In this document: piece after piece, positions 1 to 45,903 of the stretch
How the letters are laid out: every line of letters starts with the position of its first letter
How positions within the stretch are numbered: the first letter of the stretch is position 1
Origin: Fibrobacter succinogenes
Lineage (GTDB): Bacteria; Fibrobacterota; Fibrobacteria; Fibrobacterales; Fibrobacteraceae
Length of the DNA stretch: 45,903 nt
Direction of reading: 5' to 3'
Assembly (NCBI GenBank): GCA_902762795.1
Contig: CACWPM010000028.1
Location: 1 to 45,903 of the forward strand
Program-made: the position numbers and the translations under genes
Notes under the pieces: generated by a model
The model's database searches: none
Seen by the model: the letters and a program-made list of their open reading frames with translations, nothing else
Told to the model about the DNA's origin: nothing

Positions 1-1749
1 AATCAAGAGAAGGCTGGGTCTTCGCTCGAAACCCGCGCCCTGCAAAGAACGGGTATGCCGGATAACGTCGCTGCCATTGAAGGATCTTTCAGGTCTTATC
101 AGAGCAATAATCGATTCTCGATTAAGCGTCATTATTACGGCAATCCTGATAATTGCAACAATTCTCAATGTACGTATGATTGGAACGGGTATAAGAGCCG
201 TGCAAATTCGGTATTCATTCCTGTAAATGAATATACCAGTGTAAATCCTAATTATGAAACTACTTCTGCTGTTACACATTCTGTAGATAATGGTGCTTAT
301 TCATTTTCTTGGCAATTAAGCCGTTATTCGGCGTTTGGAAATTCTCCCGTAACATTGCCATCTCCATACAAGCCGGGGCAGAATCTTAATTATTATTCTT
401 CTATTTTTATACGAAAAGGTTTATCGGGTTTGGCATACAGTACAGTGTCTTATCAGCATTTTTCTCATGTGGGAATTTATATGAGTGCAGATGCGCTTCC
501 CGTATCGAAGGATGGAACGGCCATTAAATATGTTAAGACTAATACAGATGAAACGTTCAGTCCGACTCCTGTAAATGAAATGGAGGCTTACAAGACCTAT
601 CATCTTTTAACGGACAAAGATCGTTTTTCTCCAGTTATTTATGTGGGAAAAAAAGTGGAATATGGAAATCCTGCTTCTAAAATTCCTCAGATATATATGG
701 GCGTCCGTAACAATAAAATTTCAAAAGGATCGTCTTCTAGCTATAGTGATGCCGCCAAAGAACTGGACAACTTTATTTATAAATACCGCACAGTCGAATT
801 TGTCCCTGCCGGTAATTATGGTATTGATGGCACGAATACGCAAGGCATGTTGAACGCGAGAGGGCAGGCCGCGAACGCCATTACGGTAGGTGCCGTCGAT
901 CCTGCAAGCCATAATGTCACCAATTATACGTCCACTAGAAATTATAGTCTTGGTTCTCAAAAACCGGAAATTTTCAATTACTCTCAGATGCTCATCGATG
1001 GTAACAGTTCGGTGGAATATGGGGCAAAAAGAACGTACACCAAAAAATCTAATAATGCGACTTCTGTTTATCAGCCTTTTGCCGATGGTACTGAGGCTGC
1101 GGCTGCGTTTATGGCCGATTTGACGTACATTCTTTTGTCTTTAAACCCATTCTATCGCTGGCATCCTGAAGTTGTCAAGGCCTTGTTGTTGAGCGCTGAT
1201 GGAAACCAGATAACGGACGGTTCTGTAACTAGAAAGATTCCGACTGGGAGATTCTTGTTATTTGATTATTCCGGTGCAAACTTTTACGATTATGATTCCC
1301 GCTATTGGAATGGCAGTATCGATAATCTGAAAAACCGTCCAATTGTTGGCGATGGTCATAAAGAAATTTGGTTTGTGACAAAGAATTTGGGAACCTCTAC
1401 GAAGCCTACTACTGCAGCGATTTCATGGCTTTGCAGTGGAAACGATATTGCAAACATTGGCCACATTCCTCAGGATTTTGATTTGTCTGTCTATGGGAGC
1501 AACAGTTCCAATTACGAAAAATATTTGGATCCCCATGCAAAACTTGACGGCCTGAATTTTGACAATCCGGGGGAATATATCGGAGGTTCTTTCTCGAGTT
1601 ATAATTCGTATGAAAAACTCACTATTGCGAGCAACTATAAATATTTAATATTCCGCATTTCAATGTTTAGTGAAGATGATCGTAGTGAAAACAAGGGCCA
1701 GGTTGTCATGGGCTTCAGCATGGCTTCTCCGGATAGGATTGCTCATTAG
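1..1749 (+). CDS. Subtilisin-like (peptidase S8) family protein, 5' end outside window, catalytic Ser apparently replaced
   Basis: The frame is open from base 1, so the gene starts upstream; ATG 55 is only an internal Met. Residue numbers below count that Met as 1. The C-terminal half has the S8 layout. VPAGNYG (N254) matches the oxyanion-hole Asn block, and ANAITVGAVDP matches the conserved strand after it. GTEAAAAFMADLTYILL (345 on), followed by HPEVVKALLLSA, matches the GTSxAxP block and the helix after it. The nucleophile position reads Glu (E347, GAG 1093-1095) and the usual Pro is Ala. A QHFSHVG stretch near 134-140 could be a degenerate HGTHVAG block. The Asp block is not seen and may lie outside the window. 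The protein ends in a C-terminal beta-type domain without a sorting motif that I recognise. The fold call is fairly sure. Loss of peptidase activity is inferred from one visible site, so a pseudo-protease or binding role is possible. Confidence 0.72.
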   Translation, partial: NQEKAGSSLETRALQRTGMPDNVAAIEGSFRSYQSNNRFSIKRHYYGNPDNCNNSQCTYDWNGYKSRANSVFIPVNEYTSVNPNYETTSAVTHSVDNGAYSFSWQLSRYSAFGNSPVTLPSPYKPGQNLNYYSSIFIRKGLSGLAYSTVSYQHFSHVGIYMSADALPVSKDGTAIKYVKTNTDETFSPTPVNEMEAYKTYHLLTDKDRFSPVIYVGKKVEYGNPASKIPQIYMGVRNNKISKGSSSSYSDAAKELDNFIYKYRTVEFVPAGNYGIDGTNTQGMLNARGQAANAITVGAVDPASHNVTNYTSTRNYSLGSQKPEIFNYSQMLIDGNSSVEYGAKRTYTKKSNNATSVYQPFADGTEAAAAFMADLTYILLSLNPFYRWHPEVVKALLLSADGNQITDGSVTRKIPTGRFLLFDYSGANFYDYDSRYWNGSIDNLKNRPIVGDGHKEIWFVTKNLGTSTKPTTAAISWLCSGNDIANIGHIPQDFDLSVYGSNSSNYEKYLDPHAKLDGLNFDNPGEYIGGSFSSYNSYEKLTIASNYKYLIFRISMFSEDDRSENKGQVVMGFSMASPDRIAH

Positions 1750-1763
1750 TATTTTTTAATTAA

Positions 1764-1799
1764 AAAAAATGACCGAGATCTAGTATCTCGGTCGTTTTC
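1764..1799. terminator. Bidirectional intrinsic terminator
   Basis: A perfect 9-bp stem (GACCGAGAT 1771-1779 with ATCTCGGTC 1785-1793) is flanked by an A-tract on the left and T-rich sequence on the right. It lies between two convergent genes and can serve both. Confidence 0.85.
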
Positions 1800-1832
1800 G
1801 TATTATGCCCAAAGTGCGCCGTTCAATTCTTT

Positions 1833-3368
1833 TTAGCACACTTTGTATTCTTCGCACTGAACAGCGTCGGTGTCTGCGTTTTCATCGCATTCGACTTCAG
1901 CTTTTGACTTTCTTCTTGCAAGTTCAATGAGCGTTTGCACGCCAAAGCCTGTTGCGCCGAATTCGGTATATTTCCAAGTCTTGCTCACGAATGCTGTGCC
2001 TGCAATATCCCAGTGTGCCCATGCCGTGTTTTCGGGCACGAACTCCTGCAAGAAGAGCGCTGCGGCAATTGCGCCCGCATCGCTTCCTGTATTCTTGAGG
2101 TCTGCAAAATGGTCTTTCAAAGCGTCTGCGTATTCTTCTTCGAGCGGCATGCTCCAGAATTTTTCGCAGCAGGCTTCGCCGCAGTTGATTACCTTGAGCG
2201 CGAGATCGTCATCGTTGCTGAAGAAGCCGGCAACGGCATAGCCGAGTGCGCGGACCATGGCGCCCGTGAGCGTGGCGAGGTCTACGATATGTGTCGCTCC
2301 GATGAGGCCCGCTTCGGCAAGGCCGTCCGAGAGTACGAGGCGTCCTTCGGCGTCCGTGTTATCGACCATGACCGTCTTTCCGTTCTTGGCTGTAAAAATG
2401 TCGCCCGGCAGTACGGACTTGTTGCCGATTGCATTTTCTGCAAGGCAGCAGACGGCGCTCACCTTAATCGGGAGCTTGAGCGTCGCGATGGCCTGGATGG
2501 CGGCGAGAACCGTTGCAGCACCGCTCATGTCGCTGATCATCTCGGGCATGGATTTAGGCGGCTTGAGGCAAAGACCGCCCGTATCAAACGTGAGGCCCTT
2601 GCCGACAAATACCAAATGGTCCTTGGAGGTGCGGTTGTTTTTTCCGTTGCCCTTGGAACCGTCGTAACTGAGCGTAATCATGTACGGTTCGTGCGAGCTG
2701 CCCTTGCCGACGGTCACATGTCCCATGAAGCCTTCTTTTTCAAGTTGCTTCATGTTGCGGACTTTGATCGAAAGACCCGGCGTGTATTTGGCGATCGTGT
2801 TTGCGTTTGCGACAAATTCTTCAGGATAAAGGTCGGAGGCGCATGTGTTGATGAGGTTTTTGGCGAGGATGACTGCCTTTTGTTCTACGGCGACTTCTTC
2901 GGCAATCTTCTTGAAAGCGGAGGTCTGTTCGCCGGCGACGATTTCGAAAGTTACTTGGAATGCTTCCTTTTGCTTGCTTTTGTAGGCATCGAATTTGTAA
3001 TCGGCGTAGTAAAGTCCATGCAAAATGCTCTTGAACTGTTCCGGTGCTGCATCGGCAAGCATGATGGAAACGACCGGAAGCTTTCGCTTGCTTGCTTTTT
3101 TGGCAAGGCGGTAGGCGGCCATGCGCAGATGGTCGAGCGAAGAAAGCCCGCGTTCCTTGGCTGCGTTCACAAAAATGGTGGGCTGGTTGTCGATTTCCAG
3201 AAATTCCAAGTCTTCGAATGGACCTTCGTCCATGCCGTTCAGAACAGATTCGACTTGCTTTTCTGCGTTTTCTGAAAGGACATTTGAAAATTGGATAGAT
3301 TTTTTAACGAAAAAAAGGGCGTAAGCGTTGGCTTTCCCCGAAGCTGTTGTTACGATATTTGTTTTCAT
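1833..3368 (-). CDS. pepA: Leucyl aminopeptidase (peptidase M17)
   Basis: This 511-residue protein has the normal length for cytosolic di-metal M17 aminopeptidases, which remove N-terminal residues from peptides during turnover. The C-terminal catalytic domain carries VGKGLTFDTGG (metal-binding Lys and Asp, about residue 255-265) and the family signature NTDAEGRL (about 337-344), whose Asp and Glu bind the metals and whose Arg is catalytic. The N-terminal third is the more variable macro-like domain. No signal peptide is seen, which agrees with a cytoplasmic enzyme. The gene stands alone, converging on the S8-like gene and diverging from the barrel gene at 3472. The long ORF on the opposite strand (1935-3275) is a codon shadow. 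Confidence 0.95.
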   Translation of the reverse strand: MKTNIVTTASGKANAYALFFVKKSIQFSNVLSENAEKQVESVLNGMDEGPFEDLEFLEIDNQPTIFVNAAKERGLSSLDHLRMAAYRLAKKASKRKLPVVSIMLADAAPEQFKSILHGLYYADYKFDAYKSKQKEAFQVTFEIVAGEQTSAFKKIAEEVAVEQKAVILAKNLINTCASDLYPEEFVANANTIAKYTPGLSIKVRNMKQLEKEGFMGHVTVGKGSSHEPYMITLSYDGSKGNGKNNRTSKDHLVFVGKGLTFDTGGLCLKPPKSMPEMISDMSGAATVLAAIQAIATLKLPIKVSAVCCLAENAIGNKSVLPGDIFTAKNGKTVMVDNTDAEGRLVLSDGLAEAGLIGATHIVDLATLTGAMVRALGYAVAGFFSNDDDLALKVINCGEACCEKFWSMPLEEEYADALKDHFADLKNTGSDAGAIAAALFLQEFVPENTAWAHWDIAGTAFVSKTWKYTEFGATGFGVQTLIELARRKSKAEVECDENADTDAVQCEEYKVC

Positions 3369-3471
3369 ATAGCATAATCTAGCATTTTATAAACGAATAG
3401 CTTGTATTTTATATTGGCTTTTAGATTGTAAAAATACTATAATATTATTTGATTACCATTGGAGGATTACT

Positions 3472-4581
3472 ATGAATCTAAAATACGCTGGAATTTTGAC
3501 GGCTTTTGCGGTTTCTGCCGTGATGGCTCAAAATGCTACACCCGCTGAAACTGTTGTTCCTACAGGCCCTGCATCGGCCGTGGCCCCTGTTGCCGACGTC
3601 GCTCCCGCTCAGGTAGCCCCTGCTGCTCAGGTGGTTCCTGTGCAAACGGCTCCTGTACAAACGGCTCCTGTACAAACTGTGCCTGTACAAACGGTGCCTG
3701 CCGTTGAACAGGCTGCTCCGGTACAAACCGTTCCCGCTCAGGCTGAAGATAAATTTACCGCTGCTGAACAGGAACTCGCCCCGGAAAAACTCTTTGCTGA
3801 ACCCTCCGCGGTCCGTGGTGCCGATGCCGCAAAGCCTGTTTCTAAAACGACTACAAAGAAATTTGTCTATCGTCCGGTCTATTCTCCTGCTGAAATTGAA
3901 ACGAGCGGCAGCCCTGTGAAGACCATTTACGTTTCCGAAGTTACTCATGGCGATTCCATCGACATGGATCAACTCCGTGGTCTTATTCCGATGAAGTTTA
4001 CATTTGGTTTCCAGGGCTTTATCGGAACGTCCTTCCTTTCGGGCGATAACGGTCGTTACGAGTACGATCGCTATTACGGCTTGACTTGGAGTGCCGGAGC
4101 TTTCGCCATGTTCCCATTGGACGAATATAATATGGGGCTCAAGGCGGGCGTGATGTTCGAACATGCGAAGGTCAGCAACAGTTATGTTGAATCGTACAAA
4201 GAAATGTATGGCGAATTCCGTTTTTCGTTTAGCCAGTACCGCATTTCTTTGCCCATCCTTCTTTCCTTGAAGAGTGCTAGATCCAACATGTACTTTGATG
4301 TCGGTGTCCAGCCGTCTTTTGCAACTGCCGATGAATTTAAGTTAAAGCATTCCAAAGAACAGAATGTTGGCGGCAAACTCGATATGCTGAAGAATGACTA
4401 TCGTCAGCCTGTCGATTGGTCGATTGTATTCGGCTTTGGAATTCGTGCCAACCGTTATCTTGGCTTTGACGCACGCTTTAACTGGGGACTCAACAACCAG
4501 TACGATGATTTTGACGGATGGGCTGTCAACAACCTTTCTTCGAAATCATTTACAGTCGGTGCAACATTCTACGCATTCTAG
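3472..4581 (+). CDS. Outer-membrane beta-barrel protein with a Pro/Val/Gln-Thr repeat linker
   Basis: Residues 1-19 form a signal peptide ending AVMA before QNA. Next comes a low-complexity stretch to about residue 90 built from repeats of the PVQTAPVQT type, which is probably extended and periplasmic. The C-terminal two thirds (from about residue 165) alternates aromatic and polar residues, as in a small outer-membrane barrel (for example KFTFGFQGFIGTSF), and ends in Phe (TVGATFYAF), as expected for BAM-dependent insertion. A strong ribosome site GGAGG (3461-3465) precedes the ATG, and TATAAT at 3438-3443 may be the -10 box. The antiporter gene follows after 6 nt, suggesting co-transcription. 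The function is unknown. The DNA repeats under the linker could slip and vary in number. Confidence 0.7.
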   Translation: MNLKYAGILTAFAVSAVMAQNATPAETVVPTGPASAVAPVADVAPAQVAPAAQVVPVQTAPVQTAPVQTVPVQTVPAVEQAAPVQTVPAQAEDKFTAAEQELAPEKLFAEPSAVRGADAAKPVSKTTTKKFVYRPVYSPAEIETSGSPVKTIYVSEVTHGDSIDMDQLRGLIPMKFTFGFQGFIGTSFLSGDNGRYEYDRYYGLTWSAGAFAMFPLDEYNMGLKAGVMFEHAKVSNSYVESYKEMYGEFRFSFSQYRISLPILLSLKSARSNMYFDVGVQPSFATADEFKLKHSKEQNVGGKLDMLKNDYRQPVDWSIVFGFGIRANRYLGFDARFNWGLNNQYDDFDGWAVNNLSSKSFTVGATFYAF

Positions 4582-4587
4582 TAAAAA

Positions 4588-5598
4588 ATGATTCTTTCTA
4601 TTGCGGCCGTTGTCGTTGGCCTTGTTCTATTGGTCTGGAGTGCAGACCGGTTTGTAGATGGGGCTGTCGGCATGGCCCGATTTTTTGGCATGAGCACGTT
4701 CCTTATAGGAATGCTTGTTGTCGGTTTTGGAACTTCCGCACCGGAAATGGTCGTTTCCATTTTGTCGGCTTTGAACGATACTCCGCAACTTGCGCTCGGG
4801 AACGCTTATGGTTCCAACATCGCAAACATTGCGCTGATTCTTGGCGTTACGGCTCTCGTCACTCCTTTGGTAGTCCAGAAACAGGCGATGTCGCGCGACA
4901 TTCCAATCCTCATTGCGATGACCGTCTTGACAGTTTTGCTTTTGATGGACGGAAATGTCTCGTTTGCTGATGGAGCCGTGCTTTTGCTTGCTTTCGTGGT
5001 TATTACCGTTTTCAACGTTTCCATGGAACTCCATGCTAAGCACAAACGAAAAAAAAATGCGGATACTCCGAATCCGGACATGCCGGTCGAAAATGTTTCT
5101 ATCGTCAAATCGACTTTGTGGTTGCTTATCGGGCTTGCCCTCTTGATTGCGAGTTCGCGAATGCTTGTGTGGGGCGCTGTCAATATGGCGCATTTCCTTG
5201 GCGTTAGCGATTTGCTGATTGGTCTTACGATTGTCGCTGTCGGGACATCGCTTCCGGAGCTTGCAAGTTCGATTGCAGCAGCTCGCAGGGGAGAAAATGA
5301 TTTGGCTGTCGGAAACATTATTGGCTCCAACTTGTTCAATACGCTTGTCGTGGTCGGTATTGCTTCTGTCATCACTCCAATCAAGGCGATGGACGCGGAT
5401 GTGTTGAGCCGTGATTTGCCGATTATGTCGGCGCTTACGCTTTTGCTTTTTTTGATTTGCTTCCCGTTATTCAAGAGCAAACGTGCAAAGATTTCGCGTA
5501 AGAAAAATGAGCGATTTGGTTTTGGCCGCATCGGCGGCGCGCTGTTCTTGAGCTTGTACGTCGCGTACCTGGTTCTGCTCGGAATTCAAGCGGTTTAG
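4588..5598 (+). CDS. yrbG: Calcium/sodium antiporter, CaCA superfamily (YrbG-like)
   Basis: This 336-residue inner-membrane exchanger has two homologous halves, each with an alpha-repeat. The first reads VGFGTSAPEMVVS, then GNAYGSNIANIALILG (about 47-90). The second reads VAVGTSLPELASS, then GNIIGSNLFNTLVVVG (about 210-255). The Glu of each GTS-PE motif and the GSN motifs form the ion site in this family. About ten hydrophobic segments are visible, with a charged cytoplasmic loop near KHKRKKNAD in the middle. It likely exports Ca2+ in exchange for Na+ or H+. The start codon lies 6 nt after the stop of the barrel gene and has no clear ribosome site of its own, so translation may be coupled. 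Confidence 0.92.
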   Translation: MILSIAAVVVGLVLLVWSADRFVDGAVGMARFFGMSTFLIGMLVVGFGTSAPEMVVSILSALNDTPQLALGNAYGSNIANIALILGVTALVTPLVVQKQAMSRDIPILIAMTVLTVLLLMDGNVSFADGAVLLLAFVVITVFNVSMELHAKHKRKKNADTPNPDMPVENVSIVKSTLWLLIGLALLIASSRMLVWGAVNMAHFLGVSDLLIGLTIVAVGTSLPELASSIAAARRGENDLAVGNIIGSNLFNTLVVVGIASVITPIKAMDADVLSRDLPIMSALTLLLFLICFPLFKSKRAKISRKKNERFGFGRIGGALFLSLYVAYLVLLGIQAV

Positions 5599-5694
5599 TC
5601 GTTTAATGTCATTCTAAGTGACTGTTGCTGTTTGGCTCGCAAAAAAACGAGAGCACGTTCGAGAAAGACACCACTTATTTCTGCCAACTAACCG

Positions 5695-7752
5695 CTAATT
5701 CCCGAACGTCCAGACGATGCCGTAAGCGAAGCGTAATCCTTCGGGCGTGTAGCCGGATTCCGGCATGTAGATGCTGTGGTTGAAGTTCTCGATACGGTTG
5801 TAAAGTTCGAACGAAAGAATTTGCATGCGCGCTTCGAAATCCATCGCCAAGTATTTCTTGAGAGAGACGAGCTCCGGCTCGCCTTTTTCGTTGATGGTGC
5901 AATCGTAACGGTTATTGAACCATTGCCAGTCTACGCGTATACTGACGCCGAGCCTATCCTTGACAAAGCGGTTCTGCCAATGGATACTGCCTTTGTAGTA
6001 TAGCGAAGGCGTGTCGATGAGCTTTGTGCGTGTGATTTTTTGACCACGTTCCAGGTAGAATTTCCAGTTGCCCAAACGGAAACCCACTTGCATAATCCAA
6101 TCAAGCGTATGCGCATGGTCGAGGTTCTCGTAGCGGAATGCTGTGTGAATGGAATCCGCGACATTCGCGTACGTCGTATCGTAAAGTGCGTCGTATGTGT
6201 ATGTTGTGTCTAAGCCGCGGTTGACAACCCATTTGGGCTTGATCAAATTGTTGGCATGTTCGTATCGCAGCCCGAGCCCGTAAAAGACATCGCGCATTTT
6301 CCAAGTGATGTTGGCGGTCGCGCGATCGCGGACTTCGTATTTCAGGTTCTCGTTCGGGAATGCGACTCTGCCTGTTTCGGTGAGCTTGAGTTGATTTACG
6401 TCCGGAAATTTGTTGTCGTGGCGGTACGAGACGTTTCCTATCAAGTGGTAAGGTAGTAGATATGTCCCGTCAAGCGAAAATGCCGGTGCAAATTCGATTG
6501 TGTCTAGAAGCGAACTGTTGCGCTGCATTCCCGCCTGCACACGGAACAGCGCTTTCCCGAATAGCGTATCGGAGACTTCGGCGTAGCCCATTTCGCGGTC
6601 TTGGTAATATTTTTGCTTTATTTTGTCGTTACCTGTTTCTTCGGTATTGACAAATTCATATTCAAAGTGGAATCTCGGATTCAAAAAAATGTTGTAACGG
6701 GCATCGAAGTTTCCGAGGATTGTTTCGAATAGACGAACTTTGTTGGTATCGTAATAGTTTATTTTCATGTACGGCAAACCGTTCTCGTTGAACGTCGTTT
6801 CTAAGCTTCTTTGAATTTTCGGGAGCTTACGCATTTCTATTTCGTGGTTGCCGTAATGGAATTCTGTGCCGAGCGTTAAGCTCTTGATGGGGTAGAATTC
6901 GACGCCTCCGCCGTAAGTGCGTGTTTCGATGATGATTCTGTACGGGTCGGTCTGGAAGTCTCGAACGGTCGGGTCAAGCGAGTCAAGCAATACTTTGTGC
7001 GTTGTGTTGTCGGCGTTGTCGAGACTTAAATAGTTTATTTTAAAGAAAGCCTTGCCGTAGCCAAAACGCCATGTGACAATCGGCTGGAGATGCATACTGT
7101 TCATTGCGATGTTGCGTCCGCCGAATGGTATTTCTGTGGAGTCGCGTCCCATGGCGAAGAACGGTGAATGCGTTACCGGTTGGTATTCGTACGGTTTTGA
7201 AAGCATGTCGGAATGGCTTGAAACTCCGAGATCGAGCGTGACCGAATCCGTGATAAGACGGCGGAATTCTAGGCGGAGTGCGTTTCCTTCGAAGGGACCT
7301 CGTTCCCAGTTGATATCCGTGATGGGTGTGTCGACGGGGATTCCGTGTCGTTCTTCAAATAAAATTCCGTTTTCGCCGTTGAGCGCAAGTGTCGATGCAT
7401 CGAAGCTTAGACGCGTCGTGTAAATTCCGGCGAGTTTGCTCGGATAGCGCTTGCTGAGAAAACCTATCCCAAGCGCCATGGCGGGGAGTTCTGGACTGCC
7501 GAGGATGGATGTGCCGAGAACCCATTCGGACTTTTGTCCTGAAACATCGTAAGTGCGCTGCATGACTTCGCGTAGCGGAATGACCCAGCGGCCTGCGTCT
7601 GTTTCACGAGGAGCGGGGTCCGGACCGTTAACCGTTTCAAAAACGGAATCTTGCGGAGTCGGGAGCGTACTTTGCTTGGCATGGATGACATCGGCAAAAA
7701 CGCTTGAAACAAGCGCCAATAAAACAGCTAAAACAAAAATTCCACTCTTCAT
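5695..7752 (-). CDS. Probable outer-membrane beta-barrel protein of unknown function
   Basis: The protein has 685 residues when started at the ATG that overlaps the stop of the upstream PHP gene (TAATG, 7750-7754). An upstream extension to 7827 is open but would place basic residues before the signal peptide, so I reject it. MKSGIFVLAVLLALVSSVFA is a clean signal peptide. The rest has many short amphipathic strands with aromatic girdles (YRHDNKFPDVNQL, GYTPEGLRFAYGIVWTFGN) and ends TFGN. It resembles the barrel of TonB-dependent receptors, but I see no clear plug domain, so it could be a receptor-like barrel or a porin. The one-base overlap implies translational coupling in an operon with the two genes upstream. 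Confidence 0.6.
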   Translation of the reverse strand: MKSGIFVLAVLLALVSSVFADVIHAKQSTLPTPQDSVFETVNGPDPAPRETDAGRWVIPLREVMQRTYDVSGQKSEWVLGTSILGSPELPAMALGIGFLSKRYPSKLAGIYTTRLSFDASTLALNGENGILFEERHGIPVDTPITDINWERGPFEGNALRLEFRRLITDSVTLDLGVSSHSDMLSKPYEYQPVTHSPFFAMGRDSTEIPFGGRNIAMNSMHLQPIVTWRFGYGKAFFKINYLSLDNADNTTHKVLLDSLDPTVRDFQTDPYRIIIETRTYGGGVEFYPIKSLTLGTEFHYGNHEIEMRKLPKIQRSLETTFNENGLPYMKINYYDTNKVRLFETILGNFDARYNIFLNPRFHFEYEFVNTEETGNDKIKQKYYQDREMGYAEVSDTLFGKALFRVQAGMQRNSSLLDTIEFAPAFSLDGTYLLPYHLIGNVSYRHDNKFPDVNQLKLTETGRVAFPNENLKYEVRDRATANITWKMRDVFYGLGLRYEHANNLIKPKWVVNRGLDTTYTYDALYDTTYANVADSIHTAFRYENLDHAHTLDWIMQVGFRLGNWKFYLERGQKITRTKLIDTPSLYYKGSIHWQNRFVKDRLGVSIRVDWQWFNNRYDCTINEKGEPELVSLKKYLAMDFEARMQILSFELYNRIENFNHSIYMPESGYTPEGLRFAYGIVWTFGN

Positions 7753-8624
7753 TAGAACCATTCTGCACGAGATTTTTCGCGCCTTTCTCGGAGTGCTTGG
7801 ACGACGGTGTAGGGCATTTTCATGCAACCTGGGGGGTAAGTTCCGTTTTCGGTGTGGAAGTCGGATCCGCCTGTGCCCACAAGCCCGAATTTTTGGGCCA
7901 TCTCTTTGTACTTGCGGCCGACGGCTCCCTTTTGAGCCGGGCTATAGACTTCCATGCCCTGGATTCCCCATTCTACCATATTCTCGATAAATTGGTCGCT
8001 GAGCCCGGACTTGTATGGATGGGCGAGGACGGCTATGCCACCTGCATTTTCGATCAATCGAATAGTTTCTTGGGGGTTGAGCCCTTTCTTTTCGACAAAG
8101 GCGATGCAGCCATCGCCTAGGTATTTCGTAAATGCTTCGGAAAAATTCGAGATGTATTCTTCATCGACGAGCGACATGGCGATATGCGGGCGGCCGATGA
8201 TTTTTCCTTTGCAATACGAGTGCACCTTTTCGAACGTGATGCCGATGCCGAGCGCGTTCAGTTTCTTGATGATTGCTTTTACGCGGGCTATGCGCTGTTT
8301 CGCGAAATCTTCAAGCTCCATGTTCAGGGCGAGATTCGTCGGGTCGCAGAAGTAGCCGAGAATATGGATGTCCTTGCCTTGCCACACGGCGGAAATTTCT
8401 ATTCCCGGGATGATTTCGAGTCCGATTTCCTTGGCGGGTTCCTCGGCGAGTTTGTAACTGTCGAGGTTGTCGTGATCCGTAATGGATATGCAGCGAAGGC
8501 CCTTGCGCTTGCAGAGCGTGAGCAGTTCGTCGACCGCGAGCGTGCCGTCGGAGAGCTTGGTATGCAAATGCAAGTCCGCGTAACCGCCGTTCTCGTTGAT
8601 GATCGTCGAATAAATCTTCTGCAT
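7752..8624 (-). CDS. PHP-domain phosphoesterase (YciV/TrpH type)
   Basis: This 290-residue protein starts with ADLHLHTKLSDGTLAVDEL, the first PHP metal-binding motif (HxH). It is followed by SITDHDNLDSY (motif with Asp-His) and later LAHPYKSG and GGSDFHTENG, which complete the tri-metal site. The closest described group is YciV/TrpH (RNase AM), which hydrolyses 3',5'-nucleoside bisphosphates and trims 5' ends of RNA. The substrate here is inferred from family resemblance only. The gene lies 2 nt after the upstream unknown gene and shares one base with the downstream barrel gene, so the three form a tight minus-strand operon. No ribosome site stronger than the coupling context is apparent. Confidence 0.87.
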   Translation of the reverse strand: MQKIYSTIINENGGYADLHLHTKLSDGTLAVDELLTLCKRKGLRCISITDHDNLDSYKLAEEPAKEIGLEIIPGIEISAVWQGKDIHILGYFCDPTNLALNMELEDFAKQRIARVKAIIKKLNALGIGITFEKVHSYCKGKIIGRPHIAMSLVDEEYISNFSEAFTKYLGDGCIAFVEKKGLNPQETIRLIENAGGIAVLAHPYKSGLSDQFIENMVEWGIQGMEVYSPAQKGAVGRKYKEMAQKFGLVGTGGSDFHTENGTYPPGCMKMPYTVVQALRERREKSRAEWF

Positions 8625-8626
8625 GG

Positions 8627-9193
8627 CTAGTCCTCGTTATCTTTTATAAAATAGCGAGCCATCATCCTTGCAGGCGAAATTGTCTTGAGCGGGTGCAGAC
8701 TGACGTTCAAGAACGGATATTCCCGAGTGCAGTCGAAGCCGACTCGGAGGACTGCACCACTTGTTAAAGCGAGGTAAAGGAATTGTGGTTTGTATGGGCC
8801 TAGATAGACGCAGGCTTCGGGTGCAAACGCTTTTATCTGGGCTTCCAGTTTCTCGAATAGCGGTTCCCCATAGCGGCAACCTTTATCCGTATAATAGGAG
8901 GCATTCGCTTTTTTCTTTGAAAAAAGTATTTCTAAGTCGCCATGGGCTATGAATAAAATGGACTTGAAAGAATCTTCGGGGAGCTCGTCCAAAATCACCT
9001 TGGCGATTTTTTTGTCTTCGGGTATAAAGAACACTGTTTTTTCGCGGTCTTGAAGCGATTTTGGAAACGAAAAAGTCTTTGAGCTCTTGATTTTTCCGGC
9101 CTTGTATGCGAACCAACGATACAACAGTGGCTTGCAGAGCAAGCGCATTGCGAAATATCGTTTGCCGTCGGCAAAGTACTGAGATGAAAACAA
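8627..9193 (-). CDS. Hypothetical protein, weakly like the N-terminal half of GT9 glycosyltransferases
   Basis: This 188-residue protein is not recognised with certainty. The preferred start is a TTG (9191-9193), because AGGAG stands 5 nt upstream (9199-9203). The first ATG (9148) has no ribosome site. The sequence is basic at the N terminus, has no signal peptide, and contains KSILFIAHGDLEILFSKKK and VYLGPYKPQFLYLAL followed by LRVGFD. These recall the N-terminal Rossmann domain of ADP-heptose:LPS heptosyltransferases, where an RVGY-like motif follows the Asn/Lys strand. The C-terminal nucleotide-binding half of such enzymes is missing, so it is either a half-size relative or something else. 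It is the first gene of the operon with the PHP and barrel genes. Confidence 0.5.
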   Translation of the reverse strand: MFSSQYFADGKRYFAMRLLCKPLLYRWFAYKAGKIKSSKTFSFPKSLQDREKTVFFIPEDKKIAKVILDELPEDSFKSILFIAHGDLEILFSKKKANASYYTDKGCRYGEPLFEKLEAQIKAFAPEACVYLGPYKPQFLYLALTSGAVLRVGFDCTREYPFLNVSLHPLKTISPARMMARYFIKDNED

Positions 9194-9239
9194 GGAGACT
9201 CCTATTTTTTATTTCAACAAAAATATATAAATTTGCGCC

Positions 9240-9836
9240 ATGCCTAAACTAAAGTTCTATGCAGTAAAAAGCGAAAATGAAAAGAAAATTGTAACCACGT
9301 GGGATGAATGCCTTAAGCTCACGCATGGGGTGAAAGGTGTTTTGTTCAAATCTTTTGGTTCTCGCGAGGAGGCTCAGGCTTGGCTCGATGGAATGGAAGC
9401 GCCCGCTCCCGATGGAATCCGCGTGTTTGTCGATGGGTCTTTTTCGCCTGGATTTGGCCCTGCTGGTTGGGCTTTTGTTGTGATCGAAGACGATAAGGAA
9501 CTTGCGCGTGGCTCGGGAATTACCGCTTTCGATGCCGAAAGCCGCAATATCGATGGGGAAGTGATGGCTTCGTTCCAGGCGATGAAATGGCTAGATGCAC
9601 ACGATATGAATGGCGTTATTTGCCATGACTACGAAGGCATTGCGCGTTGGGCCAAGGGCGAATGGCAGGCAAAAAGCAATATCGCCAAGATGTATGTGGC
9701 TGCTGCAAAACCTTACTTGCACCGAGTCCAATTCGAAAAAGTTGCTGCGCACACTGGCGTCAAGTGGAATGAACTTGTGGATAAACTAGCAAAAGAAGCA
9801 ATCGCAAAAGCTAGGAAAGTAGACAGTCGGAAGTAG
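9240..9836 (+). CDS. rnhA: RNase H type 1 with N-terminal viroplasmin-like domain
   Basis: This 198-residue protein starts with a small RNA/DNA-hybrid-binding domain of the viroplasmin (caulimovirus VI) type: KFYAVKSENEKKIVTTWDEC, then GVLFKSFGSREEAQAWL. The catalytic domain follows from about residue 62. The four acidic residues of RNase H1 are recognisable: D in VFVDGS, E in DGEVMASF, D in ICHDYEGI and D in NELVDKLAKEA. It cuts the RNA strand of RNA-DNA hybrids (R-loops, primers). The last residues KVDSRK are encoded by bases that belong to a 7-bp-periodic repeat (9820-9854), and the TAG stop is the start of one heptad. The C-terminal tail therefore looks repeat-derived. Confidence 0.9.
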   Translation: MPKLKFYAVKSENEKKIVTTWDECLKLTHGVKGVLFKSFGSREEAQAWLDGMEAPAPDGIRVFVDGSFSPGFGPAGWAFVVIEDDKELARGSGITAFDAESRNIDGEVMASFQAMKWLDAHDMNGVICHDYEGIARWAKGEWQAKSNIAKMYVAAAKPYLHRVQFEKVAAHTGVKWNELVDKLAKEAIAKARKVDSRK

Positions 9837-9854
9837 GCGGTAGACAGTAGGACA
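9820..9854. repeat. Heptad array, consensus TAGnnnn, overlapping the rnhA stop
   Basis: Five consecutive 7-bp units, starting at 9820, 9827, 9834, 9841 and 9848, follow the pattern TAGACAG or TAGGCGG with small changes. The unit at 9834 begins with the rnhA stop codon. Confidence 0.7.
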
Positions 9855-10066
9855 AACCCCTGTAAGGCGAGTGATGCATGAAAATTTATTTTCGTATATC
9901 CGAGCCAAAAGGGTTGCACGAAGTGCTAATGCGTAGGTAGGCCAGCATTTAACGCCTTTGGCGTTCGTGGCTTCGGTTATGCAATGCCAAAATGCAAGCA
10001 TTTTGTCGCTGCATAAGCCTTGCACACTTTTGGCACTTGAACGAAGTGAAAGTGCAAGTGGTTAGT
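9853..10066. repeat. Imperfect palindromic intergenic element with terminal hairpin, copy 1
   Basis: The element directly follows the heptad array. CAAACCC (9853-9859) can pair with GGGTTG (9911-9916). Between them lie GGCGAGTGATGCATG (9866-9880) and TATATCCGAGCC (9895-9906), both conserved in the copy at 14744-14826. The GCACGAAGTGC hairpin is at 9915-9925. A further hairpin (GCACTT with AAGTGC, about 10044-10066) has the loop GAACGAAGTGA, which recurs elsewhere in the window with other stems. No gene is visible between 9837 and 10130. Confidence 0.55.
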
Positions 10067-10102
10067 AAACAGGGATGTAAAAGGAACGTTCTAATTGCAA
10101 TC

Positions 10103-10133
10103 CTAACCACTAACCACCAACCACTAACTACTA
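10103..10133. repeat. Heptad array ending in the aguA stop codon
   Basis: CTAACCA occurs twice, followed by CCAACCA and CTAACTA, in perfect 7-bp phase. The next three bases, CTA (10131-10133), are the complement of the aguA TAG stop. Read on the coding strand, the heptad frame therefore starts at the stop codon. Confidence 0.7.
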
Positions 10134-11153
10134 TTCTGATTCGTGCTTGCTCATGCAGTGGAGGCTGCCGCCTTCTTCAATCACGGTGCGGCAATCGATG
10201 CCAATCACCTTGCGATCCGGGTACACGCTCTCGAAATACTTCTTGGCCTTCGCATCATTCGGGCATTTGTATTTCGGGAAGATGAGTCCTCCGTTCACGT
10301 AGATGTAGTTCATGTACGATGCCGGGAGAATTTGTCCGTCATCGAGCACGCGCTGCGGCGGGAGAGGGAGCGTATCGACCTTTGCTGTTTCGTAATGTTC
10401 CTTGAGCCAGTTCTCGATGAACTGCTTGGCTTCGGTCAAAATCGCGTAGTTGGGAGAGCGCTTGTTGTCCGTCATGCACATGACGACTCTGTCTTTTTCG
10501 ACAAAGCGTGCTACGTTATCGATGTGTCCGTCCGTGTGGTCACCGTGCAATCCGTGCGGGAGCACGAGCAATTCCTTGAGACCGAATGCCTTGCAGAGCG
10601 CCTTCACGACTTTCTTCAAGTCCTTTTCGTCATTGCGATTCTTGCCAACGAGGCAGTCTTCGGTCGTGATGCCGAGACCGTCTCCGTTGACTTCAATTGC
10701 GCCACCTTCAAAGATGAACGGAACGCTTTCGTTGAGCGGGAGGCCTTGCTTTTCGGCAATCTTTTGAGGAATGGCGTTGTCTAATCCCCATGGCGGGAAC
10801 TTGGCGCCCCATGCGTTAAACTGCGTTTCGGTGACGACCTTCTTGTCGCCCTTCTTCATAAAGAACGGACCGTAGTCGCGAATCCAGATGTCGTTCGTCT
10901 TGATGACGATGAAGTTCACCGGGAACGGACGGTTGACGAGAGCTGTCTTTTCTTCGTCGGTCAAGAAGTTCTTGGCGGGGAGCAGCAAATTCACCGGTTG
11001 GAATTCCGTGATGTTACGGATAAGTTCTACATAGAACTTGCGGATGTTGATGCCGCGTTCACCATACCAGTTCGTCTTGTTGTGCGGAAACGCAAGCCAA
11101 GTGGCACTCTGCTTTTCCCATTCCGCCGGATAACGAATTGAATTTTTCGTCAT
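10131..11153 (-). CDS. aguA: Agmatine deiminase
   Basis: This 340-residue enzyme of the guanidino-modifying (PAD-like, pentein fold) superfamily converts agmatine to N-carbamoylputrescine and ammonia. The visible signature blocks are the N-terminal PAEWEKQSATWLAFPHN, IWIRDYGPFF, FEGGAIEVNGDGL, LPHGLHGDHTDGHIDNVARF (catalytic His and Asp) and GGSLHCMSKHE, with the nucleophilic Cys eight residues from the end. The length is slightly shorter than usual but all blocks are present. The enzyme for the next step, aguB, lies upstream on the same strand, separated by 287 bp of repeats rather than in a tight operon. No signal peptide is visible, so it is cytoplasmic. Confidence 0.95.
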   Translation of the reverse strand: MTKNSIRYPAEWEKQSATWLAFPHNKTNWYGERGINIRKFYVELIRNITEFQPVNLLLPAKNFLTDEEKTALVNRPFPVNFIVIKTNDIWIRDYGPFFMKKGDKKVVTETQFNAWGAKFPPWGLDNAIPQKIAEKQGLPLNESVPFIFEGGAIEVNGDGLGITTEDCLVGKNRNDEKDLKKVVKALCKAFGLKELLVLPHGLHGDHTDGHIDNVARFVEKDRVVMCMTDNKRSPNYAILTEAKQFIENWLKEHYETAKVDTLPLPPQRVLDDGQILPASYMNYIYVNGGLIFPKYKCPNDAKAKKYFESVYPDRKVIGIDCRTVIEEGGSLHCMSKHESE

Positions 11154-11234
11154 GAATTAAATTCCTTTTTTTTGCCTTAATGTTAAGGCTTTTTCTTTTT
11201 GAACAGTCTTCCTCGAACCTTTCATCCTGAAGTT

Positions 11235-11342
11235 GTCATCCTCGAACGAAGTGAGGGGATCCATCATTTCTCGAATCTACGTTTGTGAGGGGTTCCTTTG
11301 ATGTATGGATTCCCTCCTGCGCTACGCTTAGTCGAGAATGAC
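11235..11342. repeat. Short intergenic repeat with imperfect terminal inverted repeats
   Basis: The ends GTCATCCTCGA (11235-11245) and TCGAGAATGAC (11332-11342) are inverted with one mismatch over 11 bases. Inside are two GGATCCAT/ATGGATTCC-type segments, also inverted. It resembles the element at 13475-13570. It contains no ORF and sits between aguA and aguB. Confidence 0.7.
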
Positions 11343-11349
11343 CGGTTTA

Positions 11350-11384
11350 GGTCAATAGTCTTTGGTCAATGCTCCTTAGTCTTA
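11350..11384. repeat. Heptad array
   Basis: Five 7-bp units begin at 11350, 11357, 11364, 11371 and 11378. GGTCAAT occurs twice in phase and alternates with AGTCTTT-like units. Confidence 0.6.
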
Positions 11385-11412
11385 TAATTGCAGCTTTGCT
11401 GCCTTTTTTAAA

Positions 11413-11443
11413 CTAATAGCTAATGACTAACGACTAATAACTA
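11413..11443. repeat. Heptad array ending in the aguB stop codon
   Basis: Four units of the form CTAAnnn (CTAATAG, CTAATGA and two more) are in perfect 7-bp phase. The next CTA (11441-11443) is the complement of the aguB stop TAG. This is the same arrangement as at the end of aguA, with a different unit sequence. Confidence 0.7.
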
Positions 11444-12304
11444 TTCTGCCCAAATCTTCAAAATGTCCTTGTACAAGTCCACGCGTCTGTCGCGGAAATG
11501 CGGCCACCAACGGCGATTTTCTTCGGTTTCGGCAAGGTCGAGCTCGACATAGCTTGCCCCCAAGAATTCCGGATCGCACTTTTGCAAGATGTATCCGTCC
11601 GGAGCTGCGACAAAGCTTGTGCCCCAGAAAGTGAGGTGCCCTTCGATGCCCGAGCGGTTTGCTGCAATAACAAACGTGCGGTTTGCAATCGCGTGACCGC
11701 GCATAACCGTCATCCAGCTATCCTGTTGGCGCGGGTAGATTTCCTTGGGCTCTGAATCCATCCAACCTATAGCGGTCGGATAAATTAATACGTCGGCGCC
11801 CTTGAGGCTCATGATACGGGCGGCTTCGGGGAACCACTGGTCCCAGCAAATGAGTACTCCCAAAGTGCCTGCGCTCGTCTTGATGGGTTCAAAGCCGGTG
11901 TCACCTGGAATAAAGTAATATTTTTCGTAGAAGGCGGGGTCATCGGGAATATGGCTCTTACGGTAAAGCCCTGCGATGCTTCCGTCGCGTTCGAACACGA
12001 ATGCCGAGTTGTGGTAAATCCCGCGGGCGCGCTTTTCAAAGAACGGGAACACGACAACGGCGTTCAGTTCCTTTGCAATCGCTTGCCATTCAGCGACAAT
12101 CGGATGGTCTTTTTCAATCGCGAGGTCGAAATAGTCTGCGTTTTCTTCGAACGGAAAATACGGTGTGTGGAATAGTTCCGGGAGGACGAGCAAATCGATG
12201 TCCTTGCCCTTGAGCTTGAGCGCTTCGTCCTTGTACCATTTGTTATTGGAATCGAAATCCCCGGTCCACTTGCCTTGCAACGTATATACTTTAATCTTGT
12301 TCAT
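11441..12304 (-). CDS. aguB: N-carbamoylputrescine amidase (nitrilase superfamily)
   Basis: This 287-residue protein starts at MNKIKVYTLQ; an ORF extension to 12340 lacks support. It hydrolyses N-carbamoylputrescine to putrescine, CO2 and ammonia, completing the agmatine route started by AguA. The nitrilase triad is visible: Glu in LLVLPELFHTPYFPF, Lys in GLYRKSHIPDDPAFYEKYYF and Cys in GVLICWDQWFPEAAR. The HIPDDPAFYEKYYF stretch is characteristic of the AguB branch. The protein is cytoplasmic. aguA lies downstream on the same strand after a 287-bp repeat-filled gap. A shared transcript is possible but not shown. Confidence 0.94.
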   Translation of the reverse strand: MNKIKVYTLQGKWTGDFDSNNKWYKDEALKLKGKDIDLLVLPELFHTPYFPFEENADYFDLAIEKDHPIVAEWQAIAKELNAVVVFPFFEKRARGIYHNSAFVFERDGSIAGLYRKSHIPDDPAFYEKYYFIPGDTGFEPIKTSAGTLGVLICWDQWFPEAARIMSLKGADVLIYPTAIGWMDSEPKEIYPRQQDSWMTVMRGHAIANRTFVIAANRSGIEGHLTFWGTSFVAAPDGYILQKCDPEFLGASYVELDLAETEENRRWWPHFRDRRVDLYKDILKIWAE

Positions 12305-12447
12305 GTTCAATAATTTAGCAAAAACAAGCCTTACCTTCAATTTTTTGTAAGAACATTGTTTTGTTTGCGTAAAATCACACGGGTGGTGCTTTTGAGTGTT
12401 GTAAGTTTTCTATATTAACCCTTGAAAATTTTTAACAAGGATAGATA

Positions 12448-13455
12448 ATGTCTCTTAAACTCATTTCCCGTGGTGCTGCAGCTGTGCTTCTTACTGCAGG
12501 TATCGCCTCTGCTCAGTTAATGAATTCGAAAAGTCTTGATGTCATCCGCGTCGAAAAGACTGGTATTTCTGCCGGCAAGATTGATAGCCTTGCAACGATG
12601 CTTGGTCAGCAACAGGCTCCTGGCCAGAAATTGACCGATGAAATGATGACTCAACTTCGCTATGCTGTTGTAGATAATCTTGTGGGTCAGGAACTTATCA
12701 AGCTCGAAGCTAAGAAAATGGGAATCAAGGTCGAACCGGCTAAGGTCGATAGCTTGACCACGCTCTTCAAGAAGCAGTTCCCGAGCGAAGACGCTTTCCA
12801 GAAAGAACTCAAGAAGTCCAACACGACGATGAAGCAGTTCAAGGAAAAGATTGAAGACCAGCTCAAGAGTGAAATCATTCTCGAAAAGAAGGTTCCGTAT
12901 CCGTCTGCTCCTACCGAAAAGCAGCTTGAAGCTTTCTGGGAACTCAACAAGTCCAAGGTGGCTATCAACGATACGATTAGCGGTGCTCGCATTTTCATTT
13001 CTACCAAGGGCAAGAATGCTCAAGAAATCAGCGACGCCAAGGATATGTTGAAGGGTCTTGCAGCCCAGGTTCGTGCCAAAAAGGCTACGTTCGCTCAGCT
13101 TGCTGCCGTTTATAGTGATGACAAGGAAGCCAAGAAAACCGGCGGTATTATGAACAAGTTCCTTGCAAAGTCCAAGAGCGCTGCTTTTGCCAAGGCTGTT
13201 GGAAAAATCAAGGTCGGTGAAATTTCCGAAGTCATCACGGAAAATGACGGCGTTTCTATCTTCATGCTTACCGAAAAGAACGACGGCAAGTTTGAAAGCT
13301 ATAAGCACCAGATTGACTATATCCTCCGCGTGCAGGCCGAACAGGAACGTCAGGCCAAGCTCAAGGCTTACCTCGACGACCTCGGCAAGACCTACAAGGT
13401 CCAGTACCTCGACAAGAAGTACGAACCGCCTCAGGCAATCGGCGCTAGCAAGTAA
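12448..13455 (+). CDS. Periplasmic parvulin-type peptidyl-prolyl isomerase / SurA-like chaperone
   Basis: This 335-residue protein has a signal peptide ending IASA before QLMNS. A helical SurA_N-like region (about 60-150, with LRYAVVDNLVGQELIKLEAKKMGI) is followed by one rotamase domain (about 175-280). That domain contains ISGARIFIST, FAQLAAVYSDDKEAKKTGGIMNKF and VGEISEVITENDGVSIFML, the PpiC pattern. It likely helps outer-membrane proteins fold in the periplasm, which fits the many barrels nearby. Only one PPIase domain is present, against two in E. coli SurA. AAGGA precedes the ATG by about 8 nt. The antisense ORF over the whole gene is a codon shadow. It is followed by an intergenic repeat, then prfB. 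Confidence 0.85.
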   Translation: MSLKLISRGAAAVLLTAGIASAQLMNSKSLDVIRVEKTGISAGKIDSLATMLGQQQAPGQKLTDEMMTQLRYAVVDNLVGQELIKLEAKKMGIKVEPAKVDSLTTLFKKQFPSEDAFQKELKKSNTTMKQFKEKIEDQLKSEIILEKKVPYPSAPTEKQLEAFWELNKSKVAINDTISGARIFISTKGKNAQEISDAKDMLKGLAAQVRAKKATFAQLAAVYSDDKEAKKTGGIMNKFLAKSKSAAFAKAVGKIKVGEISEVITENDGVSIFMLTEKNDGKFESYKHQIDYILRVQAEQERQAKLKAYLDDLGKTYKVQYLDKKYEPPQAIGASK

Positions 13456-13474
13456 TAGCACGAATTGTTTGTAC

Positions 13475-13570
13475 GTGTCATTCTGAGCGAAGCGTAGCGA
13501 AGTCGAAGAATCCAGAGATTTTTTTGGATCCTTCGATTTCGAACCTACGGTTCTGCACTCAGGATGACAC
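13475..13570. repeat. Short intergenic repeat with terminal inverted repeats
   Basis: GTGTCATTCTGAG (13475-13487) and CTCAGGATGACAC (13558-13570) are inverted with one mismatch in 13. An inner pair around GAATCC and GGATCC is also inverted. The roughly 96-bp element has no ORF and could fold into one long hairpin between the chaperone gene and prfB. Confidence 0.75.
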
Positions 13571-13603
13571 TTCTTTTTTAATTAGCTGATATTAGAGGTT
13601 TAT

Positions 13604-14714
13604 ATGGCATTCAACACAACTCACACCGGGCTTATCGAATTGCGCGCGCGTATTGATAAACTCTGGGGGTATCTTTGACTTAGAGGCAAAGACCGAAGAA
13701 CTCTACGTCCTTGAAAAGGATTCTAGCGACCCGAACCTGTGGAACGATCAGGACAAGGCGCAGGCTATGATGAAGAAGATTGGGAACCTCAAGGGGCTTA
13801 TTGACTCCTGGAAAGAAGTTTCCCAGACGTGCGATGACCTTGCGGAACTTTATGAAATGAGCAAGGATGAGGAATCGGCGGACCTCACGGCTACGCTTGA
13901 ATCTGACATAGCGGATCTCAGAAGCCGCGTGGAAAAGATGGAGTTCAAGAAAATGCTGAACGGGCCGGATGACGCCTGTGCATGCCTCATGTCTATCCAT
14001 CCGGGAGCTGGTGGCACGGAATCCCAGGACTGGGCACTCATGCTTTTCCGCATGTACACGCATTTCTTTGAACGCGAAAACATGGATTTTAAGGTGGTGG
14101 ATTTCCAGGAAGCGGAAGACGCTGGCCTCAAGAGTGCCACGATTGAAGTCACTTGCGAAAACGCATACGGCTTGCTGCGTTCCGAAATTGGCGTTCACCG
14201 CTTGGTGCGTATCAGTCCGTTTGATGCCAACGCCCGCCGCCATACGAGCTTTACAGCCGTTTATTTGTACCCCGAACACGAAGATATCGAATTCGATTTG
14301 GACATGTCCGAAGTGCGCGTGGACACGTACCGCAGTAGCGGTGCCGGTGGCCAGTACATCAACAAGACGGATTCCGCCGTGCGTATGACCCACTTGCCCA
14401 CAGGCATCATGGCGAGCTGCCAGACGGAACGCAGCCAAATCCAGAACCGTGAAACCTGCTATAAAATGCTCAAGACCATGGTCGCTGAACACTACCGCTT
14501 GGAAGAAGAAGCGAAGCGCGATGCCCGTATGGCCGAAAAGAAAAAGGTCGAATGGGGTAGCCAGATCCGCAGCTACGTGTTGCAGCCGTACCAGATGGTA
14601 AAGGATTTGCGTACTGGCGTGGAAACATCGGATACTGCGGGCGTACTCGACGGAAAAATCCGCCCGTTCATCGACGCTTATCTGCTAAGCACAAGCGAAG
14701 GGAATAAGCAGTAG
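13604..14714 (+). CDS. prfB: Peptide chain release factor 2, expressed by programmed +1 frameshift
   Basis: The reading frame is joined: ATG 13604 through codon 24 (CTT 13673-13675), then a +1 shift over T 13676 into the main frame that runs to TAG 14712-14714, giving about 369 residues. Without the shift, a UGA at 13676-13678 would end a 24-residue peptide. RF2 terminates translation at UGA and UAA. Its tripeptide discriminator SPF (RISPFDANARRH) and the peptidyl-hydrolysis motif GGQ (SSGAGGQYINKTDSAVR) are both present. The shift site therefore gives classical autoregulation, because low RF2 favours the shift. AGAGG precedes the start by about 7 nt. An apparent start at 13653 is an artefact of the shift. 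Confidence 0.97.
13665..13679 (+). promoter_or_regulatory. prfB programmed +1 frameshift site
   Basis: GGGGGTATCTTTGAC contains an internal Shine-Dalgarno-like G-run, the CTT slippery codon and the UGA followed by C. This matches the well-known bacterial RF2 frameshift signal. Confidence 0.96.
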
Positions 14715-14746
14715 GAAGCTAGAAGTAGGAAGTAGACGGTAGACAA
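14712..14746. repeat. Heptad array starting at the prfB stop codon
   Basis: Five units (starts 14712, 14719, 14726, 14733, 14740) follow TAGGAAG/TAGACGG. The first three bases of the first unit are the prfB TAG stop. Confidence 0.75.
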
Positions 14747-14826
14747 ATGCCTAGGGCGAGTGAAGCAGGATTGCTTGCAAGCCTATTTCCGAGCCTAGCA
14801 TTTGGTGCTTGAGCAAAGCGAAAGCA
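14744..14826. repeat. Imperfect palindromic intergenic element, copy 2
   Basis: CAAATGCCTAGG (14744-14755) pairs with CCTAGCATTTG (14794-14804) with one bulged base. The inner segments GGCGAGTGAAGCAGG and TATTTCCGAGCC match those in the copy near 9866 and 9895, although the outer stems differ in sequence. A following hairpin has the stem GTGCTT with AAGCAC and the loop GAGCAAAGCGA. A short heptad run (14832-14852) and the prfB terminator come next. Confidence 0.6.
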
Positions 14827-14846
14827 CAAAGTAGACAGTAGGAAGT

Positions 14847-14869
14847 GGCGGGCGTTGCCCGCCATTTTT
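14847..14869 (+). terminator. Intrinsic terminator after prfB
   Basis: The stem GGCGGGC (14847-14853) pairs with GCCCGCC (14857-14863) around a 3-nt loop, followed by ATTTTT. Confidence 0.8.
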
Positions 14870-14917
14870 GTGGTTATTGCTCCGGTGGCTAAATATATTT
14901 AGATCGCATAAAGAAAC

Positions 14918-15104
14918 TGTCATCCTCGCGTAAGCGAGGATCCATACACTTCTAACTGCGATTACAAAACTTATGGATGGTTAAAGCCCTCCCGTTTGCC
15001 TCGGTTATGCCCGTCTCTATAGTATGCAGTAAACAGTGGTTAGAGTTGTAATAAGAAAGTTTATTTTATTGCAATTTCTGTTTACTAAACACTAATCACT
15101 AACC
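14918..15104. repeat. Repeat-derived intergenic stretch: half palindromic element and two heptad arrays
   Basis: The 14870-15110 gap has no ORF. It contains TGTCATCCTCGC with a CCTCGC/GCGAGG hairpin (14924-14939), resembling half of the element at 11235. Heptad units AGTATGC, AGTAAAC and so on run over 15021-15048. Three ACTAAnC-type heptads occupy 15084-15104. Confidence 0.5.
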
Positions 15105-15110
15105 ACAAAA

Positions 15111-15140
15111 AAAGAGAAGCTCTGTGGAGCTTCTCTTTTT
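15111..15140. terminator. Bidirectional intrinsic terminator
   Basis: A perfect 12-bp stem (AAAGAGAAGCTC 15111-15122 with GAGCTTCTCTTT 15127-15138), with A residues before and T residues after, lies downstream of pfp on the minus strand. Confidence 0.85.
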
Positions 15141-15192
15141 GCTTTATGCAAATTGGCGCTCCCGGACTTAAGTCCGGGAAAACATGCCTAAA

Positions 15193-16854
15193 TTACATTG
15201 CACCGCGTTCGAGCTTGATCGTGAAGTTCGTGATGTCGCAAACTTCGCTCGGACCCCAGTATTGGATCGGACCCGGGTAGGTGTAGGATTCAGTCTTAGC
15301 CCATTCGTCGCGGCGAGCGGCGAAGTACTTGAACGGAGCGCTCATCGGGCCATCGAGTTCAACGAGAGCCTTGCGGATAACCGGCTTGTCGGCACCGTGA
15401 CGGCGTTCGATGTTCATCATCATGGTGATCGGAAGGCCGCCAGCGACCCAGTTTTCGATACCCTTGGTGACGTTGCGGACAGAGCTCATGTAGCCGTTCA
15501 TGCCGTTGAGGGCGAGAACAGAGGCTGCAAAGCCGAGGCTGTAGCAGTAGTCGGCGTCGAAGTTGGACGGAGCTGCGCAACGGCCTTCGTAACCGAAGAA
15601 GTGGTTGAGAGCAGAGAACTTGCCCTTGAAGTCACCACGGTTCTTGAGTTCCTTCTTGACCATTTCGATGATGAGCTTTTCAGTTTCGATGAGGGAAACC
15701 TGAACGTTGCCATGGCTGTCGCGTTCGAGCATGAGCTGGGCCTGGATGCCAGCCGGGAGGCTCTTGAGGACTTCAGCGGATTCGGCGCTGACCCATGCGC
15801 AGAGCTTTTCGACCTTAGCAGCCGTGTCGAGACCTTCGACTTCGGCTTCGTGGTGGGCGAGGGCTTCAGAAAGTTCGGAAATAAGAACGCCAACGTCCGG
15901 GATGAATTCGAGGAGGCCTTCCGGAATGAGGGCGACACCGAAGTTCTTGCCCTGAGCTGCACGAGCGTAAACAACGTCAGCAACCTGCTTGATCACGTCC
16001 TTGAGCTTCATCTGCTTTGCCTTGACTTCTTCAGAGATAAGGCAGATGTTCGGGTGGGTCTGGAGAGCGGCTTCGAGAGCGATATGGGAAGCAGAGCGGC
16101 CCATGAGCTTGATGAAGTGCCAGTACTTCTGAGCGGAGTTAGCATCGCGCATGATGTTGCCGATGAGTTCAGAGTATGTCTTCACAGCGGTGTCGAAACC
16201 GAAAGAGGTTTCGATGAATTCGTTCTTCAAGTCACCGTCGATGGTCTTCGGGCAACCGCAAACGCAGGTCTTGACGCCCTTGGACTGGAAGTATTCACCG
16301 AGAACAGCTGCGTTCGTGTTGGAGTCGTCACCACCGATAATAACGATAGCGTCGAGGTCGAGCTTGTTAGCAACAGCGATGCACTTGTTGAACTGTTCTT
16401 CAGTTTCGAGCTTGGTACGGCCAGACTGGATCATGTCGAAGCCACCAGCGTTGCGGTAGGCGTCCATCTTGGCGTCGTCAATTTCAATGTACTTGCCGTT
16501 TTCGAGGCCGGAGGGGCCGCCAAGGAAACCGAAAAGGACGGAATCCTTGGAAACGGACTTGATGCCGTCGTAGATACCGGCGATAACGTTATGTCCACCC
16601 GGAGCCTGGCCACCAGAGAGAACCACGCCCATGCGGAGAGCCTTGCCAGCCTTGGCTTCGGCAGCTTCGAACTGAACAACCGGAAGACCGTAAGTGTTCG
16701 GGAAGAGTTCCTTGATCTTGGCCTGGTCGCTAACGGATTCCGTAGCTGCACCCTTGTTAATCTTCACGCTGAGGGCGCCGTTCTTGAGGGACACCGGGAG
16801 CTTCGGCTGATAGGCCTGACGGGCCTTGGTCAGTACAGAGAGATTTTCGGACAT
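15193..16854 (-). CDS. pfp: Pyrophosphate--fructose 6-phosphate 1-phosphotransferase
   Basis: This 553-residue enzyme belongs to the long PPi-dependent clade of phosphofructokinases (plant beta-subunit-like). It catalyses the reversible phosphorylation of fructose 6-phosphate with PPi instead of ATP in glycolysis and gluconeogenesis. The key motifs are MGVVLSGGQAPGGHN, VIIGGDDSNTNA and CPKTIDGDLKN. The Asp after GG and the Lys before TIDGD are the residues that distinguish PPi from ATP users. MGRSASHIALEAAL is the conserved substrate segment. It is cytoplasmic and monocistronic, with a bidirectional terminator downstream. The leader on the minus strand can form a short CCCGC/GCGGG hairpin around 16876-16891. 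The 572-residue ORF on the opposite strand is a shadow. Confidence 0.95.
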   Translation of the reverse strand: MSENLSVLTKARQAYQPKLPVSLKNGALSVKINKGAATESVSDQAKIKELFPNTYGLPVVQFEAAEAKAGKALRMGVVLSGGQAPGGHNVIAGIYDGIKSVSKDSVLFGFLGGPSGLENGKYIEIDDAKMDAYRNAGGFDMIQSGRTKLETEEQFNKCIAVANKLDLDAIVIIGGDDSNTNAAVLGEYFQSKGVKTCVCGCPKTIDGDLKNEFIETSFGFDTAVKTYSELIGNIMRDANSAQKYWHFIKLMGRSASHIALEAALQTHPNICLISEEVKAKQMKLKDVIKQVADVVYARAAQGKNFGVALIPEGLLEFIPDVGVLISELSEALAHHEAEVEGLDTAAKVEKLCAWVSAESAEVLKSLPAGIQAQLMLERDSHGNVQVSLIETEKLIIEMVKKELKNRGDFKGKFSALNHFFGYEGRCAAPSNFDADYCYSLGFAASVLALNGMNGYMSSVRNVTKGIENWVAGGLPITMMMNIERRHGADKPVIRKALVELDGPMSAPFKYFAARRDEWAKTESYTYPGPIQYWGPSEVCDITNFTIKLERGAM

Positions 16855-16955
16855 TGTTTATTCCTTTTGTTAATCCCGCAAAAAACGCGGGTTTTGGTTT
16901 AAAATTCCAGTGCAAATATAGTAATTATTCTTTTCAAAAATAAAAAGTACGTCAT

Positions 16956-16995
16956 GCGGGCGGGGCCCCTCCCCGCACCATCCTCATCCTGGTGC
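16956..16995. other. Two adjacent GC-rich hairpins in the pfp upstream gap
   Basis: GCGGG (16956-16960) pairs with CCCGC (16972-16976) around a G/C-rich core. GCACCA (16975-16980) pairs with TGGTGC (16990-16995). The surrounding 16855-17386 gap has no convincing ORF. Bases up to about 17130 are markedly richer in G and C than the AT-rich remainder, which may mean a decayed element. Confidence 0.35.
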
Positions 16996-17386
16996 AGGCG
17001 TCAACCTTGCTGCTCTACCATGACCATTCGGGTTTGATGCTTCGCGTCCGTGGCTGCATTCGGTCATGTGAGTCTGCATGCGGCTTCCCGTGACACTCGT
17101 TTTGCTCACTCTTGGTCGATTCATTCGTCTTTTAAAGTTTTGGCCGACACTTTTAATCTTACAACGGCATGTTCTGTATCCATTTGTATACATAGCCATG
17201 ATGGATAAGGATAATTATAGGGGTCTTTTTTTACAAAATGTGATAAAAATCAAATTCTTGTATGTTTTTTTTAAACTTTTCTTTGAAAATTTTGTAAAAA
17301 TTTCTATATATATGGTTGCGTAATAAAAATGTAATGATTCGTTTTATCGACTTTCATTGCGGGAAATCATAAAAAAGAAGGTGTGT

Positions 17387-17800
17387 ATGAATGTTTTGAT
17401 CTGGGGGTCCGATACAATTCTTGGTCATGGGCTTTTGTCCGTGCTCAAGGACATCAAGGATGGTGTTGTCAATGCTATCGGTAATATTGAAATTGGAGAA
17501 ATCTTTACATGTGATTCGGAATCCGATAAGGATGTAATCGATGAAGCGTGTGCCAATGCAGATTTCGTGTTCAATATGTCTTACGGATTCAGGTCAGGCA
17601 AACTCATTGAGGGTTTGAACGTTCATAACAACACATGCCCAGTCCTTTTAAGTCATTCTGTGGGGGATGCTAGGCTGTTCCGCGAATATGCTCAAAATAA
17701 AAATGTACCTATTCTCGAGTGGGCGCCCAATTACGATATGGAACTTTTGAGCATCGAAGCACAAGTCTATGACATTATCGGTGCACTCCAATGCGCATAG
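17387..17800 (+). CDS. Short CapF/WbjC-like NAD(P)-epimerase fragment protein
   Basis: This protein has 137 residues, starting at MNVLIWGS (AAGGTG lies about 5 nt upstream); an ORF extension to 17357 is less likely. The N terminus is Rossmann-like (LIWGSDTILGHGLLSVL). ADFVFNMSYGFRSGKLIEGLNV followed by HNNTCPVLLSHSVGDARLF recalls the capsular-sugar epimerase/reductase CapF (WbjC), where HNNxCPVxLSSS precedes the YGxSK active site. Here no Tyr-x3-Lys catalytic pair is visible, and the substrate and cupin domains of the roughly 370-residue enzyme are missing. It may be a decayed remnant or a small stand-alone nucleotide-binding protein. There are no capsule genes next to it. The family link comes from memory of motifs and is moderate. 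Confidence 0.5.
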   Translation: MNVLIWGSDTILGHGLLSVLKDIKDGVVNAIGNIEIGEIFTCDSESDKDVIDEACANADFVFNMSYGFRSGKLIEGLNVHNNTCPVLLSHSVGDARLFREYAQNKNVPILEWAPNYDMELLSIEAQVYDIIGALQCA

Positions 17801-17848
17801 GTTAAACGAAAGAACGCCCGCCTTAGCGGGCTATAGACGAAAAATATT

Positions 17849-17874
17849 AGGCGGCCTTTGGGCCGCCTGTTTTG
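17849..17874. terminator. Bidirectional intrinsic terminator
   Basis: The 8-bp stem AGGCGGCC/GGCCGCCT (17849-17856, 17861-17868) has a 4-nt loop, followed by GTTTTG on the plus strand and AATATTTTT on the minus strand. A second hairpin (GCCCGC/GCGGGC, 17816-17831) lies just before it. Confidence 0.85.
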
Positions 17875-18435
17875 TTATTCCAGCATTAGTTCATTCGGAA
17901 TAGCTCCCTCCATGCAAAGGAGCCTTCTTTTTAAACCGATGCCAAGGGCGTAACCGCTTAGGCGACCTCGGCTGTCGATTACTCGGTGGCAGGGGATGAC
18001 TACCTGTATAGGATTTCGGTGCAGTACGTTGCCAACGGCGCGAACGGCTTGCGGGTGTCTAACGGCATCGGCCACTTGTTTGTAAGTCCACGTTTTGCCA
18101 TAAGGAATTTGGCGTGTGACTTCCAGAACTTTTTTCTGGAACTCGGTGCCGTAGATTTTTATGGGTATAGAAAACTCGCAGATTTTGCCTGCGAGGTACA
18201 AATTAAGTTCGTTCACCGCCTTGCGGTAGGCGTTGCGAACACTGCTATGCAATTCTGTTTCCATGTCGGGGCTTGCGTAGGCGCAAGCTTGCACGTTGCC
18301 CGGAGTCGCTTTTACTTCGTTTGAATTTTCCCGAAATTTTAGACCACAAAGTTTTGATCCTTCGAAGATAAAGGTCCATTCGCCCCAGACATTCCTGTGA
18401 CTGATCTTTGTGAATTTCGGTCCATCAAATTTCAT
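17875..18435 (-). CDS. ogt: Methylated-DNA--protein-cysteine methyltransferase
   Basis: This 186-residue suicide repair protein transfers methyl groups from O6-methylguanine to its own Cys. The active-site motif PCHRVI (in IQVVIPCHRVIDSRGRLSGYA) and the helix-turn-helix segment IPYGKTWTYKQVADAVRHPQAVRAVGNVLHRNP are intact. The N-terminal domain is short and lacks the Zn-binding Cys residues of Ada. The gene starts 17 nt after the alr stop on the same strand, so the two are probably co-transcribed. They end at a bidirectional terminator. Confidence 0.95.
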   Translation of the reverse strand: MKFDGPKFTKISHRNVWGEWTFIFEGSKLCGLKFRENSNEVKATPGNVQACAYASPDMETELHSSVRNAYRKAVNELNLYLAGKICEFSIPIKIYGTEFQKKVLEVTRQIPYGKTWTYKQVADAVRHPQAVRAVGNVLHRNPIQVVIPCHRVIDSRGRLSGYALGIGLKRRLLCMEGAIPNELMLE

Positions 18436-18452
18436 GCCATGCGGTAATACTC

Positions 18453-19676
18453 CTAGCGCAGTGGATATTCCTTGTATTCCTTCACGCCGAATTCTTCTTT
18501 GAGGAAGTCCCAGCGTACAAGGCGGTTTTTCCAGTAGTACTTGCGGTAGAGACGACGTGCCACGCGGCTTGTTAATTCGTACGGAATCGTGTGATGATCG
18601 TCGGCAACGCTTTCCATCGAGATGCGGAAGTCGAGTTCGCCGTTCACAACATCGACCGTTTCGCCAACCTGCACATCCGGGATGTGGCTCACGTCAACCA
18701 TTGTCGCATCCATGCAGACGCGTCCAAGAATTGGGCAGAGCTGCCCGCGGATAAAAACAAACCCTTTGTTGTATTCGCCACGGAGGTAACCGTCACCGTA
18801 ACCGATGGCGATGGTTGCGATGCGTGTGAGTTGTTGGGCCGCCCAGTAGCCACCGTAGCTGACCGTTTCGCCGGGCTTCACGTCGTGCACGTGGCGGATG
18901 GTCGATTTGATTTTCATGACAGGTTTGATCGGCCACGGAGAAGGGCTTGCACCCATGCAGTTGTAACCGTAAAGCGTAAGGCCCGGGCGAACCATGTCGA
19001 AATGGCTTTCGGGGTGAGTGAGCGTGCCTGCCGAACTGGAACAATGGCAGATGGTCGGGCGGAGTCCGTCGGCGTCGAGCACATCGACGAGTCGCGTAAA
19101 ACGCTGGATTTGTATTTCTGTTTTCGGGTTGCCGGGCATATCGGCGGTCGCGAGATGCGTGAACATGCCTTCGAACTTGAGATGCTTGAGGGTGAGCGCT
19201 GTGCGGATGTTATTGAAATCTTCGGCGTCAAAACCATAACGGTTCATGCCTGTATCAATGGCGAGATGCGCTCTGCAAGTCGTTCCCGTTTCTCCAAGGA
19301 ACTGGTCGAAGGCGACTGCCGTGCGGAGATCCGTGATCGCTGCGGTCAGCTGGAATTCGACAAAGTAGGCGAAGTCCGCGGGCGTGCATGGGCCAAGTAC
19401 AAGTATGGGCAAGTCCATGCCGTATTGGCGAAGAATCATTCCTTCGCTGATGTGGGCGACTCCCAAATAGTCTGCACCGCCGAATTTGGCGGCGAAAGAG
19501 CAGGCGAGGCTTCCGTGGCCGTAAGAGTCTGCCTTGACGGGGAGTAAAATTTTGGTGGAAGCCGGAATCTGGCTTCTGATAAATCGGATGTTGTTGCAGA
19601 GAGCGTCTAGGTTGATTTCAATCCAGTTCGGGCGAGCAATTTTATTTAAGTCTGGAGGTGTTGCTAAAAGTTTCAT
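18453..19676 (-). CDS. alr: Alanine racemase
   Basis: This 407-residue PLP enzyme interconverts L- and D-alanine for peptidoglycan. The PLP-lysine motif reads LLPVKADSYGHG (family VKANAYGHG). The second catalytic base, Tyr, lies in TVSYGGYW, and IGYGDGYLRGEYNKG and GRVCMDATMVDVS complete the C-terminal domain. All catalytic elements are present. The N terminus is about 15 residues longer than usual and starts at the only good Met. It is likely the first gene of an alr-ogt transcript. Confidence 0.95.
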   Translation of the reverse strand: MKLLATPPDLNKIARPNWIEINLDALCNNIRFIRSQIPASTKILLPVKADSYGHGSLACSFAAKFGGADYLGVAHISEGMILRQYGMDLPILVLGPCTPADFAYFVEFQLTAAITDLRTAVAFDQFLGETGTTCRAHLAIDTGMNRYGFDAEDFNNIRTALTLKHLKFEGMFTHLATADMPGNPKTEIQIQRFTRLVDVLDADGLRPTICHCSSSAGTLTHPESHFDMVRPGLTLYGYNCMGASPSPWPIKPVMKIKSTIRHVHDVKPGETVSYGGYWAAQQLTRIATIAIGYGDGYLRGEYNKGFVFIRGQLCPILGRVCMDATMVDVSHIPDVQVGETVDVVNGELDFRISMESVADDHHTIPYELTSRVARRLYRKYYWKNRLVRWDFLKEEFGVKEYKEYPLR

Positions 19677-19868
19677 GATAATGAAAATATAGGTAAGTCT
19701 TAAGAAAATAGGTCACAAGCTCCCTTTAAAAAGGGCTTGTTTTAGAGCTTTTTGTTGTAATTGCATACTTGAATGGATAAAATCTGCAGGAAAATATGTA
19801 ATAAAAATATTTTGTATATAAATTAATTTTTCTTTACGTGCTTGGATGGAAACATTTGAATTTACAGT

Positions 19869-19967
19869 ATGAAAATATCAAAAATGATTTTATGCTTAGT
19901 TTGTATGGTGTTCTTCAGGGATTTATATGCCGAAAGGTGTGCTTGGATATGGCCGGTATGTAACTAA
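19869..19967 (+). CDS. Possible secreted micro-peptide with two cysteines
   Basis: This 32-codon frame lies in an otherwise gene-free 0.8-kb gap (19677-20498). Residues 1-21 look like a signal peptide: basic start MKISK, hydrophobic ILCLVCMVFF, and an AxA-like end LYA. The predicted mature peptide is ERCAWIWPVCN, with two Cys residues six apart and two Trp residues. A -10-like TGTATATA lies about 50 nt upstream (near 19815). No good ribosome site is seen. It could be a genuine tiny secreted or disulfide-looped peptide, a decayed gene, or chance. Confidence 0.3.
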   Translation: MKISKMILCLVCMVFFRDLYAERCAWIWPVCN

Positions 19968-20358
19968 TGCAAACAAAAATTAGCTCTTTGATCATGTTTT
20001 TTATTGATTTATTCTAACATGGAATAAATTATACTGGCCTAATTTTTGTAAAAAACAAAAGTGCAGATAAAATAAAAAATTGCGTGCTTTCCCTAGTACT
20101 TATGGGAGTTGTCTTATTTTGTCGCTGTTTACATTTCGTCCTATGAAAAAATGTTTACTTTTTTGAGTTGTTTTTGCGAATTTTTTATTGGTACTTTATG
20201 GGTGTGCAAGGGTGTTATTCAAATGCTTGTTTGAATAAAAGAACTTGAGGATGAATAAAGTAATTCTCTGAAAGGATGGTTTTGAACTTCTGACATTGTT
20301 TGTAATTACGTGATGATTAGGCATAATGATTATGCATGATTGTGCGTGACGGCTTTGC

Positions 20359-20410
20359 GTAACAGTTCGCTTGAAGGGCTCGCCTAGAAAGTCCTGTTAC
20401 TGAGTTTTTA
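20359..20410 (+). other. Inverted repeat in the leader region of the AgmX-like gene
   Basis: GTAACAG (20359-20365) and CTGTTAC (20394-20400) form a perfect 7-bp stem with a 28-nt loop, followed by GAGTTTTTATTTG. A smaller GCATAA/TTATGC hairpin precedes it. It could be a weak terminator of a small transcript or a structured 5' leader. Nothing else is recognised between 19968 and 20498. Confidence 0.35.
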
Positions 20411-20498
20411 TTTGAAATAAATCGCTTCGGCTTCGAGGTGGTTAGAGGAATTTTGTCTAAAAAATAACCATAAATAATCCTAAATGGAGGATAAAATC

Positions 20499-21446
20499 AT
20501 GAAAACGACAAATCAAAAACAGGATGCTTTCATTGCGTCTCTGATGCCAGATTCCGACAAGAGAATGGTGCGCATTGCCAGTGCATCGCTTGTTGTCGCT
20601 TTGATGCTTGGATTCTGGGCGTCTACGTATGAAGCGTTGATTGGTGAGGTCATGTTTGAACCAGCACCTGAAAGTCCAACAATCACAACAACAATGAAAA
20701 TTGACGAACCTTTAAAGGAGGAAAAGAAAGTCGAAAAAAAACGTCCACCAAAGAATCAAAATGTCTATCGTAAGAAACCCGGTGGTGGTGGAAAACCTAA
20801 GGGAAAAGGCAATCCCAAAGCTGCTCTCGAACGTGGCGTGCTCAAAATCTTGACGGCGTTAAAAAACGATCCGTCGGCAAGTGCGTTTGACAATGTTAAG
20901 GTGACTCTCGCTAAAGACATTGACAAAGTTATCTCTCGCGTAAATGGCCTCAAGACTCATGGGACGGCAAAACTTGGCGAACGTCGCGGTCCTGTGAATG
21001 CCGGCTTTAATGACGGGTTAGCGTCTGGAGGAACGGGTGGAATTACCGATCTGTTTGGTGGCATGATGGGTGGTTCTGCTGGTCGCCTAGCAACATCGGG
21101 ATTGAAGGGACATATTTCAACTCCCAAGCCAAACCAAATTGATATGGGATCTGGTGGTGGATCTCGTTCGGCGGCTGACATCATGAAAGTCGTGCGTCAG
21201 CGAACACCTGGGCTTCGCCATATTTACAATAAACACTTGAAAAAGAAACCCGGTTTCCAGGGCAAAGTAACATTGAAGTTCACGATAGCACCGGGTGGCG
21301 AAATCATCAGCATGGCTGTGGTGGGATCAACGACGGGATATCCTGAATTCGATATTGAAGTCAAAAAAGCCGTGAGTGGTTGGACTTTCGGCAAGGTTAA
21401 ATCGGGAAATACGACCGTGACGATCCCATTTACCTTTACGGAGTAA
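20499..21446 (+). CDS. AgmX/PglI-type, TonB-like C-terminal domain protein
   Basis: This protein has 315 residues when started at MKTTNQ. GGAGG sits 8 nt before this ATG and overlaps the other candidate ATG (20484), which decides the start. It has a short cytoplasmic N terminus, one transmembrane segment (about residues 24-46, VRIASASLVVALMLGFWAS), and a Pro/Lys-rich periplasmic linker (KKVEKKRPPKNQ, then Gly/Lys repeats). The C-terminal domain (about 225-315, with MKVVRQRTPGLRHIYNK, GKVTLKFTIAPGGEI and VTIPFTF) follows the AgmX/PglI pattern found in gliding and Tol/Ton-like energy transducers. It probably couples an inner-membrane motor to an outer-membrane partner. No ExbB/ExbD genes are in the window. 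A terminator follows. Confidence 0.75.
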   Translation: MKTTNQKQDAFIASLMPDSDKRMVRIASASLVVALMLGFWASTYEALIGEVMFEPAPESPTITTTMKIDEPLKEEKKVEKKRPPKNQNVYRKKPGGGGKPKGKGNPKAALERGVLKILTALKNDPSASAFDNVKVTLAKDIDKVISRVNGLKTHGTAKLGERRGPVNAGFNDGLASGGTGGITDLFGGMMGGSAGRLATSGLKGHISTPKPNQIDMGSGGGSRSAADIMKVVRQRTPGLRHIYNKHLKKKPGFQGKVTLKFTIAPGGEIISMAVVGSTTGYPEFDIEVKKAVSGWTFGKVKSGNTTVTIPFTFTE

Positions 21447-21493
21447 TTGAATGACAATTGGAGTAGAATAAAGACAAATAGATTTTTAAATTT

Positions 21494-21523
21494 AAGTCAG
21501 CGATTTTTATCGCTGACTTTCTG
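21494..21523 (+). terminator. Intrinsic terminator
   Basis: A perfect 11-bp stem (AAGTCAGCGAT 21494-21504 with ATCGCTGACTT 21509-21519) has a TTTT loop and lies after the AgmX-like gene. Confidence 0.8.
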
Positions 21524-21547
21524 TGATTTTAATTTATGGGGTAAAGA

Positions 21548-22663
21548 ATGAAGGATTCTCGCATTACGCAACTTGCAGAAAATTTGATTAACAACGCCAT
21601 TGCTCTCAAGGCCGGCGAAAACATTTTAATTGAAACGACAGATACGCCCGATGAACTCTCGACTGAACTCATCAAGGCTGTTGCCAAAGTTGGCGGCAAC
21701 GCGTTTGTCCATAATTTCAATAGCCGCGTGCGTCGCGAAATGATTCGCTCCGCGTCTGAAGAGCATTTGAAATTGTCTGCGGAACTTGCAATGAACGAAA
21801 TGAAGCAGATGCAGGCTTATCTCTCTATCCGCGCGATGAACAATGCTATGGAAAATTGCGATATCGATGACAAGAAGATGCTTGCTTACAGGACCATCAC
21901 GCAGGACGTGCTCAACTACCGTGTGAACAACACGCGCTGGTGCGTGCTCCGCTGGCCGAACCCGTCCATGGCGCAGGGCGCAAAGATGAGCACGGAAGCA
22001 TTCGAAGACTTTTACTTCAAGGCTTGCCTTGCCGATTACCCGAAAATGCAGCGCGCTGCCCAGGCGTTGGTGGACCTCATGAACAAGACGGACAAGGTGC
22101 GTCTTGTGGCGCAGGGCACGGACATCACGTTCAGCATCAAGGACATTCCGGCAGTGCCGTGCTGCGGCAACATGAACATTCCCGATGGCGAAGTCTATAC
22201 GGCGCCGGTGCAGGGGAGTATCGAAGGCGTCATCCACTACAACACGCCGACGCTTTACGAAGGCAAGCAGTTCAGCAATATCCGTCTTGTCTTCAAGCAG
22301 GGGAAAATTGTCGAAGCGACTTGTGAAACAGGCGACAACAAAAGCTTGAACGCCATTTTCGATACGGACGAGGGCGCGCGTTACGTGGGCGAGTTTGCTA
22401 TCGGCTTCAACCCGTTCGTGCTTTCGCCAATGTGCGATATTTTGTTCGACGAAAAGATTGCTGGCAGTATCCACTTTACTCCGGGCATGTGCTACGAAGA
22501 TGCGCCGAATGGCAACAAGTCCGCTATCCATTGGGACCTGGTGCTTATCATGCGTCCGGAATACGGCGGTGGCGAAATTTGGTTCGACGACAAGCTCATC
22601 CGCAAAGATGGACTTTTTGTGGTCGATGAACTCAAGTGCTTGAATCCGGATATGCTGGGATAG
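21548..22663 (+). CDS. Aminopeptidase, peptidase M29 family
   Basis: This 371-residue metallopeptidase is of the thermophilic aminopeptidase T/AmpS type. It shows the family segments MNIPDGEVYTAPVQGSIEGVI (metal-ligand Glu), EFAIGFNP, GSIHFTPGMCYED (His ligand) and SAIHWDLVLIMRP (His and Asp). The N terminus, LAENLINNAIALKAGENILIET, is typical. It removes N-terminal residues from peptides in the cytoplasm; no signal peptide is present. The gene lies between a terminator and a heptad array, so it is probably transcribed alone. Confidence 0.92.
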   Translation: MKDSRITQLAENLINNAIALKAGENILIETTDTPDELSTELIKAVAKVGGNAFVHNFNSRVRREMIRSASEEHLKLSAELAMNEMKQMQAYLSIRAMNNAMENCDIDDKKMLAYRTITQDVLNYRVNNTRWCVLRWPNPSMAQGAKMSTEAFEDFYFKACLADYPKMQRAAQALVDLMNKTDKVRLVAQGTDITFSIKDIPAVPCCGNMNIPDGEVYTAPVQGSIEGVIHYNTPTLYEGKQFSNIRLVFKQGKIVEATCETGDNKSLNAIFDTDEGARYVGEFAIGFNPFVLSPMCDILFDEKIAGSIHFTPGMCYEDAPNGNKSAIHWDLVLIMRPEYGGGEIWFDDKLIRKDGLFVVDELKCLNPDMLG

Positions 22664-22719
22664 TTGTTGGTCGATAGTCTCTGGAGCATAGAATCGAGGC
22701 TGCGCCTAAATCGTTTTTG

Positions 22720-22747
22720 TAATAACTATTGACTAATAGCTAGAAAT
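22720..22747. repeat. Heptad array
   Basis: Four 7-bp units (TAATAAC, TATTGAC and two further TAn units) start at 22720, 22727, 22734 and 22741. They lie between the M29 gene and the promoter region of the next barrel gene. Confidence 0.55.
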
Positions 22748-22750
22748 AAT

Positions 22751-22767
22751 TATATTTTTCTCACACA
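22751..22767 (+). promoter_or_regulatory. Candidate promoter -10/start region
   Basis: TATATTTTTCTCACACA resembles TATATTTCTCACACA at 31267-31281, upstream of the DsbA-like gene. Both precede secreted-protein genes by 30-45 nt, suggesting a shared -10 box and start site. I see no clear -35. Confidence 0.4.
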
Positions 22768-22797
22768 AATCAAAAATTCTTATTACAAGGATCTATT

Positions 22798-24042
22798 ATG
22801 AATCTAAAAACGATGTTTGGCATAGGTCTCGTAAGCATCGGAGTCGCTTTTGCCCAGGATGCATACGAATCTTACACGACAGCTCCGTCCATGAGCGAAC
22901 AAGAACTCCAAAAGCAGGAGGAACAGGCTGCTTCCTCTGAAAAGCTCACGGCGCCCGTTCCGTTTGTCAAGCCGGATATTCCCAAGGAATCCAAGAGGTC
23001 TGCTTTCAACAGCATTCTGCATGGCAAGTCCTATAACAGAAATAGCAACATGGCCGCGGCGAACAACACAGAACTTTTGCTTACATATCCGAACTTGTTT
23101 GCGAACCGTAAGTTCTTCTATATTGAGCCGACCAACAAGATGAGCGTCCTCTCGCTCGGTTCTTTCTTTACGGCGTTCGATATTACCAAGGCTACGCATG
23201 ACAATAGCCAACTGGGGCGCCTCACTCTCGGTTATGCAGCTCCTGGTTTCGGTGCTTATATCAGAGCCGGTTTAGGGGCTTCATGGTATGAAAACGATGA
23301 TGTCGAAAGCGATACGACATATGGTGGTGACGATTGGGCCGCTGCTATTGCAAAGAGCTTCTTGGGCATGAATGTATCTGCTAGTGCTGACTGGGTAACT
23401 CATAAGAAGAAGGTTCATGTGGAACCGGCAGAAAAAAATGCTAAAGAAACAGAAGACCGTTTTGACAGCCTCACCTTGAGCCTCAACTTGACCAATGCGC
23501 CTACGGCAAAAAATTTCACTTGGACTCTTGGAGCTAGGTTTATAAGCTTCAATAGTGAAAAGAAAGTTGATGACGATGTTGTAGCTGATGATGATAATTT
23601 GGATTCCTTCTGGGAAATTGATCCGTATGTCCGTGGCGGTCTTGCTGTTCTTGAAAACGAAAATGCAAGAATCCTTTTCGGAGCGGCGGCAATTTTCGCT
23701 TACAGACATTATGATGATCCTGTCGATGCGTTTTCTTTTGCCACTATCATCCAGCCGAGCATGATGGGTGAAGTTTTCCTTGGTGAAAACAAGAACTTTA
23801 TGTTCTACGGTGAAGCGGGTTATGACTGGGTTGCATTCCGTTACTACAAGCATGATGATCCCGATTTTTCTGTGAAGGGGTATAACATGAATACAGTGAA
23901 TGCTTCTATCGGTTTCCGTTACCAGTACAAGGACTTCTTGTCTGTTGAACTCGGCCTTGGCGAAAAACTCTTCACTGGCCTTGGCAACTACTTCCAGGAA
24001 GACGGAACGTTCGTCGACTTCAGTGCGATGGTCCGCTTCTAG
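22798..24042 (+). CDS. Outer-membrane beta-barrel protein of unknown function
   Basis: This 414-residue protein has a signal peptide (MNLKTMFGIGLVSIGVAFA, cut before QDAYES). A charged, Glu/Gln-rich segment follows (about 30-75, SMSEQELQKQEEQAASSEK). The rest, from about residue 90, is a run of barrel strands such as LGRLTLGYAAPGFGAYIRAG and MGEVFLGENKNFMFYGEAGYDW, ending DFSAMVRF with a terminal Phe. AAGGA lies about 7 nt upstream of the start. It resembles the 3472 gene in layout (same MNLK start, spacer, barrel) but not clearly in sequence. A bidirectional terminator follows. Confidence 0.65.
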   Translation: MNLKTMFGIGLVSIGVAFAQDAYESYTTAPSMSEQELQKQEEQAASSEKLTAPVPFVKPDIPKESKRSAFNSILHGKSYNRNSNMAAANNTELLLTYPNLFANRKFFYIEPTNKMSVLSLGSFFTAFDITKATHDNSQLGRLTLGYAAPGFGAYIRAGLGASWYENDDVESDTTYGGDDWAAAIAKSFLGMNVSASADWVTHKKKVHVEPAEKNAKETEDRFDSLTLSLNLTNAPTAKNFTWTLGARFISFNSEKKVDDDVVADDDNLDSFWEIDPYVRGGLAVLENENARILFGAAAIFAYRHYDDPVDAFSFATIIQPSMMGEVFLGENKNFMFYGEAGYDWVAFRYYKHDDPDFSVKGYNMNTVNASIGFRYQYKDFLSVELGLGEKLFTGLGNYFQEDGTFVDFSAMVRF

Positions 24043-24066
24043 TTGGCGCTTAACAGTGTAAAAAGT

Positions 24067-24095
24067 AACGCCTCCCGGATGGGAGGCGTTCTTTG
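24067..24095. terminator. Intrinsic terminator between convergent genes
   Basis: A perfect 10-bp stem AACGCCTCCC/GGGAGGCGTT (24067-24076, 24081-24090) has a GGAT loop, followed by CTTTG. It can serve both the barrel gene and asd. Confidence 0.75.
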
Positions 24096-24137
24096 CTTGT
24101 AAGCGTTCCCCAGCCTTTGGCCGGAGCGCAATCGCTA

Positions 24138-25127
24138 TTAGAGGCGTTCTGCAATCTGGACGGCGTTGAGAGCAGCACCCTTGCGGATCTGGTCGCCGAC
24201 AATCCAGATGTTCATGCCGTTTTCGCAAGCGAGGTCCTTGCGGATACGACCAACGTAAACATCGTCCGTGCCCATGAGGTCGAGCGGCATCGGATAGACG
24301 TTGTTTGCCGGATCGTCGCAGAGCTGGAGGCCTTCGCCGTTCTTGATAGCATTGCGAACTTCTTCGACTGTGAGTGCGCGTTCCGTTTCGAAGCTGATGG
24401 CTTCGGAATGGCAGCGGAGTGCAGAAACGCGGACGCAAGTAGCAGCGCAGCGGACGTCGCTGTGCATGATCTTCTGCGTTTCGTTGAACATCTTCATTTC
24501 TTCCTTGGTGTAGCCGTTGTCGGTGAACACGTCGATGTGCGGAATGAGGTTGTAAGCGAGCTGGTGTGCAAACTTCTTCACGGTGACCGGCTTGCCTTCA
24601 ACGATTTCCTGGTACTGCTGCTTGAGTTCGGCCATGCCCGTTGCACCGGCACCGCTTGCGCTCTGGTAAGAGGAAACGTGGATGGTCTTGATCTTGCTCA
24701 AGTCATTGATCGGCTTGAGAGCGACAACCATCATGATGGTCGTGCAGTTCGGGTTAGCGATGATGCCCTTGTGGAGCTTGATGTCTTCCGGGTTCACTTC
24801 CGGGACAACGAGCGGGACGTTCGGATCCATGCGGAAGAAGCTCGTGTTGTCGACGACTATTGCGCCTGCATCAACAGCGATAGGAGCGAATTCCTTGGAA
24901 ACGCTTGCACCAGCAGAAGAGAGCACGAGGTCAACACCCTTGAAAGCGTCCTTGCAAGTGAGTTCAACTTTGAGCTTTTCGCCCTTGAAGCTGTATTCGC
25001 GGCCGACGCTGCGTTCGGAGGCGAGAAGCTTCAAGTTCTGAAGCGGAAAGTTACGTTGTTCAAGAATCTTGAGGAGTTCCTGACCTACTGCGCCGGTGGC
25101 GCCCATGATCGCTACGTTACGAATCAT
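24138..25127 (-). CDS. asd: Aspartate-semialdehyde dehydrogenase
   Basis: This 329-residue enzyme reduces aspartyl phosphate to aspartate semialdehyde, the branch point to lysine/diaminopimelate, threonine and methionine. The N-terminal NADP-binding motif VAIMGATGAVGQELL and the active-site Cys in IANPNCTTIMM are present, followed by VSSYQSASGAGATGM and VSALRCHSEAISFE with substrate-binding residues. The length is normal. It is the third gene of a minus-strand group (ssb, membrane protein, asd) with gaps of 15 and 20 nt. AAGG lies about 9 nt before the start. Confidence 0.96.
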   Translation of the reverse strand: MIRNVAIMGATGAVGQELLKILEQRNFPLQNLKLLASERSVGREYSFKGEKLKVELTCKDAFKGVDLVLSSAGASVSKEFAPIAVDAGAIVVDNTSFFRMDPNVPLVVPEVNPEDIKLHKGIIANPNCTTIMMVVALKPINDLSKIKTIHVSSYQSASGAGATGMAELKQQYQEIVEGKPVTVKKFAHQLAYNLIPHIDVFTDNGYTKEEMKMFNETQKIMHSDVRCAATCVRVSALRCHSEAISFETERALTVEEVRNAIKNGEGLQLCDDPANNVYPMPLDLMGTDDVYVGRIRKDLACENGMNIWIVGDQIRKGAALNAVQIAERL

Positions 25128-25147
25128 AGATTTAACCTTTATTTTTC

Positions 25148-26107
25148 TTATTGTTGAGGTTGATTGTTCGTTTTTAAATTTTCAATGAGTTTGTTAAACT
25201 TTTCGATATGCCTTTTTGCCATGTTCATCAAGTCTCTTGTTTGCGCATATTTCTTTATTTGCTCTTGCGGGTCTTCCAGAAGGCAGTAAGAATATAGCAC
25301 ATGCGATGCACTGCGAATGGTCTCGGATGCTTGCACCAGTTCCGAGTGGGCTTCGCGAGCTTCCATCGGATGGAATATTCCGATGGCCTTGCGGTTGAGA
25401 GAAGTTGCTTTGTTGTTGATGGCTAGTGCCTGCTGGCTCCTCTTTTCGCGTTCCATTTCGTTTGCGTTCGGTTCCATGGGTTCGAATGATGCCATGGAAT
25501 ACATGATGTCGTTCATTTTGTCAATGACCGATTCCGCTTTGTCCGCATACTTATCAAGACGGTCTATCACTTCTGGGGCAAGTTCGACATCTTCGTCAGT
25601 ATTGCTTAGGTTAGACGAATTTTGACTGCTTTGTGGGCTTGTTTGCTCATCGAATCCCTTTTTTCCGTTATTTGTATTGTCGAAAGACGAAATATAGTCC
25701 TCGTATTTTTTATTGTGCATTACGAGGTCTGTTGGGGAATAAGAAGATGTGAGAACCAAGGTCGGGCGTTCAAAACAAGCTGTTCCGATGCATCCAATCA
25801 ACATGCACATGGCAAAGAATAGAAATGATGTCCTTGCGGACCATTCTTCACTTTGGACTAGACAAAGAAGACTGAACAGAAAAAGCAAAAAGAACGACAG
25901 CAATATACCACCTTCGACATTTTGGACGATGATGGTGTTCTTTACGAAATAGAACAAGCAGTCTATTACAATCGTCAGGGTTGAAAGGATGGCTCCGACG
26001 ACTTTCGTGTTACGCCCAGAATTGGTTGCTGTCGCGAATAACGTTACAAAAGAAATTCCCAACGGCAATGCATAGATGAGCGCTATTTCTGCAATTCCCT
26101 GATTCAT
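25148..26107 (-). CDS. Hypothetical membrane protein with C-terminal helical domain
   Basis: This 319-residue protein is not recognised. Four hydrophobic segments fill the first 115 residues (ALIYALPLGISFVTLFAT, VVGAILSTLTIVIDCLFYFV, ILLSFFLLFLFSLLCLV and FLFFAMCMLIGCIG). A Ser/Asn/Gln-rich linker (about 150-175) follows. The soluble C-terminal part is predicted to be mostly alpha-helical (LDKYADKAESVIDKMNDIMY, and an RDLMNMAKRHIEKFNKLIEN stretch near the end), with coiled-coil-like heptads. It sits between ssb and asd with very short gaps, so it is co-expressed with them. Its job cannot be deduced from context. Confidence 0.65.
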   Translation of the reverse strand: MNQGIAEIALIYALPLGISFVTLFATATNSGRNTKVVGAILSTLTIVIDCLFYFVKNTIIVQNVEGGILLSFFLLFLFSLLCLVQSEEWSARTSFLFFAMCMLIGCIGTACFERPTLVLTSSYSPTDLVMHNKKYEDYISSFDNTNNGKKGFDEQTSPQSSQNSSNLSNTDEDVELAPEVIDRLDKYADKAESVIDKMNDIMYSMASFEPMEPNANEMEREKRSQQALAINNKATSLNRKAIGIFHPMEAREAHSELVQASETIRSASHVLYSYCLLEDPQEQIKKYAQTRDLMNMAKRHIEKFNKLIENLKTNNQPQQ

Positions 26108-26122
26108 TCGGAACGACTTGAT

Positions 26123-26599
26123 TTAGAACGGCAAATCAACGTCTTCTTCCGCCATGCCGGCGTCATAGGACGGAGCGTTGTTCTGTTGCGGGTTGTTGAA
26201 ACTGTTAGACTGGTAGCTGTTGACTTGGCTGTATCCGCCTGCGGAGGAAACGCCACCTTGGCCACGCGGAGTGAGAAGCTGGAATGTGTCCATGTTGATA
26301 TCGGTGCTGTAGCGCTTCTGTCCGTTCTGGTCAGTCCAGCTGCGGTTTGTAAGTGTCCCTTCGACATAGAGGCTCATGCCTTTGCGGATACCAAGCTGTT
26401 CTACGATGTCTGCAATCTTTCCCCAGCCAACAATGTTGTGCCAGTCGGTCTGTTCCTTCTGTTCGCCATTGTTGTCACGGTAGCGGCGTGAAGTGGCGAG
26501 GGAAAAAGAAACACGCTTGCGACCTCCGTTGGGATTGACGCGAACTTCCGGGTCCTTGCCGATATTACCGATGAGCATAACCTTATTCAAATAAGCCAT
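26123..26599 (-). CDS. ssb: Single-stranded DNA-binding protein
   Basis: This 158-residue protein has an N-terminal OB fold: LNKVMLIGNIGKDPEVR, VSFSLATSRRYRD, DWHNIVGWGKIADIVEQLGIRKGMSLYVEG and RKRYSTDINMD-like strands. A Gly/Gln/Asn/Ser-rich tail follows, and it ends in the acidic, partner-binding tip EEDVDLPF (E. coli has DDDIPF). It coats single-stranded DNA in replication, repair and recombination. It is the first gene of the ssb, membrane protein, asd run. Its leader from 26600 is AT-rich. Confidence 0.96.
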   Translation of the reverse strand: MAYLNKVMLIGNIGKDPEVRVNPNGGRKRVSFSLATSRRYRDNNGEQKEQTDWHNIVGWGKIADIVEQLGIRKGMSLYVEGTLTNRSWTDQNGQKRYSTDINMDTFQLLTPRGQGGVSSAGGYSQVNSYQSNSFNNPQQNNAPSYDAGMAEEDVDLPF

Positions 26600-26712
26600 A
26601 TAACTATCCTATTTTAATTTTTAGAAATTTCGAAAACAAAAATACAAAAAGAATTTTGACATTTTAGTGTCAAAAATTAAAAAAAATGGCGAAAACCCCT
26701 AGTTTTTGCCGA

Positions 26713-26747
26713 TAGAACAAAAACCATGCGGTAGAAACCGCATGGCC
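26713..26747 (-). terminator. Intrinsic terminator after the lichenase gene
   Basis: A 9-bp stem CCATGCGGT/ACCGCATGG (26724-26732, 26737-26745) is followed on the minus strand by TTTTTG. It lies about 40 bases past the lichenase stop. Confidence 0.8.
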
Positions 26748-26785
26748 TTTAAGATTAAGAGAATTACGGATAGAGTACGCCAAGA

Positions 26786-27838
26786 TTAGTATTCGAAGTT
26801 CACTCGGTAACGCTTGTGTCCGTTAGGATGGACCTTCGCACCCTTGGCGTTCACGAGTTTGCGTTTTTCTTTCACGATTGTCGAAGTCGGGTGAAGCCCG
26901 CGAATGGCGCTTGTCTCGCTCGATGAGCTGGGCGGAACAATTTGTTCACTGCTGGAGGAGGCTACGCTGCTTGAAGAAGCTGGTGCGCTCGAAGAACTTT
27001 CCGGAAGCTGTTCGTTATCTTTCGGAACCTGGCCGTTAAAACCTTCCTGCCCCTTCTTGGTGAGGGCTATGATGGCCATTCCATCCTTGGTAAAGATGTT
27101 GTCTGGACTGATGTCTACGCGGTTGCCATCGAATGTCCAATCACCCTTGCTCCATCGGTTATTGTCGAATGTGTCGAAATCGTCTGTCCAAAGGAGCTTG
27201 AAATCGCTTCCGTTGTCGCCTTCGCCTGGTTTGTATTCATATACCTTGACCCAGTTGATGAACTGATAGACGGGCAGAATATTGTCGTTCCATGCGCCGA
27301 CCCAGCCTGCATCTTCATGAGACCACAAGTTGAAACGGAGACCCTGCGGCTTTTTGCCGAGGTCCTCAACCTGGTTGTTGTCGCCCTGTCCCTTGACGGT
27401 CTTGCGGACAACTTTGCCGTCCAAAATCCATGCTACGTAATCTGGAGTCCATTCCATGCCATAGGTGTGGAATGACTGGTTTGAAGCCGGCGTGATGGAG
27501 TGATGTTTTTCGCTTGTTACCTTGCGGTCGGGCTGACCATTGCCAGGGCCAAAACCTGTAATGATGTTGGACTGGAAACTGTTGGGATTCTTGCCCAAAA
27601 TTTCAATATCCACTTCGACCCAGGGCTCGTTACCGCCGAGATAAGAATCGTTGTGGTAAAGGAACATGGAACTCACGGTTCCTGAGCCGGCTGCCATCTG
27701 CATACGGGCTTCGAACTTGCCATACTTCCAAGTTTCGTTGGTATAAAGTTCGGCACCGCTGTAATCTTTAGCGCTAACGGCTGCAGTAAGGGCGGCTGCA
27801 ACAATGGCGCTCTTGACTGCTGTTTTTTTGATATTCAT
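26786..27838 (-). CDS. Endo-1,3-1,4-beta-glucanase (lichenase), GH16, circularly permuted Fibrobacter type
   Basis: This 350-residue secreted enzyme cuts mixed-linkage beta-glucans. The signal peptide ends at VSA (residue 23). The catalytic motif WVEVDIEILG gives E75 (nucleophile), D77 and E79 (acid/base). The half that carries the active site comes first, and the strands normally N-terminal in GH16 (DFKLLWTDDFDTFDNNRW) come after it at about 205-260. This is the natural circular permutation known for the F. succinogenes lichenase. A linker with four Ser-rich clusters (PESSSSAPASSSS and following) leads to a basic tail ending NGHKRYRVNFEY, as in the known enzyme. TTGGAGGATT precedes the ATG. 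It stands alone with its own terminator. The family and permutation are sure; identity to a named locus is not claimed. Confidence 0.95.
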   Translation of the reverse strand: MNIKKTAVKSAIVAAALTAAVSAKDYSGAELYTNETWKYGKFEARMQMAAGSGTVSSMFLYHNDSYLGGNEPWVEVDIEILGKNPNSFQSNIITGFGPGNGQPDRKVTSEKHHSITPASNQSFHTYGMEWTPDYVAWILDGKVVRKTVKGQGDNNQVEDLGKKPQGLRFNLWSHEDAGWVGAWNDNILPVYQFINWVKVYEYKPGEGDNGSDFKLLWTDDFDTFDNNRWSKGDWTFDGNRVDISPDNIFTKDGMAIIALTKKGQEGFNGQVPKDNEQLPESSSSAPASSSSVASSSSEQIVPPSSSSETSAIRGLHPTSTIVKEKRKLVNAKGAKVHPNGHKRYRVNFEY

Positions 27839-28053
27839 TTAATCCTCCAAGAATTTGATGGACAAAACGGAATCCCATTACCGAATATAAAGATAAGCTT
27901 GTTGAATGCGATAACCAATAAAATAGAATACCTTAGATTTTTTACTGTATCAAGTGTATTTCTGAATGGCTTTTGCGTTGTTTGCTATAGAGATGCTCGT
28001 TAATCTTTGGGAATATTTTTATTATTTTAAAAGATAATAACGGAGGTATAAAA

Positions 28054-28635
28054 ATGAAGGTCATCTTGTTTAACGGCAGCCGTCGTGAAAATGGTTGCAC
28101 TTATACGGCTCTGAACATCGTCGCAAACCAGCTCAAGGCCGCTGGGATCGAAACGAAAATAGTGTTTGTCGGCGGGCGAGTGCTCAAGGGCGAGGTGAAC
28201 GAAGTTGTCCACGAAGCCAAGGAACTTTTGGAAACGGCGGACGGCGTTGTTTACGGTTCTCCGGTTTATTACGCCTCTCCGAGTGGCGAAATGCTGATGT
28301 TCCTCGACCGGCTTTATGGTATTGCGGAGGCTAATCTTTTATTCAAGCCTGCTGCAAACGTAGTGTCTGCGCGTCGTGCAGGGACAACGGCTACTCTTGA
28401 TGTGCTGAACAAGTATCCGGCTTTCGCACAACAGCCTATTGTTACGTCCCGCTACTGGAACATGGTTCACGGCTCGAATCCGGAAGATGTGCTGAAGGAT
28501 GAAGAAGGCGTGCAGATTATGAAAGAACTGGGCCGCAATATGGCATGGCTCCTCAAGAGCATTGATGCGGGCAAGCAGGCGGGCGTGACGCAGCCTGACG
28601 CCAAGCAGAAAGTGTTTACCAATTTTATCCGCTAA
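28054..28635 (+). CDS. Flavodoxin-fold NAD(P)H-dependent oxidoreductase
   Basis: This 193-residue protein is of the NADPH-dependent FMN reductase/flavodoxin family. FNGSRRENGCTYTAL is the FMN-phosphate loop, and DGVVYGSPVYYASPSGEMLMFLDRLY supplies the flavin-contacting loop. It lacks the Cys cluster of Fe-S flavoproteins, unlike the related gene at 42273. GGAGG lies 7 nt before the ATG. Likely roles are quinone, azo or metal reduction, but the substrate cannot be told. The queC leader begins about 30 nt after the stop, so read-through into the queuosine cluster is possible. Confidence 0.85.
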   Translation: MKVILFNGSRRENGCTYTALNIVANQLKAAGIETKIVFVGGRVLKGEVNEVVHEAKELLETADGVVYGSPVYYASPSGEMLMFLDRLYGIAEANLLFKPAANVVSARRAGTTATLDVLNKYPAFAQQPIVTSRYWNMVHGSNPEDVLKDEEGVQIMKELGRNMAWLLKSIDAGKQAGVTQPDAKQKVFTNFIR

Positions 28636-28666
28636 GATTAACGACGAAAAAATTTCTATCTTTACG

Positions 28667-28711
28667 GTAGTCAGTTCGAGACCCATCCTGACTTTAAACA
28701 AAACTAGGAGA
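28667..28711 (+). promoter_or_regulatory. preQ1-I-like riboswitch upstream of queC
   Basis: The stem AGTCAG (28669-28674) pairs with CTGACT (28688-28693) around a 13-nt loop that begins TTCGAGACCC. It is followed by the A-rich tail TTTAAACAAAACTAGGAG. This is the layout of preQ1 class I: a small hairpin with a loop starting UUC, and a downstream A-run plus ACTA that would form the pseudoknot over the ribosome site. GGAG (28707-28710) sits 5 nt before the queC ATG. The loop base that should pair with CUA differs from the consensus (GAG instead of UAG), so the pseudoknot is uncertain. Confidence 0.55.
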
Positions 28712-28715
28712 CCTT

Positions 28716-29369
28716 ATGAAAGACGCTTTGCTGGTCTTGTCCGGTGGAATGGACAGCGTGACCTTGCTCTACGACCGCGCCGCGGATATTGCGCTTGCCG
28801 TTTCGTTTGATTACGGCAGCAACCATAACGACAAAGAAATCCCTTTTGCGCGCATGCATTGCGAAAAGCTCGGGATTCCGCACATTACGATTCCGCTCAA
28901 GTTCATGCACGACTACTTTACGTCGTCGCTCCTTTCGGGTGCAGATGCCATCCCGGAAGGAACTTACGCAGACGAGAACATGAAATCGACGGTGGTGCCG
29001 TTCCGCAACGGCATTATGCTTTCTGTGGCAGCAGGGCTTGCCGAAAGCCGTGACCTCAAGCGCGTGATGATGGCGAACCACTTTGGCGACCATGCCATTT
29101 ACCCGGACTGCCGCGAAGAATTCGTGAAGAACATGTCGGCGGCGATTTCGGCGGGCACGTACGCAAACGTCACGATTGATGCTCCGTACACGAATATTTC
29201 CAAGGCGGATATCGCTCGCAAGGGTAAATCTCTTGGCTTGGATTACAGCGAAACTTGGTCTTGCTACAAGGGTGGCAAAATCCATTGCGGCAAGTGCGCG
29301 ACCTGCCTGGAACGCAAGGCGGCTCTCGCCGAAGCGGGCATCAACGACACGACGGAATACGAGGCGTAA
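28716..29369 (+). CDS. queC: 7-cyano-7-deazaguanine synthase
   Basis: This 217-residue enzyme makes preQ0 from 7-carboxy-7-deazaguanine, ammonia and ATP in queuosine synthesis. LLVLSGGMDSVTLLYD is the ATP-pyrophosphatase P-loop (SGGxDS). The C-terminal Zn site is formed by Cys residues in WSCYKGGKIHCGKCATCLERKAAL. All motifs are intact. It is the first gene of queC-queD-queE. The queD start follows the stop after one base, and the preQ1-I-like element directly upstream suggests feedback by the pathway product. Confidence 0.96.
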   Translation: MKDALLVLSGGMDSVTLLYDRAADIALAVSFDYGSNHNDKEIPFARMHCEKLGIPHITIPLKFMHDYFTSSLLSGADAIPEGTYADENMKSTVVPFRNGIMLSVAAGLAESRDLKRVMMANHFGDHAIYPDCREEFVKNMSAAISAGTYANVTIDAPYTNISKADIARKGKSLGLDYSETWSCYKGGKIHCGKCATCLERKAALAEAGINDTTEYEA

Positions 29370-29370
29370 T

Positions 29371-29700
29371 ATGTACAGAGTTATCAAGCGTATTGAAATT
29401 TCTGGGGCACACAAGCTCTCGCTCCCGTACGAAAGCAAGTGCCGCGGTCTGCATGGCCACAACTGGATTATCACGGTGTTCTGCCAGTCCGAAACTCTCG
29501 ATGAAAACGGCATGGTGGTCGATTTCTCGCGCATCAAGGAAATTGTGAAGGGCAAGCTCGATCACCAGTTCTTGAACGATGTGGTGGACTTTAATCCGAC
29601 GGCGGAAAACATGGCTCGTTGGATTTGCGAACAGGTGCCGCATTGCTACAAGGTGCAGGTCCAGGAAAGCGAAGGCAATACCGTCGAGTACGAAGTTTAA
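29371..29700 (+). CDS. queD: 6-carboxy-5,6,7,8-tetrahydropterin synthase
   Basis: This protein has 109 residues, starting at MYRVIKR one base after the queC stop, with GAGG inside the queC end as its ribosome site. The longer frame from 29176 lies inside queC and is rejected. It converts dihydroneopterin triphosphate to 6-carboxytetrahydropterin, the first committed queuosine step. Zn ligands are visible in ISGAHKL and in CRGLHGHNW (two His, with the catalytic Cys four residues before the first). LDHQFLNDV and ESEGNTVEYE are family-typical. The length is normal for the compact QueD form. Confidence 0.95.
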   Translation: MYRVIKRIEISGAHKLSLPYESKCRGLHGHNWIITVFCQSETLDENGMVVDFSRIKEIVKGKLDHQFLNDVVDFNPTAENMARWICEQVPHCYKVQVQESEGNTVEYEV

Positions 29701-29714
29701 TAATTTATCATAAT

Positions 29715-29880
29715 AGATTGCTTCGCTACGCTCGCAATGACGATGTCGTCTTGCCGTCGTTTCCGAACGATGCGCAGAATGCTTCGCGGAGTTTATCCCG
29801 GACATTGTTCCGAGGCTCGCAATGACGATGTAAGCAAAGTAAACGTCATTGCGAGGCCCCGAAAGAGGCCGTGGCAATCT
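29715..29880. repeat. Palindromic intergenic repeat (GCAATGACG/CGTCATTGC type)
   Basis: The 166-bp element begins AGATTGCTTCGCTACG, then CTCGCAATGACG. It ends CGTCATTGCGAGG, then GTGGCAATCT, so both ends are inverted. CTCGCAATGACGATGT occurs again internally at about 29816-29831, suggesting a nested or duplicated copy. There is no ORF. It separates queD from queE and may act on the shared mRNA as a long hairpin. Confidence 0.8.
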
Positions 29881-29896
29881 AAATTGCATTGTGAAT

Positions 29897-30637
29897 ATGA
29901 AAGTTTCCGAAATATTCAAGAGTATCGAGGGCGAAGGAATTCGCATGGGGCAGGCAGCGGTGTTCGTGCGTCTGCACGGCTGCAACTTGCGCTGTAGCTA
30001 TTGTGATTCGATGTATGCGGTCGAAGGTTCCGATTTCAAACAAATGAGTGTGGAGGAGGTCTTTGCGACGGTTGATGCGTACCGTGGCGAATCCGGCGTC
30101 AAATGCGTCACGCTCACGGGTGGCGAACCGCTGATTCATGAAGGCGTGGGCGAGTTGCTTACAAAATTCAGCGATGCGGGGTTTGAAGTCAATGTCGAGA
30201 CGAATGGCACCGTCCCTTGCAAATGGCGACTGCCCGGACTTTTCTACACGATGGACTGGAAATGCAAAAGCAGCGGCATGTCTGCGCGAATGAAAATGGA
30301 AAATATTGCGACGCTCGGCAATAACGATGTGCTCAAGTTCGTGGTCGGGAGTTTCGAAGACCTGCAAGAAACGGAAGATGTTGTTGCGCAACTCTCGCAG
30401 ATTGTTGATCGTTCGCATCTTTCTCAGATGCAGGAAGCGCGCATCTTGTCTGTTGCATCCTCGTCAAGTACAATTACAAAAATGCCACGCATTTTTATTT
30501 CGCCGGTATGGGGCAAGCTCACCAACGAGCAAATTGTCGATTGGATGGTGGGGTGCAAGGTAATGACGCAAAACAACGCACGCTTTCAAGTGCAACTGCA
30601 TAAAATTGTTTGGGACCCCGACATGCGCGGTGTGTAG
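29897..30637 (+). CDS. queE: 7-carboxy-7-deazaguanine synthase (radical SAM)
   Basis: This protein has 246 residues, starting at MKVSEIFKSIEGEG; the open extension to 29849 lies in the repeat. It rearranges 6-carboxytetrahydropterin to 7-carboxy-7-deazaguanine with SAM and a 4Fe-4S cluster. The cluster Cys residues are in HGCNLRCSYCDSMYA (Cx3Cx2C). SIEGEG and TLTGGEPLIH, then NVETNGT, are QueE-typical. No clear ribosome site is seen before the ATG. A Ser-rich stretch near residue 190 (SVASSSSTIT) looks like an insertion compared with the compact enzymes I recall. Its substrate and product link queD and queC. Confidence 0.94.
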   Translation: MKVSEIFKSIEGEGIRMGQAAVFVRLHGCNLRCSYCDSMYAVEGSDFKQMSVEEVFATVDAYRGESGVKCVTLTGGEPLIHEGVGELLTKFSDAGFEVNVETNGTVPCKWRLPGLFYTMDWKCKSSGMSARMKMENIATLGNNDVLKFVVGSFEDLQETEDVVAQLSQIVDRSHLSQMQEARILSVASSSSTITKMPRIFISPVWGKLTNEQIVDWMVGCKVMTQNNARFQVQLHKIVWDPDMRGV

Positions 30638-30737
30638 CAACGGCGGGCCAAGCTCGCCGTTTCATAAGCTTGATGCACAAGTGTCGAAAAAATTCATTTA
30701 AGGAATTTTGTGGATTTTCATTAGTTTATATAAACGA

Positions 30738-30763
30738 AAAGACCTCTCTTTCGAGAGGTCTTT
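30738..30763 (-). terminator. Intrinsic terminator downstream of tRNA-Asp
   Basis: An 11-bp stem AAAGACCTCTC/GAGAGGTCTTT (30738-30748, 30753-30763) has a GAAA loop on the minus strand, followed there by TTTTCG. Confidence 0.85.
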
Positions 30764-30767
30764 GTCG

Positions 30768-30843
30768 CGGGATAGACGAGGCTTGAACTCGCAACCTCCG
30801 GCGTGACAGGCCGGTGCTCTAACCAAAATTGAGCTACCACCCC
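30768..30843 (-). tRNA. tRNA-Asp (anticodon GTC)
   Basis: The 76-nt cloverleaf reads on the minus strand. The acceptor stem is GGGGTGG with CTATCCC (two G-T pairs), and the D arm is GCTC/GAGC. The anticodon stem CCGGC/GCCGG has the loop CTGTCAC, and the T arm is GCGAG-TTCAAGC-CTCGT. The discriminator is G and no CCA is encoded. A terminator lies just downstream. Confidence 0.93.
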
Positions 30844-31112
30844 AGTGGTTTGTTTTCGTTTGTTCTAGTCTTTCAACCGAACGACCCAAATATAAAAAGA
30901 ATTATTTTGAATGTCAAGGGCTAGTTGTAAATTTTTTGATTTTTTTTGAAAAAAAATAGTGGAACGTTTTGAATTTTTAAAAATATCTATAGAAAGAATT
31001 ATTCAGTCTAGTCAAAATAGGTTGTTCCTTATGGGCGATGTCTCTCGCTTAATCATAAATGCAATGTAAATTCTTTTCATGTGTAAAAAAACACGATTTT
31101 CACTATCTGTAT

Positions 31113-31147
31113 ATTTGTAACTTGTTATCCCACATATAGTTACAAAT
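31113..31147. promoter_or_regulatory. Perfect 10-bp inverted repeat, candidate operator
   Basis: ATTTGTAACT (31113-31122) and AGTTACAAAT (31138-31147) are exact inverted copies 15 nt apart. A -10-like TGTATATT (31108-31115) overlaps the left arm. The rest of the AT-rich 30890-31325 gap holds no ORF. The site lies about 180 nt upstream of the DsbA-like gene. Confidence 0.45.
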
Positions 31148-31266
31148 CCTAGTTTGCGAAAAACGCTTAAAAAAATGTAATTTACAATTGATTTTATTCA
31201 ATACAGATGAGACGATTGTGTATGTTTTTTTGAAGTTTTTTCCAAATCAAACTAAGTTTTCATTAT

Positions 31267-31281
31267 TATATTTCTCACACA
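31267..31281 (+). promoter_or_regulatory. Candidate promoter -10/start region of the DsbA-like gene
   Basis: TATATTTCTCACACA nearly matches the sequence at 22751-22767 ahead of another secreted-protein gene. It lies 44 nt before the ATG. A GGGC/GCCC hairpin lies in the leader. Confidence 0.4.
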
Positions 31282-31325
31282 TCGTGGGCTAAGCAGGCCC
31301 TCAAGTTTTAACTTAAAGGACAAAA

Positions 31326-32063
31326 ATGAAACGTCTCTCTCTCTTTGCTATGGCTATTTTGGTCTCCAGCTTCGTTGCTTGCAATCAGGCTTCCGCTGGC
31401 GGTTCGTTCAACCAGCAGGCTCGCCTCGATTCCCTCCAGAAAAAGGTTACAGAATTGGAATCTGACCTCAAGGCCGTAGCCTTTATCCTCGAAAAGGCTA
31501 CTGGCAAGACTCTTGACGATGCCAAGAAGGAAATGGAAGAAGCCAACAAGATTTGGGATATTCCGGATGACGAAAGCCCGGTTTTCGGCAATTCCAAGAA
31601 TCCGAAACTTACAATTGTCGAATTCACCGAATTCCAGTGCCCGTACTGCTCTCGTATCGCACCGGTGATGCAGGAGCTCAACAAGAAGTATCCGAACGAA
31701 ATCAAGTTCGTCTACAAGCACTTCCCGCTTAGCTTCCACTCCAACGCCAAGGCTGCAGCCGCTTCTTCTATCGCTGCTCAGAAGCAGGGCAAGTTCTGGG
31801 AATACCGCTATGCTCTCGCTCCGCATTCCCGCGAACTCTCCGATTCCATCTATCTCGCTGTTGCTAAGGAAGTGGGACTCAACATCGAACAGTTCAAGAA
31901 GGACATGGTTCTCGATTCCGCTATGAACGCTCGCATCGACAAGGACTTCCAGTTGGGTGTCAAGGTCGGCGTTCAGGGCACCCCGAACTTCTACATCAAC
32001 GGCAAGCGTCAGGATCGTTTCAGCCCGGATCTCGTCGAAAAGCTCTTGAAGGAAACTAAGTAA
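31326..32063 (+). CDS. DsbA-family thioredoxin-fold lipoprotein
   Basis: This 245-residue protein has a lipoprotein signal with the lipidation Cys at residue 19 (SSFVAC). A coiled-coil-like segment follows (about 32-80, LDSLQKKVTELESDLK). The thioredoxin domain with inserted helices carries the CPYC active site (C105, C108), preceded by VEFTEFQ, and the cis-Pro loop GVQGTPNFYING. The layout matches DsbA/BdbD-like (Thioredoxin_4) proteins that form or isomerise disulfides in exported proteins. AAAGGA lies about 6 nt upstream of the ATG. It is followed by a terminator and then the Cys-containing GH51 cellulase gene. Confidence 0.9.
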   Translation: MKRLSLFAMAILVSSFVACNQASAGGSFNQQARLDSLQKKVTELESDLKAVAFILEKATGKTLDDAKKEMEEANKIWDIPDDESPVFGNSKNPKLTIVEFTEFQCPYCSRIAPVMQELNKKYPNEIKFVYKHFPLSFHSNAKAAAASSIAAQKQGKFWEYRYALAPHSRELSDSIYLAVAKEVGLNIEQFKKDMVLDSAMNARIDKDFQLGVKVGVQGTPNFYINGKRQDRFSPDLVEKLLKETK

Positions 32064-32079
32064 TCACTTTTTCTGGCGT

Positions 32080-32110
32080 GCACGCAAAAAAATTGCGTGT
32101 GCGTTTTTCT
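32080..32110 (+). terminator. Intrinsic terminator
   Basis: CACGCAA (32081-32087) pairs with TTGCGTG (about 32093-32099), extended by a G-T pair, followed by GTTTTTCTTTTT. Confidence 0.75.
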
Positions 32111-32161
32111 TTTTAAGTTTTGTAATTTAAAAATCAAAAAAACAACAAAAGGATGCACATT

Positions 32162-35100
32162 ATGATTAAGCAATCATTGAAAGTTGCCTCGCTCGCTGTC
32201 CTCGGCTTGAGCGTTACAGCTGCAATGGCTCAGCCGAAACGTCCGCATCTGGCTGTGTACAAGTTCTTCGATGAACAGTACCGTCCGGGTGGATACGATT
32301 ACTCTTATGGCGGCAAGAGCAAGGGTGTCACAATTACCAAGGATGGCGGTTACAAGTCCAAGGCCGCCCTCAACATCAAGTTGGACCCGAAGGAATACTC
32401 CGGTGCGTCCATTTGCCTTTACAACGAATTCTTCGACTTGAACAAGTACATGCTTGATTCCAAGGTCGAATTCATGATCAAGGGCAAGAACGGTGGCGAA
32501 GCCGTGAAGGTCGGTCTCCTCGACGAAGAAGTTTCTGACGGCAAGAAGACTCAGGTCGTTCTTCCGATGAACAAGTACATCGAAGGCGGCGCCATAACGA
32601 AGGATTGGAAGAAGGTTTCCATTCCTCTCGTGGACTTCCCGGACCGTGGTCTCTACTGGGACAACACCCGCAAGTCCGAATTCCCGTCTCGTATCGACTG
32701 GGACAAGATTGCTGAAATCCGTTTCTCCATTGACAAGAGCGCTGCAAGCGAATTCGAAGTCTGGGTGGACAACATCGAAATCGTGAAGGGCAACAAGAAG
32801 GCTGCCCCGAAGAAGCAGATGGTCTACTGGGACGAAAACAACGATGTCATCGACGGTCCGAAGAATCCGGAAAAGCTCGATGGCAAGGCAAAGACTCTCG
32901 CAACGTTCTATGACAACCAGGTCAAGGGTTTCTCTTACAGCTACGGTGGTCTCACCGCTCAGCGTGAAGCTCAGTCCAAGACTCCGGGCAACAAGAACGT
33001 GCTTGCCATGTACATCGACAACAACGACTGGTCCGGTGTGACCTACTCTCTTGGTGAAGGCAAGTTCATCGACCTCTCCAAGGTGCGTAACAAGGGTGGT
33101 CTCTACTTCTGGATCAAGGGTAAGCTCGGCGGCGAAAAGCTCTATGTCGGTATCCTTGATAACCAGGGCAACGACGTGAAGAGCCAGACCAAGCTTGGCC
33201 TCAATGACTGGATCAAGGTCTCCAAGGACTGGCAGCTCGTCAAGATTCCTCTGAAGCGCTTCATGGACAAGGGCAAGGCTTGGGACGCTAACAAGCAGGC
33301 CGAAGTCGCGAAGGACGTGCAGTGGAACAAGATCCAGGAAATCCGTTTCTCTGTCGGTAAGGGCGAAAACCAGGGCGAACCGGGCAAGCCGGCTCCTGTG
33401 ACTGTCTTTGTCGATCAGATTACGTTTACCGAAAACATTGACTGGGTTGACCCGGATCTCAAGTGGGATTCCTTCAAGTCCAACGCTCCGGATCTCGTCA
33501 TTACGGACTTCGAAAGCAAGTTCGCTAAGGACAAGTGGGAACCTTCTACGGGTCCGAAGTCTCAGCTCAAGTTCAAGGTTGAAAACTGCCCCGAATTCAA
33601 GAGCAACTGCTTGAACATCGAACACTACCTCCTCGCCGACTGGGTCGATGTGGTGTTTGACATGAAGAAGACTGGCCGCCCGGCAACGGATCGCGACTGG
33701 ACAAAGCACTGGGGCATCATGTTCGATGTCTATTCCGAAAAGGCTTGGCAGTCCATTACCGTCCAGGTGCAGGATGCAGGCAACGAAATCTTCGTTTCCA
33801 ACGTCGGTGCTCCGAAGGGCAAGACGACCCTCCTCGTTCCGTTCCGCACCTTCGGCAAGTTCCCGTACTATCAGCCGCCTGAGGCTGTCGAAAACGGCAT
33901 CTTTGACCTCAAGGGTGTAGTCAACCTCGACTTCAAGCCGAGTGGCGAAGGTACTGCCGGTGGCTTCAAGATTGATAACGTCCGCTTGACCAACCAGCGT
34001 GAAGTGAAGGCCAAGGAACGTCCGGCTGTCATCAAGGTCGTGGTGAAGGGCGAAAAGGATGTCCTCAACCCGAATATCTCTGGTGGCTTGTTCGGTATCA
34101 ACGCTGCCCTCTGGGATGGCGACATGCTCGACAACAAGAACTTCAAGGTTCAGACTCGTGAATTTGCAAAGCGCATCAACCACGGCATTATCCGTTATCC
34201 GGGTGGTCTCCGTGCTGATGACGACCACTGGAAGGAAATCCTCGACAACCACGACTGGATGGTCGATACCGACGAATTCCTCGAATGGTTGAAGAAGACT
34301 GGCAGTAACGCTATGTTCACCGTGAACTTCGGTTCTGGCACGGAACAGGAAGCCGCAGCCTGGGTCAAGCACACGAACGTTGACAAGAAGGCCGGCATCC
34401 TCTACTGGGAAATCGGTAACGAAGTCTATGGTAACTGGCATCCGTACTACGAAAAGTATGGTAAGGATGGCGGTACCATCTATGGTAAGCGTGCTCGCAA
34501 GTTCATCGAAGCCATGAAGAAAGTGGATCCGTCCATCAAGGTGGCTGTGCTCGGTGTTCTCGAAGGCGACTGGAATGACAAGGTTCTCGCCGAAACGGGT
34601 GACATCGCTGATGGTCTCATTGTTCACCACTACCCGCAGCACTTCGGTGAAGAAAACGACTTCGCTTTGCTATCCGCTCCGCAGACGCTCACTGCTATCT
34701 ACGAACGCTTGCACAAGGTCGTTGACAAGTGGACTTCCAAGTTCAACAAGGACAAGAAGATTGAACTCTGGCTCACCGAATGGAACTCTGTTGACTTCAA
34801 CCCGGGCCCGCAGACTCTCTCTGTCGAAAACGGCTTGTTCGTCGCTGACTACCTCGGTATGCTCGCTACTGAAAACGTCGATAACGCTCAGTACTGGGAC
34901 ATCCACAACGACATCACTCCGGAAGGCGGTGACTACGGTTACTTGACCCGTTCCGGTGAAGACTGCATGAACTGCCCGCGTCCGAGCTACTGGGCTTTCC
35001 AGATGGCTTCCGACGCTCTCCGCGGCAAGCTCATGAAGACCACCATCAAGGGCGACGAAGACGCTCTCCTCACGGCCTACTGGACCGAGAACGGCAACAA

Positions 35101-35323
35101 GAAGCAGTTGCTCCTCGTGAACAAGAGCCCGTATAGCGACTTCGACATCAAGCTCGATATCCCGGGCTTCAAGGGCAAGGCCAGCGTCCAGACTCTCGAC
35201 AAGAGTTCCGAAAAGCTCAAGGAAGGCTGGGCAAACGATCCGTCCAAGAAGGCTAAGACTGTCGATATCACGAAGGGTATCAAGGTCGGCAAGCGCACCC
35301 TTACTCTCATCACTTTGAACTAA
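32162..35323 (+). CDS. GH51 endoglucanase with N-terminal carbohydrate-binding modules (EGF/Cel51A-like)
   Basis: This protein has 1053 residues from MIKQ; AAAGG lies 9 nt upstream and an in-frame ATG at 32153 abuts it, so the second ATG is chosen. The signal peptide ends AAMA before QPKRPH. Two related beta-sandwich modules of CBM11-like type follow: about 30-215 with FRLSIDKSA-like strands ending VWVDNIEIV, and about 240-425 ending VFVDQITF. A third module (about 440-620) ends FKIDNVRLT. The GH51 (beta/alpha)8 domain follows, with acid/base E754 in EIGNEVYGNW and nucleophile E873 in LWLTEWNSV, then a C-terminal beta domain. It likely cuts cellulose or xylan at the cell surface. The match to F. 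succinogenes EGF is from memory. Codon use is strongly biased, suggesting high expression. Confidence 0.88.
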   Translation: MIKQSLKVASLAVLGLSVTAAMAQPKRPHLAVYKFFDEQYRPGGYDYSYGGKSKGVTITKDGGYKSKAALNIKLDPKEYSGASICLYNEFFDLNKYMLDSKVEFMIKGKNGGEAVKVGLLDEEVSDGKKTQVVLPMNKYIEGGAITKDWKKVSIPLVDFPDRGLYWDNTRKSEFPSRIDWDKIAEIRFSIDKSAASEFEVWVDNIEIVKGNKKAAPKKQMVYWDENNDVIDGPKNPEKLDGKAKTLATFYDNQVKGFSYSYGGLTAQREAQSKTPGNKNVLAMYIDNNDWSGVTYSLGEGKFIDLSKVRNKGGLYFWIKGKLGGEKLYVGILDNQGNDVKSQTKLGLNDWIKVSKDWQLVKIPLKRFMDKGKAWDANKQAEVAKDVQWNKIQEIRFSVGKGENQGEPGKPAPVTVFVDQITFTENIDWVDPDLKWDSFKSNAPDLVITDFESKFAKDKWEPSTGPKSQLKFKVENCPEFKSNCLNIEHYLLADWVDVVFDMKKTGRPATDRDWTKHWGIMFDVYSEKAWQSITVQVQDAGNEIFVSNVGAPKGKTTLLVPFRTFGKFPYYQPPEAVENGIFDLKGVVNLDFKPSGEGTAGGFKIDNVRLTNQREVKAKERPAVIKVVVKGEKDVLNPNISGGLFGINAALWDGDMLDNKNFKVQTREFAKRINHGIIRYPGGLRADDDHWKEILDNHDWMVDTDEFLEWLKKTGSNAMFTVNFGSGTEQEAAAWVKHTNVDKKAGILYWEIGNEVYGNWHPYYEKYGKDGGTIYGKRARKFIEAMKKVDPSIKVAVLGVLEGDWNDKVLAETGDIADGLIVHHYPQHFGEENDFALLSAPQTLTAIYERLHKVVDKWTSKFNKDKKIELWLTEWNSVDFNPGPQTLSVENGLFVADYLGMLATENVDNAQYWDIHNDITPEGGDYGYLTRSGEDCMNCPRPSYWAFQMASDALRGKLMKTTIKGDEDALLTAYWTENGNKKQLLLVNKSPYSDFDIKLDIPGFKGKASVQTLDKSSEKLKEGWANDPSKKAKTVDITKGIKVGKRTLTLITLN

Positions 35324-35365
35324 GTGAATTAGGGTTCGTGAACTAGATTTTCGAAATCTTGAAAA

Positions 35366-35397
35366 GGACTCCGCCGAAAGGCGGAGTTCTTTTTTTG
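35366..35397 (+). terminator. Intrinsic terminator after the GH51 gene
   Basis: The stem ACTCCGCC/GGCGGAGT (35368-35375, 35380-35387) has a GAAA loop, followed by TCTTTTTTTG. Confidence 0.9.
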
Positions 35398-35466
35398 CGT
35401 AATCTTGGAAATGTGGATTTAGATGTGTGGCGGATGATGTGTGGAGAACTTTGTACGATGTGGTTT

Positions 35467-35854
35467 TTACGTACTTTGGAGTGAAAAAATCCGTGTGTAG
35501 TACGTAAATTGAAATTGCTTAATTTGTGTGTTACGTACATGAGGGTGGAAATCGTGGATTTAGTACGTAATTTTCACAATTTTATGTGTGAAAAAAGCGA
35601 AATTTCGGTCATTTATTGCTTTAAAGTCCTTTGAAAATCGATTTTGTGCATGTTTTTTTCGTTTTTTACGTACTAAGAGCTTCAAATTATGTTTCGCAGT
35701 ACGTAAGCAATGAAACTTGAGCATTTTAAATTCCGTTTTTACGTACTAAGAGCTTCAAATTATGTTTCGCAGTACGTAAGCAATGAAACTTGAGCATTTT
35801 AAATTCCGTTTTTACGTACTTAGATGCATAAATTAAGTTTTTGAAGTACGTAAA
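35467..35854. repeat. Array of five TTACGTACT...AGTACGTAA inverted repeats, with a 73-bp tandem duplication
   Basis: Ten TACGTA hexamers (35468, 35501, 35532, 35564, 35667, 35700, 35740, 35773, 35813, 35847) form five dyads. Each dyad has 8-9-bp arms (longer in the last) and a 23- to 24-nt spacer. Bases 35663-35735 and 35736-35808 are a perfect 73-bp tandem repeat, and a diverged third copy follows. The first two dyads have different spacer sequences but the same arms. A dyad-sized gap with no match lies between dyads 2 and 3. The 35398-35853 gap holds no gene. The array ends 42 nt before the start codon of the next gene. Confidence 0.9.
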
Positions 35855-35881
35855 TGGAGTGGCTTACGCGTGTTTCCTTTA

Positions 35882-35889
35882 TGTATATT
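35882..35889 (+). promoter_or_regulatory. Probable -10 box placed for a leaderless transcript
   Basis: TGTATATT is separated from ATG 35896 by 6 nt. The paralogous gene at 40446 has the same box with the same 6-nt spacing. Transcription would start about at the ATG. Confidence 0.45.
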
Positions 35890-35895
35890 AGCTAT

Positions 35896-37236
35896 ATGCG
35901 GGTTAATTTTGATCATATGATGGTTTCGATTGGTGTGCGCGTTTTTTCATCGAGCGCATTTCTTGTTTTGCTTTTGTTTGGCTCCTTGTTTGCTTCGGAA
36001 AAATCACTTGATGACGCATCTGAAAAAACAGCGGATAGCGTTCATCTACATGACGTGATGGATTTGTTCGTGCAGAACCCTCATATTGCAACCCCGCAGG
36101 ATTCCTTGAAAGTGAAATCCGTAACGGGTTATGTCGATACGTCCGCACATTTTGATTGGCCGCTGGGCTTTGAAACCAGCTCGCAAAAAGAACGTAACGA
36201 GTCCAAACAATTCCGTGCAGCTATAGCGAAAGCTTTGGATGAAGAACGTTACGATGACTTGAAAATGATTATGAAGGATGTTGAAGCTTATGAACGGACG
36301 GCTCAGATTTATCCTGTTTTTTATGCTAATGACAAGCTTGTCCTTCAATACTTTTTAAAGAATTTTGATTACCTGAGCCATGTGGATTCAATTAAAGTGG
36401 TACCGGAGTTCGGTTTTTACAATGACGAATTCCAAGGGATTCTGTACGGCAAACTGCGAAAACATATAGAGCTCGGGACGCTTGATTCTAATCTCAAAAA
36501 AGTAGAAAATGAAAGCGACCGCACATTCATTTATATTATTCTAAATAGCTTGTTTGTGCCCAAAGAACATGTTTCATCGATGATCGAAAAATACAAGTAC
36601 CAATTGACCGATGAGCAACAACTGTTTTTCTTGGTCAAGCATTTTTGGCATAAAGAAGATTATGATTCAAAAAATTACGGGGCGTTTTCTTGGGGTGGGG
36701 CTGTTATAAAGTCTTTCGGTCGTTTGTCGGATAAAATCGGATTAAGCCCTGGAATGTATCTTGGCATTGACTTCGTTCGCAAGGATTTTCTGTACGAATG
36801 GTTTATGGATATCAACGGTTGCCAAAATAAGGAACAGGATTCCTTGCAGTTTTACGATATGCGGTGGGATTTTAATTTTGGCTACACGTTCTTAAAAAAA
36901 GATCATTTGAACTTGTTTGGCTATGTTACTGCGGGTTTTGGTCTGAATGGACTTAGCGCTCGAGGAAAAGATTCTAACGACAAGGCGAATAAGGATTTGC
37001 CAACTCAGTTCAGTTCGGCTTTTGGAACGGGGGTGATGGTGGATGTGTTCTTTACAGAAAAAGACCATGTACATCACGGACTTCGCTTTAGGACTGGTGT
37101 GAGGAGCCTTTTTTCGGGAGATGTCCTGAGAACGTCCGGTGTTAGGTTGTATGCATCTCTTGAATGGACGTTCCGGGAGTATACTAAAAAGCCTGTTGAT
37201 TTTGACTTTTCGTTCAGAGAAAAGGGGGTGAAATGA
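35896..37236 (+). CDS. Unknown envelope protein, paralog of the 40446 gene
   Basis: This protein has 446 residues from MRVNFDHMM, chosen because the paralog starts MRV at the same distance from a TGTATATT box; the frame is open back to 35854. The signal peptide is near FLVLLLFGSLFA (cut before SEKS). A helical, acidic middle (about 100-260) contains ESDRTFIYIILNSLF, which is shared with the paralog (ESDRTFILIILNSFF). The C-terminal third has barrel-like strands (FNFGYTFLKKDHLNLFGYVTAGFG, LRFRTGVRS and VRLYASLEWTF) and also aligns with the paralog to the end. It is probably an outer-membrane anchored protein with a periplasmic helical domain. Its stop overlaps the next start (ATGA). I do not recognise the family. 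Confidence 0.65.
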   Translation: MRVNFDHMMVSIGVRVFSSSAFLVLLLFGSLFASEKSLDDASEKTADSVHLHDVMDLFVQNPHIATPQDSLKVKSVTGYVDTSAHFDWPLGFETSSQKERNESKQFRAAIAKALDEERYDDLKMIMKDVEAYERTAQIYPVFYANDKLVLQYFLKNFDYLSHVDSIKVVPEFGFYNDEFQGILYGKLRKHIELGTLDSNLKKVENESDRTFIYIILNSLFVPKEHVSSMIEKYKYQLTDEQQLFFLVKHFWHKEDYDSKNYGAFSWGGAVIKSFGRLSDKIGLSPGMYLGIDFVRKDFLYEWFMDINGCQNKEQDSLQFYDMRWDFNFGYTFLKKDHLNLFGYVTAGFGLNGLSARGKDSNDKANKDLPTQFSSAFGTGVMVDVFFTEKDHVHHGLRFRTGVRSLFSGDVLRTSGVRLYASLEWTFREYTKKPVDFDFSFREKGVK

Positions 37237-38840
37237 TGGTTCGTCGATTATTCCTGTTCCTTTTGGTCATGGCATCCCTTTCTTTTGCTGGGCGATATGT
37301 CACGTATAATATCGTTCTTTCCGATTCTTCTGTGGGTTTTTCTCAATCGCAGACGGTTGCGCAAAAACTGCAAACGGCCCCGGTTGCATATTACGGGAGC
37401 CTTATACAAAGAAAATATTTGCAGAAGGAATTTTATGAATTGGAGAATGCGGAATTCGAACAAAAATTTCCGCGTGTTTATGAGTCCTTTCTCGGTTGGT
37501 CCAACTATAAGCTGAAACGCCAGAATGAACTTTTGTCACGGGCTCCGGAACAATACCAGAAAATGTTTGAGCAACGCTATGCTTCGATGGGGGTAAAAGG
37601 CTTTTTCTTGATCCACGATGAAATCCGTGTAGATAAAGTCTATGACAAGGCAACCAAGACATGGGTAACGCCCAAGCCCGAAGACGCAAAGAAAGAACTG
37701 TTTTCCTTTGCGTATGTCGGGCCGGATATTTCCCAGGATTCTTCGTGGAAAATTTCCCAAAGAATGATGGTGCTTTTGCCCAAGTCCGAAGACAAGTTGA
37801 AGCCGGTCAAGAGAATTTTTTTCATGGACGGTTATTCAGAAGAGTGCTATTCCTTGATGGATACATCGATTCTTGAAAAAATTCATTACTTTCCGCATCG
37901 TTTGAAGTATGATGTGAAACCGACTGCCGCGATGTCAGCTCGTGAAAAAATGCAAGCTTTTGTTGAAACCGGCGATTACGCATCTGCGGGTGCTCTAGCG
38001 GAATCTGCGGATTTGTCGCCTCGTTCAAAAATTCTTATGAAAATTTTGAACCGCAATTATGGTTTCATCGTGAATAGCGATTCAATGGGGCGCTATCTCG
38101 ATGAATATAACAGTTTCTTTTATTCCGATAGCTTGGACGAGACTTTAGATAAAGCGGTCGTGCGCGAATACACGGAGAATAAATATTGCAATTCCTTGCG
38201 AAACGTTCCAAATATCGATGAAAATGATGTTTGTAGAGTGGTTAGAAAGGTCGCTTTAAAAGAATTCCCGGAGCCGGTCGTTAATAGTGTGAGTCCTTTT
38301 AGATTCCATGCTTATGCCGATTTTGGGCGACCGTTCTTAGTCGGCGATTTCCCTGATTTTGATCCTGTGTTTTATTTAGGTTTTGGTTTTAATTTTTATT
38401 TAGGCGACTTGTTTGGCGGAATCGGGCTGAGCATCCGCAAATTGGACGCCAAGTGCGATTCCTGCGGCACGGGGGATTTTGGTGCGCATGTTGAGATTGG
38501 ATATTTATGGTTGAAAAGGGATTATATTGAAAGCGGCGTTTGGGGAAATCTCGGATTCGCGGCGATCGAAATTCCACCGCAAAAAGGTGTCGCCGATTCG
38601 GAATACCAACATGAGCGCTATTTCCGTTATGGTTTTGGTGTTTACGTTGAGGCTCTTTTCCCGAAACTTGTCGGGAAACCTCTTAATAGCTTCTTTGAAC
38701 GGGGAATAGGAAACCGTTTTGGCGTGCGTCTAAAGCTTGGTATGCAGAATATTAAAATTTCGGATATCGGTCATGCAAATGGACTTTCTCCGTTTGTTTC
38801 GCTTGGTTTTTCATGGCATTGCATGGGTGTGCGAAACTAG
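37233..38840 (+). CDS. Unknown secreted or outer-membrane protein
   Basis: This 535-residue protein is translationally coupled to the gene before it through an ATGA overlap (37233-37236). The signal peptide MMVRRLFLFLLVMASLSFA is cut before GRYVTY. The first 340 residues are mixed alpha/beta with many charged residues and no motif I know. From about residue 345 the sequence turns to barrel-like strands (FRFHAYADFGRPF, DPVFYLGFGFNFYLGDLFGGIGLSI and GAHVEIGYLWL), and the protein ends SLGFSWHCMGVRN. Cys pairs near CDSCGTGD could form a surface disulfide. With its neighbour it may form a two-protein envelope complex. No terminator for this strand is evident before the tRNA genes. Confidence 0.6.
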   Translation: MMVRRLFLFLLVMASLSFAGRYVTYNIVLSDSSVGFSQSQTVAQKLQTAPVAYYGSLIQRKYLQKEFYELENAEFEQKFPRVYESFLGWSNYKLKRQNELLSRAPEQYQKMFEQRYASMGVKGFFLIHDEIRVDKVYDKATKTWVTPKPEDAKKELFSFAYVGPDISQDSSWKISQRMMVLLPKSEDKLKPVKRIFFMDGYSEECYSLMDTSILEKIHYFPHRLKYDVKPTAAMSAREKMQAFVETGDYASAGALAESADLSPRSKILMKILNRNYGFIVNSDSMGRYLDEYNSFFYSDSLDETLDKAVVREYTENKYCNSLRNVPNIDENDVCRVVRKVALKEFPEPVVNSVSPFRFHAYADFGRPFLVGDFPDFDPVFYLGFGFNFYLGDLFGGIGLSIRKLDAKCDSCGTGDFGAHVEIGYLWLKRDYIESGVWGNLGFAAIEIPPQKGVADSEYQHERYFRYGFGVYVEALFPKLVGKPLNSFFERGIGNRFGVRLKLGMQNIKISDIGHANGLSPFVSLGFSWHCMGVRN

Positions 38841-38895
38841 TGGGGATGGCAATCGATTCCAGATTGTCGAATGAGCCTGGCGTGTGTCAGGCATA

Positions 38896-38923
38896 AAAAA
38901 ACACCATCTCGACGAGATGGTGT
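38896..38923 (-). terminator. Intrinsic terminator downstream of the tRNA-Lys genes
   Basis: A 10-bp stem ACACCATCTC/GAGATGGTGT (38901-38910, 38914-38923) has a 3-nt loop and is followed on the minus strand by seven T residues. Confidence 0.85.
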
Positions 38924-38927
38924 CTAG

Positions 38928-39000
<73 letters not shown>

Positions 39001-39152
39001 AAAATTCTAGGCCGCCTTTTGGCAATATGTTTTGCAAAAATCAAAAGTCGCAGTTTCAAAGTTCGTTAGCTTCCGCTTTCGCTTTCAAAAACGCTTAGCT
39101 TTGTCTGACGCTTTTGTATTTGCCGCACTTGACCTTTCGGTCTAATGCTTAG

Positions 39153-39225
<73 letters not shown>

Positions 39226-39437
39226 ATAGTCGCTTAGGACGCGCTCAATTTTAGAAATAATGGACGCTATTGGCAAGGGGAATTGGTGATTTTTTTCAAA
39301 AAAAATACTAGTTGTTATTTCCAAGTTTCTCGTTACTGAAATTGTGTTTGGAGTTGCTAGAATACGTTGATATGAATTTTTCTAATATTCAGCAGCTGAT
39401 AAAAGGCGAATAAGGCCTAGTTTTCGGCAACGGGTTT

Positions 39438-39472
39438 CTAAAATCTAAGATCTAAGTTCTATATTCTACTCC
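39438..39472. repeat. Heptad array ending at the recombinase start codon
   Basis: Five units of the form CTAnnnT or CTAnnnn (CTAAAAT, CTAAGAT and three more) start at 39438, 39445, 39452, 39459 and 39466. The next base begins the ATG at 39473. Confidence 0.7.
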
Positions 39473-40372
39473 ATGAGCCTTAATTCAAATCGTCTGGATA
39501 ATTTTCTTTCGCACCTCGGGGTGGAAAGGAACCTTTCTCCAGTGACAATCCAGAGCTATCAGGAAGACTTGAGGCATTTTATCGCTTGGTTGGATGATAA
39601 CGGGTTCGATTTGAAAGCATTGACGCCCGAAAAGCTGGATGATTTCTTGACGTTTACTGCGGGGCAGGTGGAGTATTCCCCGACTTCGGTGGCGAGGCAT
39701 TTTTCGAGCTTGCGCGGGTTCCTCAAGTATATGCAGAACCAGGGGGAATACGACTATAGCACGGAATCGATGCTTGCAACGCCTAAACTTGGACATTATC
39801 TGCCGCTGTACCTGACACGTGAAGAAATCGATAGTGTTTTTGAAAGTGCCGCGAATGGCAAGAACCCTCTTCGCGATACGGCTCTAATCGAGTTGTTGTA
39901 CAGTGGCGGACTTAGAATCTCGGAAGCGCTTGGTATCGGGCTTTCGCAAATTGACCTTGCAAACGAATGGCTCATGCCGATTGGCAAGGGCAACAAGCAA
40001 CGCCTGGTGCCGCTCGGGAGCAAGGCGAAGGAAAATCTCCGCGCATGGATAGAAGAGGGCCGACCGCTTACGCACCCGTCAACCGATAGAATTATACTTA
40101 ATTCATTCGGCAAACCCATGAGCCGCATGGGCGCTTGGAAAATCATCCAGACGCATACGGTGCACTTGAACAAACAAGTTTCGCCGCACACATTCCGCCA
40201 TAGCTTTGCAACGCACTGCCTGGAAGCGGGCATGGACTTGCGTGTTTTGCAGGAGCTGCTTGGACATGCGGACATCAGCACCACGCAAATTTACACGCAT
40301 ATCGACAAAGAATTTATCAAGCAGGAACACCGTAGTTTCCACCCGAGGGAAACTGCACATGCAGGAAGGTGA
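39473..40372 (+). CDS. xerD: Tyrosine recombinase, XerC/XerD type
   Basis: This 299-residue protein has the normal Xer length. The N-terminal SAM-like DNA-binding domain (about 8-95, NFLSHLGVERNLSPVTIQSY) is followed by the catalytic domain. Catalytic residues are R in GGLRISEALG, K in IGKGNKQRLVPL, H-R in SPHTFRHSFATH, H in LLGHADIST and Y in TTQIYTHI. The tail EHRSFHPR is closer to XerD than to XerC. It likely resolves chromosome dimers at dif. I see no second Xer gene or dif site here. It has no clear ribosome site, and the heptad array runs right up to its ATG. A role at the nearby TACGTA array is not supported by sequence. Confidence 0.88.
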   Translation: MSLNSNRLDNFLSHLGVERNLSPVTIQSYQEDLRHFIAWLDDNGFDLKALTPEKLDDFLTFTAGQVEYSPTSVARHFSSLRGFLKYMQNQGEYDYSTESMLATPKLGHYLPLYLTREEIDSVFESAANGKNPLRDTALIELLYSGGLRISEALGIGLSQIDLANEWLMPIGKGNKQRLVPLGSKAKENLRAWIEEGRPLTHPSTDRIILNSFGKPMSRMGAWKIIQTHTVHLNKQVSPHTFRHSFATHCLEAGMDLRVLQELLGHADISTTQIYTHIDKEFIKQEHRSFHPRETAHAGR

Positions 40373-40431
40373 AGAAACTATGTCTTGTATGGCAGTTGCT
40401 GTGAAATGCGAACTTTACGTTTTGTAAACTT

Positions 40432-40439
40432 TGTATATT
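40432..40439 (+). promoter_or_regulatory. Probable -10 box placed for a leaderless transcript
   Basis: TGTATATT lies 6 nt before ATG 40446, as at 35882. A TTTACG-TTTT-GTAAA imperfect dyad (about 40414-40427) sits just upstream. Confidence 0.45.
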
Positions 40440-40445
40440 TACATT

Positions 40446-41654
40446 ATGCGTGTTTGTGTCGATTCTTTTTTTGCAATTTTATGCGTAATAGCGTTATTTT
40501 TTGTACCCGATTCTTATGCGGCAGGAAATATCGCGGAAAATGATACTGCATACCTTATCTCGAGCATGGACAATTATGAATTGAGTAGTGAAAATATTGA
40601 CGCAGAGCATTTCCGATCACGGATGCAGTACATGCTCCAACATGGCAATATCGAAGACCTGAAAAGGTTTATAGACGATTCCGAGCGATATAATTGGAAA
40701 TCATCCAGTCAATTTTTTGTTGGCTGTGAAAAAATTTTGATAAAATATATTTTGAAAGATTTCAATTTTCTCGGTAACGTTGATTCCATATCGCGCTATA
40801 ATTACATGCATCCCGAAAAACAGGATTCCCTTTTTGAAATTGTTATTAATAAAATAAAACCAGAAATCCAATCTGGAGTACTGGAACAAACTCTTCAAGA
40901 TATTCGAAACGAAAGCGACCGTACATTTATTCTTATCATACTTAACAGTTTCTTTCAAAGTCGAGAAAAAACTACGGACCTCATTGAACATAACAAGTTT
41001 AGACTCAAAAATCAACGCCAACTCGAATATCTTGTTTCCCAGTATTGGAGCAAGGAAAATGACGATCCAAGTCAAAAGCCTATAGGGAATATCGGTGTTT
41101 CGTACACATCGTTTATAGGAAATGTTTCGAATAAAGTTAATTCTAGTTTTGGCCTGCTTGGTGGAATAAGTTGGAATTTTAGTTTTTTAGATTATGAAAC
41201 TTTGCTAAACATGAATCTCGGAAACTGCCGCGAATTTGATTCGCTTTATTTTTTCAATATGGGATTAAATCTTAATTTGGGTCATGTCTTCTGGAAAAAT
41301 GAAAACATGATGTTTCGTAGCTTTCTTACGGCAGGCATAGAAGTAAATACATCCATTAAAAAAGACAATGATAAAAACAAGAAAAACGATTCGCCGCTTC
41401 AGGTATTCTTTGTATATGGGGGAGGTGTCGCTTTTGACATGTTTGTTTTTGAAAACGACAAGACCAAGTCTGGGATTCGTTTTCGAGCGGGAGCAAAGAA
41501 CATCAATGCCGATAAAATCCTAAATGCTTCCGGTTTTCGCTTATACTTTTCTATTGAATTCATAATCACGTCAAACGAGAAAAAAATAGAATTTGATTAT
41601 TCCGAAGTGGGGATGGATCGAAACCATACAGAAAATTTTTCTAAATTACACTGA
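40446..41654 (+). CDS. Unknown envelope protein, paralog of the 35896 gene
   Basis: This protein has 402 residues from MRVCVDSFF, with a signal peptide ending near PDSYA. It shares the arrangement of the 35896 protein. An acidic helical middle contains ESDRTFILIILNSFFQSREK and RQLEYLVSQYWSKEND (the paralog has EQQLFFLVKHFWHKED). A barrel-like C-terminal part contains LNLNLGHVFW, RSFLTAGIEV, GIRFRAGAKN and FRLYFSIEFI, and the protein closes KKIEFDYS like the paralog's KPVDFDFS. The paralog has a coupled second gene; here an unrelated small barrel gene follows after 11 nt. The TACGTA array is absent upstream. The function is unknown. Confidence 0.65.
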   Translation: MRVCVDSFFAILCVIALFFVPDSYAAGNIAENDTAYLISSMDNYELSSENIDAEHFRSRMQYMLQHGNIEDLKRFIDDSERYNWKSSSQFFVGCEKILIKYILKDFNFLGNVDSISRYNYMHPEKQDSLFEIVINKIKPEIQSGVLEQTLQDIRNESDRTFILIILNSFFQSREKTTDLIEHNKFRLKNQRQLEYLVSQYWSKENDDPSQKPIGNIGVSYTSFIGNVSNKVNSSFGLLGGISWNFSFLDYETLLNMNLGNCREFDSLYFFNMGLNLNLGHVFWKNENMMFRSFLTAGIEVNTSIKKDNDKNKKNDSPLQVFFVYGGGVAFDMFVFENDKTKSGIRFRAGAKNINADKILNASGFRLYFSIEFIITSNEKKIEFDYSEVGMDRNHTENFSKLH

Positions 41655-41665
41655 AGGAAATCAAT

Positions 41666-42280
41666 ATGAAACATATCCTTGCTGTATTACTAGCCATATC
41701 GATTGCTTCTTCGGTCGCTTTTGCGGGCCCGCTGAGTCGCCCTTATTCTCATGACGCTCTGTTTGCAAATGCATCGATGGGGCTTGGCTATGCATCGTTT
41801 GAAAATGCAGATGGGGAAAGATCTTTGATCGCTGATGGATTCGGTGTAAAACTCCATAGCAAATTTGGATATTATGTTGTGCAGGATCTAGCGTTGCACG
41901 CGAATATAGGTTATGTGATGTATTCGAACTTCCGTGAAGCTCGTTATGAACGTCCAATTTATGTGGACTATGATTTCTATGTGGTTAGTTCTGTGTTTGT
42001 CGGTGCTGGCGCTACATATTATGTGCCGGAATGGAATAACGTATTTTTCAGTGGCGCTCTTGGCATAACGGGGTATAATCTCAATTGCCACAAATACTCT
42101 GGGAATACAGGGCTCAAGGCGTTTAGTTTCGATGTCGAAATAGGCAAGGACTGGTGGGTGGGCGAACACACCGCTATCGGATTGTCACTTGCTTTTAACT
42201 CCGGCGACTATTGGTCCGATAATGACGGGGTCTTTCGTTCTTCTTCTTTAATGCTGCTGTTTTCGGTGACTTTTAATTAA
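41666..42280 (+). CDS. Small outer-membrane beta-barrel protein
   Basis: This 204-residue protein has a signal peptide (MKHILAVLLAISIASSVAFA, cut before GPLSRP). It then shows eight or so amphipathic strands typical of an OmpA/OmpX-like eight-stranded barrel (FANASMGLGYASF, VKLHSKFGYYVV, ALHANIGYVMYS, SSVFVGAGATYYV, FSFDVEIGKDWWV and LMLLFSVTFN). AAGGA lies 7 nt upstream of the ATG. It starts 11 nt after the preceding gene, so the two are likely one operon. The end overlaps the convergent flavoprotein gene by 8 bp, leaving no room for a terminator between them. Confidence 0.75.
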   Translation: MKHILAVLLAISIASSVAFAGPLSRPYSHDALFANASMGLGYASFENADGERSLIADGFGVKLHSKFGYYVVQDLALHANIGYVMYSNFREARYERPIYVDYDFYVVSSVFVGAGATYYVPEWNNVFFSGALGITGYNLNCHKYSGNTGLKAFSFDVEIGKDWWVGEHTAIGLSLAFNSGDYWSDNDGVFRSSSLMLLFSVTFN

Positions 42281-42851
42281 GTTTCTGTACTATTTTTCGA
42301 CACTTCGCTATTTCATGGGATGAAAGGTCCTTGTCCTTGATAGTTCCTGCTTTTTGAATAACATTTGCAATTTTGAAACCGCTCCAACAGAGGATTTCCT
42401 TGAGGGCGCGGACTGTCCCCGCGGACTGCTTGAAAAGAATATTGAATGGCCAAGGTGTAGAACACGTGGTAACGATAATAGCTTTTTTTCCGCTTTGCAA
42501 AGGTTTGGGGTAACCGCTTTCTGAATGATCCATTAATCCGTAAACCCATCTATCAAATAACGTTTTTAGTTGGCCTGTCATATTTCCCCAATAGCATGGG
42601 GAACCGACAATCAATCCGTCGCTTTGTTGTACTAATCGTAATATCTGCTTGGCGTCGTCTTCCGGCATGACGCAATCATGCGTGTCGCGGCATTTCATGC
42701 AACCCACGCATGGGCGAAATTGCAATTTACAAATATCTATATAATGAACCCTGCTTCCGCAAGCCAAAAGTTCATTGCGCATAATGTGGAGCATTTGGCA
42801 AATGTTGCTGTTCGGGCGTGGACTTGCGTTTAAAATGACAAAAGTTCTCAT
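42273..42851 (-). CDS. Flavodoxin-fold NAD(P)H oxidoreductase with Cys-rich loop (Fe-S flavoprotein-like)
   Basis: This protein has 192 residues from the ATG at 42849-42851, which AAAGGAG precedes by 5 nt; the GTG two codons earlier overlaps that site and is rejected. LNASPRPNSNICQML is the FMN-phosphate loop, and DGLIVGSPCYWGNMTGQLKTLFDRW is the flavin loop. FRPCVGCMKCRDTHDCVMPEDD gives the CxxCxxC-x5-C pattern seen in iron-sulfur flavoproteins and related NADPH-dependent FMN reductases of anaerobes. It is probably an electron carrier or stress-related reductase. It converges on the barrel gene with an 8-bp overlap. Confidence 0.88.
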   Translation of the reverse strand: MRTFVILNASPRPNSNICQMLHIMRNELLACGSRVHYIDICKLQFRPCVGCMKCRDTHDCVMPEDDAKQILRLVQQSDGLIVGSPCYWGNMTGQLKTLFDRWVYGLMDHSESGYPKPLQSGKKAIIVTTCSTPWPFNILFKQSAGTVRALKEILCWSGFKIANVIQKAGTIKDKDLSSHEIAKCRKIVQKLN

Positions 42852-42982
42852 CTTCACTCCTTTGTAAATTCATAAAAGATGCTAGATTGCCGTGCATCTG
42901 CGATGCTTGCAATGATTTTTTTCAATTATTAAACACTTAAGGGGGTGAAATTTGTTACCCTAAAATTTAAGACGATAAAAAA

Positions 42983-42990
42983 TGTATATT
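42983..42990 (+). promoter_or_regulatory. Candidate -10 box
   Basis: TGTATATT is identical to the boxes at 35882 and 40432 and to the minus-strand box at 44159-44166. It lies about 65 nt before the lipoprotein start. Confidence 0.4.
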
Positions 42991-43054
42991 GTGGAGGATG
43001 ATTATAGAGAAACGCAAAGTTAAAAATAGTGTAGAACTGCGCCCAGAAACCAAG

Positions 43055-43324
43055 ATGCGGATAGCAACGCTCTTTGGCATGTCTGCTGCACTTGTCATGT
43101 CGGCTTGTGCTACAACGCAACCTAAAGTAGAAGAAAAAACTCCCGAAATCAGTGAGAAAAAAATTGCAGAGCCAAGGGATGCGACAACGGATTCAACAAC
43201 GGTTATTATCCCGAAAATTGAAACCGATTCTACTGCAATCCAAGATTCTGTAACAGCTCCCCTTGATTTTGATCCGGGCCCTTTAGGGGGAATTGTCGAA
43301 ATGCATTATGACGAAGACATTTGA
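43055..43324 (+). CDS. Small putative lipoprotein
   Basis: This protein has 89 residues from MRIATLFGMSAALVMSAC. An alternative ATG at 42998 sits right on a GGAGG and would add 19 mostly charged residues before the signal peptide, which is unlikely for a lipoprotein. The lipobox VMSAC puts the lipidated Cys at residue 18. The mature part is Thr/Glu/Pro-rich and acidic (EEKTPEISEKKIAEPRDATT), presumably disordered, and ends GGIVEMHYDEDI. No domain is recognised. It diverges from the flavoprotein gene. Confidence 0.6.
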   Translation: MRIATLFGMSAALVMSACATTQPKVEEKTPEISEKKIAEPRDATTDSTTVIIPKIETDSTAIQDSVTAPLDFDPGPLGGIVEMHYDEDI

Positions 43325-43346
43325 TTTATGATGTCTATTGTTTTGA

Positions 43347-43469
43347 AGATTAAAATACATTAGAAAGTATCTACAAAAGAATGGTTTTGGTGAAAAAATC
43401 GAATACGCCAAATTGCACCCGTATATTATCAAGGAATATAAGGAAGGATTTCCGATAATTTATCTTTAG
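43347..43469 (+). pseudogene. Open frame without start codon, possible gene remnant
   Basis: Forty codons between stops lack an ATG, GTG or TTG start, yet the composition looks protein-like (EKIEYAKLHPYIIKEYKEGF) and it ends in TAG. A short ATG frame in another phase (43328-43363) precedes it, as a frameshifted remnant would. This is weak evidence and could be chance. Confidence 0.2.
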
Positions 43470-43481
43470 TAAATATCACTT

Positions 43482-44129
43482 TTAGAAACTTGTATATCCG
43501 ATTTGCAGAAACCATTTCTTTTCGAGATCGTGGCTAAAGTTTTTCTCGAAACGAATCCCTCCATCCACAATTATTCGGCTAATATCATCATCTAGATAAA
43601 TATTGACTCTGAGGCCTGAATCATCTTGGAAAGTAAAGCTTCCCCTGTGAAAACCCTTAGTAATAACCTCTGTTACAAATCGATGCTTGTTGATGAAGCC
43701 GAACCAGTCGTTCGGCAATACGGGAAAATAGAGTGAGCCATGCATTAGAAAAAACATGGTTCCAACGATGTAAAAATACCGTTCAATTATTATTTCGCTT
43801 TTTTTTGAATAAGATAAAGAAAAAGGGAGTGCAAGGAGTAAACTCGGTAATTGGAGCAATGATTCGTCGGATACGGTCTGGAAGCTATTCGTGGGTGCAA
43901 TTTGAAAATGAAGAAAATCTATTCCCACTTGCAGCCCATAACTGTCAAAAGGATAGAAGGACATTCCAATGCTTAAATCACCTACAGGAGTAGTCCCTTT
44001 TAAGGATTGGGAATAACCTCCTGAGATATAGACCAGTTCACCAGAATACGATTCGCTTCGTTTACCACGAATATCGCAAAATGCCGATGTTGTCAAAAAA
44101 AGCAAAGCTATAATGAAAACTTTTTTCAT
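43482..44129 (-). CDS. Unknown exported protein, probably outer-membrane
   Basis: This protein has 215 residues from MKKVFIIALLFLTTSAFC, chosen over the open extension to 44204 because it starts a clean signal peptide (cut near SAFCDIRG) and a TGTATATT box lies 30 nt upstream. Strand-like segments alternate hydrophobic residues (ELVYISGGYSQSL, LSIGMSFYPFDSYGLQVGIDF and KKWFLQIGYTSF), ending in Phe, which suggests a barrel of about eight strands. One long hydrophobic stretch (RYFYIVGTMFFLMHGSLYF) is unusual for a barrel. The family is not recognised. It is downstream of dnaJ but separated by a terminator. Confidence 0.6.
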   Translation of the reverse strand: MKKVFIIALLFLTTSAFCDIRGKRSESYSGELVYISGGYSQSLKGTTPVGDLSIGMSFYPFDSYGLQVGIDFLHFQIAPTNSFQTVSDESLLQLPSLLLALPFSLSYSKKSEIIIERYFYIVGTMFFLMHGSLYFPVLPNDWFGFINKHRFVTEVITKGFHRGSFTFQDDSGLRVNIYLDDDISRIIVDGGIRFEKNFSHDLEKKWFLQIGYTSF

Positions 44130-44158
44130 ATAAAATTCCAAAATCGCATTTTGAAAAT

Positions 44159-44166
44159 AATATACA
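44159..44166 (-). promoter_or_regulatory. Candidate -10 box
   Basis: TGTATATT on the minus strand lies 29 nt before ATG 44129, immediately after the dnaJ-side terminator. Confidence 0.4.
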
Positions 44167-44198
44167 AAAACTCCCGGGCATCGCTGTCCGGGAGAATT
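44166..44198 (-). terminator. Intrinsic terminator on the dnaJ side
   Basis: CTCCCGG (44171-44177) pairs with CCGGGAG (44188-44194) around a 10-nt loop, followed on the minus strand by TTTTTG. It ends the dnaJ transcript before the next minus-strand gene. Confidence 0.75.
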
Positions 44199-44256
44199 TT
44201 TCAATGAGTGCGTAAACTGCGAACAACCTCACACTTCAAAGGCACGAAGTGCCGCG

Positions 44257-44300
44257 TTTCTCTCGTCTTTCGTCTGTAGGCCCGTAGGGCCGTTCTTTCG
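44257..44300. repeat. Stop-adjacent heptad and hairpin repeat, dnaJ copy
   Basis: CTCGTCT/TTCGTCT heptads are followed by a GTAGGCCCGTAGGGCCGTTC hairpin segment, up to the dnaJ stop. The same arrangement stands at 45662-45710 before the dnaK stop, with a stem changed at both paired positions (GGCCC/GGGCC here, GGACC/GGTCC there). Confidence 0.65.
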
Positions 44301-44302
44301 TC

Positions 44303-45445
44303 TTACTTGAACAGATTCTTCATCTTTTCGAGGAAGGATTCTTCTTGAGCGGTTTCCCTGTCATGACGGAGATCGGCGAGCTTCTGGTAGAGTTCCTTTT
44401 CTTCGCGGGAGATGTCCTTTGGAATGTCTACGCCAATTTGCACATAGAGGCTCCCGCGGGCGCCCTCTTTCTTGAGCGGGTAGAGCCCCTGGTCGCGCAA
44501 ACGGAGAACGCTACCGGCCTGAGTGCCGGCTGCAATCTTGATCTGGATTTCGTCACCGCTGATGGTCGGGATGCGCTGCGTTCCGCCAAGCACCAGTTTG
44601 TGGACCGGCACCTTGACTTCGCAATGCAAGTCGTCGCCTTCACGGCTGAAGAAATCGTCCGGCTTTTCGGCAATCACCACAAGCAAATCGCCGCAAGCGC
44701 CACCGCGCGGACCGCAGTTGCCTTCGCCACGGAGGTTCAGGTACTGGCCTTCGCTCACACCTGCCGGAATCTTGATGGAGATTTCTTCGCTCTCCTGGAT
44801 GCGTCCTTCGCCGTGACAGTGAGAGCACGGATTGGCAATCACCTCGCCTGTGCCGCCGCAAGTGGGGCAAGTGCTTTCGGAAACCATCTGGAAAAATCCG
44901 CCCGACACGCGACGCACGCGACCCGTACCGTGGCAGGTGCTACATTCCTTGACGTTCGTACCGCCCTTGCCGTTACATTCCGTACACGGCGTATAGCGTT
45001 TTAGACGAACCTTCTTGGTGCAGCCTTCGAAAATTTCCTTGTAGCTGAGCGCCACCTTGATCTGCAAGTCGTTACCGCGCGGAGGTCCCGCCTTGCGAGA
45101 ACTTCTGCGGCCACCGCCACCGAAACCAAAACCGCCACCAAAGATATCGCCAAACTGGCTGAAGATGTCGTTGAGGTCGAATCCGGCGCCACCGAATCCG
45201 CCGCCGCCAAAACCGCCACCAGGAGCGTTGAAGCCGAACTGGTCGTAGTTCTTGCGCTTTTCAGGATTCGAGAGTACGTCGTAAGCTTCGGCAGCTTCCT
45301 TGAACTTTTCTTCAGCTTCCTTGTCGCCCGGGTTCTTGTCCGGATGGTACTTGATAGCAAGCTTCTTATAAGCGTGCTTGATTTCATCAGCACTTGCGTC
45401 CTTGCCGACGCCCAAAACTTCGTAATAATCTCGTTTTTCAGCCAT
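44303..45445 (-). CDS. dnaJ: Chaperone protein DnaJ
   Basis: This 380-residue co-chaperone stimulates DnaK ATPase and delivers substrates. The J domain (1-70) has the HPD motif in [10 protein letters not shown]. The Gly/Phe-rich region (about 75-115) follows, then four zinc repeats [24 protein letters not shown] and CSHCHGEG (about 155-225), and the two C-terminal beta domains. All parts of a type I DnaJ are present. It lies downstream of dnaK on the same strand after a 265-bp gap that holds only repeats and AT-rich sequence. Confidence 0.97.
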
Positions 45446-45463
45446 TTTGCCCTCCGGGCAAAT

Positions 45464-45498
45464 TAGACGAGAGATGAGAGACGAGAGACGAGAGATTA
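45464..45498. repeat. Heptad array in the dnaK-dnaJ gap
   Basis: Five units (TAGACGA, GAGATGA, then GAGACGA twice and GAGATTA) are in exact 7-bp phase just upstream of dnaJ on the minus strand. The rest of the 45446-45710 gap is AT-rich with CTCTTAAAT repeats and no ORF. Confidence 0.7.
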
Positions 45499-45661
45499 AT
45501 CTCTTAAATTTTTTCTCTTAAATCTCTAAATACAGTCGTCATAACAAAAAATCTTCTTTTAAACAAAAAGGATTGCTCCCTAAATAGAGAGCTAATCCAT
45601 TTGATAAACGAGAGTAAAAAGACGAAAGATTTATCCATAAGATTAAATTTCCAACTTAAGA

Positions 45662-45710
45662 CCTCTTTCGTCTCTCGTCTGTAGGACCGAAGGTCCGTTC
45701 TCTCGTCTAA
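45662..45710. repeat. Stop-adjacent heptad and hairpin repeat, dnaK copy
   Basis: CGTCTCT/CGTCTGT heptads, then a GGACC/GGTCC hairpin and CTCTCGTCT, run up to the dnaK stop. The layout matches the copy next to the dnaJ stop. Confidence 0.65.
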
Positions 45711-45903
45711 CTAGTCAACCACTTCCGCGTCGACGACTTCCGGGCCATCGCCCTTCTTGTCGTTCTTCGGCTGTTCTGAAGCACCCGGCTGCGGACCCGG
45801 CTGAGCCTGGTTTGCACCGGCGGCCTGGGCCATGGAGCTGATCATGCCCTGGAGCTTGTCCATAGCGGCCTTGATCTCTTCCTTGGTGCCGTTGTCCTTC
45901 TTG
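45711..45903 (-). CDS. dnaK: Chaperone protein DnaK, C-terminal end only
   Basis: The last 63 residues are in the window and the rest lies beyond its right edge. The visible part has the end of the helical lid (KEEIKAAMDKLQGMISSMAQ). A Gly/Ala/Gln/Pro linker follows, then the conserved acidic tail ending PEVVDAEVVD, as in bacterial Hsp70. Its position just upstream of dnaJ on the same strand supports the call. Confidence 0.9.
   Translation of the reverse strand, partial: KKDNGTKEEIKAAMDKLQGMISSMAQAAGANQAQPGPQPGASEQPKNDKKGDGPEVVDAEVVD

Follow-up and report, generated by a model that had tools for sequence, protein, structure and literature searches.

A Fibrobacter array of helically phased inverted repeats is one of many dispersed intergenic elements with a probable cognate protein family

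The array of inverted repeats upstream of an exported-protein gene in Fibrobacter succinogenes is one of dozens of similar intergenic elements, not the operator of a single gene. It lies in a stretch of 45,903 nucleotides (contig CACWPM010000028.1, here called the window). Comparison across genomes shows that such arrays are paired with a family of proteins, which we call ArrX, and each member is very probably the cognate reader of the arms beside its own gene. Neither ArrX nor the arrays are described in the open-access literature that we searched.

The window array and its surroundings comprise the following parts.

35367–35396, plus strand: likely intrinsic terminator of the gene at 32153–35323, seen in the sequence
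35467–35507, no strand: dyad 1, TTACGTACT-N23-AGTACGTAA, exact match, conserved in RUG14562
35517–35530, minus strand: conserved second motif CACACAAATTAAGC (AYAAANTAA class) in the linker of dyads 1 and 2, which sets the orientation of the element
35531–35570, no strand: dyad 2, TTACGTACA-N22-AGTACGTAA, one arm mismatch
35571–35665, no strand: gap of about 95 bp separating the two halves of the element; arm to arm 104 bp, or ten turns
35666–35706, no strand: dyad 3, exact match
35739–35779, no strand: dyad 4, exact match
35812–35853, no strand: dyad 5, N24, exact match, ending 42 bp 5′ of the ATG at 35896
35896–37236, plus strand: exported-protein gene adjoining the array, the longest open reading frame from 35854

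The five dyads that the preliminary description placed between 35467 and 35854 are real, four of them being exact matches to TTACGTACT-N23/24-AGTACGTAA (none in 100 dinucleotide shuffles) and the fifth carrying one arm mismatch; their spacers, given there as 23–24 nt, span 22–24 nt. Two of the three 73-bp units (35666–35738 and 35739–35811) are identical, as described, and the third is partly alike only. Because the RUG14562 counterpart has four dyads, one of these units was probably gained through recent tandem duplication. The array starts about 70 bp past the likely terminator and abuts a promoter-like region, which is present in RUG14562 too. The only Rfam matches fall far below the gathering score and lie on the terminator, with no family inside the array; one is a BSnc120 match to the terminator hairpin (35344–35403, minus strand; 28.6 bits against a gathering score of 114) that is probably due to chance. 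The adjoining exported-protein gene does not define the array, and its homologue at the RUG14562 array is 32% identical. The gene pair at 35896–38840 is fast-evolving (homologues at the RUG14562 array 32% and 47% identical), unlike the upstream gene at 32153–35323 (94–97%). Around the paralogous gene at 40431 there are no arms, as had been noted.

Similar dyads are dispersed through the genome. The 3.93-Mb draft holds 38 exact TTACGTACT dyads, compared with none for a reversed control, and 53 dyads with N23 and up to three mismatches, compared with three. The TTACGTACT dyads are grouped in at least 15 clusters of three to five between unrelated genes. For three arm types, 34 arrays of this genome were examined: 16 sit in tandem, 10 in convergent and 7 in divergent gaps, one is unclassified, and 32 of the 34 overlap no open reading frame of 150 or more amino acids. 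We therefore reject a gene-specific operator of the 35896 gene: the dyad is not limited to that gene family, and arrays in convergent gaps have no promoter to serve. The separate control of one gene copy that had been proposed falls with it, as the arrays, dispersed between unrelated genes, track their cognate ArrX instead. The preliminary description had itself named scatter away from the gene family as telling against its reading, and such scatter is what we see; conservation of arms and spacing in close relatives, which it also asked about, is borne out below. Its interpretation is partly supported.

Thirteen pairwise alignments of orthologous arrays, covering nine places in RUG14562, RUG13674 and this genome, reveal selection on the arms, which had been suspected from the single array. 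Arm positions are identical in 870 of 891 cases (97.6%) as against 2815 of 4349 (64.7%) in the remainder, and spacing is preserved. Over 143 distinct dyads, the information content of the arms approaches 2 bits per position. No particular sequence is kept in the 23-bp spacer, yet it follows an AT/GC rhythm of about 11 bp (131 spacers), with an AT fraction of 0.88 beside the arm, 0.31–0.37 at 5–7 bases off centre and 0.93–0.95 at the centre, mirrored on the two sides. Distances between dyads of about 63, 74, 85, 95, 136, 147, 157 and 168 bp correspond to whole DNA turns; the distinct distances fit a period of 10.4–10.5 bp, and this phasing was matched in 0 of 5000 random draws. Complementarity across the spacer is at or below the permuted level in 131 dyads, the 9-bp arms alone being able to pair. 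Because near-invariant arms and whole-turn spacing occur together with an AT rhythm and no complementarity, we read the array as a bent duplex that would carry a protein oligomer on one face, rather than as an RNA or a methylation target. Of the cooperative regulator that had been suggested, the cooperatively binding protein thus survives as the best reading and the gene-specific control does not.

In Fibrobacter the spacers vary while the inverted arms stay constant, which recalls CRISPR, with its repeated units, and could suggest that hairpin or guide RNAs are made from the array in a CRISPR- or TIGR-like manner. We consider this very improbable, given the whole-turn phasing, the lack of complementarity across spacers, the lack of an Rfam match in the array and the near-identical spacers of related Firmicute arrays; for the same reasons the RNA hairpins put forward earlier are not borne out. 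CRISPR–Cas, as direct repeats with non-repeated spacers, was considered and rejected: the units here are inverted 9-bp arms at whole-turn spacing, with spacers that are repeated in Firmicutes. No cas genes were noticed near the window array. No more credence attaches to a methylation-sensitive switch. The arms of this type do contain the self-complementary TACGTA and GTAC on which that proposal was built, but other ArrX types have non-palindromic arms (TGGACTCC, AAGGACTA and GTATCGGT among them) with the architecture unchanged, so that it does not hold in general.

Beyond the arms, arrays share a second motif, AYAAANTAA, whatever their arm type: it was found 21 times in 20 dispersed arrays (3.2 expected) and 26 times in 15 gene-linked arrays with other arms (3.4 expected). 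They also share fixed layouts, including 63-95-85 and 63-136-63 bp. The first is common to L019 and L080, and 95-85 bp to L082 and L085, the arms being quite different; the 95/85 layout is common to gene-linked and dispersed arrays.

The protein partner is encoded at L019:6383–7213, a gene for a protein of 276 aa that is flanked on both sides by copies of the array. Its orthologues in RUG13674 and RUG14562 are 76–77% identical and likewise lie between two arrays, so that all three Fibrobacter genomes rich in these arrays have an array-flanked ArrX. ArrX has no credible Pfam match, no NCBIfam match above cut-off and no sequence relative in the PDB. Its C-terminal half is matched by the PADLOC PDC-S68 profiles (E = 1e-22), and one member alone weakly matches the phrog_945 endonuclease profile (E = 5e-4). 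Across 36 homologues at about 30% identity the motifs RSKSE, YE.P, PDF and wEH.G are nearly invariant; E170, E219 and H220 are invariant and D204 is kept in at least 90%, the K position not being conserved as K. From these motifs and weak profile matches we infer a PD-(D/E)XK-like nuclease fold for the C-terminal domain. ArrX-family matches occur in 29 of 41 Fibrobacter genomes and in 23 of 116 genomes from the order of a rumen Lachnospiraceae metagenome-assembled genome (MAG), some of these having partial or larger matches only; one genome of that order (G106) has about 21 ArrX-like matches. Plasmids gave partial matches only, to larger AAA/RecQ-type proteins. A viral origin was rejected, no relative having been found in the viral_contigs set. 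A 4.2-kb record from human faeces labelled ‘Bacteriophage sp.’ (MT839528.1, 380–1117) encodes an ArrX relative of 30% identity.

Pairing of protein and array extends across the family. Among 41 ArrX copies, which come from several genomes of Fibrobacter and of rumen Firmicutes, most have at least two and up to 12 dyads of their own within 700 bp, where shuffled flanks usually gave one; a few copies have no array within that distance. The arms differ from copy to copy (CGTACCTATA, ATGCATATA, TGTTACCA, TGCTACAA, TTACGGAA, TGGACTCC, AAGGACTA, GTATCGGT, TATACGCC and others). Dispersed arrays are known for three arm types, TTACGTACT, CGTACCTATA and TGYTACCA, each of which occurs together with its cognate ArrX and is essentially absent from tested genomes that do not have the cognate gene. 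The TTACGTACT arrays are abundant in G000, G001 and RUG14562 (G046, G062), all with an array-flanked ArrX, and were not found in any other Fibrobacter genome searched, save for one exact dyad in G024, where the array beside ArrX has the near-identical arm TTACGTACA. Dyads of CGTACCTATA occur in G000, G046 and G019, all with that ArrX type, and number zero in G001 and G004. The TGYTACCA pattern has 26 matches in G000 and 38 in G046, compared with five in G001 and two in G004; in the latter two genomes the orthologous ArrX at the TGYTACCA-type locus has TGCTACAA arms, and the few matches are mostly its own arms. Other types appear not to have dispersed: for the TATACGCC type no dispersed copies were found beyond its own array, and for the GTATCGKT type there is one extra dyad.

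Arm recognition appears to change quickly between orthologues, since arms differ between L082 and L085 (ArrX 74% identical) and between L080 and L084 (71%). An ArrX gene beside a miaB-like gene marks a locus common to G000:C13, L082, L085, L088 and L093, with arms that differ by species. In Firmicutes, the spacers that go with the TTACGTACT arm are N21 or N22 and near-identical inside an array; in SIG293 the arrangement is one of tandem 53-bp units. Firmicute ArrX copies with TTACGTACT-type arms (G041, G044 and G045) are 32–34% identical to the Fibrobacter type, so that the shared arm would have arisen by convergence or else be a very old one that was retained. TTACGTACT arrays are also present in G042, where the cognate ArrX was not identified.

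One alternative takes ArrX proteins to be global transcription regulators, with dispersed arrays as operators of separate regulons and a nuclease-like domain that merely binds. The strong selection on arms and spacing would agree with this, as would the arrays upstream of ArrX genes themselves and the promoter region beside the window array and its RUG14562 counterpart. We nevertheless find it unlikely, although it is the alternative to which we give most weight: among the 33 classified arrays 10 are convergent, 7 divergent and 16 tandem, beside unrelated neighbours; residues of nuclease type are nearly invariant across about 30% identity; and arms vary between orthologous ArrX.

Comparison of related genomes also reveals presence and absence of arrays at single sites. 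RUG13674 has no array at three or more of the sites that carry one in G000, and G014 has none at the glgC site, which is filled in G000, G001 and RUG14562. The TGYTACCA elements are directional units of three dyads with a consensus common beyond the arms (non-arm identity of copies in G000 0.457, against 0.291 when shifted), and SIG293 arrays lie within multicopy repeats with common flanks of up to 340 bp at 91% identity. These three observations favour copying, by which the arrays have likely spread. Neither duplicated target sites nor exact insertion ends could be found, the flanks being too diverged. In RUG14562 (L031:3738–4463), most of one array is tandemly duplicated. We reject a cassette model for L173, where arrays flank a lipoprotein gene, for the second array at least: G001 lacks this array alone. 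On the 3′ side of glgC, several genomes (L121, L122, L041 and L014) have another dispersed Fibrobacter repeat, GAGGCGAGCGTCGCG...GCGCTTGAAAAGCGCAACGC.

Phased, wrapped-looking arrays with fixed 63-95-85 or 63-136-63 layouts, placed between genes whatever their direction, might also be chromosome-organising or segregation sites occupied by ArrX (insulators, looping sites or centromere-like sites). The distribution is patchy, however: one genome can have up to several orthogonal types and a close relative none, and we regard this role as quite improbable. Plasmid centromeres and operators with several phased sites present their repeats on a single face of the helix, which implies cooperative binding or wrapping. 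ArrX arrays are likewise phased on one face; they differ in lying genome-wide beside unrelated genes and in having a nuclease-like cognate protein.

The account we lean towards has four steps, which taken jointly we consider somewhat better than an even prospect. First, an ArrX of about 270 aa with a C-terminal PD-(D/E)XK-like nuclease domain would recognise its own arms of about 9 bp. Second, ArrX subunits would sit on one helix face at paired inverted arms three turns apart and bend the AT-rich middle of each spacer, forming a defined nucleoprotein complex with whatever reads AYAAANTAA. Comparative support for this predicted recognition and complex is strong. Third, the gene-linked array, a near-constant partner that probably serves autoregulation, would have been copied into intergenic gaps to give the dispersed set, a step supported by presence and absence and by the common architecture. 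Fourth, as purifying selection on the arms suggests, the dispersed copies would be kept since ArrX binding there matters. That ArrX binds directly, that it acts as a nuclease, how the arrays spread and what benefit preserves the arms are all predictions from sequence comparison. Selection on arms at fixed positions appears to exceed what a purely selfish element would need, which counts against the proposed chain, as do the TATACGCC type with no dispersed copies, the few ArrX copies with no array and the failure to find insertion ends or, in G042, a cognate ArrX.

A further possibility is that ArrX serves as a nuclease in conflict or defence, with its arrays as self-marks or sponges that restrain it. 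Its C-terminal half is homologous to the C-terminal domain of PDC-S68, a phage-defence candidate of about 1200 aa in PADLOC; close orthologues have different arms; and presence is patchy, with multicopy expansion. PDC-S68 is itself merely a candidate, and ArrX differs from it in being a stand-alone protein of about 270 aa with its own N-terminal region and arrays. We hold this reading to be doubtful, and think equally unlikely the related idea that species change arms and ArrX together as private orthogonal address systems, marking self against foreign DNA or rival elements.

The four-step account has its closest parallel in the REP-associated tyrosine transposases (RAYTs) and their REPINs, which are REP doublets (PMC3116915, PMC8049555). 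In both, a chromosomal protein gene lies beside its own inverted-repeat element, related elements are dispersed in extragenic DNA (with the exception here of TATACGCC, found in its own array only), and each protein has a separate repeat class, with protein–repeat coevolution and tandem clusters. RAYTs, however, are HUH (Y1) proteins, whereas 36 ArrX members gave no Y1 transposase Pfam match and have PD-(D/E)XK-like residues. REP doublets form hairpins, and ArrX elements are helically phased arrays of 9-bp arms without hairpin potential, whose arms persist at orthologous positions as the remainder drifts. The ArrX system also has several orthogonal types per genome and a second motif common to them. 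Since the layout matches and the protein family and hairpin structure do not, the ArrX system would at most work like RAYT/REPIN, not belong to it.

If this account is right, ArrX would be a protein family not described before, with dispersed DNA elements dedicated to it, and orthologues 71–74% identical that read different arms would offer a natural DNA-reading code useful for engineering specificity. It would also be a second, independent partnership of the RAYT/REPIN kind, which would make the question of why bacteria keep dispersed repeats testable.
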